Shown: one piece after another, positions 1-64,000 of the stretch
How positions within the stretch are numbered: the first letter of the stretch is position 1
Layout: each line of letters opens with the position of its first letter
Source of the DNA: Paracoccaceae bacterium
GTDB taxonomy: Bacteria; Pseudomonadota; Alphaproteobacteria; Rhodobacterales; Rhodobacteraceae
DNA length: 64,000 nt
Reading direction: 5' to 3'
Assembly: GCA_014762635.1 (NCBI GenBank)
Contig: JABURR010000017.1
Coordinates: 62,001 to 126,000 of the forward strand
The notes under the pieces: model-generated
Told to the model about the DNA's origin: nothing
Databases searched by the model: none
The model's input: the letters and a program-made list of their open reading frames with translations, nothing else
Program-made: the position numbers and the translations under genes

Positions 1-1
1 G

Positions 2-1258
2 CAGCTCTTTTCCCTTTTCGAGGCCAGCCCCCAGTTGGTGGATCTTATCGTGGATATATCCGCGACTGCCCCAGCCCTGGCGCAATACCTGAGCCGCAAT
101 TCCGGCGTTTTCGATGCGGTGCTGGATGGCCAATTCTTCGCGGATTGGCCCGGGAGTGCGGCGCTCGAACAACGGCTGTGCGACGTTCTGGCAGAGATCG
201 ACGATTACGAGAAGAAGCTCGATGGTGCGCGCCGCTGGTGCAAGGAATGGCATTTCCGGATCGGCGTCCATCACCTGCGCGGGGTGATCGGCGGCGCGGA
301 GGCCGGGAAGCAATATGCCGACCTGGCCGTTGCAACGCTGGCGGCGCTCTGGCCTTCGGTGCTGGAGGAATTCTCCGCCAAACATGGCGTGCCCCCGGGC
401 CGCGGTGCTGTCGTTCTGGGCATGGGGTCGCTGGGGGCGGAACGCCTGTCGGCCACGTCGGACCTGGACGTGATCATGATCTACGATGCCGCCGGTGTTG
501 ATTTTTCCGAGGGGCGTCGACCATTGGCCGCGCGAGCCTATTACGCACGGCTGACCCAGGCTCTGGTGACGGCGGTTACCGCGCCGATGGCGGAAGGGAA
601 GCTCTACGAAATGGACATGCGGCTGCGTCCCTCGGGGCGGCAGGGGCCGGTAGCGACCTCGCTGGACTCTTTCCAGACGTATCAGCGCGAGGAGGCCTGG
701 ACCTGGGAACACATGGCGCTGACCCGTGCGCGTCCGGTGGCGGGCTGCATGGATCTTGGTGAAGAGGTGGAGCAGTTTCGCCGCTCCTTGCTGGCAGAAC
801 CGCGCGATGTCGAGAAGATCGTTGGCGATACGAGGGAGATGCGCGATCGGTTGGCCGAGGCCAAACCCGGACGTGGGACCTGGGATCCTAAGCAGGGCGC
901 GGGCCGGATGATGGAGATCGAACTGGTCGCACAGGCCGGGGCGCTGCTGGCGGGCTCGCCGGATCGGTCGGTGCCGGGGCAACTGGCCGCCGGGACAGAA
1001 GCGGGGTGGCTGACCGAGGATGAGGCGCGGGTTCTGACATCCGCTTACGACCTGTTCGGGCGGGTGCAGATGGTCTCGCGCCTGCTGAGCGGCGGGGCGC
1101 TCGACCTAGAGGCCGTGGGGCAGGGCGGTGCCGATTTCCTGCTTCGCGAAACCGATGCACGTGATATTGCTTCGCTTGGGCGCAAGCTGGACGCCACGGC
1201 CGACGGGGCGTCCGGTGCGGTCGAGGCGGCCTTCGGTCGCGCCCCGAAGGTGACGTGA
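2..1258 (+). CDS. glnE: Glutamine synthetase adenylyltransferase, C-terminal part (cut by window edge)
   Basis: The reading frame is open from the first bases, so this is the 3' part of a longer gene (418 residues visible). It carries the nucleotidyltransferase signature GMGSLGAERLSATSDLDVIM near residues 140-160, with GS and paired DxD acidic residues, followed by the third acidic motif EMDMRLRPSG. This is the pattern of the C-terminal adenylylating domain of GlnE, which adds AMP to glutamine synthetase under nitrogen sufficiency and removes it through its N-terminal domain (not in the window). Full-length proteins run to about 900 residues or more. The internal TTG at 35 is not a real start because similarity continues upstream of it. 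A small conserved-looking gene follows 19 bases downstream on the same strand. Confidence 0.93.
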   Translation, partial: QLFSLFEASPQLVDLIVDISATAPALAQYLSRNSGVFDAVLDGQFFADWPGSAALEQRLCDVLAEIDDYEKKLDGARRWCKEWHFRIGVHHLRGVIGGAEAGKQYADLAVATLAALWPSVLEEFSAKHGVPPGRGAVVLGMGSLGAERLSATSDLDVIMIYDAAGVDFSEGRRPLAARAYYARLTQALVTAVTAPMAEGKLYEMDMRLRPSGRQGPVATSLDSFQTYQREEAWTWEHMALTRARPVAGCMDLGEEVEQFRRSLLAEPRDVEKIVGDTREMRDRLAEAKPGRGTWDPKQGAGRMMEIELVAQAGALLAGSPDRSVPGQLAAGTEAGWLTEDEARVLTSAYDLFGRVQMVSRLLSGGALDLEAVGQGGADFLLRETDARDIASLGRKLDATADGASGAVEAAFGRAPKVT

Positions 1259-1277
1259 AGGGAATGGAGAGGCGCAG

Positions 1278-1550
1278 ATGACCGCCGAAGACCAGATTGA
1301 CAAAACGGGACTGATCCGCGAGGCCTATCAGATCGACGGGATCGGCGCGGCCGAATGCCGGTCGATCTTTCTGGACTGGGCGATCAAGCTGCCTGCGGAT
1401 ATCGCGCCGCGGGAGGCGATCCAGATCCTCCTGGATCGCTACGCGCAGGATGCCCCCGACCACCCGATGACCCAGGTTCTGAACGCCGGTCTGGCCGAGG
1501 AAGCCGCCCCGCGCAGACGCGGCGGACGGCGCGCCCGGCTAGACGGTTAG
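1278..1550 (+). CDS. Small hypothetical protein (90 aa)
   Basis: A 90-residue soluble protein with no signal peptide or membrane segment and a basic tail (RRRGGRRARLDG). The ATG is preceded by a good GGAGAGG ribosome site, which supports the start. It lies 19 bases after glnE and is probably co-transcribed with it. Its TAG stop overlaps the TAA stop of the convergent eda gene in the shared TTAG at 1547-1550. I do not recognise the family. The acidic-to-basic layout and the position behind glnE suggest a lineage-specific conserved protein rather than a chance frame. Confidence 0.75.
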   Translation: MTAEDQIDKTGLIREAYQIDGIGAAECRSIFLDWAIKLPADIAPREAIQILLDRYAQDAPDHPMTQVLNAGLAEEAAPRRRGGRRARLDG

Positions 1551-2188
1551 CGGCTGAGCTGGCTGGCCTCGCGGGCAAGCGCCTCAATCCGGTCCCAGTC
1601 GCCACTGGCCACCGCATCGGCGGGCGCGACCCAGCTTCCACCTACGCAGAGCGTGTTGGAAAGGCCCAGGTAATCCGGCGCGTTCTTCAGGCTGACGCCC
1701 CCCGTGGGACAGAATCGGATCTGAGGGATCGGCGCGCCGATGGATTTGAGCGCCGGCGCACCGCCCGAGGCTTCGGCGGGGAAGAACTTCTGAACGGTGT
1801 AGCCCCGTTCCAGCAGCCGCATCGCCTCGGTCGCCGTTGCCGCACCGGGCAGAAGCGGCAGGTCTTCGGATTCACAGGCAGCCAGCAGACGGTCCGTTGC
1901 TCCGGGCGACACCCCGAAGCGCGCGCCCGCCGCCTTGGCGGCCTTCACGTCTTCGGGCGTCAGCAGCGTGCCCGCGCCGACCACGCCGCCCGGCACCTCG
2001 GCCATGGCGCGGATCACGTCGAGCGCGGCGGGGGTGCGCAGCGTGACTTCAAGCACCGGCAGCCCGCCCTTCACCAGCGCCTCGGCCAGCGGTTTGGCCT
2101 TGGTCGCGTCGTCGATCACCAGAACCGGGATGACCGGGGCGAGGCGGCAGAGCTTCTCGCTTTCGATGGAGGCGTCCTGGGGGGTCAT
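1547..2188 (-). CDS. eda: KDPG (2-keto-3-deoxy-6-phosphogluconate) aldolase
   Basis: Cytoplasmic class I aldolase of the Entner-Doudoroff pathway, cleaving KDPG to pyruvate and glyceraldehyde-3-phosphate. Family features are present: PVIPVLVIDD at the N-terminus, GLPVLEVTLRTPAA with the conserved Glu, GAGTLL, the Schiff-base lysine region VQKFFPAEASGG, and the phosphate-binding stretch FCPTGGVSLKN. At 213 residues from the internal ATG (2188) the length is normal. An upstream in-frame codon at 2218 would add ten residues (MAQFERRTQK) that do not look like family sequence. The gene follows edd with a 46-base gap, so the pair is an operon read leftwards. Confidence 0.95.
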   Translation of the reverse strand: MTPQDASIESEKLCRLAPVIPVLVIDDATKAKPLAEALVKGGLPVLEVTLRTPAALDVIRAMAEVPGGVVGAGTLLTPEDVKAAKAAGARFGVSPGATDRLLAACESEDLPLLPGAATATEAMRLLERGYTVQKFFPAEASGGAPALKSIGAPIPQIRFCPTGGVSLKNAPDYLGLSNTLCVGGSWVAPADAVASGDWDRIEALAREASQLSR

Positions 2189-2234
2189 CTTCTGTGTCCT
2201 TCTTTCGAACTGCGCCACTGTGGGCGGTTATGCA

Positions 2235-4040
2235 TCAAACGACGACGCCTGCGCCAGCGGTGGCTGGGCCGACGCTCTGGCGGAAGACTTCGAAAAGTTC
2301 CCGCCCGACGCCATGGCCGTTCCCGCTCAGATCGGCGCTCACCGGGCTGCGGCTGTCGAAATCGGCTTCCAGCACTTCGAGCTTGCCGCTGACCGCATCC
2401 ACGCGCACGAGATCACCGTCGCGGACCTTGGCGATCGAGCCGCCATCGGCGGCTTCCGGCGCCACGTGAATCGCCGCGGGCACCTTGCCCGACGCGCCCG
2501 ACATGCGCCCATCCGTCACCAGCGCGACCTTGAGGCCGCGGTCCTGCAGCACCGCTAGGGTGGGGGTCAGCGAATGAAGTTCGGGCATGCCATTGGCTTT
2601 GGGCCCCTGGAAGCGGACGATCACCACAGTGTCTTCGGTAAACTCACCAGCTTTGAAGGCATCCTTTACGGCTTCCTGGTCATGGAAGACGCGCGCCTTG
2701 GCCTCGATCAGGTGACGCTCGGGCGCCACGGCAGAGACCTTCATCACGCCGCGGCCAAGGTTGCCGTTGAGGTCCTTCAGCCCGCCGCTGGGCTGGAACG
2801 GGTCGCTGGCGGGGCGCAGGATCTTGTCGTTCTGCGTCTCACCGGCCCCGTTTTCCCAGACGAGCCGCCCGTCCTGCAGCTTCGGTTCTTTCGTATAGAG
2901 CGCAAGCCCATCGCCCGAGACGGTCTTGGTGTCGGGATGCAGCAGCCCGGCCTCGAGCAACTCGCCGATCATGTAGCCAAGCCCGCCCGCGGCGTGGAAA
3001 TGGTTCACGTCCGCCAGCCCGTTCGGATAGACCTTGGCCATCAGCGGCGTGACTTCCGAGATATCGGCGAAGTCCTGAACATCGAGGATCACCCCGGCGG
3101 CGCGGGCCATGGCGGGCAGGTGCAGCACGAGGTTCGTCGAGCCACCGGTGGCCATCAGTCCCACGATCCCGTTCACGAAGGCCTTCTCGTCGAGGATATC
3201 CGACACCGGGCGATAGTCGTTCCCCAGCGCAGTGATCTCCAACGCGCGTTTCGCGCCTTCCTCTGTCAGCGCATCTCGCAGCGGAGTGCCCGGGTTCACG
3301 AAGGAGGCGCCGGCGAGATGCAGCCCCATGAACTCCATCAGCATCTGGTTTGAATTCGCGGTGCCGTAGAAGGTGCAGGTGCCCGGCCCGTGGTAGGAGG
3401 CCATCTCGGCCTCCATCAACTTGTCGCGCCCGATCTCGCCCGCGGCGAACTGTTGGCGGACCTTGGCCTTCTCGTCATTGGGCAGGCCACTGACCATCGG
3501 TCCGGCGGGCAGGAAGACGCCCGGGATATAGCCGAACGTCGCGGCCGCGATCACCAGGCCCGGCACGATCTTGTCGCAGACGCCCAGGTAGACCGCCGCG
3601 TCGAAGGTGTTGTGGCTGAGCGAGACCCCCGTGGCCAGCGCGATCACGTCGCGGGAAAAGAGGCTCAGCTCCATCCCGACCTGGCCTTGCGTGACACCGT
3701 CGCACATGGCCGGAACGCCCCCTGCGACCTGGGCGGTTGCGCCCACGCGGCGCGCGGCCTCCTTGATCTGGGCGGGGTAGGTTTCGAACGGCTGATGGGC
3801 CGAGAGCATGTCGTTATAGGCGGTGATGATGCCGAGGTTCGGCGCACGCCCGCCGGCCAAGGCGTCCTTGTCACCGCCCATCGCCGCATAGGCGTGGGCC
3901 TGGTTGCCACAGGTCAGATGCGCCCGGCGCGGGCCCTCTTCGGCCGCGCGGGCCATTCTTTCCAGATAGGTTTGGCGCGGCTTGCGGCTGCGCTCGATGA
4001 TGCGCTGTGTGACGTCCTGAATAGTCGCGTTGAGAGACAT
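2235..4040 (-). CDS. edd: 6-Phosphogluconate dehydratase
   Basis: Converts 6-phosphogluconate to KDPG, the first committed step of the Entner-Doudoroff pathway. It belongs to the IlvD/Edd Fe-S dehydratases. Iron-sulfur ligand contexts are visible: THLTCGNQ near residue 45, [10 protein letters not shown] near 140, and [15 protein letters not shown] near 220. The C-terminal [19 protein letters not shown] motif is also present. The start is set at 4040, where MSLNATIQ follows a clean GGAGGA site; the longer frame to 4076 lacks one. The product is 601 residues, normal for Edd. It is first in the edd-eda operon, with a LacI-type operator-like palindrome about 45 bases upstream. Confidence 0.96.
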
Positions 4041-4079
4041 CGGGTCCTCCCAGGTTCCGAAATTTGAGCGAACCATATA

Positions 4080-4095
4080 CCGCTAGCGCTAACAT
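4080..4095 (-). promoter_or_regulatory. LacI-family operator-like palindrome upstream of edd
   Basis: Read on the minus strand the site contains TGTTAGCGCTAGCG. This is 12 of 14 matches to TGTTAGCGCTAACA, the perfect palindrome typical of LacI-family sugar regulators with a central AGCGCT. It lies about 45 bases before the edd start, where a repressor could block the promoter. The regulator itself is not in the window. The assignment is inferred from the motif alone. Confidence 0.5.
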
Positions 4096-4223
4096 TGCCA
4101 GCCCCGCCGATGCTGCAGTTGCAAAATGCGCATGACGGCCTTGCAATATTGGAAATCGAATATGTTCGCCGGGAGTCCTATCTACCTGCCAAGGGCAAAA
4201 TCCCTGAATGAATAGGACAAGAT

Positions 4224-4388
4224 ATGGTTTATCCGACCCCCAAACTCCCGATCGACACGTTCAAGATCGAACGTGAAGCCCAAGCCCTTCGCTCGAAGGC
4301 CGTTGCCGAGGGCACCAAGGCGCTGATGCGCTGGATCGCCGCGCGCCTTCAGGCCTCGCACAAGGTTGGTCAGGCCAAAGCCGCCTGA
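4224..4388 (+). CDS. Small hypothetical protein (54 aa)
   Basis: A 54-residue frame starting MVYPTPKLPIDTFKIEREAQ and ending GQAKAA, mostly helical and basic, with no membrane segment. It is immediately followed by a strong intrinsic terminator, which argues that the short unit is really transcribed and translated. It resembles short Rhodobacterales proteins that I recall being annotated as RSP_7527 family, with a DTF-x(3,6)-EA start and a basic helix; that name is from memory. The ribosome site is weak (AGGACAAGAT). Divergent from edd. Function unknown. Confidence 0.65.
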   Translation: MVYPTPKLPIDTFKIEREAQALRSKAVAEGTKALMRWIAARLQASHKVGQAKAA

Positions 4389-4410
4389 TACCGGCTTCCA
4401 GCCGCGGATT

Positions 4411-4446
4411 GAGAAACCCCGGAGGAGACTCCGGGGTTTCTCATTT
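4411..4446 (+). terminator. Strong intrinsic terminator after the 54-aa gene
   Basis: Perfect 14-bp inverted repeat (GAGAAACCCCGGAG, loop GAGA, CTCCGGGGTTTCTC) followed by ATTTT. It starts 22 bases after the stop of the 54-aa gene and ends before the first lipoprotein gene. Confidence 0.88.
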
Positions 4447-4511
4447 TGGCCCTTTTCTTCGGCGAGAACAGTCTCTGGAAACGAAAAAGACTGTCGAGCC
4501 AAGCAGGGATG

Positions 4512-5102
4512 ATGACCCGCGCCATTTTTTTGATTCTGGGCTTTCTGGCCATAACGGGCTGCACTAGGATAGATACGAATTTCGGCATGGCGAGTACGCC
4601 GCTGGAAACCAGTCGTTCTGCGGTGGCCGCAAGTCCCTACAATGTGCGCAAGATCAACGTGGATGTGCCTCGTTCGCTCTCGGTTTCCGAGGCAAACGCA
4701 TATTTCCCGCGTGCCGATATCGTTTGGCGTGGCGATCCCTTCGGGGATCGGCATGCGCAGGTCGCAAGGATCATGCAAAGCGGACTGGAAAAGGGAACTG
4801 GCGCCCTGCGCGGGCGTACCCCCGTTGTCCTTGATATCAGGGTTCAGAGATTTCACGCCCTCAGTGACAAGGCGCGTTACAGTTTTGGAGGTGTGCACAA
4901 TATCGTATTCGCCATGCAGATTAGAAGTGCTGCCACGGGGCAGGTGGTCCAGCCTTGGCGGTTGATCAACGCGGAGTTTCCGGCAGCCGGGGGAACAGCG
5001 GCGATCGAGGAGGAGCGCCGGGGGCTGACTCAGAAGGTTCTGATTGAAAGGCGCCTCGCGCAAGTGATCCAGTACGAATTAAGCGCAACGCCTGCCAATT
5101 GA
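4512..5102 (+). CDS. Predicted lipoprotein, first of a tandem paralogous pair
   Basis: A 196-residue protein with an N-terminal signal and lipobox (LAITGC, Cys near residue 17), so probably lipid-anchored in the envelope. The start is placed at the second of two adjacent ATGs because it aligns with the start of the paralogue downstream; the in-frame extension back to 4446 runs through the terminator. The body shares with its neighbour TxxDxNFGMA after the lipobox, VPRxLSVSE, YFPRxDIVWR, FGDR, VRRFHALSxKARYS and NAEF. I believe related Rhodobacterales proteins carry a DUF label (DUF6778) but I cannot confirm it. Function unknown. Confidence 0.8.
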   Translation: MTRAIFLILGFLAITGCTRIDTNFGMASTPLETSRSAVAASPYNVRKINVDVPRSLSVSEANAYFPRADIVWRGDPFGDRHAQVARIMQSGLEKGTGALRGRTPVVLDIRVQRFHALSDKARYSFGGVHNIVFAMQIRSAATGQVVQPWRLINAEFPAAGGTAAIEEERRGLTQKVLIERRLAQVIQYELSATPAN

Positions 5103-5239
5103 TCGACGCTGAAACGCCCCGCCGCACGAAATTCGCCAAGAAACCGGCCACGCGTCAATAAAGAGGTTGGACTCTGCACAATTTGTTCGGAAAGTGATAG
5201 CAAGAGTTTATCGAGCAGAAAAAGATTTGGAGGCGAAGG

Positions 5240-5836
5240 ATGACAGCCCGTCCCTTTATTCTGGTGGCGGTACTTCTATCGACTGTTGCAGGCTGCACCA
5301 AGATCGACAGGAATTTCGGGATGGCCCCAGTCCCGATGGAGGCCAGGGAAGACCTGGTGCCGCTCAGCCCGTACCGGGTGGAGCATGTTCACGTCGAAGT
5401 CCCACGTGACCTTAGTGTTTCCGAGCGCGATAGCTATTTCCCTCGCGGCGACATCGTCTGGCGCGAAGACAGGTTCGGGGACCGGTATGAACAGGTCTAC
5501 GAGGTCGTGCATACAGGTCTTCACTTGGGCGCCGACGAGTTTTCAGGGGACTTCCCGATCGTGGTGGATGTCCGTGTGCGACGTTTCCATGCGCTGTCGG
5601 AAAAAGCGCGCTATAGCGTCGGTGGGATCTACAACATACTTTTCGATATGCAGGTTTCAGACGCCGTCTCGGGCGAGGTCCTATTCCCATGGTATGCCGT
5701 CAACGCGGAATTCGCGGCCAACGGCGGGCGTGCGGCAATGGCCGAAGAGCTGCAAGGTTACACCCAGCGCGTCCGCATCCAGGACCGGCTGAAATACGTG
5801 ATGCAATACGAGATCCTGAATCTCCCGGACCCGTAG
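5240..5836 (+). CDS. Predicted lipoprotein, second of a tandem paralogous pair
   Basis: 198-residue paralogue of the preceding gene with a lipobox at STVAGC. The order of shared blocks is the same: DRNFGMA, VPRDLSVSE, YFPRGDIVWR, FGDRYEQV, RRFHALSEKARYSVGGIYNI, NAEFAANGG. The ATG follows GGAGGCGAAGG, a good ribosome site. The two genes are 137 bases apart, and the gap may carry a separate promoter. A recent-to-moderate tandem duplication is the simplest origin. No enzymatic motif is visible; an envelope structural or assembly role is only a guess. Confidence 0.82.
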   Translation: MTARPFILVAVLLSTVAGCTKIDRNFGMAPVPMEAREDLVPLSPYRVEHVHVEVPRDLSVSERDSYFPRGDIVWREDRFGDRYEQVYEVVHTGLHLGADEFSGDFPIVVDVRVRRFHALSEKARYSVGGIYNILFDMQVSDAVSGEVLFPWYAVNAEFAANGGRAAMAEELQGYTQRVRIQDRLKYVMQYEILNLPDP

Positions 5837-5880
5837 AATCCACCTGTTGCAACCTCCGCAATAGGGATAAGACGCGGGGC

Positions 5881-7077
5881 ATGAGTGATACCCGTCCCAC
5901 AGTCCGCCTGTTGCCCAAGGCCGAGGCCCGCGCGATCCGCCATGGCTTCCCTTGGGTCTATGCCAATGAATTGGTGACCGACCGCCGCACGCGATCTCTC
6001 GAAATCGGCACCATCGCGCTGCTGGAAGACAGCGAGCGACGGCCGCTGGGCACGGTGGCGGTGAATACGAATTCGCGGATCATTTGCCGCGTGCTGGACC
6101 GTGACCCCGAGGCGCAGATCGATCAGGCGTGGTTCCGCGCGCGGCTGGAGCGCGCGCTGGCGCATCGCGCGCGTCTCTATTCCGAACCGTTCTATCGCCT
6201 CGTCCATGCAGAACCGGACGGCCTGCCCGGGGTCGTGATCGACCGCTTCGGTGAGGCCGCCGTGATCCAGCCCAACGCCGCCTGGGCCGAGCGTCACATC
6301 GAAGACCTCGTCGCGGCGCTGGTCGAGGTGACCGGTGTCACGACGGTGATCAAGAACGGCACTGGCCGCGCACGCTCGCTGGAAGGGCTGGAGGAGGAAA
6401 CGGTCGTTCTTCGCGGTGGTGTCGACGGGCCGGTCCCGGTTCCGATGAACGGCGCGACCTACATGGCCGATCTGCTGGGTGGCCAGAAGACCGGGCTGTT
6501 TTTCGATCAGCGTCCGAACCACGCCTTTGCCCAGTCACTGGCGCATGGCTCAAGGGTGCTGGACGTGTTCTCGCATGTCGGGGGGTTCTCACTTGCGGCC
6601 CTCGCCGGGGGCGCGACGGCGGCGCTGGCTGTGGACGGCTCCGAACCGGCGCTGGCCCATGCGGCCGAGGGCGCCCTGCGCATGGGGGTGCAGGACAGGT
6701 TCCAGACCCGCCGGGGCGATGCATTCGACACCATGGCGGAATTGGCCGAGGAGGGGCAGCAATTCGATCTGGTGATCTGCGACCCGCCTGCCTTTGCGCC
6801 ATCGAAGAAGGCACTCGATGCCGGGCTTCGCGCCTATGAGCGCGTGGCGCGGCTCGCGGCGCCGCTGGTGGCCGAGGGCGGTTACCTGGTGCTGTGCTCC
6901 TGCTCCCACGCTGCTGACCTTTCGAAGTTCCGTGCTGCCTCGGCCCGGGGGATTGGCAGGGCCGGTCGGCGCGGACAGATCATCCACACCGGGTTTGCCG
7001 GGCCGGATCACCCGCTGCTCCCGCAACTGGCCGAAAGCGGCTACCTCAAGGCGTTGTTCTTCCGGCTGATGCCATGA
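5881..7077 (+). CDS. Class I SAM-dependent rRNA methyltransferase (RlmI/RlmK-like)
   Basis: 398-residue protein starting MSDTRPTVRLL. The N-terminal 75 residues form a PUA-like RNA-binding domain (RLLPKAEARAIRHGFPWVYANE). The C-terminal half is a Rossmann methyltransferase with the SAM loop DVFSHVGGFSLAAL, the acidic residue in AVDGSEPAL, and the catalytic CDPPAFAPSKK motif, followed by CSCSH. This is the RlmI (23S m5C) family layout. The likely role is methylation of a cytosine in 23S rRNA, though the exact target in this branch is unknown. Its stop overlaps the start of the PIN gene by four bases (ATGA), so the two are translationally coupled. Confidence 0.88.
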   Translation: MSDTRPTVRLLPKAEARAIRHGFPWVYANELVTDRRTRSLEIGTIALLEDSERRPLGTVAVNTNSRIICRVLDRDPEAQIDQAWFRARLERALAHRARLYSEPFYRLVHAEPDGLPGVVIDRFGEAAVIQPNAAWAERHIEDLVAALVEVTGVTTVIKNGTGRARSLEGLEEETVVLRGGVDGPVPVPMNGATYMADLLGGQKTGLFFDQRPNHAFAQSLAHGSRVLDVFSHVGGFSLAALAGGATAALAVDGSEPALAHAAEGALRMGVQDRFQTRRGDAFDTMAELAEEGQQFDLVICDPPAFAPSKKALDAGLRAYERVARLAAPLVAEGGYLVLCSCSHAADLSKFRAASARGIGRAGRRGQIIHTGFAGPDHPLLPQLAESGYLKALFFRLMP

Positions 7078-7634
7078 AAGTTCTGCTCGACGCCTGCGTG
7101 CTATACCCAACGGTGATGCGCGAGGTGCTGTTGCGCGTGGCCGGGCAGGGGCTTTACACCCCGCTCTGGTCCGAGCGGATACTCGAGGAATGGGCGCGTG
7201 CCGCGCGCAAGCTCGGCCCCGGCGGCGAGGCGCAGGCGCGGGGCGAGATCGCACTTGTGACAGCCGCCTGGCCCAAGGCCGTGGTGCCGCCATCGCCGGG
7301 GCTTGAGTCGCGGCTCTGGTTGCCGGATCCGGCCGATATTCATGTTCTGGCCGCGGCGATCGCCAGCAGCGCCGACCTGATCCTGACGCTGAACGTTTCG
7401 GACTTCCCGCGCAACATCCTGCGTGAGGAAGGGCTTGAGCGGGACAATCCGGACGATTTCCTCCGTGGCCTCTGGCAGGAACATCCCGACAAGGTGGAAG
7501 CCGCCGCCGCTACCGTGCAGGCCGAGGCCGAACGGCTTTCTGGGGCGCCCTGGCCGATCCGGAAACTGATGAAGAAGGCGCGATTGCCTCGGCTGGGGAA
7601 AGCGCTGGAACAGGCTTGGGCTGAGCGAGCCTAG
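7074..7634 (+). CDS. PIN-domain protein (RSP_2648-like)
   Basis: 186 residues. It begins MKVLLDACVLYPTVMRE, with the first PIN aspartate at residue 6. A conserved Glu follows in ILEEW, and the acidic LPDPADIHVLAAAI motif lies near residue 85, typical of the PIN ribonuclease fold. There is no antitoxin partner next to it. Instead it is coupled to an rRNA methyltransferase, so a housekeeping RNA role is more likely than a VapC-type toxin. The family resembles the Rhodobacterales PIN proteins I recall as RSP_2648. Its TAG stop shares the palindrome CTAG with the stop of the convergent protease gene. Confidence 0.8.
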   Translation: MKVLLDACVLYPTVMREVLLRVAGQGLYTPLWSERILEEWARAARKLGPGGEAQARGEIALVTAAWPKAVVPPSPGLESRLWLPDPADIHVLAAAIASSADLILTLNVSDFPRNILREEGLERDNPDDFLRGLWQEHPDKVEAAAATVQAEAERLSGAPWPIRKLMKKARLPRLGKALEQAWAERA

Positions 7635-8317
7635 GTCAGCCCCCACTTCGCCTCGTTCGACTCGATGGCGCGGATGCGCTCTTCGGTCTTGGGATGGGTC
7701 AGAAGCCAGGCGGGCGCCGCGCCCATGTTGGTTTGGGTCAGGGCTTCGAGCTTGGCAAAGAGCGATTTCTGCGGCTCCGTGCCGATCCCCGACTTGATCA
7801 GCAGGGCCGAGGCATAGGCGTCGGCCTCGTATTCATCCTTGCGCGACAGCTTGGCGGCCAGAAGCGAGGTGAGAAGCCCCGCGACATAGACCCCGATCCC
7901 CGGCAGGAAACGCGAGAGCACCATCGCCAGCGCCGTGCGCAGCGCGTTCTGACCCGAGAAATCGATCATCCGGCGACGCGAATGCCCGAGCGCCACGTGA
8001 CCGAGCTCGTGGGCGATAACGCCTGCGAGTTCCTCGGCCGAAACCTCGCCCGACTGGTATTTCCGAAAGAACCCGCGGGTGATGAAGATCCGTCCGTCGG
8101 CCGCCGCCAACCCGTTCACCGGCTCGATCTCGTAGATGTTCACGCGGATGCGCGGCAGGTCCAGCGCCTCGGCCATGCGGTCAGTCAGGCGCTTCAGGCG
8201 CGGATCGGCAAGCTCGGTCGACTTCACGTCCAATTCCCTGCCCATCCGCCAGACCGAGAAGCGGTACATCAGCAGGGCATAGAGAATGGCAAGCAGGATC
8301 GGGGTGAACTTGAGCAT
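7631..8317 (-). CDS. M48-family zinc metalloprotease
   Basis: 228 residues with an N-terminal membrane anchor (residues 4-20), a LTDRMAEAL region, and the zinc-binding HELGHVALGH motif near residue 105. A second hydrophobic segment follows (about 130-155, FLPGIGVYVAGLLTSLLAA), then the third-ligand context SRKDEYEADAYA. The C-terminal HPKTEERIRAIE is characteristic of HtpX/M48 proteases, which degrade damaged membrane proteins. The catalytic domain appears to face the cytoplasm, as in HtpX. It is smaller than HtpX and not fused to TPR repeats. Convergent with the PIN gene; separated by 45 bases from the DedA-like gene upstream. Confidence 0.88.
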   Translation of the reverse strand: MLKFTPILLAILYALLMYRFSVWRMGRELDVKSTELADPRLKRLTDRMAEALDLPRIRVNIYEIEPVNGLAAADGRIFITRGFFRKYQSGEVSAEELAGVIAHELGHVALGHSRRRMIDFSGQNALRTALAMVLSRFLPGIGVYVAGLLTSLLAAKLSRKDEYEADAYASALLIKSGIGTEPQKSLFAKLEALTQTNMGAAPAWLLTHPKTEERIRAIESNEAKWGLT

Positions 8318-8362
8318 GCGTTGAATATGGGTGCCAAACCCCTTGGCAGCAAGCGTCCGGCG

Positions 8363-8959
8363 TTAGTGTTTTGCTTGATGGGTCGCGCGACGCAGTGCGA
8401 GGCCGAGGATCACGACCAGCACCAATGCCGACAGCAATCCGACCGAGTTTTCCAGCAGGTCCGACACCTGGTCGAGGTATCCGGCAAAACCATACCCAAG
8501 CCCGACGTAGACCGCGACCCAGATCGCTTCGCCCGCGGTGTCCCAGAACATGAAGCGCCTGCGCCCCAGGCCCGTGGCGCCCGCGACCAGATTGACCCAA
8601 GGACCGAGCGGCGCGAAAAGCCACGTGCTGAAGAAGACCCCGACGCCCCCACGCTTGCGCACCTCGGCGCGCGCCTTGGCAATCAGGTCTCGCCGGGATG
8701 GTTTTTGCTCGAGCCGCGTGATGATTCCCGGGCCGAAGGACCGCCCGATCTGATAGCCGAGGTTGTCCCCAAGGATTGCGCCGCCGAAGGCCGCCGCCAG
8801 AACCGGCGCAAGGCCCAGATCGCCCGAGGCTACGAAAGCGCCACCAGCCAGCATGATGACCGAGCTTGGCATCGGGATCGCAAGGCAGGAGAGGAGCGTC
8901 GCGGCCAGTATGATGGGGGCGCCATAGGTCGAGACGAGGAGGAAGGAGTAGTCACTCAT
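8363..8959 (-). CDS. DedA/SNARE-associated family membrane protein
   Basis: 198 residues from MSDYSFLLVSTYG. Family features include a hydrophobic re-entrant start with IPMPSSVIMLAGGAF, GAILGDNLGYQIGRSFG, and the central loop FFSTWLFAPLGPWVNLVAGATGLGRRRFMFWDTAGE, followed by two C-terminal membrane helices. DedA proteins are inner-membrane transporters linked to lipid-carrier or polyprenyl-phosphate recycling and envelope homeostasis. The start at 8959 overlaps the upstream gene by eight bases; the longer frame to 9007 would overlap it further. Confidence 0.85.
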   Translation of the reverse strand: MSDYSFLLVSTYGAPIILAATLLSCLAIPMPSSVIMLAGGAFVASGDLGLAPVLAAAFGGAILGDNLGYQIGRSFGPGIITRLEQKPSRRDLIAKARAEVRKRGGVGVFFSTWLFAPLGPWVNLVAGATGLGRRRFMFWDTAGEAIWVAVYVGLGYGFAGYLDQVSDLLENSVGLLSALVLVVILGLALRRATHQAKH

Positions 8960-9308
8960 TTCCGCTCTCGCGGTATTCGCGGATCGCGCGGTCCAGATCC
9001 CGCGCAAGCTCCTGGACGCTCACGCCCCGCCGGGCGCCGAGTTCCTCCAGCGTCACTCGCCGCCCGGTTCCGTCCATTTCCAGCGATAGAGCTCCGGCGA
9101 CAACCTCGGGCGGGACGTCCCAGGAATGCACGACATAGCGCAGCGTCATCCAGCCCGCGATGGGCTGGTCGCGGTGGTCCGGGTCGCTCCAGTAGATGGT
9201 GAAGACAGTCAGGCGAATGGCAAAGAACAGGGCCGCCACGCAGGCCAGCAGGAAGGCGATCAGAAGGCCGCGATGTTCCTGCCAGAGAAAGTTGAGCCGT
9301 GATCTCAG
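8952..9308 (-). CDS. Small single-pass membrane protein, start codon probably CTG
   Basis: The frame has one transmembrane helix (LLIAFLLACVAALFFAIRL, about residues 15-33 of the proposed protein). A periplasmic or cytoplasmic tail follows, containing IYWSDPDHRDQPIAGWMT, HSWDVPPEVV and LEELGARRGVSVQELARDLD. No ATG, GTG or TTG lies near the beginning of sequence that looks real. The frame upstream of 9308 is the shadow of the VWA gene. The only candidate is CTG at 9308-9306, which overlaps the TGA of the VWA gene as CTGA, the same geometry as an ATGA coupling. Function unknown; about 118 residues. Confidence 0.6.
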   Translation of the reverse strand: MRSRLNFLWQEHRGLLIAFLLACVAALFFAIRLTVFTIYWSDPDHRDQPIAGWMTLRYVVHSWDVPPEVVAGALSLEMDGTGRRVTLEELGARRGVSVQELARDLDRAIREYRESGNE

Positions 9309-10492
9309 CGCGCGATCTCCTTCATGCCGCGCTCGATCCCTTCCAGTGTCATCGGGACCATGCGGTCGGGGCCGAAGGTCTCGCGGATCATGTGGATCGA
9401 CTGGGTGTGGGGCCAGTAACGCTCGGGCAGGGGGTTGATCCACAAATGTTTCGGCCACTGGTCGCGGGCGCGTTCCAGCCAGACCTGGCCCGGTTCATCG
9501 TTATAGTGCTCGTTGGCACCGCCTCGATAGGCGATCTCATACGGTGACATGGAGGCATCGCCCACGAAGATGCAGCGATAATCGGGCCCGTAGGTGCGCA
9601 GCACGTCCCAGGTGGGTGTCTGCTCCTGCCAGCGGCGGCGGTTGTCGCGCCAGACCCCTTCGTAAAGGCAGTTGTGGAAGTAGAAATACTCGAGGTGCTT
9701 GAACTCGGTCCGCGCCGCGCTGAACAGTTCCTCGACCACACGGATATGCGGGTCCATGGAGCCGCCCACGTCGAGGAAAAGCAGCACCTTGACCGCGTTG
9801 CGCCGCTCGGGACGGGTTTTCACGTCGAGGTAGCCATGTTCCGCTGTGGCCCGGATCGTGCCGTTCAGGTCAAGCTCATCCGCCGCGCCGTCGCGGGCCC
9901 AACTGCGCAGGCGCTTCAGGGCCACCTTGATGTTGCGGGTGCCCAGTTCCACCGTGTCGTCGAGGTTGCGGAACTCGCGCTTGTCCCAGACCTTGACCGC
10001 GCGTTGGTGGCGGCTTTCATCCTGGCCGATGCGCACGCCCTCGGGGTTGTAGCCATAGGCGCCGAAGGGTGAGGTGCCCGCCGTGCCGATCCATTTGGAG
10101 CCGCCCTGGTGGCGGCCCTTCTGTTCGGCCAGCCGTTCTTTCAGCGTCTCCATCAGCTTGTCGAACCCGCCAAGCGCCTCGATCTCGGCCTTTTCCTCTT
10201 CGCTGAGGTGCTTTTCGGCCATCTTGCGAAGCCAGTCCTCGGGCAGATCGACGGCTTCGAGAACCTGCTCGAGGCTGATCTGTTCCATGCCCGCGAAGCT
10301 TTCGGCAAAGGCGCGGTCAAAGCGGTCGAGGTTCCGCTCGTCCTTCACCATGACGGTGCGGGCGAGGTAGTAGAACCCCTCGACATCGTAGGTCACGAGG
10401 CCCGCGCGCATCCCTTCAAGGAAGCCGAGATATTCGCGCAAGGAGACCGGGATCCCGATCCGACGCAAATTCTCGAAGAAGGTCAGGAACAT
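9305..10492 (-). CDS. VWA-domain protein, CoxE-like
   Basis: 395 residues from MFLTFFENLRR. The N-terminal half is the helical CoxE region (IPVSLREYLGFLEGMRAGL). The C-terminal half is a von Willebrand A fold with a MIDAS-like motif LFLDVGGSMDPH near residue 245 and GDASMSPYE later. CoxE-type proteins work with MoxR AAA+ ATPases as chaperone or metal-insertion pairs; a matching MoxR gene lies about 2 kb upstream on the same strand (12595-13434). The frame could start at 10516, but family similarity begins at the internal ATG. The carboxydotrophic coxDE context is absent, so the client protein is unknown. Confidence 0.87.
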   Translation of the reverse strand: MFLTFFENLRRIGIPVSLREYLGFLEGMRAGLVTYDVEGFYYLARTVMVKDERNLDRFDRAFAESFAGMEQISLEQVLEAVDLPEDWLRKMAEKHLSEEEKAEIEALGGFDKLMETLKERLAEQKGRHQGGSKWIGTAGTSPFGAYGYNPEGVRIGQDESRHQRAVKVWDKREFRNLDDTVELGTRNIKVALKRLRSWARDGAADELDLNGTIRATAEHGYLDVKTRPERRNAVKVLLFLDVGGSMDPHIRVVEELFSAARTEFKHLEYFYFHNCLYEGVWRDNRRRWQEQTPTWDVLRTYGPDYRCIFVGDASMSPYEIAYRGGANEHYNDEPGQVWLERARDQWPKHLWINPLPERYWPHTQSIHMIRETFGPDRMVPMTLEGIERGMKEIAR

Positions 10493-10496
10493 CGGC

Positions 10497-10661
10497 TCAG
10501 AGCAGGCGCTCGACAAAGATGGTCAGGAAAAGGCCGGCAATGGCGAAGGCGATGCCATAGCCCGCTGCGTATTGCGCCATGTCCAGGCGGTTGCCCTTGC
10601 GGCGACGGGCCAGGGTGGCCCCCCAGATGGCTCCGATTACCAATCCCGCGATGACGATCAT
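10497..10661 (-). CDS. Small two-helix membrane protein (54 aa)
   Basis: 54 residues with two predicted membrane helices (about residues 2-18 and 30-50), joined by a basic loop ARRRKGNRLDM. The ATG at 10661 begins two bases after the TAG stop of the DUF2927 lipoprotein gene, and the stop lies four bases before the VWA start. It is therefore embedded in a tight operon, which supports it as real. It resembles short Rhodobacterales proteins sometimes mislabelled apolipoprotein acyltransferase. Function unknown. Confidence 0.72.
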   Translation of the reverse strand: MIVIAGLVIGAIWGATLARRRKGNRLDMAQYAAGYGIAFAIAGLFLTIFVERLL

Positions 10662-10663
10662 GC

Positions 10664-12025
10664 CTAGCTGCCCCTGCTGGTCCTTGGCCTCAGCGCCGCA
10701 ATCTCGGCGGCGCGGCGGCGTACGTTGCTGTCCGAGCCGAAGCCATACCGCGCCCAGCCCAGACTGTCGAGCCGCACCACCTCGGCCTCGGCGCTGCGCC
10801 CGAGGGTTTCCAGCGCTTCGGCCTTGATCATCAGCATGGTCGACAGAAGCGCGGCGTTTTCCGAGGCGGCCACCGGTCCGATATGCCGGTCCACCAATTC
10901 GATCGCGGTCTGCGGCTGGTTCGAGGCGAGCGAGAAGGCGGCAAGCTGCATCGCCACATGGGCGGCTTGCAATTCGGTTTCCGACGATCTGGCATAGACC
11001 TTTCCGGATTCGAGGAACGCGCCAAGGGCGGTTTCCGAACTGGTTCCAAGGCTCACGCGACCAAGAACGAAAAGGCTGAAGCCAAGGCGGTTGTCGTTCC
11101 ATCCCCGTTGCTGCGCGATGGAGACCGCGCGCCGGGCTGCAGCCTGTCGCCGGGCAGGGGTCACGTTCTGCCCGATGGCCGTCTCGATCGCGTCTTCCCA
11201 TTCATTCGTGCTGGGGCGGGACGCGCCTGTGCTTCCCCACCGGCCGCGGGGGTTGAGGCGGTTCAGGATCGCCGGAAGCCGCTGCGCCACCTGCGCCTCG
11301 GTCATGCCGGACCGCAGAGACGGGTCGTAGAAGGCGCGCAGGATCAGCATGTCGAAGCCGGTCAGGACGGTATGGAAATTGTCATCGTTGAACACGCTGT
11401 CGGGCAGGCGATAGAGGTCATTCACCGGGCCGAGGGCCTGGGCGATTTCCTCGTGCAGGCAGTCGCGGACTTCCTGCGGGCTGACATCGCCGGGCAGAAA
11501 GATCGCCATCCGGTCCCGGACCTTCAGGGTTGTCCAGTCGGTCAGGCTGTTGCGGCGGTTCATCCGGTACTCGTTCCAGCTGGTGACCCGGGGAACGACG
11601 AAACAGGCGGCTTGCGGGACCACGCGCTGAAGCTGCGCGCGCGAAATCACCTCGATGGTGATCGAGGCGGTCTCGGATCTTGGAACGCGGCTGATGTCGA
11701 TCCCGGCCTCGCGTCGCAGGCGGTCGATCAACCGGTCGAGATCGGTATAGAGGCTGGTCGACGGGGACCCCGTGACGCGCACGGTCACCGGCCCTTCGAA
11801 GCGGCTCAGAACCGGAAGCTGGCGGCCGCTTTCCAGGCGGAATGCCAATTCCATGAAATCGCGCGCGATGGCCGCGTTGGAGCGGGACGGCGCCCGGACC
11901 CGGGGCGATGCGAAGGTTTTCATTGGTGGCAGGGCGGCGGGGGCGGAACTCAGTCGGCCGGTCACCTCGGGCGCCGCGCAGGCGGAAAGCGCCAGCAACG
12001 CGGGCAGAACAAGGCGCCGGATCAT
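10664..12025 (-). CDS. DUF2927-domain lipoprotein
   Basis: 453 residues with a signal peptide and lipobox (LLALSACAAP, Cys at residue 16), so probably outer-membrane or periplasmic. The central part has the DUF2927 pattern: CFVVPRVTSWNEYR, CLHEEIAQALGPVNDLYRLPDS, VFNDDNFHTVLT, LRAFYDPSLRSGMT. The HEE motif resembles a metallopeptidase zinc site. The C-terminal third is helical and repeat-like. The start ATG overlaps the GNAT gene stop by four bases, and the gene leads into the small membrane protein and VWA genes. Substrate unknown. Confidence 0.83.
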   Translation of the reverse strand: MIRRLVLPALLALSACAAPEVTGRLSSAPAALPPMKTFASPRVRAPSRSNAAIARDFMELAFRLESGRQLPVLSRFEGPVTVRVTGSPSTSLYTDLDRLIDRLRREAGIDISRVPRSETASITIEVISRAQLQRVVPQAACFVVPRVTSWNEYRMNRRNSLTDWTTLKVRDRMAIFLPGDVSPQEVRDCLHEEIAQALGPVNDLYRLPDSVFNDDNFHTVLTGFDMLILRAFYDPSLRSGMTEAQVAQRLPAILNRLNPRGRWGSTGASRPSTNEWEDAIETAIGQNVTPARRQAAARRAVSIAQQRGWNDNRLGFSLFVLGRVSLGTSSETALGAFLESGKVYARSSETELQAAHVAMQLAAFSLASNQPQTAIELVDRHIGPVAASENAALLSTMLMIKAEALETLGRSAEAEVVRLDSLGWARYGFGSDSNVRRRAAEIAALRPRTSRGS

Positions 12026-12486
12026 GACGCCGGTTTCCTGTTGTAGCGGATGAAGGGCGTGAGCTGCCCGATCCGGTCATAGAGCAACCGCGCCTGCGTG
12101 TTGTGATCCTGCGTCAGCCAGTAGACGGACGGAGCACCTTCCGCGTCGGCGGCATCATAGACAGCCTCGATCAGGGCGCGTCCGATTCCCTTTCCCCGGT
12201 AGGCCGGGTCGGCATAGAGGTCTTGCAGATAGCAGGTGTTTTCGATCTTCCAGCAATGCCGGTGGAAGAGGAAATGCACGATCCCGGCAAGGCCCGACCC
12301 GGTATCGGCCACAAGCCCGTTGAAGTCCTGTGGGTCATCCCCGAGCAGCCGCGCGAAGGTGCTTCGGTAGACGTCTTCACCGACGCTGGCTTCGTAGAAC
12401 TCCAGGTAGCCGGTCCAGAGACGACGCCACTCGGCCTCGTCATCCTCCCGCAGGGGGCGGATTCGTATCTCAAGAGCGCCTGACAA
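12022..12486 (-). CDS. GNAT-family N-acetyltransferase
   Basis: About 154 residues. Visible are RIRPLREDDEAEWRRLW at the start of the fold, LQDLYADPAYRGKGIGRALIEAVYDAA (the acetyl-CoA-binding R/Q-x-x-G-x-G/A motif) and the C-terminal HNTQARLLYDRIG. The substrate cannot be told from the sequence. The start is uncertain: TTG at 12486 places the fold correctly, whereas the GTG at 12525 adds 13 residues without a ribosome site. The stop overlaps the DUF2927 lipoprotein start by four bases. Confidence 0.83.
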   Translation of the reverse strand: MSGALEIRIRPLREDDEAEWRRLWTGYLEFYEASVGEDVYRSTFARLLGDDPQDFNGLVADTGSGLAGIVHFLFHRHCWKIENTCYLQDLYADPAYRGKGIGRALIEAVYDAADAEGAPSVYWLTQDHNTQARLLYDRIGQLTPFIRYNRKPAS

Positions 12487-12594
12487 TGGCCTAGGATTCC
12501 TCGGTTTTTCGAACCAGACCCCCACGCTAGCCGCGAAATCCGATTCGCGGAAGCGCAGGGATTTCAGGCGCCGCGCCCTGTGGCGGGCTTGCCG

Positions 12595-13434
12595 CTATCG
12601 CTGGGCGCGGGCCATGAAGGCCAGACGCTCGAACAGGTGCACGTCCTGCTCGTTCTTGAGCAGCGCGCCGTGGAGCCGCGGCAGGGAGGATTTCCCGTCG
12701 CTTCTCAGGTCTTCCGCCGACAGGTCTTCGGCCAGCAGCAGCTTCAGCCAATCCAGCACTTCCGAGGTCGACGGCTTCTTCTTCAGCCCGTTTTGTTCCC
12801 TTATTTCAAAGAATTGGGTCAGGGCGGTCGTCAGAAGCGCCTCCTTGATCCCCGGGTGGTGCACCTCGACGATCTGTTTCATCGTTTCAATATCGGGGAA
12901 GCGAATGTAGTGGAAGAAGCAGCGGCGCAGGAAGGCGTCGGGAAGTTCCTTTTCATTGTTCGAGGTGATGATCACGATCGGGCGGACCTTGGCGCTGATC
13001 GTCTCGCCGGTTTCGTAGACGTGGAACTCCATCCGGTCGAGTTCCTGCAGCAGATCGTTCGGAAACTCGATGTCTGCCTTGTCGATTTCGTCAATCAGCA
13101 GCACGACCTTGCCCTCGGCCTCGAACGCCTCCCAAAGCTTGCCCTTGCGGATATAGTTCTTCACGTCATGGACGCGCTCGTCGCCCAGCTGGCTGTCACG
13201 CAGGCGGCTGACCGCGTCGTATTCGTAAAGGCCCTGCTGCGCCTTGGTCGTGGACTTGATGTGCCATTCGATGATCGGCAGATCGAGCGCCTGGGCCACC
13301 TGCTTGGCAAGTTCCGTCTTCCCGGTGCCGGGCTCGCCCTTCACCAGGAGGGGGCGTTCCAACGTGACCGCGGCATTGACCGCCACGGTCAGGTCTTCGG
13401 TGGCCACGTAGCTATCGGTTCCGTTGAATTTCAT
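12595..13434 (-). CDS. MoxR-family AAA+ ATPase
   Basis: 279 residues from MKFNGTDSYVATEDL. Walker A is GEPGTGKTELA near residue 33, Walker B is VVLLIDEIDKAD near 108, sensor 1 is IITSNNEKELPDAF, and arginine-finger context is LRRCFFHYIRFPD. MoxR ATPases pair with VWA-domain proteins to remodel or insert metals into client enzymes, and the CoxE-like VWA gene is about 2 kb downstream on the same strand. The longer frame to 13446 (GTG) is possible, but the ATG at 13434 fits the family. Divergent from dksA. Confidence 0.92.
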   Translation of the reverse strand: MKFNGTDSYVATEDLTVAVNAAVTLERPLLVKGEPGTGKTELAKQVAQALDLPIIEWHIKSTTKAQQGLYEYDAVSRLRDSQLGDERVHDVKNYIRKGKLWEAFEAEGKVVLLIDEIDKADIEFPNDLLQELDRMEFHVYETGETISAKVRPIVIITSNNEKELPDAFLRRCFFHYIRFPDIETMKQIVEVHHPGIKEALLTTALTQFFEIREQNGLKKKPSTSEVLDWLKLLLAEDLSAEDLRSDGKSSLPRLHGALLKNEQDVHLFERLAFMARAQR

Positions 13435-13613
13435 GGGCTTGGGCACCTCGGCTGAACTGTTGCGTCGCGGACATTATCACAGAGGGTTGATGCTGCAACT
13501 GCAACGATCGGCTAGTGACAACCAAGGACGTCGCTGGTAAACGGGCCGCGTAGGAGGACCGGATGCTTGAAAATGGCCAAAGCCTAGAGTCCGGCGAGTA
13601 TAAGGACCGAACC

Positions 13614-14036
13614 ATGAAAGTAGAGGTTTTTCTGCCTGACGATTATCGTCCGGCCGAAGATGAACCCTTTATGAATGAGCGTCAGCTCGAATACTTCCGC
13701 CGCAAGCTTTTGAACTGGAAGTCCGAACTTCTCGACGAAAGCAAGCACACCATCGAAGGACTGCAGGACAGCGGCCGGAACGTTCCGGATATTGCCGACC
13801 GTGCGAGCGAAGAGACTGACCGTGCACTGGAACTTCGCACCCGTGATCGCCAGCGGAAACTGGTGGCCAAGATCGACTCGGCGCTGCGCCGGATTGACAA
13901 CGGGGAATACGGCTATTGCGAAGATACGGGCGAACCGATCTCGTTGAAGCGGCTCGATGCACGTCCGATCGCCACGCTGAGCCTCGAGGCGCAGGAGCGT
14001 CACGAGCGCCGGGAAAAGGTTCATCGCGACGACTGA
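13614..14036 (+). CDS. dksA: RNA polymerase-binding transcription factor DksA
   Basis: 140 residues. The coiled coil (about residues 18-90) has the tip motif DIADRA, matching DxxDxA, which contacts the RNA polymerase secondary channel and works with ppGpp. The C-terminal zinc-finger region reads GEYGYCEDTGEPI, and the second pair of cysteines is replaced by LSLEAQE. Only one of the usual four cysteines remains, as I recall for Rhodobacter-type DksA. ATG 13614 gives the normal N-terminus MKVEVFLPDDYRPAEDEPFMN. However, an in-frame ATG at 13563 has a stronger AGGAGG site and would add 17 residues. Confidence 0.94.
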   Translation: MKVEVFLPDDYRPAEDEPFMNERQLEYFRRKLLNWKSELLDESKHTIEGLQDSGRNVPDIADRASEETDRALELRTRDRQRKLVAKIDSALRRIDNGEYGYCEDTGEPISLKRLDARPIATLSLEAQERHERREKVHRDD

Positions 14037-14061
14037 TTGCGTGATAGCGCAGAGGATTTTG

Positions 14062-14096
14062 AACGCCGGGGCCCACGTACCTCGGCGTTTTGTTTG
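14062..14096 (+). terminator. Intrinsic terminator after dksA
   Basis: Inverted repeat AACGCCG / CGGCGTT (14062-14068 and 14083-14089), extended inside by GG/CC pairing and followed by TTGTTT. It sits 25 bases after the dksA stop and just before the ribosome site of the monooxygenase gene. Confidence 0.75.
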
Positions 14097-14107
14097 GAGG
14101 GGGTCAC

Positions 14108-15232
14108 ATGTCCGCCATCGGTCTTTCGGTTGACGTGATTGGCGCCGGGGTGGCCGGGCTGGCGGTCGCCACGGCGCTGGCCCAACGCGGGGCCTCTGTC
14201 ACCGTTCACGAACAGGCGCCGGAGATTGCCGAGGTCGGTGCCGGGCTACAGATTTCCCCCAACGGCGCGGCGGTTCTGGCGGCGCTGGGGCAGGGGGATG
14301 CTCTGCGCGCGGCGGGTCTGGACTCGCGGGCGGTCGTCTTGCGGGACTATGCTCAGGGGCGGCAAGTGCTGCGGCTGGACCTGACCCGTCTGCCCGGGCC
14401 GCATCCCTTCATCCTGATCCATCGCGCGCGCCTGATCGAGATTCTCGAACGCGCGGCGCGGGGGGCCGGGGTAACGATCAAGCTTGGGAGCCGGGTCAAG
14501 GCGGGCGATCTTGATGCTGGCCTTGTCATCGGCGCTGACGGCGTGCGGTCGGGCATACGCGCGGCGCTGAACGGTTCAGGAAAGCCGTTCTTCACCGGGC
14601 AGGTCGCCTGGCGCGCGGTGATCGCGGACGAGGGAGTCTCGCCAGAGGCCCATGTCTGGATGGGGCCGCGGCGCCACCTGGTGACCTATCCGCTGTCAGG
14701 CGGGCTGCGCAACATCGTGGCGGTGGAGGAACGCAGCGCCTGGGCCGATGAAGGCTGGAACCACGAGGACGATCCCGCGAACCTGCAACGCGCATTCGCG
14801 GGCTTCGCGCCCGAGGTTCGGGGGTGGCTCGACCGGGTGGAGACGGTGCATCTCTGGGGCTTGTTCCGGCATCCTGTGGCGGCGCGCTGGCACGACAATG
14901 GCCGTGTGATCCTGGGCGACGCCGCACACCCGACGTTGCCGTTCCTGGCGCAGGGGGCGAACCTGGCGCTGGAGGATGCCTGGGTTCTGGCCGATTGCCT
15001 TGCGCAGTTGCCGCAGGCGGAGGCATTGGCGCTCTATCAATCGCGACGCGCCCCGCGCGCGCGGCGGGTCATCGAGGCCGCCAATGCGAATGCGCGCAAC
15101 TATCACCTTGCCAATCCGCTGGTCCGGAACGTCGCGCACACCGTGTTGCGGGTCGGCGGGGCCGTGGCGCCGCAGGCGGCGCTGGGCCGGTTCGAGTGGC
15201 TCTATGGCCATGACGTGACAAAGGGCGGGTAA
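14108..15232 (+). CDS. FAD-dependent monooxygenase (salicylate hydroxylase-like)
   Basis: 374 residues with the class A flavoprotein hydroxylase motifs: the dinucleotide-binding GAGVAGLAVATALAQRG at the N-terminus, the central IGADGVRS motif (DG motif), and the FAD ribityl motif ILGDAAHPTLPFLAQGANLALEDA near residue 270. Such enzymes hydroxylate aromatic rings with NAD(P)H and oxygen. The substrate is not evident and no aromatic-catabolism genes flank it. The ATG follows GGAGGGGG, a strong site. A hairpin overlaps the stop codon. Confidence 0.88.
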   Translation: MSAIGLSVDVIGAGVAGLAVATALAQRGASVTVHEQAPEIAEVGAGLQISPNGAAVLAALGQGDALRAAGLDSRAVVLRDYAQGRQVLRLDLTRLPGPHPFILIHRARLIEILERAARGAGVTIKLGSRVKAGDLDAGLVIGADGVRSGIRAALNGSGKPFFTGQVAWRAVIADEGVSPEAHVWMGPRRHLVTYPLSGGLRNIVAVEERSAWADEGWNHEDDPANLQRAFAGFAPEVRGWLDRVETVHLWGLFRHPVAARWHDNGRVILGDAAHPTLPFLAQGANLALEDAWVLADCLAQLPQAEALALYQSRRAPRARRVIEAANANARNYHLANPLVRNVAHTVLRVGGAVAPQAALGRFEWLYGHDVTKGG

Positions 15233-15245
15233 GACCCGCCCTTTG
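15219..15245. terminator. Hairpin between convergent monooxygenase and tpiA genes
   Basis: A 12-bp perfect inverted repeat (CAAAGGGCGGGT / ACCCGCCCTTTG) with a 3-base loop. The left arm covers the last codons of the monooxygenase gene and the stop codon TAA spans the arm/loop junction. It lies between two converging genes and lacks a clear T run on either side, so it may be a bidirectional or Rho-assisted terminator. Confidence 0.55.
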
Positions 15246-15271
15246 CCCGAATTCCGGATTTTCAGGCGACC

Positions 15272-16024
15272 TCAGGCCGCGGCTTCCAGCGCGTCGATGA
15301 TTCCGATGAAATCGCCCGCCTTCAGCGAGGCGCCGCCCACCAGCGCACCGTCCACGTTCGACACGCCGAAGATCTCTGCCGCATTCCCGGGCTTCACGGA
15401 CCCGCCGTAGAGGATACGCACCGCCGAGCCGGTCTCGGCCCCAAAGCGGGCTTCCAACCGCGCGCGGATGAAGTCGTGAACCTCGCCGATCTGCTCCAGC
15501 GTCGGAACCTTTCCGGTGCCGATGGCCCAGACAGGCTCATAGGCGATGACGAGGGTCGCGCCGGACACGCCATCGGGCACCGAGCCTTCAAGCTGCGTGC
15601 CGATCACCTCCAGCGTCTTGCCAGCCTCGCGTTCGTCGAGCGTTTCGCCCAGGCACACCACGGCGATCAGACCTTCCGACAACGCAGCCTCGGTCTTGGC
15701 GCGGACATCAGAATCGCTTTCCCCGTGATCGGCGCGACGCTCGGAATGGCCCAGGATCACGTGGCTGGCGCCCGCGTCGCGCAGCATCTCGGCCGAGGTG
15801 TCGCCGGTATGCGCGCCCGAGGCCTTGGCATGGCAATCCTGACCGCCAACCGCCACAGCCGAGCCATCCAGAGCCTGCGCCATGCGATGAACCAAAGTCG
15901 CGGGCGGGCAGAGCAGCAGGTCGCAGCCGGGTTCCGGCTTGGCCTTGGCCAATGCCTCGGCCTCGGCCAATGAGGCGCCCGTTCCGTTCATCTTCCAGTT
16001 TCCTGCCGCAAGTTTGCGCCGCAT
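15272..16024 (-). CDS. tpiA: Triosephosphate isomerase
   Basis: 250 residues, normal family length. Catalytic residues are visible: Lys in AAGNWKMNG, His in VILGHSERR, and Glu in [12 protein letters not shown]. The phosphate-binding C-terminal [14 protein letters not shown] and [11 protein letters not shown] loops follow. It interconverts dihydroxyacetone phosphate and glyceraldehyde-3-phosphate, linking the Entner-Doudoroff products with gluconeogenesis. Single gene on the minus strand with convergent and divergent neighbours. Confidence 0.98.
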
Positions 16025-16125
16025 GTCACAGTCTCCCTCTCACTCGGTTGAGCAAGGGATAAGGGAAGCGGCGCCAGTGTGAAAGACCGGCGGGCCAATT
16101 CATGCGTGGAGAATTGACGTGGGTC

Positions 16126-16506
16126 TCAGCCCTGCGCGCTTTCGCGGGCGAGTTCTTCCACGTCCTTGAACTTGATCGACTCGCCGCAACCGCAGGCGTC
16201 GGCGACGTTCGGGTTGCGGAACTTGAACCCGGATTCGAGCAGCGCGACCTCGTAGTCGATTTCGGTTCCGAAAAGGAACATCTGCGCCATCGGGGCGATC
16301 ATCACCCGCGCGCCGTCCTGTTCGATCACCTCGTCATTGGCGTCGATCTCGGAGACGTAGTCCATGGTGTATTCCATGCCCGCGCAGCCGCCCTTCTTGA
16401 CGCCGATGCGCAAACCCTTGGAGCCGTCACGCTCCATCAGCTTGACGATCTGCTTCACGGCGGCCGGTGTCATGCTCACAGCCTGTTTGCCGGGAATCCC
16501 GAACAT
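16126..16506 (-). CDS. A-type iron-sulfur carrier (ErpA/IscA/SufA family)
   Basis: 126 residues from MFGIPGKQAVSMTPAAVKQI. The three conserved cysteines of HesB/IscA-type carriers are present in KKGGCAGMEY and DACGCGESIKF. The protein assembles or delivers [Fe-S] clusters to apo-enzymes. The longer frame to 16617 adds sequence that is not family-like. A DUF59 Fe-S assembly gene lies just upstream on the same strand, separated by a decayed acetyltransferase fragment, so the two probably once formed one SUF-type unit. Confidence 0.92.
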   Translation of the reverse strand: MFGIPGKQAVSMTPAAVKQIVKLMERDGSKGLRIGVKKGGCAGMEYTMDYVSEIDANDEVIEQDGARVMIAPMAQMFLFGTEIDYEVALLESGFKFRNPNVADACGCGESIKFKDVEELARESAQG

Positions 16507-16650
16507 GTGCGTCTCCGTTGTCCTGCGCGGGGTGAAACCTATTCCTTCGCGGGCAAAAATCCAAGGGGGCCGCGAGAATTGGCCGCGGTAGCGTGCCGTG
16601 GGAAGCACATTGTTCACGGCTTCGTGATTGGGGCGAACGGGGTCACTTCG

Positions 16651-16761
16651 TCATCGGGCGCGCATGAGTTCCTGCGCCCTGCGCCGCCGCGCTACAAGGT
16701 CGGGATCGCCGGGGTCATAAGGGTCACCGGCGATCAGACACTCGTGGGCCGTCCTGGTCAC
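16651..16761 (-). pseudogene. N-terminal remnant of a maltose/galactoside O-acetyltransferase
   Basis: A 36-residue frame beginning with GTG that overlaps the upstream stop as GTGA. It contains the sequence TAHECLIAGDPYDPGDPDLV followed by ARRRRAQELMRAR and a stop. The motif (aGEpYdpsDPeLvaxRxrA) is the characteristic N-terminus of Maa/LacA-type sugar acetyltransferases, which normally run to about 185 residues with hexapeptide repeats. Nothing resembling those repeats follows, so this is a truncated leftover. The translational coupling to the DUF59 gene could still allow a short peptide to be made. Confidence 0.6.
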
Positions 16762-17123
16762 ATAAAGCCCAGCTCGAGTCTTGCCTCGTCGGACATCATG
16801 TCCATGCCCCAGGGCGGATCCCAGGTGATTTCGACATCGACCTGCTTGATCCCGTCCAGCGGTTCGATGGCATCGGCTAGCCAGCCTGGCATCTCGCCCG
16901 CAACGGGGCATCCCGGCGCGGTCAGGGTCATGATGACGTTGACCTCGTTTTCATCACTGATCTCAATGGTGTAAACGAGTCCCAGATCGTAGATATTCAC
17001 CGGGATTTCCGGATCATAGACCGTGCGGCAAGCCTCGACCACGCTGTCATAGAGCGGGTGGCTCGTCGTTGACGGTTTGATCAGGGGTGCCCCTTCGAGC
17101 TGTTCTGTCGCTTCGCTGCTCAT
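16758..17123 (-). CDS. DUF59/MIP18-family Fe-S cluster assembly protein (SufT-like)
   Basis: 121 residues from MSSEATEQLEG. The core has VYDPEIPVNIYDLGLVYTI and the hyper-reactive cysteine context MTLTAPGCPVAGEMP, then VEITWDPPWGMDMMSDEARLELG. These are typical of SUF-associated DUF59 proteins that help in Fe-S maturation. The reading frame extends to 17567, but only the last 121 codons look like family sequence. It lies upstream of the A-type carrier on the same strand. Confidence 0.9.
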   Translation of the reverse strand: MSSEATEQLEGAPLIKPSTTSHPLYDSVVEACRTVYDPEIPVNIYDLGLVYTIEISDENEVNVIMTLTAPGCPVAGEMPGWLADAIEPLDGIKQVDVEITWDPPWGMDMMSDEARLELGFM

Positions 17124-17227
17124 GTCTGCCTCGCGCAATTCCGACCAAAGATATAAGGAAAGGAGCGGGCGGCGTCCAGACGTGCCGACCCATGGAATTT
17201 TCGCCGGTGAGACGCGGGCGCAAGAAG

Positions 17228-18184
17228 TCAGTGGAGGAGGGCCTTCCCGATACTCAGAACGATTTTCCCCCGGACATGGCCCGTCATGCTGGCGCGGAAC
17301 GCATGGGCGGCGTCCTCGAGCCGAAATTCCCTCACCGGGGGCGGGCGGATTTCGCCCCGGTCGATCAGCCATGCGATGGCCGAGAGGGCCTGTCCGTCGG
17401 GGCGCACCACCAGGTCCACCTCGCGCACGCCCAGGCATTCGGCGGCGCCTCCGATCGGTGGCTCTCCGATGGTCACGATCATGCCTCCGGGACGGAGCAG
17501 TTCGTAGGATCGGCGGTGAAGATCGCCGAGCGCGTTGGAAAAGACCGTATCCAGACCCCCTGGGCACGCGGCCCGGATGCAGGCGATCGGGTTCGGAGAG
17601 GCGTAGTCGACAACCTTGTCCGCCCCGAGGGAGGAGACGAACTCCCGGTTTTTCGCGCTGCAGGTCGTGACGACACGAGCGCGGCGTGATTTCGCGAGTT
17701 GGATGGCGAAGGACCCCGTGCCCCCGGCGCCGGACAGGACGAAGACCGTCTCATCCGCGGCCAGTTCCGCCGTTTCCACCAAGGCCTGCCAGGACGCGAG
17801 GCTTGTCAGCGGGATTGCCGCGGCCTCGCGCGGTGACAGGGTGCCGGGCGCCTTGGCGACATTGCGCTCGGGCACTACAGCATATTCGGCGAATCCTCCG
17901 CCCGGGCGGTCAAGGCTGGCGAACACATGGTCGCCTGCCGAGAAATCCCGGCATCCGTCACCAACGCAGTCAATCGTTCCGGATATTTCACGCCCGAGAA
18001 CCATCGGGAAACCGGTGTTGATCTGCGCGCTCAGGCGGCCTTCGCCGATCTTCCAGTCGATGGGGTTCACACCGGCATAGGCCACGCGAATACGCACCTC
18101 GCCCGCGTCGGGCTCGGGTATGGGCAAATCTGCCAGCCTCACCCCTTCGGGCGGGCCATAGGCGTCGTAGACCAGAGCTTTCAC
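17228..18184 (-). CDS. NADPH:quinone reductase-like MDR-family oxidoreductase
   Basis: 318 residues starting with GTG (VKALVYDAYGPPEGVRL). It has the MDR layout: an N-terminal GroES-like domain with GVNPIDWKIGEG and VLGREISGTIDCVG, and a Rossmann domain with the nucleotide motif LSGAGGTGSFAIQLAK near residue 150. The catalytic-zinc cysteine and histidine of alcohol dehydrogenases are absent, which places it in the zinc-free quinone oxidoreductase branch. Substrate unknown. Divergently oriented to the Lon-like gene across a 166-base gap. Confidence 0.87.
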   Translation of the reverse strand: MKALVYDAYGPPEGVRLADLPIPEPDAGEVRIRVAYAGVNPIDWKIGEGRLSAQINTGFPMVLGREISGTIDCVGDGCRDFSAGDHVFASLDRPGGGFAEYAVVPERNVAKAPGTLSPREAAAIPLTSLASWQALVETAELAADETVFVLSGAGGTGSFAIQLAKSRRARVVTTCSAKNREFVSSLGADKVVDYASPNPIACIRAACPGGLDTVFSNALGDLHRRSYELLRPGGMIVTIGEPPIGGAAECLGVREVDLVVRPDGQALSAIAWLIDRGEIRPPPVREFRLEDAAHAFRASMTGHVRGKIVLSIGKALLH

Positions 18185-18350
18185 TCCACCGGCCCCCTCC
18201 GGTGATCCGAGGCGATCCTAGCACGGGTCGGAGATTTTGTCGCCCTTCCAGTGCTCGGAGCAATTTCACGCCCCGTTGGGCTTTTGACCGATATCATGTC
18301 ACGCAACGGGAATATGCGGTTATCATGCACCGAAATCTTGGGAGAAACTG

Positions 18351-20774
18351 ATGTCGGACCGGGTTCAGGGACTGTCGGCAGACCAACTCAGGCGTCGGAT
18401 CGATCCGGCCTTGTTCGACTTCAGGACAACCGCCGAGATCGGCACCTATGACGGTTTGGTGGGGCAGGAGAGGGCCATTGATGCGATCCGCCTTGCCTCG
18501 CAGATCGGGCATCGGGATTTCAACGTTTTCGTTGCCGGGCCACCGGGAACCGGGCGCCACAGCACCGTGCTGAAACTCCTGACCGACGAGGCGCGGGCCC
18601 GGCCGGTGCCGGATGATCTGGTCTACGTGAACAATTTCGACCTCCCGCACAAGCCCCGCGCCATGCGGTTGCGGGCAGGCGTTGGCCGCCAGCTCAAGGC
18701 CGAGATGGAAGAGCTGATCAATGACCTTGCCAGCGATATTCCGGCGCTTTTCGACTCCGAGGATTACCAGTCGCAGCGACGGGCGCTGGACGAGGAATAC
18801 GGAGAGCGCCACGAGGAGGCCATGTCCGACTTCGTGGATCGGTGCAAGGCCGAGAGCATCGCGGTTCTGCGCACGCCCATGGGGTTCATGCTGGCCCCGA
18901 TCCGCGAAGGCCAGGTGGTCAAGCCCGACGATTTCCAGAAACTGCCCGAGGCTGAACAGGCCGAGATCGATGAGAAGATCGAGCGTCTGCAAGTGGAACT
19001 CGCAGAAATTCTTCGCGCCGCGCCCGCGCTGGAGAAGGAGCATCGCAAGCGGGTGGAAGAGTTGAACGGACAGATGACCGAGCGCGTGGTGTCATCACAG
19101 ATCGACGAGGCGCTTGCGCGGTTTTCAGATTTCCCCCAGATCATCGCCTATCTGCGCGAGGTTCATGCGGACGTGATCGAGAACGTAGGCCTTTTCCTGC
19201 AGGTGGCCGCGGCCGAGAAGGAGGGGCAGTTCGCGGGGGCGGTCCGCAAATATCACGCCGAGCCGATCTTCGCCCGTTACACGGTGAACCTCATGGTGTC
19301 TCGCGGGCCAGACGAGGCGGAGGGCGCTCCGATCGTGACCGAGCATCTGCCGACGCTTGACCACCTCTCGGGGCGGATCGAGCATCTTTCGGAGATGGGT
19401 ACGCTCATCACCAACTTCACCATGATCAAGCCCGGCGCGCTGCACCGAGCCAACGGCGGATACCTGGTCCTTGATGCCCGGCAGGTCCTGGGCGAGCCTT
19501 TTGCCTGGGACGCCCTGAAGCGCTGCCTGAAAAGCAGATCGATCCAGATCACCACCCCGGCGGAAAGGCTGGGGCTGGTCTCGACCGTGTCGCTGGAACC
19601 GGATCCGTTCGATCTGGACGTGCGGGTGGTGCTGGTGGGCGACCGGCTGCTTCACGCGCTTCTGGTCTCACTTGATCCGGAGTTCAGCGAATTGTTCAAG
19701 CTGCAGGCCGATTTCGAGGAAACCGTTGATCTGAGCGATGAGACCATCCTGGCCTTCGGAAAGTTGCTGGCGGGATTCGCCGAGCACGAGAACCTCATCC
19801 CACTGACATCGGATTGTGTAGCGCGCGTGCTGGAAGAGGCCGTGCGGCTGGCCGAGGATTCCACCAAGCTTTCGCTGCGCATCGGATCGCTGGCCGATCT
19901 CTTGCGCGAGGCGGATCACTACGCCAAGGCCGATGGCGCCAAGGTGATCGGCGCCGAGAATGTCGAGAAAGCAGTCGCCGAGAAGGAACGGCGCGAGTCC
20001 CGTATCCGGGATCGGCTGCGGGAAAGCGTGCGCCGGGGCATCCTGATGATCGATACCCACGGCGAGCGTGTCGGCCAGATCAATGGCCTCTCGGTCGTCG
20101 GGCTGGGTGGAACCCGGTTTGGCCAGCCGTCCCGCATCACGGCCCGGGTCCGCATGGGCGAGGGCGAGGTCGTCGACATCGAGCGCGAGGTGGAACTGGG
20201 CGGCCCCCTACATTCCAAGGGCGTGATGATCCTTTCCGGGTATCTCAGTGCCGCCTTTGCCACCGACGTGCCACTGTCCCTGCGCGCGAGCCTTGTCTTC
20301 GAGCAGAACTATGGCGGCGTGGACGGGGACAGCGCCTCCTCCACCGAGCTTTACGCGTTGTTGTCCGCGCTTGCCGAGGTGCCGATAGACCAGGGCATCG
20401 CCGTCACCGGATCGGTCAACCAGTCGGGTGAGATCCAGGCGATCGGGGGCGTGAACGAAAAGATCGAGGGCTTTTTCGACATCTGTGCCGAGCGTGGGCT
20501 GACCGGGGATCAGGGCGTGTTGATCCCGGCCTCCAATGTCGAGCACCTCGCCCTTCGCGACCGCGTAGTCGAGGCGGTGCAGGCGGGGAAGTTCCGGATC
20601 ATTCCGGTCCGGCATGTGGACGAGGGCATCGCGATCCTGACCGGGAAACCCGCTGGTCAAAGGGTTGCCGACGGGAAGTTCCCCGAAGGCTCGGTCAACG
20701 CGCTGGTCGAGGCGCGCCTGCGTGGCTTCGCCGAGGCACGTCGTGCTTTCGGTCAACCCGGAAAAGAGGACTGA
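18351..20774 (+). CDS. Lon-like ATP-dependent protease (AAA_32/LonC-type, S16 family)
   Basis: 807 residues. The N-terminal AAA domain has a degenerate P-loop AGPPGTGRHS, where Arg replaces the usual Lys. A long charged coiled-coil insertion (about residues 120-270) follows, then Walker B-like sequence GYLVLDARQVL. The C-terminal Lon protease domain has the catalytic Ser in VDGDSASSTELYALL and Lys in GGVNEKIEGFF. This corresponds to the YcbZ/LonH-like family rather than housekeeping Lon. ATG 18351 follows GGGAGAAACTG. It is one base from the downstream Usp-like gene, so the two are an operon. Confidence 0.88.
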   Translation: MSDRVQGLSADQLRRRIDPALFDFRTTAEIGTYDGLVGQERAIDAIRLASQIGHRDFNVFVAGPPGTGRHSTVLKLLTDEARARPVPDDLVYVNNFDLPHKPRAMRLRAGVGRQLKAEMEELINDLASDIPALFDSEDYQSQRRALDEEYGERHEEAMSDFVDRCKAESIAVLRTPMGFMLAPIREGQVVKPDDFQKLPEAEQAEIDEKIERLQVELAEILRAAPALEKEHRKRVEELNGQMTERVVSSQIDEALARFSDFPQIIAYLREVHADVIENVGLFLQVAAAEKEGQFAGAVRKYHAEPIFARYTVNLMVSRGPDEAEGAPIVTEHLPTLDHLSGRIEHLSEMGTLITNFTMIKPGALHRANGGYLVLDARQVLGEPFAWDALKRCLKSRSIQITTPAERLGLVSTVSLEPDPFDLDVRVVLVGDRLLHALLVSLDPEFSELFKLQADFEETVDLSDETILAFGKLLAGFAEHENLIPLTSDCVARVLEEAVRLAEDSTKLSLRIGSLADLLREADHYAKADGAKVIGAENVEKAVAEKERRESRIRDRLRESVRRGILMIDTHGERVGQINGLSVVGLGGTRFGQPSRITARVRMGEGEVVDIEREVELGGPLHSKGVMILSGYLSAAFATDVPLSLRASLVFEQNYGGVDGDSASSTELYALLSALAEVPIDQGIAVTGSVNQSGEIQAIGGVNEKIEGFFDICAERGLTGDQGVLIPASNVEHLALRDRVVEAVQAGKFRIIPVRHVDEGIAILTGKPAGQRVADGKFPEGSVNALVEARLRGFAEARRAFGQPGKED

Positions 20775-20775
20775 C

Positions 20776-21462
20776 ATGGCGGCCGAGGCGAAAATCCGGC
20801 GGCGGATCCTCGTCGGGGCAGGGTGCTTTGCCGACGCGCGCCCCGCCATGGGCCTGGCCGAGAGGCTGGGCGGGGAAATCTGTGGCCTGATGGTCGCGGA
20901 CCTCGCCGTGATCGAGGCCTCCGGCCTTCCAGCGCAACGCCTGATCACGGCCAAGGGCGATCTGCTGGAGCCCCCTTCGCCAGAACGACAAAAACGCCAG
21001 ATCGCCGCCGATGCCCGCGCCTTCCGGGCCGAGCTTGTGCGGCTGGCCGAATTGTCAGGACAAACCGCAGATTTTCAGCAGGCCACCGGCGATCTTGTCG
21101 CTTCAGTGATTTCCGATGCCAGGCAGTGGGACGTCGTCGTCATCGGACACCGGAGGCTGCGAGGGCATAGCGGGCGGGTTGTTGTCTTGACGTCACCCTC
21201 GGAAACGACTTCGGAGGCGGTGGGGTTGGCAGAGGAACTTGCATCCGCTCTGGGCATCTCGGGGATGCATCTTGAGGTGAGCGCGAACGGCATCGAGGCA
21301 GTCTTCAGGGAGGTGGCCAGACGAGACATCGCGGCGCTTGTTCTACCCATCGAACTCGCGACCTCTCTCGGGAGTGGAACCCTGATGCGATTGTTGGAAG
21401 CCTCCCGCGCGCCGCTTGTTCTGGTCGGCCCAGAAGAAATCAACCGCCCTGAAGGCGGCTGA
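20776..21462 (+). CDS. Universal stress protein-like (UspA-fold) protein
   Basis: 228 residues starting MAAEAKIRRRILVGAGC. The pattern of a beta-strand followed by an alpha/beta fold, with DVVVIGHRR near the middle and RAPLVLVGPEE at the C-terminus, recalls two tandem Usp folds. The ATP-binding GxxGxxG signature is not clear. It is immediately downstream of the Lon-like protease, pointing to a shared stress function. The last 23 bases overlap the end of the convergent MoaD-like gene. The family call is moderate. Confidence 0.65.
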   Translation: MAAEAKIRRRILVGAGCFADARPAMGLAERLGGEICGLMVADLAVIEASGLPAQRLITAKGDLLEPPSPERQKRQIAADARAFRAELVRLAELSGQTADFQQATGDLVASVISDARQWDVVVIGHRRLRGHSGRVVVLTSPSETTSEAVGLAEELASALGISGMHLEVSANGIEAVFREVARRDIAALVLPIELATSLGSGTLMRLLEASRAPLVLVGPEEINRPEGG

Positions 21463-21685
21463 GAAGGACGACCTCGCTGTCGTCGGAAATCGGGGTGAAC
21501 CAGTCGTCGTTGTAGAGCAGGCCGTCGATGGCCACGGTCACGCCGCGCTTCAATTGCGGCTGAAGGCCCGGATAGGCCTGCGCGAGGCTGTCCAGCAGCT
21601 CGCGCAGGTTGGTGGCATCGACCTCCACCTCGCTCCGGCCATCCGTGGCCGCGGTGAGCGAGCCCCAGATCCGGACCTTGACCAA
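21440..21685 (-). CDS. MoaD/ThiS-family ubiquitin-like protein
   Basis: 81 residues (MVKVRIWGSLTAATDG to LLSRLQGG). The beta-grasp pattern, with VEVDATNLRELLDSLAQAYPGL, a penultimate FxxxSDDSEVVLL strand and the C-terminal Gly-Gly, matches sulfur-carrier proteins such as MoaD. The terminal GG is the site of thiocarboxylation. It is the last gene of the molybdenum-hydroxylase operon, three bases after the large subunit. A role in molybdopterin supply, or as a dedicated carrier for that enzyme, is plausible. Confidence 0.82.
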   Translation of the reverse strand: MVKVRIWGSLTAATDGRSEVEVDATNLRELLDSLAQAYPGLQPQLKRGVTVAIDGLLYNDDWFTPISDDSEVVLLSRLQGG

Positions 21686-21688
21686 GGC

Positions 21689-23941
21689 TCAGCCCTCCTG
21701 TTGCCCCTGAACCGCCGCCAGAACCTTGGGCGGGGACATGGGCAGATCGGTCATCCGCACGCCCGTCGCCGCCGAGACCGAGTTCGCCACCGCCGCCAGC
21801 GGCGGCACGATCGAGGTCTCGCCCACGCCGCGCACGCCGTAGGGGTGGCCGGGGTTCGGGATCTCGAGGATGACCGTGTCGATCATCGGCAGGTCCGAGG
21901 CAACCGGAATGCGGTAGTCGAGGAAGCCCGGGTTCTGAAGGATCCCGTCGGCACCGTAGATGTACTCCTCGTTCAGCGCCCAGCCGATGCCCTGCACGGC
22001 CCCGCCCTGGAACTGGCCTTCCACGTAGGCCGGGTGCACCGCCTTGCCCGCGTCCTGGATCACCGTGTAGCGCACGATGCGGGTCGCTCCGGTGTCGGGG
22101 TCGACCTCGGTATCCGCGATATGGGTGGCGAAGCTGACGCCCGCGCCCTCGGCATTGACCTCGTGGTGGCCGGCGATGGGGCCGCCGGTGTTCGAGGCGA
22201 TGGCTGCGATCTCGGCCAGGGTCATCGGGGGGTAGTCCCCGGCGTTCGGCCCGGCGGGTTTCGCGGCGCCGTCTTCCCAGATCACGGCTTCCTCGTCGAT
22301 ACCCCAGATCTTCGCTACGCGGGCGCACATCTCGCGCTTGGCGGCGCGGGCGGCCTCGATGGTGGCCAGGCCCACGGCGAAGGTGACGCGGCTACCGTCG
22401 GTCACCTCGTTCTGACCCAGCGCGCCGGTGTCGGCGATCACGGTGCGGACCTTCTCGTAGGGGATGCCCAGTTCCTCGGCCGCCATCATCGACATGGACG
22501 CGCGCGAGCCGCCGATATCCGGGTTGCCCTCGGTCACCGTCACAGTGCCGTCCGGGGTGACGTTCAGGGTCACGCAGGTATCGCCACCGAAGTTGAACCA
22601 GAAGCCGCAGGCCACGCCGCGCCCCTGGTTGGGGCCGAGCGGTGCGCTCCAATGCGGATGGTCCTTGGCGGCGCGGAGCGTTGCTTCCAGCCCGATGGCG
22701 GGGAAGGTGGGGCCGTAGGACGACCGCGTGCCTTCACGCGCGGCGTTCTTCAGCCGCACATCCAGCGGGTCGAGGCCGAAGCCCTTGGCCAGTTCGTCGA
22801 TGGCGCTTTCCACGGCAAAGGCCGCCATGGGGGCGCCCGGCGCGCGGTAGGCGGCCTGTTTCGGACGGTTGGTGACCACGTCGTAGCCGATCGTCCTCAC
22901 GTTCTCGAGGTCATAGGGCGCGAAGGCCGACATCGACCCCATTCCGACCGGCGAACCCGGATAGGCGCCACCCTGGTAGCGCAACTCGGCATCTGCCGCG
23001 GTGATGCGGCCGTCCTTGGTCATGCCGATCCGGACGTCGATGGAGCTCGACGCGGTCGGGCCGGTGGCGCGCAGCACCTCGGTGCGGTCCATGACGATCT
23101 TGACCGGACGGCCCGCCTTGCGGGCCAGCGCCAGCGCCACGGGTTCGATGAAGACGGTGGTCTTGCCGCCGAAGCCGCCGCCGATTTCCGAGGCAGTGAC
23201 GCGCAGCTGCCCCTGGTCCATGCCCAGCAGCGCGGCGCAGGTGTTGCGGACCATGTAATGGCCCTGGGTACAGCACCACAGATCGGCCTGACCGTCCGGC
23301 CCCATGGTGGCAAGACAGGCGTGAGGCTCGATATAGCCCTGGTGGGTGGCAGCGGTCTTGTAGCTGCGCTCGAGCACGCGGTCGGCCTTGGCCAACCCGG
23401 CCTCGATATCGCCGTGGCCGTATTCGACCCGGCTCATCACGTTCGCCGAATAGCCGTCCGGCACGGTCTCATCGCTGCGCCCGTCGTGCAGGGCAGGCGC
23501 GCCGGGCGCCATGGCAGCGTCCACGTCGGTGACATGGGGCAGGACTTCGTAATCGACCTCGATCAGCTTGGCCGCCTGCCGCGCAATGGCCGCGCTGGTT
23601 GCAGCGATGGCGGCCACGGCGTGACCGTCATAGAGCGCCTTCTCACCGGCCATGCAATTGTCGAGCACGTCCTCCATGCCCTCGGGCGCGGCCGCAAAGT
23701 CGGCGCGGGTGACCACGGCCTTGACCCCGGCAAGCGCCTCGGCCTTGGAGGTGTCGATGGCGCGGATGCGCGCATGGGCATGGGGGCTGCGCAGGATGTG
23801 CCCGATCAGCATGCCGGGGGCCGACATGTCGGCGCCAAACCGGGCGCGGCCGGTCACCTTGTCGATCCCGTCCGGGCGAAGCGGGCGCGAGCCGACGACC
23901 TTGAAGGAGCGTGTCTCGGGTGCGTTCTTGTCCAGTGCCAT
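21689..23941 (-). CDS. Molybdopterin-binding subunit, xanthine dehydrogenase/CoxL family
   Basis: 750 residues. The large-subunit signature motifs are GGGFGGKTTVFIEPVALALARKAGRPVKIVMDR, AYRAPGAPMAAFAVE and the C-terminal GVGETSIVPPLAAVANS, whose Glu is the catalytic base of molybdenum hydroxylases. The carbon-monoxide dehydrogenase loop with its copper-binding Cys (AYRCSFR) is absent, so this is an N-heterocycle or aldehyde hydroxylase rather than CODH. ATG 23941 follows GGAGGGCTTCGTG and overlaps the stop of the 2Fe-2S subunit as TGATG. Substrate unknown. Confidence 0.92.
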   Translation of the reverse strand: MALDKNAPETRSFKVVGSRPLRPDGIDKVTGRARFGADMSAPGMLIGHILRSPHAHARIRAIDTSKAEALAGVKAVVTRADFAAAPEGMEDVLDNCMAGEKALYDGHAVAAIAATSAAIARQAAKLIEVDYEVLPHVTDVDAAMAPGAPALHDGRSDETVPDGYSANVMSRVEYGHGDIEAGLAKADRVLERSYKTAATHQGYIEPHACLATMGPDGQADLWCCTQGHYMVRNTCAALLGMDQGQLRVTASEIGGGFGGKTTVFIEPVALALARKAGRPVKIVMDRTEVLRATGPTASSSIDVRIGMTKDGRITAADAELRYQGGAYPGSPVGMGSMSAFAPYDLENVRTIGYDVVTNRPKQAAYRAPGAPMAAFAVESAIDELAKGFGLDPLDVRLKNAAREGTRSSYGPTFPAIGLEATLRAAKDHPHWSAPLGPNQGRGVACGFWFNFGGDTCVTLNVTPDGTVTVTEGNPDIGGSRASMSMMAAEELGIPYEKVRTVIADTGALGQNEVTDGSRVTFAVGLATIEAARAAKREMCARVAKIWGIDEEAVIWEDGAAKPAGPNAGDYPPMTLAEIAAIASNTGGPIAGHHEVNAEGAGVSFATHIADTEVDPDTGATRIVRYTVIQDAGKAVHPAYVEGQFQGGAVQGIGWALNEEYIYGADGILQNPGFLDYRIPVASDLPMIDTVILEIPNPGHPYGVRGVGETSIVPPLAAVANSVSAATGVRMTDLPMSPPKVLAAVQGQQEG

Positions 23942-24420
23942 CACGAAGCCCTCCGCATTTCTTCGGCGGCGTCCATCACCGCGCGGATGATCTTGTCATA
24001 TCCGGTGCAGCGGCAGAGGTTGCCAGCCAGCCAGTAGCGTGCCTCTTCCTCGGTGGGCGAGGGGTTCTGCTCCAGCAGCGATTTGGCAGCGACCAGGATG
24101 CCCGGCGTACAGATGCCGCACTGAAGCGCGGCATGTTCCAGGAACTTGCGCTGCAGCGGGTGCAGCGTCTCGCCATCCGCCATGTTTTCAACGGTTTCGA
24201 TTTCGCGGCCCACGGCCTCTGCTCCCAGCATCAGGCAGGAACAGACGAGCCGCCCGTCCACCGTGACAGAGCAGGCGCCGCAATCGCCGGTGCCGCAGCC
24301 TTCCTTGGCGCCGGTCAGGCCCAGCCGGTTGCGCAGCACGTCCAGAAGGGTTTCCTGCGCATCGCAGAGGAACTCGGTTTCGTCGCCGTTCAGGCGGGTG
24401 GTCACATGGATCTGGCTCAT
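23941..24420 (-). CDS. 2Fe-2S subunit, molybdenum hydroxylase (CoxS-like)
   Basis: 159 residues from MSQIHVTTRLNG. The N-terminal plant-type ferredoxin cluster ligands appear as GAKEGCGTGDCGACSVTV, with the fourth Cys in LVCSCLM. The C-terminal helical cluster domain carries CGICTPG and GNLCRCTGYDKI. This subunit passes electrons from the molybdenum site to FAD. The start overlaps the FAD-subunit stop by four bases and the stop overlaps the large-subunit start, so the three subunits are tightly coupled. Confidence 0.95.
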   Translation of the reverse strand: MSQIHVTTRLNGDETEFLCDAQETLLDVLRNRLGLTGAKEGCGTGDCGACSVTVDGRLVCSCLMLGAEAVGREIETVENMADGETLHPLQRKFLEHAALQCGICTPGILVAAKSLLEQNPSPTEEEARYWLAGNLCRCTGYDKIIRAVMDAAEEMRRAS

Positions 24421-25280
24421 GCGGTTTCTCCTGCGCGAGCATAGGCAATTTTCGCGGCGCGCTTGGCCAGCACGCCGATGACATGTTTGCGATAGGCGGC
24501 GGTGCCGCGCTTGTCGTCGATCGGGGTTGCGGCAGCCGAGCAGGCGGCGGCGAGCGCCTCGAGCGCGGCATCGTCGAGTTTGGTGCCGATCAACGCCGAT
24601 GCGGCATCCGCGGCCAGGATGACAGTCGGTCCGACCGCGCCAAGCGCGACCCGTGCCGACTGGCAAGTGCCGGTGTCGTCAAGCGAGAGTGCGATCCCGC
24701 AACCCGCCACGGCGATATCCATCTCGGTGCGTGGAATGAACCGCAGGTAGGCGTCGCCCGAGAGCGCGGCACGTTTCGGCAGCAGGATTGCGGTCACGAA
24801 TTCTCCGGCGGCAAGCGAGGTCTTGCCGGGGCCGGTGGGGATTTCCTCGACCGGCACGGTACGTGTGCCGCCCGGGCCCGCGATCTCGACCTTGGCGCTC
24901 GCGGCGACCATGGCCGGTACGCTGTCGGCGGCGGGTGAGGCGTTGCAGAGGTTTCCGGCAAGCGTCGCGCGGCCCTGCACCTGAGTCGATCCGATCAGTG
25001 CCGCAGCCTCGACCACGCCGGGCCAGTCGCGCGCCAGCCCGTCATGTTCGGACATCACGGCGCTGGGCACAGCGGCCCCGATGCGCCATCCGTCGGCGGT
25101 TTCGGTAATCTCGTTCAGGGCGGGGATGCGCTTGATATCCACAATCGCACCGGGCGCAGCCATATCGGCGCGCATCCGGACCAAAAGGTCGGTGCCGCCA
25201 GAGAGCACGCTTGCCGCGGCTTGTGCGTCCGCCAAAAGCGCGATGGCGTCGTCGATTGTCGATGGAGCTTCGTATTTCAT
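24417..25280 (-). CDS. FAD-binding subunit, molybdenum hydroxylase (CoxM-like)
   Basis: 287 residues from MKYEAPSTIDDAIALLADA. The FAD pyrophosphate-binding motif SGGTDLLVRMR lies near residue 30, and the second FAD motif GRATLAGNLCNASPAADS near 105. The C-terminal domain has FIPRTEMDIAVAGCGIAL. It accepts electrons from the 2Fe-2S subunit and hands them to the final acceptor. It is first of four genes in the operon; a structured leader about 120 bases long lies upstream. Confidence 0.93.
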   Translation of the reverse strand: MKYEAPSTIDDAIALLADAQAAASVLSGGTDLLVRMRADMAAPGAIVDIKRIPALNEITETADGWRIGAAVPSAVMSEHDGLARDWPGVVEAAALIGSTQVQGRATLAGNLCNASPAADSVPAMVAASAKVEIAGPGGTRTVPVEEIPTGPGKTSLAAGEFVTAILLPKRAALSGDAYLRFIPRTEMDIAVAGCGIALSLDDTGTCQSARVALGAVGPTVILAADAASALIGTKLDDAALEALAAACSAAATPIDDKRGTAAYRKHVIGVLAKRAAKIAYARAGETA

Positions 25281-25296
25281 GACCAATTTCCTTCCG

Positions 25297-25395
25297 GCGA
25301 GATCAATATCCCTCTGGCAACCGGTTCAGGTTGCCCGCCTCGGCCCCACGTCTCGCAGAGGGCAGGGCACCCTGTCCAGCCTGTTGTGAACCGGC
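25297..25395 (-). ncRNA. Structured 5' leader with THI-box-like segments, possible riboswitch
   Basis: Read on the minus strand, between the aminotransferase stop and the FAD-subunit start, several pairings are possible. They are: hairpin GGCAACC-TGAACC-GGTTGCC (25316-25335); long-range CCCTCTG/CAGAGGG (25356-25362 with 25310-25316); hairpin CAGGG-TG-CCCTG (25363-25374); and CCGGTTCA (25387-25394) with TGAACCGG (25321-25328), which competes with the first hairpin. In order, GGGTGCC, CTGCGAGA, AACCTGAACCGG and AGAGGGA recall TPP-riboswitch segments. However, the TAATGCC-GCG part is missing and CTGAGA is altered. Not a confident TPP call. Confidence 0.35.
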
Positions 25396-25424
25396 TACTG
25401 AGAGCCGTCAATCGAAGTCCGGAC

Positions 25425-26819
25425 CTAAGCGGGTTTGAACAAGCCTTCGTCCTTTACCTTGGCATAGGTTTCGTCCAGCGACTTGCGCGCCCGTTCGATC
25501 AGGGTGTCGATTTCATCCGTGCTGATCACCAGCGGCGGCGCGATGATCATGCGGTCGCCCACGTGGCGCATCACCAGGTTGTTGGCAAAGCAGCGCTCGC
25601 GGCACATCAGGCCCACGGTGCCTGCGTCCGATGCGAAGGGCTTGCGGCCTTCCTTGTCCGGGGTCATGGCGATGGAAGCCATCAGGCCGACGATCTTTGC
25701 CTCGCCCACCATGGGGTGATCGGTCAGCGCCTCCCACTTTTCCTTCAGGTAGGGGGCGGTGACCTTGCCGGCGTTCTCCACGATCTTTTCCTCGTCGAGG
25801 ATGCGCAGGTTCTCAAGCGCCACCGCGGCCGAAACCGGGTGCCCGGAATAGGTGTAGCCGTGGTTGAACTCGCTGCCCGAGATGACGCTTGCCACCTTGT
25901 CGCTGACGATGGAGCCCGCGATCGGCGCGTAGCCCGAGCTCAGGCCCTTGGCGATGGTCATGATGTCGGGCCGCCAGCCGACGGTCTGCGAGCCGAACCA
26001 CTGACCGGTGCGCCCGAAGCCGCAGATCACCTCGTCGGCGATGAACAGGATGTCATTGGCGTCGCAGATGCGCTGGATCTCGGGCCAGTAGGTTTCAGGC
26101 GGGATGATCACGCCGCCCGCGCCCTGGATCGGTTCGGCGATGAAGGCCGCGACCTTGTCCTTGCCGAGTTTCTCGATGGCCTTTTCAAGCTCGCGCGCAC
26201 GGGCGAGGCCGAATTCCTCGGGGCTCATGTCGCCACCTTCGGACCACCAGTCGGGCTGGTCGATGTGGTGAATGTCGGGGATCGGCAACCCGCCCTGGGC
26301 ATGCATGCCGGACATGCCGCCGAGGCTCGCGCCACCCATGGTGGAGCCGTGATAGCCGTTCTTGCGCGCGATGATGATCTTCTTCTCGGGCTTGCCCAGT
26401 TCGGCCCAGTAATGGCGGACCATGCGAATGTTGGTGTCATTCGCCTCGGAGCCGGAGCCTGCGAAGAACACGTGGTTCAGATCGCCCGGCGCCAGTTCCG
26501 CCAGCTTCGCGGCCAGCGCGATGGCCGGGACGTGGGTCGTCTGGAAGAAGGTGTTGTAATAGGGCAGTTCCCGCATCTGGCGGGCGGCCACGTCGGCCAG
26601 TTCGGTGCGGCCATAGCCGATGTTCACGCACCAGAGACCCGACATGCCATCAAGGATGCGGTTGCCTTCCGAGTCGTTCAGCCACACGCCCTCGGCCCGG
26701 GTGATCACCTTGGCGCCCTTCTTGGCGAGCGCATCGCCTTCGGTGAAGGGATGCATGTGGTGCGCCGCATCCAGGGCCTGGAGTTCAGCGGTCGGCAGGT
26801 GGTTGGAAATATCCTTCAT
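25425..26819 (-). CDS. spuC: Class III aminotransferase, putrescine/polyamine:pyruvate type
   Basis: 464 residues from MKDISNHLPTAELQALDAAHHMHPF. Fold-type I PLP features are the GSGSEANDTNIRM and YHGSTMGGASLGGM motifs, IADEVICGFGRTG with the PLP-ring Asp, and the Schiff-base lysine in TIAKGLSSGYAPI. The HHMHPF start and the overall pattern match SpuC/omega-amino-acid:pyruvate aminotransferases. Next to the GntR regulator and polyamine transporter, the likely substrate is putrescine or another diamine. A GntR-type palindrome lies about 150 bases upstream. Beta-alanine or taurine aminotransferase activity is an alternative. Confidence 0.85.
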   Translation of the reverse strand: MKDISNHLPTAELQALDAAHHMHPFTEGDALAKKGAKVITRAEGVWLNDSEGNRILDGMSGLWCVNIGYGRTELADVAARQMRELPYYNTFFQTTHVPAIALAAKLAELAPGDLNHVFFAGSGSEANDTNIRMVRHYWAELGKPEKKIIIARKNGYHGSTMGGASLGGMSGMHAQGGLPIPDIHHIDQPDWWSEGGDMSPEEFGLARARELEKAIEKLGKDKVAAFIAEPIQGAGGVIIPPETYWPEIQRICDANDILFIADEVICGFGRTGQWFGSQTVGWRPDIMTIAKGLSSGYAPIAGSIVSDKVASVISGSEFNHGYTYSGHPVSAAVALENLRILDEEKIVENAGKVTAPYLKEKWEALTDHPMVGEAKIVGLMASIAMTPDKEGRKPFASDAGTVGLMCRERCFANNLVMRHVGDRMIIAPPLVISTDEIDTLIERARKSLDETYAKVKDEGLFKPA

Positions 26820-26965
26820 CACGGGGTCTGACCTCTTTCTCGACGCGCGGGTTCTGATCAGGGTCACCGGTTTGCGGGGCTGAACCAGGCCTGCGATCGC
26901 TACGAATTTCATGAAGGTGCGCGCGAAGCAGAGCCAAGTCTGACGCCAACACCAAAGCTTTGTCG

Positions 26966-26985
26966 CGAAATATGATCAAATTTCG
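26966..26985. promoter_or_regulatory. GntR operator-like palindrome upstream of the aminotransferase
   Basis: CGAAATATGATCAAATTTCG, a 20-base palindrome with one mismatch and a central TGATCA. The same core occurs in the regulator/potF gap and before the dehydrogenase gene. It lies about 150 bases upstream of the aminotransferase start and 30 bases past the end of the regulator gene. Confidence 0.6.
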
Positions 26986-27016
26986 AAAGTCTGTCAATCT
27001 GGCGATTTCGGAGGGA

Positions 27017-27718
27017 TCACCCCGGATCGGTCAGCGATTGCCGCACCAGATCGACCCCTTGGTGTATGTCTCCGGCGATCGCTTCGGCCACACCTTTCGC
27101 ATCGGACGCGGAAAGCGCGTCGATCGCCTCGGCATGCTTGTCGGGCAGGCGAGAGGTCCCGAAGAGGCCGCAGACCACCCGCGTGGAGGGCCCGGACCGC
27201 AGCCACAGCGACTGCGCAATCTTCTGCAGGATCGGGGTGTCCGCCGCGTCATAAAGGCAGAAATGGAAGCGGAAATTGTTCAGCAGATAGCCGTGCACAT
27301 CCCCACGCGATATGGCCGCGTTCAATTGCCGGTCGACCTCGCGCAGGGCTTCCAGTGTTTCCTGTGTGGCTTTTTGCGCTGCTTGGCGGGCCATTTCAGG
27401 CTCGATTGCCAGGCGGACGAAGGCGATTTCCTCGAGGTCGCTCAGGGTGATTTCCGGCACGCAGATGCGACGGTTCCCCATCGCCATGAGCGCGCCTTCG
27501 GCGGTGAGGCGCCGGATCGCCTCTCGCACCGGTGTGAGCCCGGCCCCAACCTTGTCTTTCAGGCCCATGATGGTGACTGGTTCCCCTGGCGCCAGGTCTC
27601 CGAACAGGATCATGTCGCGGATGCGCCGATAGATTGCCTCGTGTTCTGGGAGCTTGGATTCGGCGTACAGGTCTGCCCGGGTCTCGGGCAAAGCTTGGAT
27701 TTTCGTCGTTCCGGTCAT
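27017..27718 (-). CDS. GntR-family (FCD-type) transcriptional regulator
   Basis: 233 residues from MTGTTKIQALPETRADLY. The N-terminal winged helix reads IYRRIRDMILFGDLAPGEPVTIMGLKDKVGAGLTPVREAIRRLTAEGAL, the FadR/VanR-type pattern with TPVREA in the recognition helix. The C-terminal all-helical FCD ligand domain includes RLAIEPEMARQAA and the metal/ligand residues in NFRFHFCLYDAA and KHAEAIDAL. It sits between the aminotransferase and the divergent potF gene. Palindromes with core TTTGATCAAA in the divergent gap suggest autoregulation and control of the polyamine locus, probably as a repressor relieved by a polyamine or its breakdown product. Confidence 0.88.
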   Translation of the reverse strand: MTGTTKIQALPETRADLYAESKLPEHEAIYRRIRDMILFGDLAPGEPVTIMGLKDKVGAGLTPVREAIRRLTAEGALMAMGNRRICVPEITLSDLEEIAFVRLAIEPEMARQAAQKATQETLEALREVDRQLNAAISRGDVHGYLLNNFRFHFCLYDAADTPILQKIAQSLWLRSGPSTRVVCGLFGTSRLPDKHAEAIDALSASDAKGVAEAIAGDIHQGVDLVRQSLTDPG

Positions 27719-27732
27719 CAAGCTGCATCCAT

Positions 27733-27742
27733 TTTGATCAAA
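27733..27742. promoter_or_regulatory. GntR operator-like palindrome, regulator side of the divergent gap
   Basis: TTTGATCAAA, a perfect 10-bp palindrome 15 bases upstream of the GntR start codon, where binding would block its own transcription or translation start. Confidence 0.6.
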
Positions 27743-27792
27743 TTGTTGCCGAGCCCGGGTGGAACCAATCAATTAGTTGTCCCGAATCGAAT

Positions 27793-27802
27793 TTTGATCA
27801 AA
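27793..27802. promoter_or_regulatory. GntR operator-like palindrome upstream of potF
   Basis: TTTGATCAAA again, 60 bases centre-to-centre from the first site and about 35 bases before the potF start. The spacing is close to six helical turns, which would suit two dimers on the same DNA face. Confidence 0.62.
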
Positions 27803-27836
27803 TAGTAACTCAAATAAGTTCAACGGGAGTCTCAAG

Positions 27837-28922
27837 ATGATGATCAGAACGATTACGTTTTCGGCGATGGCCTCGGTCTTCGCACTGACCGCAGGCGCAG
27901 AGGAAGTCCGCGTCTACAACTGGTCGGACTATATCGACGAGGAGTTGCTGACCAAATTCGAGGAAGAGACCGGGATCGACCTGATCTACGACGTCTTCGA
28001 CTCGAACGAACTGCTCGAGACCAAGCTGCTGGCAGGCGGATCGGGCTATGACGTGGTTGTGCCCTCGGGTACCTTCCTGCAGCGTCAGATCGCGGCCGGC
28101 GCGTTCCAGAAGCTGGATTATTCCAAGCTTTCGAACTCCGGGAACCTCTGGGATGTGATCCAGGATCGGACCGCGCAGTACGATCCCGGCAACGAATATT
28201 CCATCAACTACATGTGGGGCACCACGGGCATCGGGGCGAACGTCGGCAAGGTGACCGAGGTCCTGGGCGACGACGCGCCCATCGACAGCCTGGAGCTTGT
28301 CTTCAACCCCGCCAACATGGAAAAGCTGGCTGAATGCGGTGTGCATTTCCTCGATGCACCGACGGAAATGATCCCCGCGGCGCTGAAGTATATCGGCGAA
28401 GACCCGGATTCGAAGGACCCCGAAGTGATCGCCAAGGCCGAGGACGTACTGATGGCGGTGCGGCCTTATGTGGTGAAGTTCCACAGCTCGGAATACATCA
28501 ACGCTCTGGCCAACGGCGATATCTGCGTGGCCTATGGCTGGTCGGGCGATATCCTGCAGTCGCGTGACCGTGCTGCCGAGGCCGACAACGGCGTCGAGGT
28601 GGTCTACAACGCGCCGAAGGAAGGCGCGCTGATGTGGTTCGACCAGATGGCGGTTCCGGTGGACGCCCCGAACCCGGAAGCCGCGCACAAGTTCCTGGAC
28701 TTCATTCTGGATGCCAACAACGCGGCCCAGGCGTCGAACTACGTCTACTACGCCAACGGCAACATCGCGTCGCAGGAGTTCCTGGTCGAGGACGTGATCG
28801 GCGATCCGGCGATCTACCCGGACGAGGCGACGCTGGAAAACCTCTACACCACCACGCCCTATGACGCGAAAGTGCAGCGCGTGGTCACCCGGCTGTGGAC
28901 CAAGGTCAAATCCGGCACCTGA
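27837..28922 (+). CDS. potF: Polyamine ABC transporter substrate-binding protein (PotF/PotD type)
   Basis: 361 residues with a signal peptide (MMIRTITFSAMASVFALTAGAEEV, cleavage near residue 21). Then comes the hallmark VRVYNWSDYIDEELLTKFEEETG, followed by GYDVVVPSG and INYMWGTTGIGAN. Late features are VAYGWSGDILQ, GALMWFDQMAVP and a tail ending VVTRLWTKVKSGT. These match the periplasmic PotF/SpuD family that binds putrescine or spermidine. Two adjacent ATGs follow GGGAG; the first is used here. A terminator-like hairpin separates it from the transporter genes, a usual device to make more binding protein than membrane parts. Confidence 0.93.
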   Translation: MMIRTITFSAMASVFALTAGAEEVRVYNWSDYIDEELLTKFEEETGIDLIYDVFDSNELLETKLLAGGSGYDVVVPSGTFLQRQIAAGAFQKLDYSKLSNSGNLWDVIQDRTAQYDPGNEYSINYMWGTTGIGANVGKVTEVLGDDAPIDSLELVFNPANMEKLAECGVHFLDAPTEMIPAALKYIGEDPDSKDPEVIAKAEDVLMAVRPYVVKFHSSEYINALANGDICVAYGWSGDILQSRDRAAEADNGVEVVYNAPKEGALMWFDQMAVPVDAPNPEAAHKFLDFILDANNAAQASNYVYYANGNIASQEFLVEDVIGDPAIYPDEATLENLYTTTPYDAKVQRVVTRLWTKVKSGT

Positions 28923-28937
28923 TACGCACAGGCATTG

Positions 28938-28972
28938 CGGCCCGCACCCCAGTGGTGCGGGCCGTTTTCTTT
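28938..28972 (+). terminator. Terminator/attenuator between potF and potG
   Basis: 11-bp inverted repeat CGGCCCGCACC / GGTGCGGGCCG with a 5-base loop, followed by TTTTCTTT. It is positioned between the binding-protein gene and the ATPase gene. It probably gives partial termination so that potF transcripts exceed potGHI transcripts. Confidence 0.82.
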
Positions 28973-28986
28973 AGACAGAGAGTTCG

Positions 28987-30114
28987 ATGTCCCAGACCAA
29001 ATTCGCCCCTTGGGTGGACCCCGACGAAAAACCGCTGATCCGGTTTCAGAACGTCACCAAGCGCTTTGGCGCGTTTACTGCCATCGAGAACCTCACGCTG
29101 GATATCTACGAGCGCGAGTTTTTTGCCCTTCTGGGGCCATCAGGCTGCGGCAAGACGACCCTGATGCGAATGCTGGCCGGGTTCGAGGCCGCAAGCGAAG
29201 GCGTCATTACCCTGAACGGGCAGGATCTTGCGCCGATCCCACCCAACAAGCGCGAAGTGAACATGATGTTCCAGTCCTACGCGCTGTTTCCGCATCTGAG
29301 CGTCTATGACAACATCGCCTTCGGACTGAAGCGATCGACCATGCCGCGTGGCGAGATCGACGCCCGGGTCCAGCAGATGCTGAAGATGGTCAAGCTCGAG
29401 AAATTCGCCCGCCGCAAGCCGCACCAGATCTCGGGCGGGCAACGGCAGCGCGTGGCCCTGGCCCGCAGCCTCGCCAAGGCGCCGAAACTGCTGCTGCTCG
29501 ATGAACCGCTGGGCGCGCTGGACAAGAAACTGCGCGAGGAAACCCAGTTCGAACTGATGGACATCCAGGAGAAGACCGGAACCACCTTCGTGATTGTCAC
29601 CCACGATCAGGAAGAGGCGATGACCGTCGCCAGCCGTGTCGCCGTGATGGACGAGGGCAGGATCATTCAGGTCGATACTCCGGACCGGATCTATGAAACC
29701 CCGAACTCGGTCTATGTCGCGGATTTCATCGGCGACGTGAACCTGATCGAGGGCACTGCCGGTGCCGCCACCGAGGGGCGCATCCCCATGTCCTGGGCCG
29801 AGGGTCAGCCCGATATCGTCTGCGCCAGCGAGGCCGAGGTCGCGGCCGGTACCCGAGTCCATTTCGCGATCCGGCCCGAGAAGGTCCGGATATCGAAGGA
29901 TAAGCCGGAGGACCTGCGCAACGCCGTGCCGGGCAGGGTGCATGACATCGGCTACCTGGGTAACATCTCGACCTATCACGTCGAACTGGCCAACGGCATG
30001 TTCATCAAGGCGCAGGTGGCCAACAGCCACCGCATCGGGCGGCGCAGCTTCACCTGGGATGACCAGGTCTGGTTGGGCTGGACCGATACCGCCGGGATGG
30101 TTCTGGACCGATGA
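28987..30114 (+). CDS. potG: Polyamine ABC transporter ATP-binding protein
   Basis: 375 residues. The ABC domain has Walker A GPSGCGKTTL near residue 50, Q-loop MFQSYALFPHLSV, signature ISGGQRQRVALARSL, Walker B LLLLDEPLGALD and the H-loop VTHDQEEAMT. A C-terminal TOBE-like regulatory domain follows (HFAIRPEKVRIS, YLGNISTYHVEL). It energises uptake through the PotH/PotI permeases. Its stop overlaps the potH start as ATGA. Confidence 0.95.
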   Translation: MSQTKFAPWVDPDEKPLIRFQNVTKRFGAFTAIENLTLDIYEREFFALLGPSGCGKTTLMRMLAGFEAASEGVITLNGQDLAPIPPNKREVNMMFQSYALFPHLSVYDNIAFGLKRSTMPRGEIDARVQQMLKMVKLEKFARRKPHQISGGQRQRVALARSLAKAPKLLLLDEPLGALDKKLREETQFELMDIQEKTGTTFVIVTHDQEEAMTVASRVAVMDEGRIIQVDTPDRIYETPNSVYVADFIGDVNLIEGTAGAATEGRIPMSWAEGQPDIVCASEAEVAAGTRVHFAIRPEKVRISKDKPEDLRNAVPGRVHDIGYLGNISTYHVELANGMFIKAQVANSHRIGRRSFTWDDQVWLGWTDTAGMVLDR

Positions 30115-31022
30115 GAGGCTGGCGCGATCGCATACGGGGATCGGCGCTTGTAGGGGTTCCCTACGTCTGGCTTCTGTTCCTGTTCCTGGTGCCCTTCGGG
30201 ATCGTCCTGAAGATCGCCGTCTCGGACACCGCGCTTGCGATCCCGCCCTACACGCCGACGCTCGACCTGTCCGAGGGTTGGGCCGGGCTGAAGGCCTTCT
30301 TCGCCGATCTGGATTTCGAGAATTTCGTCTGGCTGACCGAGGATGACCTTTATTGGAAGGCCTACCTTTCCAGCGCCAAGATCGCGCTGATCTCGACCTT
30401 CCTCGCGCTGCTGGTGGGCTACCCGATCGCCTATGCCATGGCGAGTGCGTCCGAGGAATGGCGCCCCACGCTGATGATGCTGGTGATCCTGCCGTTCTGG
30501 ACCAGCTTCCTGATCCGGGTCTACGCGTGGATCGGTATCCTGAGCCAGGAAGGCTTTCTCAACCAGTTCCTTCTGATGACCGGGCTGGTCAGCGAGCCGC
30601 TGATGCTGCTGAACTCGCCCACCGCCGTCTATATCGGCATCGTCTACACTTACCTGCCGTTCATGGTGCTGCCGATCTACGCCAGCCTCGAAAAGATGGA
30701 CATCTCGCTTGTCGAGGCCGCGACGGACCTCGGCTGCACTCGGGCCAAGGCCTTCTGGCTGGTGACCTTCCCGCTGTCGAAGCCGGGCGTGATCGCCGGC
30801 TGTTTCCTCGTCTTCATTCCGGTGATCGGCGAGTTCGTGATCCCCTCGCTTCTGGGCGGGTCGCAGACGCTGATGATCGGCAAGGTGCTGTGGGAGGAGT
30901 TCTTCTCGAACCGTGACTGGCCGGTGGCAAGCGCGGTCGCGATCATCTTGCTGCTGATCCTGGTGATCCCGATCATCCTGTTCCAGCGCAATGAGCAGAA
31001 CCAGCGGGAGGCCGAGCAATGA
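30111..31022 (+). CDS. potH: Polyamine ABC transporter permease
   Basis: 303 residues with six predicted membrane helices, the first at about residues 13-35 (LVGVPYVWLLFLFLVPFGIVL). The EAA coupling-loop motif is EAATDLGCTRAKAFWLVTFPLSKPGV near residue 205, which contacts the ATPase. The N-terminal periplasmic loop with LYWKAYLSSAKIALIST is typical of PotB/PotH. Overlaps potG and potI by four bases each. Confidence 0.94.
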   Translation: MRGWRDRIRGSALVGVPYVWLLFLFLVPFGIVLKIAVSDTALAIPPYTPTLDLSEGWAGLKAFFADLDFENFVWLTEDDLYWKAYLSSAKIALISTFLALLVGYPIAYAMASASEEWRPTLMMLVILPFWTSFLIRVYAWIGILSQEGFLNQFLLMTGLVSEPLMLLNSPTAVYIGIVYTYLPFMVLPIYASLEKMDISLVEAATDLGCTRAKAFWLVTFPLSKPGVIAGCFLVFIPVIGEFVIPSLLGGSQTLMIGKVLWEEFFSNRDWPVASAVAIILLLILVIPIILFQRNEQNQREAEQ

Positions 31023-31834
31023 GGCGGATGACCTGGTTCAATGCGACCTCGCTGACGCTGGGCTTTGCCTTCCTCTACCTGCCGATCCTGCTGCTGGTGA
31101 TCTACAGCTTCAACTCGTCCAAGCTGGTCACGGTCTGGGCCGGGTTCTCGACCAAGTGGTATGGCGAGTTGTTCCAGAACGAGGCCTTCCTCGATGCCGC
31201 GTGGGTGACCCTGCAGGTGGGGGTTCTGTCCTCCACGCTGGCGACGATCCTCGGCACGATGGCGGCCTATGTGATGGTGCGCGGTGGGCGGTTCTTCGGG
31301 CGGACGCTGTTTTCGGGGATGATCTACGCGCCGCTCGTCATGCCCGAGGTGATCACCGGCCTGTCTTTGCTGCTTCTGTTCATCTCCATCGGCCTTGACC
31401 GGGGGATCGTGACCATCGTGCTGGCCCATACGACCTTCTCGATGTGCTTCGTGTCGGTCGTGGTCAGTTCCCGGCTGGTGAGCTTCGACCGCTCCGTCGA
31501 GGAGGCGGCGCTGGACCTTGGCTGCACGCCCTTCGACGCGTTCCGCAGCGTGACCCTGCCGATCATCATGCCCGCTGTGGCCTCGGGCTGGCTGCTGGCC
31601 TTCACCCTGTCGCTTGATGATCTGGTGATCGCGTCGTTCACCGCCGGTCCCTCGGCCACGACGCTGCCGATGAAGATCTTCAGTTCGGTTCGACTGGGCG
31701 TCAGCCCCGAGATCAACGCGCTGTCGACGATCCTGATCGGGCTGGTGGCCATCGGGGTGATCACCGCCTCGCTGACCTCCAAGCGCATGATCTCCAAGCG
31801 GGCGCGCGAGGAAAAGGCCGCCGTGGCCGGATGA
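31019..31834 (+). CDS. potI: Polyamine ABC transporter permease
   Basis: 271 residues with six predicted membrane helices. Features are FAFLYLPILLLVIYSFNSSKLVTVWAGFSTKWYGEL at the N-terminus, as in PotC/PotI, and the EAA loop EEAALDLGCTPFDAFRSVTLPIIMP near residue 160. It is the second channel-forming subunit. The oxidase gene follows after 37 bases on the same strand. Confidence 0.94.
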   Translation: MRRMTWFNATSLTLGFAFLYLPILLLVIYSFNSSKLVTVWAGFSTKWYGELFQNEAFLDAAWVTLQVGVLSSTLATILGTMAAYVMVRGGRFFGRTLFSGMIYAPLVMPEVITGLSLLLLFISIGLDRGIVTIVLAHTTFSMCFVSVVVSSRLVSFDRSVEEAALDLGCTPFDAFRSVTLPIIMPAVASGWLLAFTLSLDDLVIASFTAGPSATTLPMKIFSSVRLGVSPEINALSTILIGLVAIGVITASLTSKRMISKRAREEKAAVAG

Positions 31835-31871
31835 TCTGCGGGACGTTTCAAGACCGCCGGGAGGGGTGCGC

Positions 31872-33206
31872 ATGAAGCGCCTCTACGAGCCCTTCGCCTA
31901 TGGGCAGGAGCCGATCGCGCAGAGCTTCTGGCGTGAAAGCGTCACCTTGCCGGAGCCTTGCCCGGCGGTTTCGGGCGAGGTCACCTGTGACACCGCCATC
32001 ATCGGCGCGGGCTTCACCGGGCTCAATGCCGCGCTGAAACTGGCCGAGGCGGGGGAGGATGTGGTTGTCCTCGACGCCCAGCAACCCGGCTGGGGTGCCT
32101 CGGGCCGCAACGGCGGGTTCTGCTGCCTGGGTGGGGCGAAGCTGGACCCGGCGGCGATACGGCGGCGCTTTGGGGAGGAGGCCGCGCGCACCTATGCGCG
32201 GGCCGAGAGGCAGGCGGTCGATCACGTCCGCGATCTGCTCGACCGGCACCGGATCGAAGCTGACACCCATTCACGGGGCGAGACCCTTCTGGCCCACCGC
32301 CCGAAGGCGGTCGCAGAGCTGAAGGCGCGCGGGGAAGAGGTCGCTCGTATCCACGGGCTGGACTGCGCATTCCTGTCGAAGGAAGAATTGCCGGAGCACG
32401 GCATGGCCAGCCCCGAGTTCCACGCGGCTCTGACCACCCCGATCGGCTTTGCGCTGAACCCGATGAAATACGTCCTTGGTCTGGCGGCGGTCGCCCGTGA
32501 CGCTGGCGCGCGTCTCTTCGGCGACAGCCCGGTCGAGCGGATCAGCGCGGCCGCAGATGGCCGCCACCTGCTGCACACGCCATCGGGCCAGATGCGCGCC
32601 AGGCGCTTCGTGATCGCGACCAACGGCTACAGTTCCGAGGACGTGCCGCGCTGGATGGCCGGGCGTTACCTTCCGGTGCAGTCGAGCATCCTGGCCTCCC
32701 GCGTCCTCACCCCCGAAGAGCGCGCGGCCCAGGGTTGGACCACCGCGCAGATGTGCTACGACAGCCGCAACCTGCTGCATTATTTCCGGCTGCTGCCCGA
32801 CGGTCGGATGCTTTTCGGGATGCGCGGCAGTACCCGGTCCCGGGTTGCGGATCACGAACGGGTTCGCACAAGGATGCGCGCCGATTTCGAGCGCTTCTTC
32901 CCCGCCTGGCGCGATGTGGAGACGCCGCATTTCTGGTCGGGCTTCGTCTGCCTCAGCCGCGACCTGACCCCCTTTGTCGGGGCGATCCCGGGCAGTGACG
33001 GGGGCTATGCCGCCTTCGCCTATCACGGCAACGGCGTCGCCATGGGCAGCTACGCCGGGGTGCGGCTGGCCGAGATGATGTTGGGGCAGGGCGACCCGCT
33101 ACCTGCCGTCATGACCACGCCGCCGCGCCGGTTCGAACTTGGTCCCCTGCGCCGGGCCGTCCTGCCGCTGGCCTATGCCTGGTACGGGCTGCAGGACCGG
33201 AGCTAG
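31872..33206 (+). CDS. FAD-dependent amine oxidase, PuuB-like (gamma-glutamylputrescine oxidase type)
   Basis: 444 residues from MKRLYEPFAYGQEPIAQSFW, with a GGGAGGGG site before the ATG. The FAD-binding DTAIIGAGFTGLNAALKLAEAG and the covalent-flavin-class context GWGASGRNGGFC are followed by a C-terminal YAFAYHGNGVAMGSYAG-type DAO motif (here GGYAAFAYHGNG). The pattern is that of the DAO/PuuB family that oxidises gamma-glutamylputrescine or other secondary amines. Position behind potFGHI supports a polyamine role. No PuuA (glutamine-synthetase-like ligase) is in the window, so the exact pathway is unproven. Confidence 0.82.
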   Translation: MKRLYEPFAYGQEPIAQSFWRESVTLPEPCPAVSGEVTCDTAIIGAGFTGLNAALKLAEAGEDVVVLDAQQPGWGASGRNGGFCCLGGAKLDPAAIRRRFGEEAARTYARAERQAVDHVRDLLDRHRIEADTHSRGETLLAHRPKAVAELKARGEEVARIHGLDCAFLSKEELPEHGMASPEFHAALTTPIGFALNPMKYVLGLAAVARDAGARLFGDSPVERISAAADGRHLLHTPSGQMRARRFVIATNGYSSEDVPRWMAGRYLPVQSSILASRVLTPEERAAQGWTTAQMCYDSRNLLHYFRLLPDGRMLFGMRGSTRSRVADHERVRTRMRADFERFFPAWRDVETPHFWSGFVCLSRDLTPFVGAIPGSDGGYAAFAYHGNGVAMGSYAGVRLAEMMLGQGDPLPAVMTTPPRRFELGPLRRAVLPLAYAWYGLQDRS

Positions 33207-33292
33207 ACCTGTGAATGACCCCGGGCGCCGGTTCTTCGCGGCGCAAATGCGCGCACGGACATGCAAAGAGGTTGATTTCACCGGGCGTGACG

Positions 33293-33318
33293 GCAATTAA
33301 TTTGATCAAATTAATTGC
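33293..33318. promoter_or_regulatory. Long perfect palindrome upstream of the dehydrogenase gene
   Basis: A 26-bp perfect palindrome: arm GCAATTAATTTGA followed directly by its reverse complement, with the shared TTTGATCAAA core at 33301-33310. It sits 36 bases before the start codon at 33354. Its AT-rich arms contrast with the surrounding sequence. Probably the strongest GntR operator of the set. Confidence 0.68.
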
Positions 33319-33353
33319 GGCCAGCACCCAGACCGACAGAGAGGACCCCGAGA

Positions 33354-35813
33354 ATGACCGACACGTTTCCGAGCCATGCCCAGGCGGTGATCATTGGTGG
33401 TGGGTCGATCGGCTGCAACCTGGCCTATCACCTCACCAAGCTCGGCATGACCGACGTGGTGGTGCTCGAGCGTGACAAGCTGACCTCGGGCACCACCTGG
33501 CATGCGGCGGGCGAGATCGTTCCGGCGGTCCTCGGCAATGAATGGGAGTGTGAATTCTACACCTATGGCCGCAACCTCATTGCAGGCCTCGAGGAAGAAA
33601 CCGGCCAGGCCACCGGCTGGCGGCGCCCGGGCTATATCCAGCCCGCCGACACGCCCGACCGGGTCGAGGAGATGCGCCGTGGGGCCGCCTTCATGAACCG
33701 CTTCGGCATCGAGGTGCACGAGATATCCCCCGCCGAGGCCGCCGAGCGCTTTCCGATCGGGGATTTCTCCAAGACCCTCGCCGCCTTCTGGTATCCGCTC
33801 GAGGGACGCACCAATCCCGTAGACACGACGATGGCGCTGGCCCGGGGCGCGCGCAGCCGCGGCGCCCGTATCATCGAGGATACCAGCGTTGAGGCCATCC
33901 TGACCCGCAATGGTACGGCGGTCGGCGTGCGCACCGACAAGGGCGAGATCCAGGCCGAGCACGTTGTGATCTGCGCCGGTATGTGGTCGCGCCAGATCGG
34001 CGCCACGGTGGGCATCAACCTGCCGCTGCAGGCCGCCGAGCATTACTACCTCATCACCGAGCCGATGGAGGGCATCCACCGCGACCTGCCGCTGGTGGAG
34101 GATCCGCACAGCTGGGCCTATTTCCGCGAAGAGGTGGGCGGGCTGCTGGTCGGCCTGTTCGAGCCCGATGGCGCGGTCTGGAACCTCGACGAGATCCCGC
34201 AGAACTTCTCGTTCGGGGAGATCGAGCCGGATTGGGACCGCATGGCCCCGCACCTGGAGCGCGCATTCGAGCGTGTTCCCGCCGCCGCCAACGCGGGCCT
34301 GCGCAAGTTCTTCTGCGGGCCGGAAAGCTTCACCCCCGACCTCGCGCCGCTGGTGGGGCAGGCGCCGTCGCTGCGCAACTGCTGGGTGGCGGCGGGGCTG
34401 AACTCGCTGGGCATCCTCAACGGGCCCGGCATCGGCATGGCGCTGGCCCATTGGATCGTCGAGGGGCATTGCCCGGTCGACAACACCAGCTTCAACGTGG
34501 AGCGGTTCGCCGATGGCAGCCACAACACCCCGGCCTTCCGTAGCGCCCGGACCCCGGAACTTCTGGCCAAGAGCTTCGGCGCGCATTTCCCCAACGAGAG
34601 CTTCAAGAGCGCCCGCGGCCTGAAACAGTCGGTCCTCTATGACCGGCTCAAGGCCGCCGGGGCCTATTTCAGCGAAGGCTCGGGTTGGGAACAGCCCGAC
34701 TGGTTCGCGCCCAGCCCCGAACAGGCGAAGATCGAAGCCTATAGCTGGGGCCGCCAGAACTGGTGGGACTGGCACGCCGAGGAACACCGCGCCGCGCGCG
34801 AGGACGTGATCGTGATGGACATGTCCTCCATGGCGAAGTTCCAGGTCGAAGGGCCGGACGCCTGCGCGCTTCTGAGCCGCGTGAGCTGTAACGACGTGGA
34901 CGTGGAACCCGGCCGCGTGGTCTACACCGCCTGGACGAACGAGACCGGCGGGTTCGAGGCCGATCTGACCGTCACGCGGCTGGCGGCGGACAAGTTCCTG
35001 GTGGTGGTGGGCGAGAACAGCGCCGGCCACACCGAGACCTGGATGCGCCGCAACCTCCGCGCGGGCGAATTCGTCACCATCACCGATATCACCGCCGGGA
35101 TCACCCAGATCAACGTGCATGGCCCCAAGGCCCGCGAGTTGATGCAGCGCGTCAGTTCGGCGGACCTGTCGAACGAGGCTTTCCCCTTCATGTCCGCACA
35201 GGACATCGACGTGGGCTTCTTCAAGGTGCTGGCCCTGCGGGTGACCTTCATTGGCGAACTGGGGTGGGAGTTGAACGTCCCGGCGATCCACGCGGTGCAG
35301 GTCTATGACCTTCTGATGGAGCAGGGGAAGGATCTTGGTGTCCGGAACGCTGGGATGCAGACGCTGAATTCACTGCGGCTTGAGAAGGCCTATCGCGACT
35401 TCGGCATCGACGTGGACAATACCGACAACCCGATCGAGGCGGGGCTGGGCTTTGCCGTGAAGCTCGACAAGCCCGGCGGCTTCATTGGCCGCGACGCGCT
35501 TGCCGCGATCAAGGAGCAGGGCGTGCCAAAGAACCGGATGCTCCAGTTTCTGCTGAACGACCCCGCGCCGCTGCTCTATGGCAACGAGCTGATCTACCTG
35601 GACGGCGAAGCGGTGGGGCACATGCAGGTTGGCGGATACGGCCACACGCTGGGCGGCGCAGTCGGGATCGGCTTTGCCGAACTGGACGAGCCGCTGACCG
35701 CGAAAAGGGTCGAGGCGGGCACCTGGGAAGTCCTCGTCGCGGGCACGCGCTACCCGGCCACGGCCTCGCTCAAGCCGCTCTTCGATCCGACGATGGGGCG
35801 TGTCCGGTCCTAG
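33354..35813 (+). CDS. FAD-dependent oxidoreductase/GcvT fusion (dimethylglycine/sarcosine dehydrogenase-like)
   Basis: 819 residues from MTDTFPSHAQAVIIGGGSIG. The N-terminal 400 residues are a DAO-type FAD domain with VIIGGGSIGCNLAYHLTKLG, then LTSGTTWHAAGEI, whose His is the site of covalent FAD attachment in this family. The C-terminal half is a GcvT/aminomethyltransferase folate domain (EDVIVMDMSSMAKFQVEGPDA, FIGELGWELNVP, MLQFLLNDPAPLLYGNEL). Such fusions demethylate dimethylglycine or sarcosine, loading the methyl group on tetrahydrofolate. A perfect GntR-type palindrome upstream ties it to the polyamine locus, so an N-methylated amine is a possible substrate. Confidence 0.88.
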   Translation: MTDTFPSHAQAVIIGGGSIGCNLAYHLTKLGMTDVVVLERDKLTSGTTWHAAGEIVPAVLGNEWECEFYTYGRNLIAGLEEETGQATGWRRPGYIQPADTPDRVEEMRRGAAFMNRFGIEVHEISPAEAAERFPIGDFSKTLAAFWYPLEGRTNPVDTTMALARGARSRGARIIEDTSVEAILTRNGTAVGVRTDKGEIQAEHVVICAGMWSRQIGATVGINLPLQAAEHYYLITEPMEGIHRDLPLVEDPHSWAYFREEVGGLLVGLFEPDGAVWNLDEIPQNFSFGEIEPDWDRMAPHLERAFERVPAAANAGLRKFFCGPESFTPDLAPLVGQAPSLRNCWVAAGLNSLGILNGPGIGMALAHWIVEGHCPVDNTSFNVERFADGSHNTPAFRSARTPELLAKSFGAHFPNESFKSARGLKQSVLYDRLKAAGAYFSEGSGWEQPDWFAPSPEQAKIEAYSWGRQNWWDWHAEEHRAAREDVIVMDMSSMAKFQVEGPDACALLSRVSCNDVDVEPGRVVYTAWTNETGGFEADLTVTRLAADKFLVVVGENSAGHTETWMRRNLRAGEFVTITDITAGITQINVHGPKARELMQRVSSADLSNEAFPFMSAQDIDVGFFKVLALRVTFIGELGWELNVPAIHAVQVYDLLMEQGKDLGVRNAGMQTLNSLRLEKAYRDFGIDVDNTDNPIEAGLGFAVKLDKPGGFIGRDALAAIKEQGVPKNRMLQFLLNDPAPLLYGNELIYLDGEAVGHMQVGGYGHTLGGAVGIGFAELDEPLTAKRVEAGTWEVLVAGTRYPATASLKPLFDPTMGRVRS

Positions 35814-35979
35814 ATCGGCACGGCCCCGGCGGCTCGAATCTGGCGTGAAGGTCCGATAAAAGTCCGATGGAATTCCGATAGTTTTCCGAATTGGGTTTTG
35901 GCCTGGAAAAACGCTTGCCGAGATGTGCGGTGGATGCGCGAAAATGATCGATGTCCTCCGAAATCGAGAGGCCGACATC
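35814..35979. other. Non-coding stretch before the IS3 remnant
   Basis: 166 bases after the dehydrogenase stop. I see no gene, terminator or repeat that I can defend. Together with the remnant that follows, this is a gap of about 530 bases without an intact gene before the HlyD gene. Confidence 0.5.
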
Positions 35980-36287
35980 AAAGCCGGCACCGAACTGAGG
36001 TCGAACGCCATGCCAAAATTGCAGGAGGATCGCCTGATGGAATGGCATTATATCGCGCCGGGCAAGCTTCTGCAGAACGGGCTGGTCGAGAGCTTCAACG
36101 GCCGCCTGCGGGATGAGTGCCTCAACGAGCACCTGTTCCCGACCCTGCGCCAAGCCCGTAATCTGGTTGCGACTGGCGCGACGAGCGCGATCACTAGCGC
36201 CACCACAGGAGCCTCGACGGGCTCACCCCGCGAGAGTATCACCAACGGTCAGAGAAGAACCAAACCCTGAACAAGGCCAACTTATAA
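35980..36287 (+). pseudogene. IS3-family transposase (orfB) C-terminal remnant
   Basis: The frame contains [21 protein letters not shown] followed by [19 protein letters not shown], the conserved DDE-domain C-terminus of IS3-family orfB with the catalytic Glu in VESFNG. At about 36170 the frame shifts by one base. The remaining family sequence ([26 protein letters not shown]) continues in another frame after an in-frame TAG. With no N-terminal part, a frameshift and a stop, it is dead. It belongs to the same IS group as the fragment at 59897. Confidence 0.85.
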
Positions 36288-36344
36288 AAGCGGACACAAA
36301 ATGGAGACGGTCATCACTGCCAGCTCCTGTTCTTTGATTTTCAG

Positions 36345-37655
36345 CTACCCCCCTCGAAAAGCGCGGCTGAAATAGTCGGTCAGGGGTTTTGTCAGATAGC
36401 TCATTGGGGTTCTGTCTTCGGTTCTCAGGAAGACTTCGACGGGCATCCCGGGCAGGATTTCCAGATTGGACTGCGCCGGATCGGATAGGGGAGATATGCG
36501 GATGATGGCTTCGTAATAGGGCGCGCCCGTCGCCTGGTCCTCGACCGTGTCGGCGGACAGGCGGACGACCGTTCCGGCAATCTCCGGGGTCATGCGCATG
36601 TCGAATGTGGTGAACCGCAAACTCGCGTGTTGACCGGGAAAGACCTGGTCGATGTTGGCGGGATTGATCCGGGCCGAGACCTGCAGCGGGATGTCCCCGG
36701 GGACGATGAACATCATCGGGTCGGCTGGACGCACGACCGAGCGCTCCGCGACGACGGTCGAGCCGAAGATGACCCCGTCAAGTGGCGCGCGGACATCCAG
36801 CCGACTGAGTTGTTCTTTCAGGCTCAGGCGCTTTTGGGAAAGTTCGATCTCGGAATAGCGCAGGTCTCTCAATCGGCTGATAGCCTCTTCGCGGCGGCTG
36901 TTGGACAGGCGAAGGCTCTCGATGTCCGTGGCCGTGATGCGTGTTCTCGCCTCGCCGATTGCGGCCTTCAGGCGCCCGATTTCCCCGTGAAGCCGTGCCT
37001 GATCCCGGCGCATTTCGGATGCCCTGACAGTTGTCGCCAGCCCTTTGTCCAGCAGTGTTTCCTGGTCGCGCAACTGATCCTCGACCAGCGTCAATTCGGT
37101 TTTTGTCGCCTCCATCTGGGCCGACAGCCCCTCGATCTGCTGTCTGATCTGGCCTTTCTGCTCCGCAAGCTGGGCTTGCTCTTTCCCGAGCGCTTCCTTG
37201 CGCGCATTGAACAGGTCGACCTGGCCGGAAACCTGTTCCTCGACCCAGTCAGGATCAAGCTCGGAGAAATCGTCTGAGATCTGTATGGTCAGCACGTCGC
37301 GGGCGTCCCGTTCAGCTTCCAGCCGTCTCTGGCGCGCAAGAATTTCAACGAGTTGACGATCTACTATCTGCAGTTCGGATCGCAGGAAGGTGCCGTCCAG
37401 GCGCACCAGAAGCTCTCCGGCCCGGACATGGTCGCCATCCCTGGCTAGGATTTCGCCCACGACACCGCCATCGGGATGCTGGATGACCTGCCGGTGATTT
37501 TCAACTTTGACCGTGCCCTGGGATACGACCGCGCCCGCGATTTCGGTCACGGTCGCCCATGCCCCCAGGCCGCCGACCAGCACGGCGACGGCAAAGAAGC
37601 CGACTGCGGCTGGCCATCTGGCCCCCCAAGTTTGTGCTCGGCGCCCCTGTGTCAC
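36345..37655 (-). CDS. HlyD-family type I secretion membrane-fusion protein
   Basis: 436 residues from a GTG that overlaps the ABC gene stop as GTGA. One N-terminal membrane helix (AAVGFFAVAVLVGGLGAWATV) is followed by the biotinyl-lipoyl half-motif VENHRQVIQHPDGGVVGEILARDGDHVRAGELLVRLD, then a long coiled-coil hairpin (about residues 110-290). The second lipoyl half is LDVRAPLDGVIFG, and the C-terminal beta domain ends PGMPVEVFLRTEDRTPMSYLTKPL. It bridges the ABC exporter and an outer-membrane TolC-like pore. Paired with the ABC gene; no RTX-type substrate gene is in the window. Confidence 0.92.
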   Translation of the reverse strand: MTQGRRAQTWGARWPAAVGFFAVAVLVGGLGAWATVTEIAGAVVSQGTVKVENHRQVIQHPDGGVVGEILARDGDHVRAGELLVRLDGTFLRSELQIVDRQLVEILARQRRLEAERDARDVLTIQISDDFSELDPDWVEEQVSGQVDLFNARKEALGKEQAQLAEQKGQIRQQIEGLSAQMEATKTELTLVEDQLRDQETLLDKGLATTVRASEMRRDQARLHGEIGRLKAAIGEARTRITATDIESLRLSNSRREEAISRLRDLRYSEIELSQKRLSLKEQLSRLDVRAPLDGVIFGSTVVAERSVVRPADPMMFIVPGDIPLQVSARINPANIDQVFPGQHASLRFTTFDMRMTPEIAGTVVRLSADTVEDQATGAPYYEAIIRISPLSDPAQSNLEILPGMPVEVFLRTEDRTPMSYLTKPLTDYFSRAFRGG

Positions 37656-39376
37656 AGCGCGGCTTTCTCGCGCAAGGCCTGATGGACATTGTCGGCATTC
37701 TTGATCATCGACCTGATGACCTCGTCCCGAGGCCCGGAGGCCACCTTCCGCCCGTTTTCCAGAACCAGAAGCTGATCGCATTGAGACACTGCGCGGGGGC
37801 GGTGGGTCATGATGATGGCCGACTTGTTGGCCGCCTTCATCTCGGCGATCACTTCGTTGAGCGCTTCGGTGCCATCAGAATCCAAGGCAGAATTAGGCTC
37901 ATCAAGGATCAGGACCATCGGGTTACCATAGAGCGCCCGTGCCAACGCCAGGCGTTGCTTCTGCCCGCCCGAAAGTTGCACATCGCCCGGGCCGATCCGC
38001 GTGTCATAGCCTTTGGGCAGGCGTAGGACGATCTCGTGGATCCGTGCCTTCCGTGCTGCGTCCACGACCTTTTCGGCTTCGGGTTCGAGCGCCATCTGCG
38101 CGATATTCTCCGCGACCGTGCCGTCGAAAAACTGGACCTCTTGCGGGAGGTAGCCGATCAGGTCCCCAATCCTGTCGGGGCCGTACTGATCGATCGTTGC
38201 GCCGCCCAGCCGGACTTCGCCCGTCGTGGGGTGCGCCAACCCCATCAGAACGCGGCCAAGGGCCGTCTTCCCGGCACCGCTCTTGCCGATGATGCCCAGG
38301 GCTTCTCCGGGGCCGACGTAGAAACTGATCGATCGGAGCAACGGGCCATCGCAACCTTCCAGAACCAGTGACACATCGCGGGCATTCAGCGCGGCCACGG
38401 GATCGGGCAGCCGGGTGCGCGCCTCGCGCTCAGGGATCGCTTCGAGGAGGGACGACAGAACCCTCCAACTCCGCCGGGCGCGCTGCACGACGGGCCATTG
38501 CGGTAGCCCTTGCTCGATGGGGGCCAGCGCGCGCCCCAGCAGGATCGAGGCTGCGATCATGGCGCCACCTGTCATCTCGTTCTGCAGCACGAGCCAAGCC
38601 CCGAGCGCCAACATCCCCGATTGAAGCAGAAGGCGGAAGGCCCGCGTGAACGCGCTGAACGAACTGGTCCAGTCGGTGGCGCTCATGTGGCTCGCCAGTG
38701 CCTGATCCTGCGCCTTGGTCCAACGCATCCTCAGCGCCGTGCCCATACCCTGCGCCCAGACATAGGGCCCCGCGTCCTGGATCTGCCTGGCGAAGACCGA
38801 GGCGGCATGGGTCTGCGCCTGAGCCGCACCGACCCTGCGGGCGGTCAGCACCTGGTTGAGGACTGCGGTCACGATCAGCACCCCGCCACCGGCCAGTGCG
38901 AGCCAGCCGAGCATCGGGTGAAAGACGAAGATCGCAAGCAGGAACACCGGCGTCCAGGGCAGGTCGAACAGCGCCAGCAGGACGGGGGAGGTGAAAAAGG
39001 TCTTGATCGCCTCCACATCGGCGAGGGAGGCCTCGCGGCCCCTCCGTCCGCCGTTCGTGGCACGATCCTCCAAGAGCGCATCGAAGATGATCGGCGCGAC
39101 GCGGTCCTGAAACCGCGCGCCGACCCGCGCCGTCAACCGGCCCCGTGCGAACTCCAGCAGGCCGTAGAGCGCGAAAAGCAGAACCACCAATCCGAACAGG
39201 GCGACGAGCGTCTCCTCGGACCCCGAGGCAAGCACCCGGTCATAAACCTGCAGCATGAAGAGCGGCCCGGTGAGCATGAGCAGGTTCACGAACAGGCTGA
39301 AGAACAGCGCCAGCCACAGCAGGCCACGGCCGTGAGATGCGGCAAGGCCAAGGGGCGTGGGGTAGGAAGAGAGCAT
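37652..39376 (-). CDS. Type I secretion ABC transporter, permease/ATPase (PrtD-like)
   Basis: 574 residues from MLSSYPTPLGLAASHG. The N-terminal half is a six-helix exporter domain with no C39-like peptidase domain (LALFFSLFVNLLMLTGPLFMLQVYDRVLASGSEETLVAL). The C-terminal ATPase has Walker A GKSGAGKTALGR, Q-loop LPQEVQFFDGTV, signature LSGGQKQRLALARAL and Walker B VLILDEPNSALD. It forms the inner-membrane motor of a one-step secretion system for proteins with a C-terminal signal. The start is an internal ATG; the frame to 39412 lacks family sequence. Confidence 0.93.
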   Translation of the reverse strand: MLSSYPTPLGLAASHGRGLLWLALFFSLFVNLLMLTGPLFMLQVYDRVLASGSEETLVALFGLVVLLFALYGLLEFARGRLTARVGARFQDRVAPIIFDALLEDRATNGGRRGREASLADVEAIKTFFTSPVLLALFDLPWTPVFLLAIFVFHPMLGWLALAGGGVLIVTAVLNQVLTARRVGAAQAQTHAASVFARQIQDAGPYVWAQGMGTALRMRWTKAQDQALASHMSATDWTSSFSAFTRAFRLLLQSGMLALGAWLVLQNEMTGGAMIAASILLGRALAPIEQGLPQWPVVQRARRSWRVLSSLLEAIPEREARTRLPDPVAALNARDVSLVLEGCDGPLLRSISFYVGPGEALGIIGKSGAGKTALGRVLMGLAHPTTGEVRLGGATIDQYGPDRIGDLIGYLPQEVQFFDGTVAENIAQMALEPEAEKVVDAARKARIHEIVLRLPKGYDTRIGPGDVQLSGGQKQRLALARALYGNPMVLILDEPNSALDSDGTEALNEVIAEMKAANKSAIIMTHRPRAVSQCDQLLVLENGRKVASGPRDEVIRSMIKNADNVHQALREKAAL

Positions 39377-39686
39377 TTGCCAGGAATTCTTTCCGGTGTG
39401 ATTTGCCCGCAATCATCCACATCCAGGAATGGAGAATATGTAAACGATGTCCTTGTCCCTCCCGCCGACTATGATGCATGGGCAAGAACACTGGCTAGTC
39501 TCATTTGGTGCCGTGTGACGTGATCCGGCTTTTCACGGTGCGGCTAGGCGCTTCTCTCCGAAGCGGTAACGTTCTGGCGGCAGGTCGACGGCGGATCGCC
39601 AAAGACGCCTGCACGCCGGGCAGGCCGACAACCGGTTTGGATTGGATCCCGCATCCGGAAAGATTGCGGTGTCCTAGGAGACCCGA
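39377..39686. other. Intergenic region between pqqE and the secretion operon
   Basis: 310 bases without a supportable gene. It must hold the promoter of the ABC/HlyD pair (minus strand) and the 3' untranslated end of the pqq operon. I see no strong terminator hairpin or repeat. Short frames here lack ribosome sites and family sequence. Confidence 0.6.
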
Positions 39687-40760
39687 TCAAGCTCGGCGAT
39701 ATTGGTAGTCCGCTTCCACGTCGGACTCACTCTCGAGCAGGCGGTCCAGGGCGGCGCGGCCCTCGCTCTTGTGGCAGACCGGATCCGGTGCCTTGGGGTC
39801 TCCCAGGATGGCCATGGCCTGGCAGCGGCATCCGCCAAAGTCGATGTCGCGCCGATCGCAGGAGCGACAAAGGTCGGGCATCCAATCCGTGCCGCGATAT
39901 GCGTTGAACGCGGGGCTGTTGTGCCAGATCTCGGCAAGTGGTGTTTCGACGGCGTTCTGGAACTCAAGGCCCGGGATCGTGGCTGCGGCGTGGCAGGGCA
40001 GTACGGTTCCGTCCGGCGCCACGTTGAGCCCGGTCGATCCCCAGCCGCTCATGCAGGGTTTCGGAAAGTCCGAGTAGTAGTCGGGCGGCACGAAATCGAT
40101 GACCAGTTGCCCTTTGAGCCGTGCCTCGGCTTCTCTCACCACGTCTTTCGCACGCTCGACCTGTGCGCGGGAGGGTTGAAGCCGCGCGCGGTTGACCAGG
40201 GCCCAGCCCTGAAACTGTACGCAGGCGATCTCGATGCGGCGCGCGCCGAGGCGGACAGCCATGTCTATGGTTTCGGGAAGATCATCCAGGTTGTCCCGGT
40301 GCATCACGGCGTTCAATGTCAGCGGGAAGCCGATTCCGGATATGTGCTCGGCCACATGCATCTTGCGTTTGAAGCCGCCGTTGTAGCCGCCGATCCGGTC
40401 GGCGACCTCGGCCGAAACGCCCTGTACCGAAAGTTGAACATGATCCAGACCAGCTTCGTCGAGTTCCCGCAAGCGCCGCTCGGTCAGTCCAATGCCCGAC
40501 GTGATCAGATTGGTATAGAGACCCGCTTCCCGTGCCGCGACCACGAGATCGATGAGGTCACTGCGCGCGGCGGGTTCCCCGCCCGACAGGTGGAGCTGCA
40601 GGACGCCCAGATCCGCGGCGCTGTGGAAGATGCCGGACCATGTGGCGGTGTCGAGTTCCTGTCCCTTGGCCACCAGGTCCGTCGGGTTGGAGCAATAGGG
40701 GCAGGCGAGGGGGCAGCGATGGGTGACTTCGGCGAGCATCGCCATGGGGGGGTTAGCCAT
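39687..40760 (-). CDS. pqqE: PqqA peptide cyclase, radical SAM enzyme
   Basis: 357 residues from MANPPMAMLAEVTHRC. The radical-SAM cluster motif is RCPLACPYCSNP (CxxxCxxC), followed by HLSGGEPAAR. The C-terminal SPASM auxiliary clusters are indicated by CMSGWG, LPCHAAATIPG and CRSCDRRDIDFGGCRCQA. PqqE forms the Glu-Tyr carbon-carbon crosslink in PqqA with PqqD as chaperone. Start overlaps pqqD by eight bases. Last gene of pqqABCDE. Confidence 0.97.
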   Translation of the reverse strand: MANPPMAMLAEVTHRCPLACPYCSNPTDLVAKGQELDTATWSGIFHSAADLGVLQLHLSGGEPAARSDLIDLVVAAREAGLYTNLITSGIGLTERRLRELDEAGLDHVQLSVQGVSAEVADRIGGYNGGFKRKMHVAEHISGIGFPLTLNAVMHRDNLDDLPETIDMAVRLGARRIEIACVQFQGWALVNRARLQPSRAQVERAKDVVREAEARLKGQLVIDFVPPDYYSDFPKPCMSGWGSTGLNVAPDGTVLPCHAAATIPGLEFQNAVETPLAEIWHNSPAFNAYRGTDWMPDLCRSCDRRDIDFGGCRCQAMAILGDPKAPDPVCHKSEGRAALDRLLESESDVEADYQYRRA

Positions 40761-41034
40761 CGCGCAACTCCAGCAGCCGTTTTTCCGCGAGGTCTTCAAG
40801 GTAGGAGATCACGTCGGGCTCGATCACGTCTCGTGGCGCGGCGAAGGTCTCTGCCAGACGATCACAGATTTCAGCGATATTCGCGGTCCCGTCCACGCGC
40901 GACAGGATCGCCGATCCGATCTGATCAATCATCAGAACCCGCTCCGGCCCCAACAAGACGTCCGTGTCCCGTACGCGGTCATAATGGCAACGAACGCCCC
41001 GGGGCAGCGTCGGGATGGCGGTCGGGGCAATCAC
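40753..41034 (-). CDS. pqqD: PQQ biosynthesis peptide chaperone
   Basis: 93 residues from a GTG that overlaps the pqqC stop as GTGA. It is an RRE-fold protein with PTLPRGVRCHYDRVRD, VLLGPERVLMIDQIGSAILSRVDG and the C-terminal helix EPDVISYLEDLAEKRLLEL. It binds the PqqA peptide and presents it to PqqE. Length is normal for PqqD. Confidence 0.94.
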   Translation of the reverse strand: MIAPTAIPTLPRGVRCHYDRVRDTDVLLGPERVLMIDQIGSAILSRVDGTANIAEICDRLAETFAAPRDVIEPDVISYLEDLAEKRLLELRDG

Positions 41035-41774
41035 TTGAGGCCCTCGCCGGGTTGCCACGCGCCGGGAGGAATGCGTCCGGGTTCGACATAGGCCGACCAT
41101 AGTGCATCGAGTTGCGCCCAGAGGACCTCTGTCTTGAAGATCAGGGCATCTGCTGCCGCATCCTGATCTGCGCGCGTCACGGCGTGTTCAAGGACCCAGT
41201 CCAGCCCGAAGGCCACGTCCTGCGGTGCCTCGACCAACCGTTGGCGGAAGTAGGACATGGTGGTGTCATTGGCGAAATCGTAATGCGCCAGAAGGCCGGC
41301 GATCCGGTCGGCATGAATCTTGGGTGCGAAGAGTTCGGTGAGTGACGACGCGACCGCGGGCAGAAGCGGTTCGTCCCGGACAAACCGCACATAGGCGTCC
41401 ACGGCAAATCGCGTCGCGGGGAGGACGCCTTTCGCCGAGGCTACATACTCGGGGTCAAGGCCCACGCCTTCGGCCAGTTTCAGCCAGCGCTGGATGCCCC
41501 CGGTGCCCGGTTCACGTCCGTCGTGATCCTCGATCCGGCGGCGCCAGATGCGGCGCAATTCCGAATCTGCAACCCGAGACAGGAAGGCGGCGTCCTTCAT
41601 CGGGATACGGGACTGGTAATAATATCGATTGATCACCCAGGCGCGGACCTGATCGGGCGTACACCCGCCAGAGTGCAGCATCTGATGAAACGGGTGTTTG
41701 TCATGATACCGCTCATCGCCGATCGCACGCAGCCGGGCTTCGAACATTTGGCGGGTATCGGGGGCTGCATTCAT
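41031..41774 (-). CDS. pqqC: Pyrroloquinoline-quinone synthase
   Basis: 247 residues from MNAAPDTRQMFEARL. An all-helical cofactor-free oxidase with family motifs HDKHPFHQMLHSGGCTPDQVRAWVINRYYYQSRIPMKDA and IEDHDGREPGTGGIQRW. It performs the final ring closure and oxidation to PQQ. Both ends overlap neighbours by four bases (ATGA with pqqB, GTGA with pqqD). Confidence 0.97.
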   Translation of the reverse strand: MNAAPDTRQMFEARLRAIGDERYHDKHPFHQMLHSGGCTPDQVRAWVINRYYYQSRIPMKDAAFLSRVADSELRRIWRRRIEDHDGREPGTGGIQRWLKLAEGVGLDPEYVASAKGVLPATRFAVDAYVRFVRDEPLLPAVASSLTELFAPKIHADRIAGLLAHYDFANDTTMSYFRQRLVEAPQDVAFGLDWVLEHAVTRADQDAAADALIFKTEVLWAQLDALWSAYVEPGRIPPGAWQPGEGLK

Positions 41775-42658
41775 AGCGAAAGCTCCATTCCGTCGTGGGC
41801 CAGGTCCCAACCGGCCTCGCGCAGCGCTTTGCGCTCCGGGCCATCGGGCTGCAGGGCCGGATTGGTGTTGTTGATGTGGACGAATATCTTTCGGGCGCGC
41901 AGGCCTTTGAGGCGCGCGATGCTCCCTGCCGAACCGTGCATCGGGATGTGACCCATGCGTGCGCCCGTCTTCTCGCCGGTGCCGGTGCGCTGCATGTCGT
42001 CATTCTCCCAGACGGTGCCGTCGAAAAGCAGCAGGTCGACGTCGGACAGACGGTCCAGAAGCCAGTCGGGCAGGGCAGCGCAGCCAGGAACATAGGCGAG
42101 CGTCTTGTCGGCGCTTTCGATGATCAGCCCGACGGTCTGTTCGCCGATTTCCTCCAATTCGACCGTGTCGCCTTCAAGGAATAGCGCGACCTTGCCGGGC
42201 ACCGAGAATGGTGTGATCCGCAGTCCCGGCGCTGGCTCGAAAGCCGCGTCCAGCGCCATGGCATGGCGCTGGACCAAGGTTCGGTCGAGGACGTCGAAAA
42301 TCCGGTTCGACTCCAGGGTGCTCAGCACATCTGATGTGGCATGAAGGGCAAAGCCGGTCTTCTCCCTGAGAACCAGCAGGCCGGAGAGGTGATCGACATC
42401 GGCGTTGGTCACGATCACCGCCCGAATTGGCGTGTCGCGCAACCCACGGGGATGCAGCTTGGGTGTGTCCTGAAGCTGGGTCCGGATATCGGGAGAAGCG
42501 TTGAGAATGATCCAGTTCTCACCATCGCCCGAGATCGCCACCGAGGACTGTGTCAGTGGCGGCAAAGCCCCGCTACGCGCATCGTTGCAGTTCCGACAGC
42601 CGCAATTCCATTGGGGCAGCCCGCCTCCGGCCGCTGCCCCAAGAACGTGTACAAACAT
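41771..42658 (-). CDS. pqqB: PQQ biosynthesis protein PqqB, metallo-hydroxylase fold
   Basis: 295 residues from MFVHVLGAAAGGGLPQWNCGC. The metallo-beta-lactamase fold carries CGCRNCNDAR (structural zinc cysteines) and TNADVDHLSGLLVLREK, where the canonical HxHxDH is altered as in other PqqB proteins. The C-terminal MGHIPMHGSAGSI supplies further metal ligands. Probably the iron-dependent tyrosine hydroxylase step of PQQ assembly. It follows pqqA by 14 bases. Confidence 0.95.
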   Translation of the reverse strand: MFVHVLGAAAGGGLPQWNCGCRNCNDARSGALPPLTQSSVAISGDGENWIILNASPDIRTQLQDTPKLHPRGLRDTPIRAVIVTNADVDHLSGLLVLREKTGFALHATSDVLSTLESNRIFDVLDRTLVQRHAMALDAAFEPAPGLRITPFSVPGKVALFLEGDTVELEEIGEQTVGLIIESADKTLAYVPGCAALPDWLLDRLSDVDLLLFDGTVWENDDMQRTGTGEKTGARMGHIPMHGSAGSIARLKGLRARKIFVHINNTNPALQPDGPERKALREAGWDLAHDGMELSL

Positions 42659-42672
42659 ATATGTTGCGGATC

Positions 42673-42780
42673 TTAGATCACGTCACGGTCAGCGCCGCGG
42701 TCGTCATCCTCACCGGGGCCGTACATGTTGATTTCCATACCGCATTTGATTTCACGAGCGATCGGTTTGCTCCATGCCAT
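42673..42780 (-). CDS. pqqA: Coenzyme PQQ precursor peptide
   Basis: 35-residue peptide (MAWSKPIAREIKCGMEINMY, then GPGEDDDRGADRDVI). The crosslinked Glu and Tyr appear as E-I-N-M-Y, the conserved E-x3-Y of all PqqA peptides, preceded by the usual EI-x-x-G. A GAGGAGAAAGACC site precedes the ATG at 42780, which picks this start over the longer frame. The acidic tail after Tyr is longer than in many PqqA peptides. First gene of the pqq operon; an IS copy ends 92 bases upstream. Confidence 0.92.
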   Translation of the reverse strand: MAWSKPIAREIKCGMEINMYGPGEDDDRGADRDVI

Positions 42781-42872
42781 AGGTCTTTCTCCTCCTTGAT
42801 AGATTAAGTGAGGCGACGATATAGCACTCTGAATGCAAAACAAGAGATTTGATCTGCGTCGGCGGACCAAGG

Positions 42873-44137
42873 TGAGGTGCCCCTAGTTTCCTAGACACCT
42901 GCCGTGTTCAGTTTCTGCTGTCTTGCTTCGAAGTCAACGGGCGACAGCATGCCGTTGTTCGTGTGTTTGCGCTTCGAGTTGTAGAACAGCTCGATGTATT
43001 CGAACACGTCCCTCCGCGCGTCATCGCGGGTCGGGTAGGTCCGACGCCTGATCCGCTCTCGTTTCAGCAACTGAAAGAAGCTTTCGGCGACCGCGTTGTC
43101 GTGACAGTTACCTCGCCTGCTCATGCTGGGTTCCAGGTTATGCTGGCGCAGGAACGTCTGCCACTCGCTGCTAGTGAATTGGGAACCCTGGTCTGAGTGG
43201 ACCACGACCTTACCTGCGGGTTCGCGCCGCCACACGGCCATCAGCAGGGCTTGCAGGGCGAGGTCGGTCGTCATGCGAGGTTGGGCGGTCCAGCCGACAA
43301 CCCGGCGAGAGCACAGATCGATGACGACGCACAGGTACAGCCAGCCTTCATGGGTCTTGATGTAGGTAATGTCGGTCACCCAGACCTGATCAGGCTGAGG
43401 CGCATCGAAGCACTGCTCCAGCCTGTTCTCGGCGACGACCGCAGGCTTGCCGCCATATCGGCCCGGATGGCGCTTGTAGCCCACCTGAGCAGCAATTCCG
43501 GCCAGCGACGCCAACCGTGCGACACGGTTCTCCGAGATGCGTTCACCCTGGTCGCGCAGATCGTAGGTCAGCTCGCGATATCCATAAACCTTGCCGCTGT
43601 CGGCCCGGGCCTGCCGGATCAGCTCCGTCTGACGTACATCCTCCTGTGCACGGTGACTTAACGGTTCCTTAGCCATGCATAGAAGCCGCTGAAATGGACC
43701 CGAAGAACCCGGCACATGGCGCGGATACCGAACTTCTCGCGGTGCGCCCGAATGAAGGCGTACTTCATTGGGACTCGCGCGCGAAGTACACGTTCGACCA
43801 TTGTCCTCGGACCAATGGCGGAAAATGGTCTCACCCTTTTTTAGGATGTCGCGCTCCTCGGTCACCCTGGCCAACTCGCGCTTAAGCCGCCGGGTCTCGG
43901 CCTCGTGGTCAATGCCGGGCTTCTTCGCCACAGGATCGCCGAACAGCTTCATCCACTTGTACAGAGAATGCGTGCTCACGCCCAACCGCCGGGAAACCTC
44001 CCGAACCGGGTGCCCCCGCACCGTGATCTGATGCACCGCATCCCGCTTGAACTCATCACTGTAATTGCTAGTCCCCATGTCGGCCTCCTTGCCTCAAAAC
44101 TACGGGGCAAAGCGTCTACAAATCTAGGGGCACCTCA
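42873..44137 (-). mobile_element. IS3-family insertion sequence, copy 1 (1265 bp)
   Basis: Ends are the inverted repeats TGAGGTGCCCCTAG (42873-42886) and CTAGGGGCACCTCA (44124-44137). The transposase is read leftwards. A second, shorter copy in the opposite orientation lies at 60012-60650 with identical ends. No target-site duplication is apparent in the bases just outside the repeats. Confidence 0.9.
42891..44078 (-). pseudogene. IS3-family transposase, fused and probably disrupted frame (395 codons)
   Basis: Residues 1-80 are a typical orfA: helix-turn-helix MGTSNYSDEFKRDAVHQITV and the leucine-zipper part ETRRLKRELARVTEERDILKK, ending at an A6G run (43836-43842). Residues from about 136 on are orfB: DITYIKTHEGWLYLCVVID, HSDQGSQFTS and GNCHDNAVAESFF (the DDE residues). 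The 55 residues between look out of frame. The natural orfB start (ATG, KYAFIRAHREKFGIRAMCR) runs into a stop because one T is missing compared with copy 2 (CTAAG against CTTAAG). A 45-base segment after A6G (6 bases in copy 2) adds a stem-loop. Activity is doubtful. Confidence 0.8.
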
Positions 44138-44191
44138 GTTAGCGTGAGGGATGTAGGTGCTCGATACGCATTCGCGCCATGGGAGGTTGTG

Positions 44192-46438
44192 TTGAGGAAC
44201 AAGTCTGAGTATGTGACGAAGGTAACGTCCAGCCATTGGGGGGCCTTCGAGGTTGACGTTCAGGATGGGCGCATTGTCCGGACACGTCCTTTTTCAGAGG
44301 ACCCGTGCCCCAGCGCCATTCCCGACATCTTGCCCAAGGCAGTGCATCACCCTACGCGGGTGGCGCGGCCCTCGGTCCGCCGCGGCTGGCTTGAAAATCG
44401 TGATCGCACCGAGCGTGGAAGCGATACGTTCGTTGAATTGTCATGGGATGAAGCGCTGGATATCGCGGCAGCAGAGCTTTGCCGGGTGCGCGAGGTACAT
44501 GGCAACGAGGCGATCTATGGGGGTTCTTACGGTTGGGGGTCTGCGGGGCGCTTTCATCACGCACAAAGCCAGGTTCACCGTTTCCTGAATTCCATTGGCG
44601 GATATGTCGCCTCATTCGGCAGCTATTCCACGGGTTGTGCGCAGGCAATCATGCCACATGTCTTCGGGGTTCCGTTTCTGAAGCTGAACTACGAGCATCA
44701 GGATGGATGGCCCACTATCGCGGCCAATACCGAAACGTTGGTGATGTTTGGTGGGGTCAATCCGAAGAATTCCCAGGTCAGCATGGGGGGCGTTACCCGG
44801 CACGAGACTGCACTGTGGTTCGAAACCTTTGCCAAGAATGGGATGCGTTGTATCAATATCGGCCCGCAGCGGACCGACGCGCCAGAGGGCTGTGAGTGGG
44901 TCTCCCTCAAACCCGGTTCGGACACCGCGCTGATGCTGGCTATGGCATATGTACTTGAAACGGAACACCTCACGGATCAAGAGTTTCTCGCCCGTTGCAC
45001 TACCGGATTCGAGCGTTTCAGGCCCTACCTTATGGGCGATACCGACGGCTCTCCGAAGTCACCTGAATGGGCCGGGCCGATTTGCGGTGTTGATCCTGAC
45101 ACGATCCGCATCTTGGCGCGCAGGATGGCCGCGACGCGTACGCTGATTACTGTCGCGTGGTCTCTGCAGCGCGGTGAACACGGGGAACAGCCATATTGGA
45201 TGTCGGCGGTCCTTGCCGCGATGCTGGGGCAAATCGGACTGCCGGGCGGTGGCGTTGGTTACGGCTATGGCGCAATCGGCGGCGTGGGCAAGTCGTTAAA
45301 AGGACTGCGGGGTGCCACCTTTTCGCAGGGTGAGAACCCGGTCCGGAAGTTCATCCCCGTCGCGCGGGTTGGCGATATGCTACGTCACCCGGGGGAAATC
45401 TATGCATTCAACGGGCGGCGGGAAGCTTATCCAGACATTCGGCTGGTCTATTGGGCCGGAGGTAATCCGTTTCACCACCATCAAGACCTCAACGGCCTGC
45501 ATGACGCCTGGCAGAGGCCGGAAACGATCATCGTCAACGAACCTTGGTGGACAGCGACGGCAAAGCGCGCGGACATCGTCTTTCCGGCCACGACACCTTA
45601 CGAGCGAGAGGACATCGGCCGATCCAATTTCGACGACTACCTTTTCCATATGCCGCAACTGATCCCGCCCGTGGGCGAGGCCCGCGACGACTACGCGATC
45701 TTTGCGGGGCTGGCCAAGCGGCTTGGGGTCGAAGAGACCTTTACCGAGGGGCGCAGTGCCGGTGAGTGGCTGCGGGTGTTGTATGATGACTACCGAAATA
45801 TCGCCCGGGATGAAGGCGTGGACGTGCCGAGCTTCGAAACACTTCGGGACATGAACTGGGTACGTCTACCGATCCAGCAGGACACCCCGAACAGGACGCT
45901 TTTTGCACCGTTTCGGGAGGATCCAGAGGCCGCACCCCTGCCGACTCCGTCCGGGAAGATCGAGATATTTTCCGAAACCATCGACGGATTTGGCTATGAC
46001 GATTGCCGGGGCCACCCGGTCTGGCTGCCGCCGACGGAATGGCTGGGCGTTGCTACCAGCGAGGCGCCCCTTCACCTGGTTTCGCCGCAGCCGGGGGACA
46101 AGCTTCATAGCCAACTGGAAAGTGCCCTTGCGGATGAAGATGGGGCGCGGCCTGAAAAGGTTGTCATTCATCCTGCTGACGCGGCGTTCCGGAAGATCAA
46201 GACAGGCGATCCGGTTCGGGTGTTCAATGATCGGGGCGCCTGCCGCGCGCGCGCGGTGGTGTCGGACGATATCCGTCAGGGTGTCGTGTCTTTGCCGACC
46301 GGTGCTTGGTTTGGTGATCCGGGCGGCAATATCGATCCGGCCGGCAACCCCAACGTGCTGACCCGCGATGTCGGGACTTCGAGACTTGGGCAGGGGTGTA
46401 GTGCACATACCGCGCTCGTCGATGTCGCCAGAATCTAG
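44192..46438 (+). CDS. Molybdopterin oxidoreductase, BisC/TorA (DMSO reductase) family
   Basis: 748 residues from a TTG placed five bases after GGGAGG (44181-44186). It has TSSHWGAFEVDVQDGRI at the N-terminus, as in BisC/TorA, and no N-terminal 4Fe-4S cysteines. The molybdenum-ligand serine context is GSYSTGCAQAIMPHVFG, and later come LPGGGVGYGYGAIGG, YWAGGNPFHHHQDLN and the C-terminal molydopterin domain GDPVRVFNDRGACRARAVV. No Tat signal is seen, which favours a cytoplasmic S-/N-oxide reductase like BisC. IS copy 1 ends 54 bases before the start, so the original promoter may have been displaced. Confidence 0.88.
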   Translation: MRNKSEYVTKVTSSHWGAFEVDVQDGRIVRTRPFSEDPCPSAIPDILPKAVHHPTRVARPSVRRGWLENRDRTERGSDTFVELSWDEALDIAAAELCRVREVHGNEAIYGGSYGWGSAGRFHHAQSQVHRFLNSIGGYVASFGSYSTGCAQAIMPHVFGVPFLKLNYEHQDGWPTIAANTETLVMFGGVNPKNSQVSMGGVTRHETALWFETFAKNGMRCINIGPQRTDAPEGCEWVSLKPGSDTALMLAMAYVLETEHLTDQEFLARCTTGFERFRPYLMGDTDGSPKSPEWAGPICGVDPDTIRILARRMAATRTLITVAWSLQRGEHGEQPYWMSAVLAAMLGQIGLPGGGVGYGYGAIGGVGKSLKGLRGATFSQGENPVRKFIPVARVGDMLRHPGEIYAFNGRREAYPDIRLVYWAGGNPFHHHQDLNGLHDAWQRPETIIVNEPWWTATAKRADIVFPATTPYEREDIGRSNFDDYLFHMPQLIPPVGEARDDYAIFAGLAKRLGVEETFTEGRSAGEWLRVLYDDYRNIARDEGVDVPSFETLRDMNWVRLPIQQDTPNRTLFAPFREDPEAAPLPTPSGKIEIFSETIDGFGYDDCRGHPVWLPPTEWLGVATSEAPLHLVSPQPGDKLHSQLESALADEDGARPEKVVIHPADAAFRKIKTGDPVRVFNDRGACRARAVVSDDIRQGVVSLPTGAWFGDPGGNIDPAGNPNVLTRDVGTSRLGQGCSAHTALVDVARI

Positions 46439-46524
46439 GACAGGTGCGGGTGAGTACGCGTTGGCCCATGCTCTGGTCAGGGTGTTTTTCAGCCGGTGTT
46501 TCTATGCCGACCGTCAGATTCTTT

Positions 46525-46568
46525 CTTGACGCATCGCACATTCAATCACAGTGTCCAACAATAGGACA
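46525..46568 (+). promoter_or_regulatory. Possible promoter/operator of the transporter-catabolic operon
   Basis: TTGACG at 46526-46531 could be a -35 element. About 20 bases later lies the inverted repeat TGTCC-N7-GGACA (46552-46568), a shape and size that suit a FadR-type GntR dimer. The local GntR gene is at 51420. No good -10 hexamer is obvious. Weak evidence. Confidence 0.3.
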
Positions 46569-46676
46569 ATAATTGATGCGACTTGGGGACAGCGGCACGC
46601 GCCGCCTGCGCATGGAGGATGCGCGAATGTTCCCCGGGAAAGCGGACCTGTCCGTACATGTTTCAGGGAGGAAACT

Positions 46677-47999
46677 ATGAAGACAACCAACTCGAAGATC
46701 GGCGGTTTGCTGGCCACTATGACACTGGCTGTTGGCCTGTCCGGGCCTGCCGCGGCTGAGGAAGACACCTTCAAGATCGGGGTGATCACATTCCTGTCCG
46801 GCCAGGCGGCGGAAAGCTTTGGTGTGCCTGCATGGAACGGTGGCAAACTGCTGGTCGACATGCTGAACGAAGGCGGAAAACTTCCCGCACCCTACGATCA
46901 GAAGGGCTTCGGCGGCATGAATATCGAGGTCGTCGTCGTGGATGAGGCAGGCGGTGCCACCAAACAGGTCCAGGAATTCCGCAACCTTGTGCAGCGGGAA
47001 GAAGTCGACGCAGTCGTGGGTTATGTGTCCTCGGGCGACTGCCTTGCCATTCCTCCGGTCGCGGATGAGTTGAAAGCCTTTACGATCCTTTATGATTGCG
47101 GCACCCCGCGGGTCTTCGAGGATGGCAGCTATGAGTATGTGTTCCGCACGGCAGCTCATGCCACGATGGATAACGTCAGCCTTGCCCGTTATCTCAAATC
47201 CCGGAACTTCGATGTTCCGAGCTTTGCCGGGCTGAATCAGGACTATGCCTGGGGTCAGGACAGCTGGGCGGACTTCACCGGCGCGATGAACCAGCTTTAT
47301 CCGGATGCCGAGGTGAAGACGGCACTCTTCCCGAAATTCGGCGCGGGCCAATATGGAACCGAGATTTCGGCACTCTTGCGCGAAAAGCCTGCACTGGTGC
47401 ATTCGTCCAACTGGGGTGGTGATCTGCAGGGCTTCCTGATTCAGGCAACCGCGCGCGGGCTTCACAAGCGTTCGCAGCTCGCACTTGCGGCAGGCGACCA
47501 TGTCATCCCTCAGCTTCAGGACAAGATGCCTGATGGTATCTTCCTTGGTGCGCGCGGCGTAAACGGGCTGGCCGCCTATGCACGCGGCGGTGAGCTGGAG
47601 GAGCTGACCAATACCATGTGGGAGGCCTATGAGGCCGAATACGACACTTTCCCGGTTCAGGCGCCCTTCCGGATGTGGCAGGCGATCTTTGGTCTGAAGA
47701 CGGCGATTGAAAAGGCGATGGCCGAGAACGGTGGTACGAAGCCCACCAGCGAAGAGCTTGCGGCTGCCATGCAAGGCCTTTCGTGGGATGCACCGTCCGG
47801 CCATATCGAAATGGCGCTTGCCAACGGTCACCAAGCGATTCAGCCCAATGCTATCGGCACCACGAAGTGGAACGCCGAAACGGGCAAGATGGAACTGGTC
47901 GACGTGGAATACTACGATGCCCGCTGCGTGAACCCGCCGGATGGCATGAAGTCTCAGGAGTGGATTGCTCAGGGTTTCCCTGGCGCTCAGTGTGACTAA
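46677..47999 (+). CDS. Branched-chain amino acid/amide-type ABC transporter substrate-binding protein
   Basis: 440 residues after a GGGAGG site. The signal peptide is MKTTNSKIGGLLATMTLAVG followed by LSGPAAAEE (cleavage near residue 28). The type I periplasmic-binding fold starts FKIGVITFLSGQAAESFGVPAWNGGKLLVDMLNEGG and includes VVVVDEAGGATKQVQEFRNLV and the Leu/Ile/Val-binding-like hinge. It delivers the substrate to the LivHMGF-like importer encoded next. The linked CoA ligase, dehydrogenase and amidase suggest a carboxylate or amide rather than an amino acid. A GC-rich hairpin follows. Confidence 0.9.
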   Translation: MKTTNSKIGGLLATMTLAVGLSGPAAAEEDTFKIGVITFLSGQAAESFGVPAWNGGKLLVDMLNEGGKLPAPYDQKGFGGMNIEVVVVDEAGGATKQVQEFRNLVQREEVDAVVGYVSSGDCLAIPPVADELKAFTILYDCGTPRVFEDGSYEYVFRTAAHATMDNVSLARYLKSRNFDVPSFAGLNQDYAWGQDSWADFTGAMNQLYPDAEVKTALFPKFGAGQYGTEISALLREKPALVHSSNWGGDLQGFLIQATARGLHKRSQLALAAGDHVIPQLQDKMPDGIFLGARGVNGLAAYARGGELEELTNTMWEAYEAEYDTFPVQAPFRMWQAIFGLKTAIEKAMAENGGTKPTSEELAAAMQGLSWDAPSGHIEMALANGHQAIQPNAIGTTKWNAETGKMELVDVEYYDARCVNPPDGMKSQEWIAQGFPGAQCD

Positions 48000-48017
48000 C
48001 CGTTGAGAACTGAGTAA

Positions 48018-48050
48018 GGCCCGCCGCACCTGCGCGGCGGGCCACTTTGC
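48018..48050 (+). terminator. Hairpin after the substrate-binding protein gene
   Basis: 10-bp inverted repeat GGCCCGCCGC / GCGGCGGGCC (48018-48027 and 48034-48043) with a 6-base loop, then ACTTTGCC. The T run is poor. Likely a partial terminator or an RNA-stabilising hairpin that raises binding-protein expression over the permease genes. Confidence 0.6.
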
Positions 48051-48079
48051 CATCAAGAAAACGCTCGGAGACCTTACCC

Positions 48080-48982
48080 ATGGATCTTGCGGCAACCATC
48101 CTTGTCGATGGATTGATTTACGCTGGCTGGCTGTTCATCGTCTCGGTCGGCCTAACGCTGGTCTTCGGCGTGCTGAACATTCTCAACATTGCGCATGGGA
48201 GCCTTTACGCCATTGGCGCCTACGCGTCGGCTTCACTCGTTGGAGCCTATTTCGCCTCTGGCGGAGACGCGTTCCCCTACGGAAGCTACGCGGCTTTGAT
48301 TCTGGCTGCAGTGCTGGTGGCGCTGGTACTGGGGCCGTTGCTGGAACGCGGTCTTCTACGGTTCTTCTACGGTCGTGACGAAGTTCTGAACGTACTGGTA
48401 ACCTATGCGGTGTTCCTCATCTTGGAAGACGTGATGAAGCTGATTTGGGGTGTGAACCCCTATTTTGTTTATGAACCCTACACCCTCTTAGGGGATGTGG
48501 AGATCGGGCCGCTCTTTTACGTTGGCTATGATTTCGCAGTGATCGCGGCGGCCATCATCGTGGGCTTGGTCGTGTGGCTCACGCTGAACCATACGCAGAT
48601 CGGCAAGGTTGTCCTTGCTGTGATCCATGACTCCGAGATGAGCCAGACCATGGGCGTGAACGTTCAACGCGTCTATCTGGGTGCGTTCATGGCGGGTGCT
48701 TTCCTTGCCGCGCTTGGCGGCGCGTTGACGGCGCCGATGATCTCGGTAACGCCCGGTTTGGGGGTCAACGTCATCATCGTGGCCTTCGCGGTTGTGATTA
48801 TCGGCGGGTTGGGATCGATCCCCGGTGCTGCCATCGGCGCGCTGATGGTGGGGATCAGTCGGGCGGCTTCTGTGCACCTGCTGCCCGAGGCGGAACTGTT
48901 CATAATCTATTTCGTGATGGCTATCGTTTTGCTGTTCCGGCCTGAAGGACTGTTCGCAAAAACACAGGCGAGGAAAATCTGA
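48080..48982 (+). CDS. LivH-type ABC transporter permease
   Basis: 300 residues, about eight membrane helices. Family landmarks: LIYAGWLFIVSVGLTLVFGVLNILNIAHGSLYAIGAYASASL at the N-terminus, and the C-terminal GLGSIPGAAIGALMVGISRA. It forms half of the transmembrane channel. The start is the ATG at 48080; the stop base overlaps the livM-type start (TGATG at 48980-48984). Confidence 0.92.
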   Translation: MDLAATILVDGLIYAGWLFIVSVGLTLVFGVLNILNIAHGSLYAIGAYASASLVGAYFASGGDAFPYGSYAALILAAVLVALVLGPLLERGLLRFFYGRDEVLNVLVTYAVFLILEDVMKLIWGVNPYFVYEPYTLLGDVEIGPLFYVGYDFAVIAAAIIVGLVVWLTLNHTQIGKVVLAVIHDSEMSQTMGVNVQRVYLGAFMAGAFLAALGGALTAPMISVTPGLGVNVIIVAFAVVIIGGLGSIPGAAIGALMVGISRAASVHLLPEAELFIIYFVMAIVLLFRPEGLFAKTQARKI

Positions 48983-49920
48983 TGCAGTCCAATCTTATCA
49001 TCAGTGCAATCGTCGCCCTCGTAGCGCTGGCCGCTGGCGCGGTGATCCTGCCAGACTGGGCGATGTTTCTCTTTGCCATGGCACTTGCCAAGGGGCTTGT
49101 CTGCCTTGGCATCGTCGGGATGATGCGTGGCGGTGTCGTGTCCTTCGGACAGGGACTTTACTACTGCCTCGGTGCCTATACAGCGACCCTTGTGGCCAAC
49201 AACTTCGGCATCTCGGACATCTTCCTGCTGACTTTTCTGAGTGCGCTGGTCTGTTTGCTCGTCGGGATCGCCTTCGGGCCGCTGTTGTCCAATTATCGGG
49301 GCATTTTCTTCGCGATGCTGTCCCTGGCTCTTTCGATGGTGCTGTATGGATCCCTTTCGAAAATGAGCTTTATCGGAGGCACCGACGGGTTGAACATCGC
49401 GGCGCCGACGTTTCTTGGCTGGGCACCGGAAGGTCGACCGTTGCAGGCGGCGCTCTATATCTATGTTGTGACGATCTCGGTTATCGCCGGGACGCTGATG
49501 CGCATCTATTTCGACAGCGAGCGCGGCTTGCTTACGCTTGCTACCCGCGACAATGAGCTGAGGGTCGAATATCTGGGTGCGTCGGTACGTAACATCATGA
49601 CCTACAACTATGTCTTTGGTGCCGTGCTTGGCGGCATCGGCGGCACCATCGCGGCGCTGGCGCTGGGTCATGTGGACCCGGAATTCGCCTTTTGGACTAC
49701 ATCGGGAGAGTTTGTCTTCGTGGCAATCCTTGCTGGGTATTTGTCCGTGCCTGCGGTCTTTGTCTCGGCGATCATACTTGAACTCGTTCGATCATTCTCA
49801 AACCTCTACTTCCCTAATACGTGGCAGCTCGCGCTCGGGATATTCCTGCTTGCGGTCATCATCGCATTGCCAAACGGCTTGGGATCCCTTGTCAGGCGTT
49901 GGAAAGGAAACAAGGCATGA
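48982..49920 (+). CDS. LivM-type ABC transporter permease
   Basis: 312 residues with about nine membrane helices. Family landmarks: GLVCLGIVGMMRGGVVSFGQGLYYCLGAYTATL near residue 40 and LTLATRDNELRVEYLGASVRNIMTYNYVFGAVLGGIGGTIAAL in the cytoplasmic coupling region. Second half of the channel. Overlaps the ATPase gene by four bases. Confidence 0.92.
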   Translation: MQSNLIISAIVALVALAAGAVILPDWAMFLFAMALAKGLVCLGIVGMMRGGVVSFGQGLYYCLGAYTATLVANNFGISDIFLLTFLSALVCLLVGIAFGPLLSNYRGIFFAMLSLALSMVLYGSLSKMSFIGGTDGLNIAAPTFLGWAPEGRPLQAALYIYVVTISVIAGTLMRIYFDSERGLLTLATRDNELRVEYLGASVRNIMTYNYVFGAVLGGIGGTIAALALGHVDPEFAFWTTSGEFVFVAILAGYLSVPAVFVSAIILELVRSFSNLYFPNTWQLALGIFLLAVIIALPNGLGSLVRRWKGNKA

Positions 49921-50669
49921 GCACGGGTGTTCTAGAGGTTCGCGACGTTCAGAAGTCTTTCGGTGCGGTCACGGCTGCCAAGGATATCTCGGTGACTGTC
50001 CCAGAAGGCGCGGTCTATTCCCTGATCGGGACAAACGGAGCGGGCAAGACCACGTTCGTCAACATGGTGACCGGCTATATCAAACCCGATTCTGGCCAGA
50101 TAAATTTTCGCGATCGTAATATTATCGGCATGGCCCCGCGCCAGATCACGCGCATGGGCATTCACCGCTCTTTTCAGATCGCGCAGCTGTGCAATGAACT
50201 GACCGTGGAAGAGAACATGCTTGTTGCCGATGCGATCCACGGTGCCACGGGGCCGTCGTTTCTGCGGAATGCCCACGATAAGGACGCCCGCGCGCGCGCC
50301 ATCGCCACGCTGGAGCGTTTCAATATCGCCGAACATCGCGATCGGTTGATCCCGGAACTGTCGGGCGGGGTGAAAAAACTGCTGGATATCGCGATGGCCA
50401 TGGCGGGGGATACCCAGATCATGTTGCTGGATGAGCCGACATCCGGCGTTGCGGCGGACGAGAAGTTTCCCATCATGGACCTAGTGATGGACGCGCTCCG
50501 ATCTGCTGGCGTGACCGTCATTTTCGTCGAACACGATATGGATATTGTGACCCGGTATTCCGAACGCGTGCTGGCCTTCTATGACGGACGGATCATCGCG
50601 GACGATGCGCCGGACGAAGTCCTCTCAGACTCTGAAGTGCAACGCTATGTGACGGGGGCGCCGGCATGA
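49917..50669 (+). CDS. LivG-type ABC transporter ATP-binding protein
   Basis: 250 residues from MSTGVLEVRDVQKSFG. Walker A is GTNGAGKTTFVN, the signature is LSGGVKKLLDIAMAM (not the common LSGGQ), Walker B is IMLLDEPTSGVA, and the H-loop is FVEHDMDIV. The start is fixed by the ATGA overlap with the permease; upstream codons in this frame belong to the permease gene. Overlaps the next ATPase gene by four bases. Confidence 0.93.
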   Translation: MSTGVLEVRDVQKSFGAVTAAKDISVTVPEGAVYSLIGTNGAGKTTFVNMVTGYIKPDSGQINFRDRNIIGMAPRQITRMGIHRSFQIAQLCNELTVEENMLVADAIHGATGPSFLRNAHDKDARARAIATLERFNIAEHRDRLIPELSGGVKKLLDIAMAMAGDTQIMLLDEPTSGVAADEKFPIMDLVMDALRSAGVTVIFVEHDMDIVTRYSERVLAFYDGRIIADDAPDEVLSDSEVQRYVTGAPA

Positions 50670-51346
50670 CCTTGAAGCTCGAAAACGTTGAAGTCAGCAT
50701 TCAGGCCGCGCCGATCCTGCGCGGTGTCAGCCTTGAGGTTGGTACTGGCGAACGCATGGGGCTTGTAGGTCGGAACGGGGCAGGAAAGACAACGGTCATG
50801 CGTACCATCACCGGACTTGCCAACATGGCGGCGGGCCGGGTGCTTTGGAACGGTGAGGACATATCGAGCATGCCACCGCGCCAACGAGCGCAACTGGGGT
50901 TTGGCTATATGCCGGAAGACCGGCGTCTGGTGCCTGATCTTACCGTCGAGGAAAACATGCTTTTGCCCGCATGGGTGAACAAGGAGATCGACGGCCAGAA
51001 AGGACTGGAGTTCATCTATGACCTTATGCCCGAGCTGACCGAGATGGCGTTGCGCAAGGCGCTGCTTCTATCCGGAGGGCAGCAAAAGATGGTTGCCCTT
51101 GGACGGGCCTTGATCGCTGGCCGAAAGCTGCTGCTGCTTGATGAACCCTTCGAGGGCGTGGCCCCTGCCTTGGCAAAGCGTATTTCGGAAGTCATCACAT
51201 CCTTGAGGGGAGAGGGACTTTCGGTCCTCATCGCGCAATCGGAACTTAGCCATTCCCTCGAACTGCTCCAGCGGGAATGCGTCATTGAGCGTGGCGAGAT
51301 CATCAAAGTGAACGTGATCGAGCAGGCGCGGAAGGAGAGCTCATGA
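50666..51346 (+). CDS. LivF-type ABC transporter ATP-binding protein
   Basis: 226 residues. Walker A is GRNGAGKTTVMR, LivF-specific GYMPEDRRLVPDLTVEENM follows, the signature is LSGGQQKMVALGRAL and Walker B is LLLLDEPFEGVAP. Second ATPase of the heterodimer. The regulator gene starts 73 bases downstream on the same strand. Confidence 0.93.
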   Translation: MTLKLENVEVSIQAAPILRGVSLEVGTGERMGLVGRNGAGKTTVMRTITGLANMAAGRVLWNGEDISSMPPRQRAQLGFGYMPEDRRLVPDLTVEENMLLPAWVNKEIDGQKGLEFIYDLMPELTEMALRKALLLSGGQQKMVALGRALIAGRKLLLLDEPFEGVAPALAKRISEVITSLRGEGLSVLIAQSELSHSLELLQRECVIERGEIIKVNVIEQARKESS

Positions 51347-51419
51347 GAGCGCAAGGCGGATTTCCATCCCCTGAGCGGTTTCTTTGTTCAGCGCGGGCCC
51401 CCAAGAGTTAGATCTTTTC

Positions 51420-52184
51420 ATGCCACTCAAACCGAAACCACTCCGAGTCAAACATGCCTACGAGCAGGTTTCGAGTGAGATCGAGGCGCAGATTCTCAAT
51501 GGCACACTGAAACCGGGTGACAGGTTGCCAGGAGAAAACGAGATGGCGGGAATGTTCAACGTCAATCGCTCCACCATCCGCGAGGGAATCCGGCGACTGG
51601 AAAGCGAGGGCTTTGTGCGCCGGGTTTCTCCGCGCAGAATGGTGGTCAGCATTCCGCATATGGCTGAACTCTCCTCGCGGCAAACCCGCGCGTTAAGCAT
51701 GCTGGACGTTACGTTCGATGAGTTATGGAACGTTGCGATTGCAACCGAACCGCTTGCCGCAGAACTCGCGGCGCGGCACGCTGATGCTCAGGACATAGAT
51801 GATCTGGATAGGATTCAGCGCGAGCTTATAGCGGCTGAAGGGCAGGGAGAGGCCTCGGTCGAGATCGACACGGCGTTTCACTCCCGCGTCGCGATGGCCA
51901 GCAAGAACCGAGTGCTTCAGCTTGCACGCGAACCTATCGGCTTCCTCCTTTACAGCGGGATCGACGTGCTGATCTCCAAGCTGCCACAGGCGATGTCGCG
52001 TCAGGTGGTGGCGCATCATCATATCATCGAGGCGATCCGCGCCGGGAATGCCGAGACCGCGCGAGAGTGGATGGTGCGTCACATCGACGATTTCAAGAGG
52101 GGCTACATCCACGCCGGGCTGCCACTGGACAAGTCTATCGCGGGCGCGGTGGGGCGATTGGTCGAACAAAGGCAGGTGCAATGA
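51420..52184 (+). CDS. GntR-family (FCD-type) transcriptional regulator
   Basis: 254 residues from MPLKPKPLRVKHAYEQV. The winged helix has EIEAQILNGTLKPGDRLPGENEMAGMFNVNRSTIREGIRRLESEGFVRRV, the classic FadR-type layout. The FCD ligand domain includes EPLAAELAARHA, DTAFHSRVAMASKN and HHHIIEAIRAGNAETAREWMVRHI with metal-binding histidines. It lies between transporter and catabolic genes on the same strand and probably controls both, with the inverted repeat at 46552 as one candidate site. Confidence 0.9.
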   Translation: MPLKPKPLRVKHAYEQVSSEIEAQILNGTLKPGDRLPGENEMAGMFNVNRSTIREGIRRLESEGFVRRVSPRRMVVSIPHMAELSSRQTRALSMLDVTFDELWNVAIATEPLAAELAARHADAQDIDDLDRIQRELIAAEGQGEASVEIDTAFHSRVAMASKNRVLQLAREPIGFLLYSGIDVLISKLPQAMSRQVVAHHHIIEAIRAGNAETAREWMVRHIDDFKRGYIHAGLPLDKSIAGAVGRLVEQRQVQ

Positions 52185-52250
52185 CCGACGTTCGGGGCCT
52201 GGCAAAGAGCAGGGGATATCGACCGGAACGAACAGGAAGGGATACGCAGC

Positions 52251-53843
52251 ATGGCTATGCAATTGCCCTTGCGCCGTGAACTCCACTACGGAGATCGTGT
52301 AGTCGCCTGCTATTTGGACCGTCCGCCCAATGTTCACGGGCTTCTGGAGGCGGCAGTCGCCAACTATCCCGAGAACGAGGCGCTGATCTGTGATGAGGCC
52401 CGCTGGACCTATGCGCAGTTCAATGAAGAGGTTGGGCGCGTAGCAGCGGGTCTGGCCGCGCTGGGCGTGGGGAAGGGGCACAGGGTGGCGATGCTGCTTG
52501 GCAACGGCGCACCCTTCGTGGTCACCCTTTATGCCGCCGCACGGCTGGGTGCCGTGACCGTCCCGCTTAGTATCCGCGATCAGAGGCCGGGTATCCTGCA
52601 CGCGCTTGTCAATTCGGAAGCAATCGCAATTGTGGTAGAGGCTGCATTCGCCGACCTGGTGCCACGGTCAAGCGATACGCCGCATTTGAAAATACGTGTC
52701 TCTATCGGAGAGACTGATGGCTTTGCCAGATACGACGACCTGCGCAAAGCGACCCCACTGACGGAGCCCGCCGATGTTGGCGAAGACGAGGTCGCGACTA
52801 TTCTCTACACCTCCGGCACGACAGGCGTGCCGAAGGGGGCCATGCTGACCGGTCTTGGGATCGTTCATTCTGCCACAAATTTCGTCACCACCATGAACTT
52901 GGGACCCGCTGACAAAACCATCGTTGTCGTCCCGATGAACCATGTGACTGGCCTTGTTGCGGGTATCCATACGCTGGTCCGCGCGGGCGGTGCCGTCGCG
53001 GTGATGCGTGAGTTCAAGGCTCCGAAGTTCCTTGATCTTGCGTCAAGGGAACGCATGACCTGCTCGCTCATGGTGCCTGCAATGTACAATCTCTGCCTGC
53101 ACCAGGCAGACTTGACCGACTACGATCTGACGGCTTGGAGGATCGGCGGCTATGGCGGCGCGCCAATGCCCGCTGCAACAATAGAGCGGCTGGCCATCGC
53201 ATTGCCGCACCTGGGGCTGATGAATGCTTATGGTGCGACCGAGGTAACCTCGCCGGCTACAGTCATGCCTGCTGAGCAGACCGCAAAGCGTCGGCTGTCC
53301 GTGGGGCGGCCGGTTCCGGGTGCCGAGATCTGTGTCATGGATGAAAACGGGCGCGAGATGTCTGCTGGCGAACCCGGAGAGCTTTGGATCAGGGGCGCGA
53401 TGGTGGTTCCCGGCTACTGGCGCAACCCGGAGGCGGACGCGCGAGAGTTCAAGTCAGGGTTCTGGAAGACGGGGGATATCGGGACGGTAGATGCGGACGG
53501 GTTCGTCTATGTGCACGACCGGAAAAAGGACCTGGTCAATCGCGGTGGGCACAAGGTGTTTACGGCTCAGGTGGAAAGCGTGCTCACGTCCTGCCCCGGC
53601 GTGATCGAGGCCGCCGTGGTTGCTAAGCCCTGCTCGATCTTGGGTGAGCGTGTGCACGCAGTCCTGTCGGTGAAGCCGGAAGAGGCCGACCAAGCGTTGG
53701 TGGTAGCGACCTGTGCGGCTCAGCTTGCCGACTATGAATGCCCCGAGAGCTATACCTTGCTTGAGGTGCCTTTGCCCCGCAACGCCAACGGCAAGATCCT
53801 GAAACGTCAGATCAAGGAAGACCTTGGCTTTGTGCGCCCGTGA
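52251..53843 (+). CDS. AMP-dependent acyl-CoA synthetase
   Basis: 530 residues of the ANL superfamily. The P-loop-like motif is ILYTSGTTGVPKGAML near residue 180, then NAYGATEVTSPATVM, WKTGDIGTVDADGFVYVHDRKKDLVNRGG (hinge and ribose-binding Asp), and the C-terminal catalytic lysine in RNANGKILKRQ. It activates a carboxylic acid to the CoA thioester using ATP. The substrate is unknown. As the first enzyme gene after the regulator, it likely starts the degradation of the imported acid. Confidence 0.9.
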   Translation: MAMQLPLRRELHYGDRVVACYLDRPPNVHGLLEAAVANYPENEALICDEARWTYAQFNEEVGRVAAGLAALGVGKGHRVAMLLGNGAPFVVTLYAAARLGAVTVPLSIRDQRPGILHALVNSEAIAIVVEAAFADLVPRSSDTPHLKIRVSIGETDGFARYDDLRKATPLTEPADVGEDEVATILYTSGTTGVPKGAMLTGLGIVHSATNFVTTMNLGPADKTIVVVPMNHVTGLVAGIHTLVRAGGAVAVMREFKAPKFLDLASRERMTCSLMVPAMYNLCLHQADLTDYDLTAWRIGGYGGAPMPAATIERLAIALPHLGLMNAYGATEVTSPATVMPAEQTAKRRLSVGRPVPGAEICVMDENGREMSAGEPGELWIRGAMVVPGYWRNPEADAREFKSGFWKTGDIGTVDADGFVYVHDRKKDLVNRGGHKVFTAQVESVLTSCPGVIEAAVVAKPCSILGERVHAVLSVKPEEADQALVVATCAAQLADYECPESYTLLEVPLPRNANGKILKRQIKEDLGFVRP

Positions 53844-53938
53844 TCCAACCGCCCGCCCGCAAGCCTGTGGCAAGAGAGAAGACCAATACGCATCCAGCCT
53901 TGCTTGGTGCCCGCGAGTAAAACCAGGAAGTATCCACC

Positions 53939-55129
53939 ATGAGTAGATTGCTGCAAAGAGAAGGCCTGTCCGCCCGGGCGCTCGACATCGCCGACAGGGT
54001 CGAAGAATTCGTGCGCGAGAAGGTCGTGCCTTACGAACATGATCCGCGGCTTGGCGCACATGGCCCGTCCGACGAACTGGCGGACGAATTGAAGGCAATG
54101 GCGCGCGAGGCCGGTGTGATGACGCCCCATATCATGGACGACGGCGGGCACCTGACACAGCGCGAAACTGCCGCCGTTCTGATCCGTTCGGGTTTGTCGC
54201 CGCTGGGTCCCTTGGCCTGCCACACCTGTGCCCCCGACGAAGGTAATATATTCCTGTTGGGCAAGGTCGCTTCGCCGGAACTGAAAGAGCGATTTCTGAC
54301 ACGGATGGTTGATGGCAGCATGCGCACCGCCTTTTTCATGACCGAGCCTGCCGAAGATGGCGGCGCGGGCTCCGACCCGTCGATGATGCTGACCACCTGC
54401 AAGATGGACGGAAACCACTGGGTGGTGAACGGCCGGAAGACATACATCACCGGAGCGGACGGCGCGGGGATGGCGATCATCATGGCCAAATCCGATGATG
54501 GGGCCTGCATGTTCCTTGCCGATCTGCCCGATCCCGCGATCAGGATCGAGCGGGTGATGGACACCATCGACAGTTCCATGCCCGGCGGGCACGCGGTTGT
54601 TACCATCGACAATCTGCGCATTCCGGCGGATCAGATGCTGGGTGAATCCGGAGAGGGGTTCAAATACGCACAAGTTCGTCTTGCGCCCGCCCGCCTAAGC
54701 CATTGCATGCGCTGGTTGGGGGCCTGTGTGCGGGCGCACGAGATCGCGACGGACTATGCCAACAGGCGCATGGCTTTTGGCAAACAGCTGATTGATCATG
54801 AAGGTGTGGGTTTCATGCTGGCCGAGAACCTGATGGATCTGAAGCAGGCTGAGTTGATGATCTACTGGTGTGCCGATGTCCTCGATAGCGGGGCAAAGGG
54901 CGGGGCCGAAAGCTCGATGGCAAAAGTCTCCGTATCCGAAGCGCTGATGCGGGTCGCCGACCGCTGCGTGCAGTGCATGGGTGGGCAGGGTGTGACGGCG
55001 GATACGATTGTCGAACAAGTGTTCCGCGAGGTTCGTGCGTTCCGCATCTATGACGGACCAACCGAGGTCCATAAATGGAGCCTTGCCAAAAAGATCAAAC
55101 GCGACTGGAAAACGGAGAGCGCGGGATGA
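53939..55129 (+). CDS. Acyl-CoA dehydrogenase, ACAD10/11-like
   Basis: 396 residues. It has ACAD motifs FFMTEPAEDGGAGSDPSMM (FAD/substrate loop), HWVVNGRKTYITGA and RMAFGKQLIDHEGVGFMLAENLMDL. The C-terminal CMGGQGVTADTIVEQVFREVRAFRIYDGPTEVHKWSLAK resembles the ACAD10/11 branch (DGPxEVH) rather than the usual YEGTxEI. Its stop overlaps the start of an APH-type kinase gene. Mammalian ACAD10/11 fuse these two domains, and bacterial LvaC/LvaA separate them, to process 4-hydroxyacyl-CoA through a 4-phospho intermediate. Confidence 0.86.
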   Translation: MSRLLQREGLSARALDIADRVEEFVREKVVPYEHDPRLGAHGPSDELADELKAMAREAGVMTPHIMDDGGHLTQRETAAVLIRSGLSPLGPLACHTCAPDEGNIFLLGKVASPELKERFLTRMVDGSMRTAFFMTEPAEDGGAGSDPSMMLTTCKMDGNHWVVNGRKTYITGADGAGMAIIMAKSDDGACMFLADLPDPAIRIERVMDTIDSSMPGGHAVVTIDNLRIPADQMLGESGEGFKYAQVRLAPARLSHCMRWLGACVRAHEIATDYANRRMAFGKQLIDHEGVGFMLAENLMDLKQAELMIYWCADVLDSGAKGGAESSMAKVSVSEALMRVADRCVQCMGGQGVTADTIVEQVFREVRAFRIYDGPTEVHKWSLAKKIKRDWKTESAG

Positions 55130-55917
55130 AATCCACCGCCGTCAGCGCCGAAGCCAATTCCGGGATGACGGAGGTTCGCGATGGCTTTGGCTTTGACGAG
55201 GCGGCGCTGGCGCGATGGATGGCGGCCAATGTCGACGGGTTTGAAGGCCCGTTGGCTGTGCGTCAGTTCAAGGGCGGGCAATCAAACCCGACTTACCAGC
55301 TTGTATCGCCGGGCAAGACCTATGCCCTGCGCCGAAAACCAATCGGTCAATTGGCGAAAGGCGCGCACGCGGTTAACCGTGAAGTGCGGGTGCTGACGGC
55401 CCTGTCCGGCGCTGACTTTCCTGTGCCGAAGGTTCATGGGCTTTGCACGGACGAAAGCGTCATTGGCAGTTGGTTCTACGTCATGGACACGGACGCCGGG
55501 CGTAATCCGGGCATGGACAAGCTGGTTGAATGGCTTCCCACAGCCATTCCCCGGAACGAGGAAACACGGATTATCCACGGTGACTTTCGCTGCGACAATC
55601 TGATCTTTCATCCCAACGAACCTCAGGTGATCGCGGTTCTGGACTGGGAGCTTTCAACGCTGGGCTGCCCGCTCGCGGATTTCACCTATCACGCGATGAT
55701 GTACCGGATGCCGCCGGAAATCGTTGCCGGGATGGGTGACATCGAGCCGGCCAACCTGAACATTCCGACCGGGGCTGAGTACCTAGCGCGCTACTGCGCT
55801 GCCACGGGGCGGACGTCGATCCGGGGGCAGGCGGCTTCGGCCCACTCGATGGCCCGGGTGCAGCAGTTTCCGAAACTGGTCAAACTGGCGCTTGACGCCG
55901 CGGAGCAATGCCGATGA
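55126..55917 (+). CDS. APH-family phosphotransferase (ACAD10/LvaA-like kinase), internally shortened
   Basis: 263 residues, whereas relatives have about 340-360. The N-lobe is present (FKGGQSNPTYQL, YALRRKP), as are the catalytic loop HGDFRCDNLIF and metal-binding IAVLDWELSTLGCPLADF. Compared with the family pattern, about 60-70 residues are missing after YVMDTDAGR (near 55503). About 20-30 more are missing after GRTSI (near 55821), where the helix DFYLAFSLFRLAAILQG is expected. Both losses keep the frame. The gene overlaps the dehydrogenase (ATGA) and the hydratase (ATGA). It may be inactive, structurally altered, or retained only for coupling. Confidence 0.8.
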   Translation: MKSTAVSAEANSGMTEVRDGFGFDEAALARWMAANVDGFEGPLAVRQFKGGQSNPTYQLVSPGKTYALRRKPIGQLAKGAHAVNREVRVLTALSGADFPVPKVHGLCTDESVIGSWFYVMDTDAGRNPGMDKLVEWLPTAIPRNEETRIIHGDFRCDNLIFHPNEPQVIAVLDWELSTLGCPLADFTYHAMMYRMPPEIVAGMGDIEPANLNIPTGAEYLARYCAATGRTSIRGQAASAHSMARVQQFPKLVKLALDAAEQCR

Positions 55918-56708
55918 CACAGCCTGTTCTTCTTGACGTTTCCAAAGGGGTGGCGCGGGTCACGCTGAACCGGCCCGAACGGGGCAACGCGATCAATCAG
56001 TTGATGGCAGATTCCCTTTTGGATGCGGCTTTGCGCTGCTCCAACAATCCAGATGTGCGCTGCGTTGTGCTGACCGGCGCGGGCAAGATGTTTTCCGTCG
56101 GGGGCGATATCGGCGATTTTGCGGACAGCAGCCTGGGGACAGGCGCCACACTGGGACGCCTGGCTGGTACGCTGCTTCAGGCGATGACGCTTTTTGCGTC
56201 GATGAAGAAACCGATGATCTGTCTTGTGAATGGTCCTGCAGCAGGGGCGGGACTGAGCATGGCGATCAGTGGCGATATTGTTATTGCCGATCCCTCGGCG
56301 CATTTCACAGCGGCCTATCTTGGTATCGGGCTGACCCCGGATGGTGGAATGACATGGCTCCTGCCGCGTCTGGTGGGGATGCGCGCTGCGCAGGATATCA
56401 TCTTGACCAACCGGCGTATCGGCGCGTCGGAGGCGGCTGATATCGGTCTTGTGACCCGGGTGGTCAAAGAGGGCGATCTGGAGCGCGAGGGCTCTGATGT
56501 GGCCGATCGGCTGGCATCGGGTGCCGTGGCGTCGATGGGGGCCGCGCGCCGCCTACTTCAGGACAGCTTCGGCTCGGGTTTTGCCAGTCAGATGGATCGG
56601 GAACTGGCCGCTATTGCGACCGCCGGAGAAAGCGAAGAGGGACGCGAGGGAATAAGTGCTTTTCTCGGACGCCGCGCGCCTGATTTCCGACGGGCATCGG
56701 AAGAGTGA
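55914..56708 (+). CDS. Enoyl-CoA hydratase/isomerase family protein
   Basis: 264 residues of the crotonase fold. LNRPERGNAINQLMADSLL and FSVGGDIGDFAD (oxyanion-hole peptide) are followed by VNGPAAGAGLSMAISGDIVIADPSAHFTAAYLGIGLTPDGGMTWLLPRLVGMRAAQDIILTNRRI in the active-site region. The downstream acidic residue is Asp (PDGG) rather than the paired Glu of classic hydratases, so it could be an isomerase or other crotonase. Coupled by ATGA to the kinase gene. It would act on the enoyl-CoA made by the dehydrogenase. Confidence 0.88.
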   Translation: MTQPVLLDVSKGVARVTLNRPERGNAINQLMADSLLDAALRCSNNPDVRCVVLTGAGKMFSVGGDIGDFADSSLGTGATLGRLAGTLLQAMTLFASMKKPMICLVNGPAAGAGLSMAISGDIVIADPSAHFTAAYLGIGLTPDGGMTWLLPRLVGMRAAQDIILTNRRIGASEAADIGLVTRVVKEGDLEREGSDVADRLASGAVASMGAARRLLQDSFGSGFASQMDRELAAIATAGESEEGREGISAFLGRRAPDFRRASEE

Positions 56709-56792
56709 AAGGCGTCGAAAGAGATATGTCGAATGCACGGTCCACGGGACTTTGGTGTCCGACGCGAATGACCGAGCAAGGAAATTGAACGA

Positions 56793-57908
56793 ATGAGCCA
56801 TCTCTTCTCACCGCTGAATATCGGTTCGCTTGAGCTTGAAAACCGGATCGTCATAGCGCCGATGTGCCAATATTCTGCCGTGGACGGAAACGCGCAGGAC
56901 TGGCACCTGATCCACCTTGGCAACCTGGCCTTGTCTGGCGCAGGCATGCTGATCATCGAGGCTGCTTCAGTCTCGCCCGAAGGGCGTATCACGCCGGCTG
57001 ATCTTGGGCTTTATTCGGACGAGAACGAAGCCGCGCTACATCGAGTGATGGAGGCGGTGACGAAGTATTCGATCACGCCGATGGTCATTCAGCTTGCCCA
57101 TGCCGGGCGCAAAGCCTCCAGCCGCGCCCCTTGGGACGGCGGGGCACAGATCGCGCCGGATGAACCTTTTGGATGGAAAGCCGTGGCCCCTTCTGCGCTG
57201 CCTCATGCTGAAGGCGAGGATGTGCCCGATGAGCTTGATGAGGCGGGCATGGCGAAGGTCTGCGATGATTTCGTGTCGGCGGCACGCCGGGCTGTGGCGC
57301 TGGGCTTCCAGGGCATCGAGGTGCACATGGCACATGGCTATCTTCTGCATCAATTCCTTTCACCATTGGCGAACAGGCGCACCGACAACTACGGCGGCAC
57401 GCGGGAAAACCGGATGCGCTTTCCTCTTGAAGTCTTCGATGCGGTCAAGGCCGCGGTTCCGCCGGAAATGCCGATCTGGGTTCGGGTGTCAGCGACCGAC
57501 TGGGTGCCGGGGGGATGGGATATCAGTGATACGGCCGCGCTTGGCGCCCTATTGAAAGCCCGGGGCTGTGCCGCGATTCATGTCTCTTCGGGTGGAGTGT
57601 CCCCCAAGCAGGAAATTCCGATTGCGCCGGGCTATCAGGTGCCGCTTGCCGCGAAATTGAAGACGGAAATCGATCTGCCCTTCATCGCCGTGGGGCTGGT
57701 CACCAAGCCTGAACATGCGGAAGCGATCCTTGAAAATGGTGAGGCTGACGCAATCGCTGTGGCGCGCGGAATGCTGTATGACCCACGCTGGCCGTGGCAT
57801 GCCGCTGCCGCGCTTGGGGCCGAAATCAGCGCCCCCCGACAATACTGGCGGTCGCAGCCGCGCGAGTTCAAGTCATTGTTCAAGAGTGCAAAAGTGGGGC
57901 AACGGTAA
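56793..57908 (+). CDS. Old-yellow-enzyme family NADH:flavin oxidoreductase (YqjM/XenA-like)
   Basis: 371 residues. FMN-binding IVIAPMCQYSAVDGNAQDWHLIHLG carries the Cys that tunes flavin potential in the YqjM subgroup. The substrate-binding pair is in IQLAHAGRKAS (His), with EVHMAHGYLLHQFLSPLANRRTDNYGG and IAVARGMLYDPRWPWHAA at the phosphate site. It reduces activated C=C bonds with NAD(P)H. In this cluster it could reduce an unsaturated intermediate such as a 2-enoate or dienoyl compound. Confidence 0.92.
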   Translation: MSHLFSPLNIGSLELENRIVIAPMCQYSAVDGNAQDWHLIHLGNLALSGAGMLIIEAASVSPEGRITPADLGLYSDENEAALHRVMEAVTKYSITPMVIQLAHAGRKASSRAPWDGGAQIAPDEPFGWKAVAPSALPHAEGEDVPDELDEAGMAKVCDDFVSAARRAVALGFQGIEVHMAHGYLLHQFLSPLANRRTDNYGGTRENRMRFPLEVFDAVKAAVPPEMPIWVRVSATDWVPGGWDISDTAALGALLKARGCAAIHVSSGGVSPKQEIPIAPGYQVPLAAKLKTEIDLPFIAVGLVTKPEHAEAILENGEADAIAVARGMLYDPRWPWHAAAALGAEISAPRQYWRSQPREFKSLFKSAKVGQR

Positions 57909-58235
57909 ACTGATTGAGCGTCATGTCAGAGGATTTTGGTTCGAAAGAAGGTTGGGTGCTGATCACGTCAGATCCAGACTATTGGAGAAGATCACGGTGC
58001 CATGCCCTGTTTCGATAACATGAGGGTCGGCTTGGCTTTATCAGTCGCCTCACTCTCTGGAAACGCGCTACGACGTTGCCCAGCGCGATGTGGCCCAACT
58101 TGTTCCGGATGGATTGCCTGGGCCCAGTCTCATGATCTCGAATGAAGGAGCGGCGTCTGTGTCTCGCCACTCGGAATTTAAAGCTTCAGGCTCGCGGCCT
58201 GAAGCAGTTTGTTTCATGACTCTTGGGAGGGAGAG
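57909..58235. other. Intergenic region before the amidase gene
   Basis: 327 bases without a supportable gene. The only clear element is a hairpin at 58183-58205. The amidase ribosome site (GGGAGGGAGAG) closes the region. Short frames here lack starts with ribosome sites. Confidence 0.6.
58183..58214 (+). terminator. Hairpin in the amidase leader, possible terminator
   Basis: 9-bp inverted repeat GCTTCAGGC / GCCTGAAGC with a 5-base loop, followed by AGTTTGTTTC. It ends about 30 bases before the amidase start, so it could end the OYE transcript or attenuate entry into the amidase gene. Confidence 0.5.
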
Positions 58236-59639
58236 ATGAGTGACAGTATCGATCAATCGGCGGTCCAAATTGCCAAGGCCGTGCGCGAAAAAACGATGTC
58301 CGCCACAGATATCACTCGCGCGCATCTGGAGCGGATCGACGAGGTGAACCCAGTCATCAACGCTATCGTTCAAGATTGCGCCGACGAGGCCATCGCGGCA
58401 GCCGAAGCGCTGGATGCACGCATCGCCAACGGCGAAGATCCCGGGCCGCTTGCTGGTGTTCCTGTCACGATCAAGGTGAATGTGGATCAGGTGGGCCACG
58501 CCACGACGAATGGCCTGAAATTGCTTGCAGGGGCGATTGCCGAAGAAGACAGCCCGGTGGTTTCCAACTTGCGCAAAGCGGGGGCCATCATAGTCGGGCG
58601 CACGAACACACCGGCATTCTCGCTTCGCTGGTTCACCAAGAATGATATTCATGGCCAGACGCTCAACCCGCGAAATCAGGATATTACGCCAGGCGGATCC
58701 TCGGGCGGCGCTGCCGCCGCAGTCGCTGCTGGCCTATGCGCCATAGGCCATGGAACAGATATCGCCGGCTCAATCCGTTACCCAGCGTTTGCCTGCGGGC
58801 TGCATGGGCTTCGCCCGACGACGGGTCGTGTGCCTGCTTACAACGCGTCTGCCCCCGATCGTTTGATCGGTGCGCAGTTGATGGCCGTTTCAGGGCCGAT
58901 CGCGCGATCCATGGCGGATCTCAGTCTGGCTTTCCGCGCCATGATTGCCAGTGACATGCGTGACCCATGGCACCGCCCGGTTCCCTTTGATAGCGGCCCG
59001 TATGAAAAACGCGCAGCTTTGACACTAGCGCCGGATGGGATGTCGATATCCGACCACGTTAGCAAAGCGTTGATCAGTGCCGCCAAGCATCTGGAAGAAG
59101 ATGGTTGGATTGTCGAGGAGGTGGACTGCCCCCCGATGCGACCGGCGGCGGAAATAAACGCCAAGCTCTGGGTGGCAGAAATGGAACTGGGAGTTGAGGC
59201 TCTCATCTCACAGGAAGGCGAACAGGACTCCCAATTCGTGTTTCGGCAGATGAGTGTTGATGCCGGGCCCATCGACTTGGAAACCGTCATGTCGGCGCTG
59301 CAATCCCGCATCGGATTGATCCGAGAGTGGGAAGTCTTCCTTCAGAGGCATCCATTGGTAATTTGCCCCGTGTCCGGGGAACTGCCCTTCGATCAGCAAT
59401 TGGACGTGCGGTCCGAAGCCGACTTTGCAAGGGTGTTCGAAGCGCAAATGCCACAGCGTGCCCTGCCAGCCCTTGGCTTGCCGGGGTTGGCAGTGGCAAC
59501 CGGCTACGCCAACCAACGCCCCGTCGGAGTTCAGTTGATCGGCGGACAATTCCGCGAGGATCTTCTTTTGCAGGCTGGCGCAACGCTTGAAAAGGCCGGG
59601 CATCGCCCCGGAATCTCAAATCCTTTTCAGGTCGGCTGA
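58236..59639 (+). CDS. Amidase, amidase-signature (GatA-like) family
   Basis: 467 residues from MSDSIDQSAVQIAKAV. The Ser-cisSer-Lys triad is visible: Lys in GVPVTIKVNVD near residue 82, the Gly/Ser-rich signature TPGGSSGGAAAAVAAGL near 150, and nucleophile Ser in GTDIAGSIRYPA near 175. It hydrolyses an amide to acid and ammonia. As the last gene of the block it could release the acid that the CoA synthetase activates. It could also be an unrelated aryl-acylamidase; GatA of the tRNA amidotransferase is unlikely without gatB/gatC nearby. Confidence 0.9.
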   Translation: MSDSIDQSAVQIAKAVREKTMSATDITRAHLERIDEVNPVINAIVQDCADEAIAAAEALDARIANGEDPGPLAGVPVTIKVNVDQVGHATTNGLKLLAGAIAEEDSPVVSNLRKAGAIIVGRTNTPAFSLRWFTKNDIHGQTLNPRNQDITPGGSSGGAAAAVAAGLCAIGHGTDIAGSIRYPAFACGLHGLRPTTGRVPAYNASAPDRLIGAQLMAVSGPIARSMADLSLAFRAMIASDMRDPWHRPVPFDSGPYEKRAALTLAPDGMSISDHVSKALISAAKHLEEDGWIVEEVDCPPMRPAAEINAKLWVAEMELGVEALISQEGEQDSQFVFRQMSVDAGPIDLETVMSALQSRIGLIREWEVFLQRHPLVICPVSGELPFDQQLDVRSEADFARVFEAQMPQRALPALGLPGLAVATGYANQRPVGVQLIGGQFREDLLLQAGATLEKAGHRPGISNPFQVG

Positions 59640-59896
59640 ACCGGGAAAGGTTGGTGCGCAAGGCGCGTGTCCCCTCCGCTCACAAGGCGGTTGCGGTGCT
59701 CGGCAGGGTGTTCAGGTCGATTGATCAGCCCCACCTTAGTGGTCCAGTTTGAGTGTTATTGCATGACTGGCCTCGGGTCCATCGGGACGATGGTTTTCGG
59801 GGCTGGTGGGCGGTAGCCCAAATGACCTGCCACTGACCTGCCACGGGATTTTTCCTCCACCGCCGATTCGAGTCCGGTCCAGGCAGAGGACGGACA
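59640..59896. other. Region between amidase and IS remnant, probably IS flank
   Basis: 257 bases. The first part shows no feature. From about 59723 the sequence (AGCCCCACCTTAGTGGTCCA and on) looks like the left end of an IS3-group element leading to the orfA fragment at 59897, but I cannot define its terminal repeat. Confidence 0.4.
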
Positions 59897-60011
59897 ATGA
59901 AGCGAACGAGATTCACGGACGAGCGGATCATCGGGATCCTGGCCGAGCACGAGGTGGGCGCGAAGTGCGCAGACCTTTGACGCAAGCATGGCATGTCGGA
60001 GGGCACTTTCT
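59897..60011 (+). pseudogene. IS3-family orfA N-terminal remnant
   Basis: Starts MKRTRFTDERIIGILAEHEV then GAKCADL, a TGA stop at 59978 where relatives have Cys, then RKHGMSEGTF. This is the standard start of IS3/IS407-group orfA helix-turn-helix proteins. It is cut at 60011 by the second IS copy. Same IS group and strand as the orfB tail at 35980. Confidence 0.8.
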
Positions 60012-60650
60012 TGAGGTGCCCCTAGATTTGTAGACGCTTTGCCCCGTAGTTTTGAGGCAAGGAGGCCGACATGGGGACTAGCAATTACAGTGATGAGTTC
60101 AAGCGGGATGCGGTGCATCAGATCACGGTGCGGGGGCACCCGGTTCGGGAGGTTTCCCGGCGGTTGGGCGTGAGCACGCATTCTCTGTACAAGTGGATGA
60201 AGCTGTTCGGCGATCCTGTGGCGAAGAAGCCCGGCATTGACCACGAGGCCGAGACCCGGCGGCTTAAGCGCGAGTTGGCCAGGGTGACCGAGGAGCGCGA
60301 TATCCTAAAAAAGCAACGGTGTACTTCGCGCGAGGGCCCCAATGAAGTACGCCTTCATTCGGGCGCATCGCGAGGAGTTCGGTATCCGCGCCATGTGCCG
60401 GGTGCTGCGGGTCCATTTCAGCGGGTTCCATGCATGGCTTAAGGAACCGTTAAGTCACCGTGCACAGGAGGATGTACGTCAGACGGAGCTGATCCGCGAT
60501 GACGCGCGGAGGGACGTGTTCGAATACATCGAGTTGTTCTGCAACTCGAAGCGCAAACACACGAACAACGGCATGCAGTCGCCCGTTGACTTCGAAGCAA
60601 GACAGCTGAAACTGAACACGGCAGGTGTCTAGGAAACTAGGGGCACCTCA
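60012..60650 (+). mobile_element. IS3-family insertion sequence, copy 2 (639 bp, internally deleted)
   Basis: Ends TGAGGTGCCCCTAG and CTAGGGGCACCTCA are the same as those of copy 1, orientation opposite. It is 626 bases shorter. Most of the loss is one clean deletion inside orfB, joining ELIR to DDARRD in frame, with a short CCG-type homology at the junction. It keeps both ends and could be mobilised in trans. Confidence 0.9.
60071..60632 (+). pseudogene. Transposase fragments of IS copy 2 (orfA intact, orfB deleted)
   Basis: orfA (from ATG 60071) is nearly identical to copy 1 up to the A6G run at 60307-60313. orfB starts at ATG 60342 (MKYAFIRAHREEFGIRAMCR) and keeps the frame WLKEPLSHRAQED that copy 1 has lost. 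However, it lacks the whole catalytic core between ELIR and DDARRDVFEY, including all DDE motifs. It ends at 60632. Cannot encode an active transposase. Confidence 0.85.
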
Positions 60651-60651
60651 T

Positions 60652-61005
60652 CCAGAGGATCTCGCAATCCTGCACAAGGCGATCGAGGCGTTGAGCGCCC
60701 GGCACATGACCTGGATCGTGACGGCCTACGGTCATAGCCGGTCAGAGAAATCCGCGAGCCAGTGGTTTTCCAAGGCCTGCCGTGCCGCCGGCCTCAAGGA
60801 CCGCACCGGGCACGGATTGCGCAGAACCCGGGCGACGTTGATATCCGAGGCCGGCGCCACCGCGCACCAGATCGCGGCATGGACCGGCTATGAGAGCCTC
60901 GAGGAGGTAGAGCACTATACGCGCGCCGCCCAACGTCGGCGGATGCTGACTGGAAGTGATGAAGGGGAGATTGTGACGCTAGGTCGCCGCCGAAATGGCG
61001 CCTGA
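60652..61005 (+). pseudogene. Tyrosine recombinase/integrase, C-terminal fragment
   Basis: About 117 residues starting abruptly at the IS end (PEDLAILHKAIEAL). The catalytic HxxR box reads GHGLRRTRATLISEAG. Box II end is WTGYESLEEVEHYTRAAQ, where HYTR carries the nucleophilic Tyr. The N-terminal half, with the first catalytic Arg, is missing, replaced by IS copy 2. It sits next to tRNA-Glu, a usual target of such integrases. Confidence 0.82.
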
Positions 61006-61020
61006 GCTTGGGTGAAAATT

Positions 61021-61043
61021 GTTCAGGAGTTCCGACCCTGAAC
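61021..61043 (-). terminator. Terminator of tRNA-Glu
   Basis: Read leftwards: GTTCAGG, a 9-base loop, CCTGAAC, then AATTTT. It lies about 45 bases past the tRNA 3' end. In the opposite direction it may also end the integrase remnant transcript. Confidence 0.6.
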
Positions 61044-61088
61044 AAAAATGCCAAAAAATCGTGGAAAATCAATGATTTAGAGAGGGAG

Positions 61089-61163
61089 TGGCAGCCCGTA
61101 GGGGAATCGAACCCCTCTTTCCAGGTTGAAAACCTGGCGTCCTAACCGATAGACGAACGGGCC
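61089..61163 (-). tRNA. tRNA-Glu (anticodon TTC)
   Basis: 75 bases including an encoded CCA end. The acceptor GGCCCGT pairs with ACGGGCT (first pair G-U), the anticodon arm is CCAGG-TTTTCAA-CCTGG with TTC as anticodon, and the T-arm is GAGGG-GTTCGATTC-CCCTA-like. The discriminator is G. The tRNA is intact, as expected when an integrating element restores its 3' end. Confidence 0.96.
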
Positions 61164-61241
61164 ACGCGTTTTGTGGGGCTGTATCTAGGCAAAGCGCGAA
61201 GTCAGTGCAAGCGGATTTTTTGCCTTTCGGGGCAGGTTTTT

Positions 61242-62990
61242 TCACCCGGCGGGCGCGGCGTCTTCAAGCCGGAGTTGGACGCTCTGGCGGCCGCCCCAGG
61301 AATTGATCTCGAGCCGCCCCGAAAGGTGGAAACGCTGACCTCCGTGGCCCTCAAGCGCGGGGCCGAGGGGGCCGTCGAAGGCGCCGAAGCAGATCGCGTC
61401 GAGCTTTGCGCCTAGCCCGTCGCTGAATGTGATTTTCAGATGCGATGCGCCCACTCGCCGGGCGTAGTCAACGCGTTGATCGGGAAAGGCGAATCGTGGG
61501 GCAGGGGCCCCGGCACCAAAGGGGCCCGCGGCCTCGATCTCGTTGATCAGATCCACGGTCGCCGCCCTCGGCATCAGCGCCGCATCGAGTTTCAGATCTC
61601 TCGGACCCGCCTGGCCCGCGCCCTGTCGCCCGAGCAGGTCCGAAAGCCGCTGCATCGCCTCTTCCAGATGGTCACGCGCAACCGTCAGACCGGCCGCCAT
61701 CCGGTGCCCGCCGCCTTTCAGCAGCAAGCCTTCCGCGGCCAAGCGTTGGATCGCAGCGCCAAGGTCGACGCCCGGGATGGAGCGGCCCGATCCCTTGCCC
61801 TCGTCCCCGTCGAATCCGATGACGATGGCGGGCCGGTTAGTAACCTCCTTCAAGCGCGAGGCCACGATGCCGACGACGCCGGGGTGCCAGCCTTCGCTTG
61901 CGGCCCAGACGAGCGGGGCATCCAGTCCACGGGCCTCGGCCTGAGCCAGGGCCGCCTCTCGCACTGCGGCCTCGATATCGCGCCTCTCGGTGTTGAGTTG
62001 GTCGAGCCGTTCTGCCAGGGCCGCTGCCTCATGCGGGTCCGCCGTCGCCAGAAGCCGGGCACCGAGATCAGCTTGTCCGATCCGCCCACCCGCATTGACG
62101 CGCGGCCCCAGGACGAAGCCGAGGTGATAGGAGGTGGGCGCGGTGTCGAGCCGCGCCACGTCGGAAAGCGCCACGAGGCCGGGACGGCCCCGGTTGGCCA
62201 TGACCTTCAGCCCCTGCCGGACGAGGGCGCGGTTCACACCGATCAGCGGTGCCACATCGGCCACGGTGGCCAGTGCCACCAGATCCAGAAAATGCATCAG
62301 ATCCGGGCCGGTTTCCCCGGCCTTCCGCATCCGGCGGTTCACCTCAACCAGCAACAGGAAGACGACCGCCGCGGCACAGAGATGTCCGAGGTTACCGGAT
62401 TCGTCCTGCCGGTTGGGGTTCACGACCGCCGTGGCCGTGGGAAGCGTCTCGCCACCCAGGTGGTGGTCCAGGACGATTACATCGGCTGCTTTGGCTGCCG
62501 CGATGGGGCCGTGGGAAAGGGTTCCGCAATCGACGCAGACGATCAGGTCATGGTCACGTGCCAGTTCCGCCATGGCGGGTTCGTTGGGGCCGTAGCCCTC
62601 GTCGATGCGATCCGGCACATAGAGCGTGGCCGTGAGCCCCATGTCGCGCAGCCAGGCAATGAGCAGCGCGGCGGAAGACCCGCCGTCAACGTCGTAATCC
62701 GCGAAGATGGCGATGCGCTCACCCTTGCGAACCGCGTGCAGGAACCGCTCTGCCGCTGGCGCCATGTCGCGCAGGGTCATCGGATCGGGCAGCAGGTCGC
62801 GCAGGGCGGGGGAGAGGTAGCGCTCGGCCTCGTCGACCGGAACGCCTTGACGCACGAGGGTCGCGCAGACTGGGCGCGGCAGGCGGGTTGCCTGCGCCAT
62901 CGCCTCGGCCAAACGGTCTTCTTCTTCGGTGGGGCCCGTCCAGCGCCGGCCGGTCAGCGAGGTCTCGACCCCGAGGAAGGCGCGGGACAT
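61242..62990 (-). CDS. recJ: Single-stranded-DNA-specific exonuclease
   Basis: 582 residues from MSRAFLGVETSLTGRRW. The DHH phosphoesterase motifs are FADYDVDGGSSAALL near residue 95, VCVDCGTLSHGPI, and VIVLDHHLGGE (motif III). The DHHA1 region has GKGSGRSIPGVDLGAAI and LKGGGHRMAAG, and the OB-like C-terminal domain follows. It degrades single-stranded DNA 5' to 3' in recombination and mismatch repair. Three bases separate it from glpX, so glpX-recJ is an operon. Confidence 0.96.
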   Translation of the reverse strand: MSRAFLGVETSLTGRRWTGPTEEEDRLAEAMAQATRLPRPVCATLVRQGVPVDEAERYLSPALRDLLPDPMTLRDMAPAAERFLHAVRKGERIAIFADYDVDGGSSAALLIAWLRDMGLTATLYVPDRIDEGYGPNEPAMAELARDHDLIVCVDCGTLSHGPIAAAKAADVIVLDHHLGGETLPTATAVVNPNRQDESGNLGHLCAAAVVFLLLVEVNRRMRKAGETGPDLMHFLDLVALATVADVAPLIGVNRALVRQGLKVMANRGRPGLVALSDVARLDTAPTSYHLGFVLGPRVNAGGRIGQADLGARLLATADPHEAAALAERLDQLNTERRDIEAAVREAALAQAEARGLDAPLVWAASEGWHPGVVGIVASRLKEVTNRPAIVIGFDGDEGKGSGRSIPGVDLGAAIQRLAAEGLLLKGGGHRMAAGLTVARDHLEEAMQRLSDLLGRQGAGQAGPRDLKLDAALMPRAATVDLINEIEAAGPFGAGAPAPRFAFPDQRVDYARRVGASHLKITFSDGLGAKLDAICFGAFDGPLGPALEGHGGQRFHLSGRLEINSWGGRQSVQLRLEDAAPAG

Positions 62991-62993
62991 GCC

Positions 62994-63959
62994 TCAGCGA
63001 ACGGGGTTGCGGTAGATCATCCGGCGGACCGACCCGGTCTTGGAACGCATCAGGATCGTCTCGGTCGTCAGGTAGCCCGGCTCGCGCTTGATGCCCGAGA
63101 CCACGGAGCCGTCCGTCACGCCGGTCGCGGCAAAGATCACGTCGGCGGTCACCATCTCGTCGCGCGAGTAGATCCGGTTAAGGTCCTTGATGCCCGCCTT
63201 GGCGGCGCGGCCTTTCTCGTCCTCGTTGCGGAAGACGAGGCGGCCCCACATTTGCCCGCCCATGCATTTCAGGGCCGAGGCAGCCAGGACACCCTCGGGC
63301 GCACCGCCCTGGCCCATGTACATGTCGATGCCAGTGATCGCGGCTTCGGCGCAGTGGATGACACCGGCCACGTCGCCATCGGTGATGAGGCGGATCGCGG
63401 CACCGGTGGAACGCAATTCGGCGATCATGTCCTCGTGGCGCGGGCGTTCAAGCACGCAGACAGTGATATCGGTGTTTTCGCAGCCGCGCGCCTTGGCCAA
63501 GGCCGCGACACGCTCGGCGGGGGACATCTCGAGGCTGACCACATCCGTTGGGTAGCCCGGGCCGATGGCCAGCTTGTCCATATAGACGTCGGGCGCGTGC
63601 AGCAGGGTGCCGCGCGGGGCCATGGCGATGACGGTCAGGGCGTTCGGCATGTCCTTGGCGGTCAGGGTTGTGCCTTCCAGCGGGTCGAGTGCGATGTCCA
63701 CGTCCGGGCCGGTGCCGTTGCCGACTTCCTCGCCGATATAGAGCATCGGCGCCTCGTCGCGCTCACCTTCGCCGATGACCACGACGCCCTTGATGTCGAG
63801 CAGGTTGAGCTGGTCGCGCATGGCATTCACGGCAGCCTGGTCGGCAGCCTTTTCGTCGCCGCGGCCGATCAGCTTGGCCGAGGCCATCGCTGCCGCTTCC
63901 GAGACGCGCGCCAGGCCCAGCGACAGCATGCGATCGTGAAATTCCACCGAAGAAGCCAT
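62994..63959 (-). CDS. glpX: Fructose-1,6-bisphosphatase class II
   Basis: 321 residues from MASSVEFHDRMLSLGLARV. Metal and phosphate motifs of the lithium-sensitive phosphatase superfamily are VVIGEGERDEAPML, ALDPLEGTTLTAKDMPNAL and YMGQGGAPEGVLAASALKCMGGQMWGRLVF. It performs the key step of gluconeogenesis, fitting with an Entner-Doudoroff organism that needs to rebuild hexose phosphates. Normal GlpX length. Transcribed with recJ. Confidence 0.96.
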   Translation of the reverse strand: MASSVEFHDRMLSLGLARVSEAAAMASAKLIGRGDEKAADQAAVNAMRDQLNLLDIKGVVVIGEGERDEAPMLYIGEEVGNGTGPDVDIALDPLEGTTLTAKDMPNALTVIAMAPRGTLLHAPDVYMDKLAIGPGYPTDVVSLEMSPAERVAALAKARGCENTDITVCVLERPRHEDMIAELRSTGAAIRLITDGDVAGVIHCAEAAITGIDMYMGQGGAPEGVLAASALKCMGGQMWGRLVFRNEDEKGRAAKAGIKDLNRIYSRDEMVTADVIFAATGVTDGSVVSGIKREPGYLTTETILMRSKTGSVRRMIYRNPVR

Positions 63960-64000
63960 GTTTCTATCCCGCTATCATGTTTTGTCTACGACAGGACTTA

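Follow-up and report, generated by a model that had tools for sequence, protein, structure and literature searches.

A palindromic word as the putative operator of an FCD-type GntR regulator at a polyamine locus of a Paracoccaceae bacterium

In this study, we found that the palindromic 10-mer TTTGATCAAA (extended form, AATTTGATCAAATT) recurs at a polyamine locus, and it is very probably the operator of the FCD-type GntR regulator encoded there. We infer that the GntR dimer binds directly to the TTTGATCAAA sites on or beside the promoters and that it represses rather than activates; its targets would most likely be the aminotransferase gene, its own gene by autoregulation and the potFGHI-DAO genes. 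A polyamine or a breakdown product of one would act as the inducer by binding the FCD domain, upon which the dimer would release the DNA. In this genome, the dehydrogenase gene and the cupin/OYE genes are probably further targets.

Table 1. Genes and putative regulatory sites of the polyamine locus (window positions).
Feature	Positions	Strand	Basis or remark
Class-III aminotransferase, SpuC-like polyamine aminotransferase candidate	25425..26819	-	PF00202 306 bits; PRK07480 770 bits, cutoff 510
Putative aminotransferase promoter	26969..26997	-	TTGACA 26992-26997, 17 nt, CATATT 26969-26974
Operator O1 (putative), TATGATCAAA	26971..26980		Overlaps the promoter's -10-like box
gntR, FCD-type GntR regulator, 233 aa	27017..27718	-	PF00392 and PF07729 above cutoff; model closest to McbR/YncC 4p9f
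Operator O2 (putative), autoregulation candidate	27733..27742		Exact TTTGATCAAA, 14 nt upstream of the gntR start
Operator O3 (putative)	27793..27802		Exact TTTGATCAAA, 34 nt upstream of the potF start
potF-like substrate-binding protein	27837..28922	+	PRK10682 PotF 428.6 bits, under equivalog cutoff 636
potG/potA-like ATPase	28987..30114	+	TIGR01187 398.9 bits, cutoff 355.6
potH-like permease	30111..31022	+	PRK10683 373.6 bits, under cutoff 489
potI-like permease	31019..31834	+	PRK10592 330.3 bits, under cutoff 476
FAD-dependent amine/amino-acid oxidoreductase (DAO)	31866..33206	+	PF01266 191.5 bits
Operator O4 (putative), core 33301-33310, upstream of the dehydrogenase	33293..33318		Perfect 26-bp palindrome
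FAD + GcvT folate-linked dehydrogenase, dimethylglycine/sarcosine dehydrogenase-like	33354..35813	+	PF01266, PF16350, PF01571, PF08669

The locus encodes a putative Pot-type polyamine ABC transporter, the ATPase of which passes the PotA-type family score (Table 1). The substrate-binding protein and both permeases score under the PotF, PotH and PotI equivalog cutoffs, yet these models are their best matches, and for this reason the proteins are named Pot-like. The aminotransferase, a SpuC-like candidate, has an alternative upstream start at 26912. The regulator carries the GntR winged-helix domain (PF00392, 49.6 bits; cutoff 27) and the FCD ligand-binding domain (PF07729, 72.7 bits; cutoff 24.3), and the full-length fold match of its predicted model to McbR also supports the latter. 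McbR/YncC of Escherichia coli (PDB 4p9f) is the nearest solved relative, with a GntR HTH and an FCD domain as here; the model superposes on it with a Z of 25.7 and an rmsd of 1.6 Å over 209 residues at 25% identity. The best NCBIfam match was PRK11414, a GntR-family model, at 90.2 against a cutoff of 225, and thus the protein is not treated as an equivalog.

The first-pass annotation had placed four shared palindromes at this locus, and this was borne out. The 64-kb window, which is the whole stretch of DNA analysed, holds three exact copies of TTTGATCAAA (O2, O3 and the core of O4) and, at O1, the form TATGATCAAA with one mismatch to it. In a motif scan of the whole genome (3,550,994 bases), three of the seven exact copies of the word lie at the polyamine locus; the seven sister A/T-flanked GATC palindromes together occupy three places genome-wide (AATGATCATT two and ATTGATCAAT one). 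With the other four genome copies taken as the background rate, the Poisson probability of at least three exact copies in 5,578 bp, an interval picked post hoc, is about 4e-8. At up to two mismatches, the 10-mer showed no enrichment in the window (11 observed, 13.04 expected from shuffles); the signal is that of the exact and near-exact copies. Besides the copy at the cupin/OYE genes (C19:191375), the remaining exact copies lie between crtI- and bchI-like genes (C12:76615), within a reading frame (C28:31282) and before an RND-like gene (C52:119820), the gene names being given by eye from the translations. No polyamine gene was evident at these three places, nor at a TATGATCAAA copy at C19:16273, and all four were set aside as targets and are probably chance occurrences. 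The related word TTTGTGATCACG, with different flanks, precedes the gene of the closest GntR paralogue (C21, 34% identity).

In the relatives, sites were counted at up to one mismatch in 80 named loci having the GntR gene. A copy flanks gntR on the aminotransferase side in 76 of the 80 loci and on the other side in 75 (≤400 bp); both sides have one in 72 and at least one side in 79. Of the exact TTTGATCAAA copies in these loci, 65 lay no more than 400 bp from gntR and six lay elsewhere; for the pooled sister palindromes the counts were one and three, respectively. The regulator has an orthologue in 94 of the 198 sampled family genomes, and the occurrence of the word follows it: the 12-mer ATTTGATCAAAT is present in 78/94 genomes with the orthologue versus 24/104 without it (Fisher p 6e-18), and one control palindrome in 10/94 and 12/104. 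Half of the orthologue-free carriers (12/24) have at least two copies of the 12-mer, and its exact form is absent from 16 of the 94 genomes with the orthologue. At L110, where gntR lies apart from the locus, the sites remain at potF and the aminotransferase gene, and sites persist next to gntR in loci in which no potF was found alongside it (for example L170, L171, L177, L179, L184, L197, L205 and L208). What the sequence itself shows is that the sites exist, that they are conserved around gntR and that they co-occur with the regulator. The earlier idea of a regulon operator, which was to fall if the palindromes were not conserved in orthologous loci, therefore stands, and such conservation at its own locus is what is expected of a local GntR operator.

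Further targets were surveyed in 40 chosen stretches of the relatives. The commonest was a glutamine-synthetase gene, preceded by a copy in 13 stretches; in others the copies preceded further polyamine-catabolism genes, encoding GATase, aldehyde dehydrogenase, aminotransferases and arginase, and 15 or 16 of the 40 stretches were without any named target family. In this genome, the homologue of that glutamine synthetase (62%; C95:11587-12882) has no copy upstream at up to two mismatches.

The dehydrogenase had also been linked to polyamine uptake through O4. This link holds in part, with an exact O4 and another exact copy beside the cupin/OYE genes in this genome, but the site at the dehydrogenase start (at most one mismatch) is missing in 10 of the 13 orthologues, being exact here and in G100 and having one mismatch in G047. 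The O4 core sits 53 bp upstream of the dehydrogenase start, and the second exact copy precedes the cupin gene at the same distance, on the contig that also carries the dehydrogenase. A copy or near-copy lies before the dehydrogenase gene at -38 in G100, -35 in G047 and -30 in G031. A chance origin of the 33301 palindrome, with no regulatory link, is unlikely: the missing orthologous sites and the exact copies on C28, C52 and C12 with no evident polyamine link would fit it, but a perfect 26-bp palindrome at this distance from the start, its equally spaced counterpart before the cupin gene and the copies in the three relatives argue against it.

Among the relatives, the dehydrogenase and cupin/OYE genes form one module with a TetR regulator that is termed BetI-like because its scores are below the curated BetI cutoffs (112.2 bits of 201.3 for TIGR03384, and 112.1 of 118). 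All 12 other genomes with a dehydrogenase orthologue carry this regulator, 8 of the 12 have a BetI-like box by pattern, and both kinds of box are present in G100, G047 and G031. In this genome, the BetI-like regulator was not found at E 1e-50, the strict BetI-like box is absent, and the polyamine operator word is present at both halves of the split module. Since the cupin/OYE genes belong to the same module in the relatives, the second exact copy strengthens the dehydrogenase link here, and the same GntR has probably also taken over both gene sets. More tentatively, we suggest that a module for N-methyl-amine demethylation, consisting of the folate-linked dehydrogenase, OYE-type oxidoreductases and the cupin, may in this lineage have lost its BetI-like repressor and boxes, been split, and come under the GntR operator at both halves. 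In the boldest form of this suggestion, the module would demethylate N-methylated polyamines or diamines, and uptake, demethylation and breakdown would be a single induced pathway. G100, G047 and G031, with both kinds of box, resemble intermediates, and the case looks like a catabolic module passing between two unrelated repressors. The homarine and trimethylamine pathways were weighed as the identity of the module, and nothing decisive was found in the available part of the source (PMC13390433).

The aminotransferase-side site had been described as a copy with one mismatch. The mismatch is real, but it marks a conserved variant and not a weak copy, as the TATGATCAAA form occurs in 68 of the 78 loci having a site on this side. 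TTGAC stands upstream of the site in 57/78 loci and downstream in 5/78. This -35-like element keeps a near-constant spacing, the asymmetric operator half provides CATATT, and the copy overlaps the -10-like box behind TTGAC. An operator overlapping the -10 box is in a position typical of repression, and the promoter-proximal copy suggests that GntR represses here. Paired sites 28–29 bp apart on the aminotransferase side (17 cases) and a -35-like box that comes after the upstream copy, where aligned, would be consistent with GntR as an activator or dual regulator, but the coverage of the -10-like box by the proximal copy makes this quite improbable.

The available part of PMC4494728 describes FadR-subfamily operators as A/T-rich palindromes, with double sites in divergons each near its own gene, as at this locus; their consensus is TKGT-N2/3-ACMA, whereas the core here is TTGATCAA, and BioR and NanR are named there as other exceptions. 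As the conserved word is TTTGATCAAA, and 2 of the 80 loci showed a TKGT-N1..3-ACMA box in their gaps, the operator is kept outside this consensus. Against the operator reading we count this misfit of a G-AT-C core to GT-N2/3-AC, the 24 orthologue-free genomes with the 12-mer and the 16 orthologue-bearing ones lacking it, the siteless glutamine synthetase, the missing dehydrogenase sites and the targetless stretches. The deviating core and those 24 genomes could also point to an unlinked regulator of polyamine genes, with gntR merely one of its targets, but this is very unlikely, as the word tracks the GntR orthologue and the sites persist at gntR in loci with no potF found alongside (e.g., L170, L171).

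Taken together, the data favour TTTGATCAAA as the operator of the local GntR, a precise and testable prediction for a regulator that roughly half the family genomes sampled carry. Such an operator would help to read polyamine use from the genomes and transcriptomes of these bacteria. PuuR, an XRE/cupin-type repressor, likewise stands over genes of putrescine uptake and gamma-glutamyl-polyamine catabolism; it differs from the FCD-type GntR with another operator proposed here. The genes puuABCD have been listed for putrescine utilisation in the available part of PMC8437039. Putrescine transport is also regulated in some proteobacteria through ArgR control of potFGHI, but ArgR is of a different family, and the part of that source at hand describes no GntR polyamine regulon (PMC5343134). 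Among the matches listed for TTTGATCAAA, no title concerned a GntR or polyamine operator, and no GntR polyamine regulator was described there or in the available parts of PMC4344238 and PMC5343134; RegPrecise, bioRxiv and most subscription literature were outside this scope, and absence from print is not claimed. A further comparison is with potFGHI (SPO3466-3469) of Ruegeria pomeroyi DSS-3, for which the available part of PMC10130141 names no regulator or operator. The transporter type is the same as here, with orthology presumed, and the same source (in part) describes impairment of the SPO3469 mutant on putrescine, cadaverine and spermidine. In this bacterium, gntR lies beside a transporter type whose role in polyamine use has been verified by a mutant in R. 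pomeroyi.

The first-pass annotation placed four palindromes in the locus, and all four were recovered at their positions. Genome-wide, TTTGATCAAA has seven exact copies in this genome (3,550,994 bases, 98 contigs, 95.93% complete), three of them within 5.6 kb at the locus. The degenerate word WWWGATCWWW occurs at 37 places in the genome; seven are TTTGATCAAA, and the other seven palindromes combined account for three.

Features of the locus and its putative operators
Feature	Position	Strand	Sequence	Remark
O1	26971-26980		TATGATCAAA	aminotransferase side
gntR	27017-27718	-		FCD-type GntR regulator
O2	27733-27742		TTTGATCAAA	14 nt before gntR
O3	27793-27802		TTTGATCAAA	34 nt before potF
potF	27837-28922	+
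Stem-loop	28938-28964		TTTTCTTT after stem-loop	potF/potG gap; GC-rich 11-bp stem, 5-nt loop (by reading)
Palindrome	33293-33318			perfect, 26 bp, contains O4
O4 core	33301-33310		TTTGATCAAA
Dehydrogenase	33354-35813	+		FAD+GcvT, folate-linked
Radical-SAM-like	39687-40799			downstream; PqqE-like by eye

The locus encodes a class-III aminotransferase, the GntR regulator, a Pot-like FGHI transporter, a DAO-type oxidoreductase and the dehydrogenase. PotF, PotH and PotI were the top matches yet fell under the curated cutoffs, while the PotA family cutoff was exceeded. The stem-loop between potF and potG looks like a partial terminator, through which the binding protein would be made in excess of the proteins encoded further along the operon.

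A clear orthologue of the regulator (E ≤1.6e-53, identity ≥43%; a gap in the ranking sets these hits apart from those beneath) was found in 94 of 198 family genomes, this one counted. At the best 80 of at least 577 related loci, sites carrying no more than one mismatch and keeping GATC intact were counted up to 300 bp from the gntR 3' end and 400 bp from the 5' end. The palindromes proved to be conserved, lying on the 3' side in 76/80 loci, on the 5' side in 75/80 and on both in 72/80. Only L185 had neither, its single copy being about 4.3 kb from gntR. Of the exact TTTGATCAAA copies in these loci, 65 lie near gntR and 6 elsewhere; the seven sister palindromes combined contribute one and three, respectively. 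The consensus of 185 sites was AATTTGATCAAATT, whose core is fixed by design: the selection admitted no change within GATC and no second mismatch. The layout was mostly the same in 40 loci of 20 kb, a set that overlaps the first and is not independent of it (e.g., L178 and G163 have equally long contigs and their match positions nearly coincide). Within it, the aminotransferase-side copy was missing in L098 and L111, and in L110 gntR is set apart, with the sites between potF and the aminotransferase.

The word ATTTGATCAAAT was present in 78/94 genomes with the orthologue versus 24/104 without it (Fisher p 6e-18, kinship ignored), at a mean of 2.05 versus 0.40 copies, and a single control palindrome, TATTGATCAATA, was present in 10/94 and 12/104. 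Twelve genomes without the orthologue held two or more copies. Five of these genomes (G090, G171, G127, G109 and G008) had three or four copies among the matches listed, which may be due to base composition, to contigs that are missing or to another regulator.

On the aminotransferase side, 78 of 81 loci, including this one, have a promoter-proximal site, which is TTTGATCATA in 68/78; the altered half makes CATATT. TTGAC lies within 30 nt upstream in 57/78, its first base 14 nt ahead of the site in 46, compared with 5/78 for TTGAC downstream and 2/78 for its reverse complement upstream. Given this CATATT half and the upstream TTGAC, the operator seems to overlap the -10 region. At the commonest distance, CATATT would follow a spacer of 14 nt and TATTCT one of 16 nt, so the -10 register is ambiguous; the putative promoter in the window reads TTGACA, 17 nt, CATATT. 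The mismatch in this site would let one sequence serve polymerase and repressor alike. An extra site lies 28 or 29 bp off in 17 cases, and where such upstream copies were aligned a -35-like TTGAA comes after them; in 8 cases the distance is 38-39 bp. Pairs at 28/29 bp recur, for example, in L147, L169-L171, L177, L179, L184, L197, L198, L205 and L208. The site on the opposite side of gntR has a weaker TTGCC signal upstream. PMC4494728 describes a divergon rule by which each of two paired sites may serve its near gene, and the positions of O2 and O3 are in keeping with it. We infer that the regulator would repress these genes, regulate its own and respond to a polyamine-related inducer.

In relatives, forty stretches around other copies of the 12-mer ATTTGATCAAAT, an extended form of the operator word, were chosen among the matches listed; all but two belong to genomes that carry the orthologue (38/40). 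A glutamine-synthetase gene begins near the site in 13/40; with aldehyde dehydrogenase, glutamine amidotransferase, class-III aminotransferase or arginase-family genes the total is 24/40, a figure from clusters plus family scans of representatives only, for chosen stretches without a shuffled control. In all 12 loci that place the aminotransferase over 1.4 kb away from gntR, the two are separated by a glutamine-synthetase-type gene. The regulon looks like gamma-glutamyl-polyamine catabolism; the one synthetase scanned scored 173.5, far under the gamma-glutamylputrescine synthetase cutoff of 650. PMC10130141 reports that a Ruegeria pomeroyi potFGHI mutant was impaired with cadaverine, putrescine and spermidine.

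The proposed link to the dehydrogenase calls for a qualification. Among 13 orthologues (69-100% identity, including this one), the GntR-type site was found here (exact, -53), in G100 (exact, -38) and in G047 (one mismatch, -35), and it was missing in the other 10; a homologue in G031 (49% identity) has the word at -30. A pattern search located a BetI-like box, TGAAT-N3/4-ATTCA, ahead of 8 of the 12 other orthologues; by eye, variants were seen in G024 and G129, a weak one in G062 and none in G064. The BetI-like TetR regulator occurs in 14/198 genomes, namely all 12 others with the dehydrogenase orthologue, G031 and G174. In this genome, neither the regulator (E 1e-50) nor the strict box TTGAATGNNCATTCA (at most one mismatch) was found, although, in a genome that is 96% complete, a missing gene is not proof of loss. 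In the protein tree, the dehydrogenase groups with those of G070 and G047, both bearing BetI-like boxes. The GntR orthologue is present in 12/13 dehydrogenase-orthologue genomes versus 94/198 overall (p 7e-4, kinship ignored). The simplest reading is that the old regulator was lost here and the polyamine operator took over.

In relatives (L269, L270, L277 and L278), the dehydrogenase, cupin, OYE-type oxidoreductases and Pot-like transporter occur together in varying combinations. A Pot-like ABC transporter, an OYE-type oxidoreductase and a BetI-like regulator recur in L269, L270, L273 and L278, some adding the cupin and the folate-linked dehydrogenase. Here, about 96 kb separate the dehydrogenase from the cupin/OYE part and a second FAD-GcvT gene on the same contig, with an exact operator copy 53 bp before the cupin, which is found in only 6/197 other genomes (E 1e-30). 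The cupin-side site is not conserved either, as in the relatives' cupin loci read no copy, exact or with a single mismatch, immediately precedes the cupin gene.

No description of the operator was found in the literature searched, RegPrecise lying outside that search. Ahead of the closest GntR paralogue (34% identity) stands TTTGTGATCACG (L280:6350-6404), which keeps the GATC core between different flanks and may be a sister regulator's operator. Both the family of the regulator and the kind of regulon are known. The regulator's predicted structure (mean pLDDT 89.2) matches E. coli McbR/YncC over the full length (Z 25.7). The operator deviates from the FadR-subfamily consensus, to which PMC4494728 names a few other exceptions.
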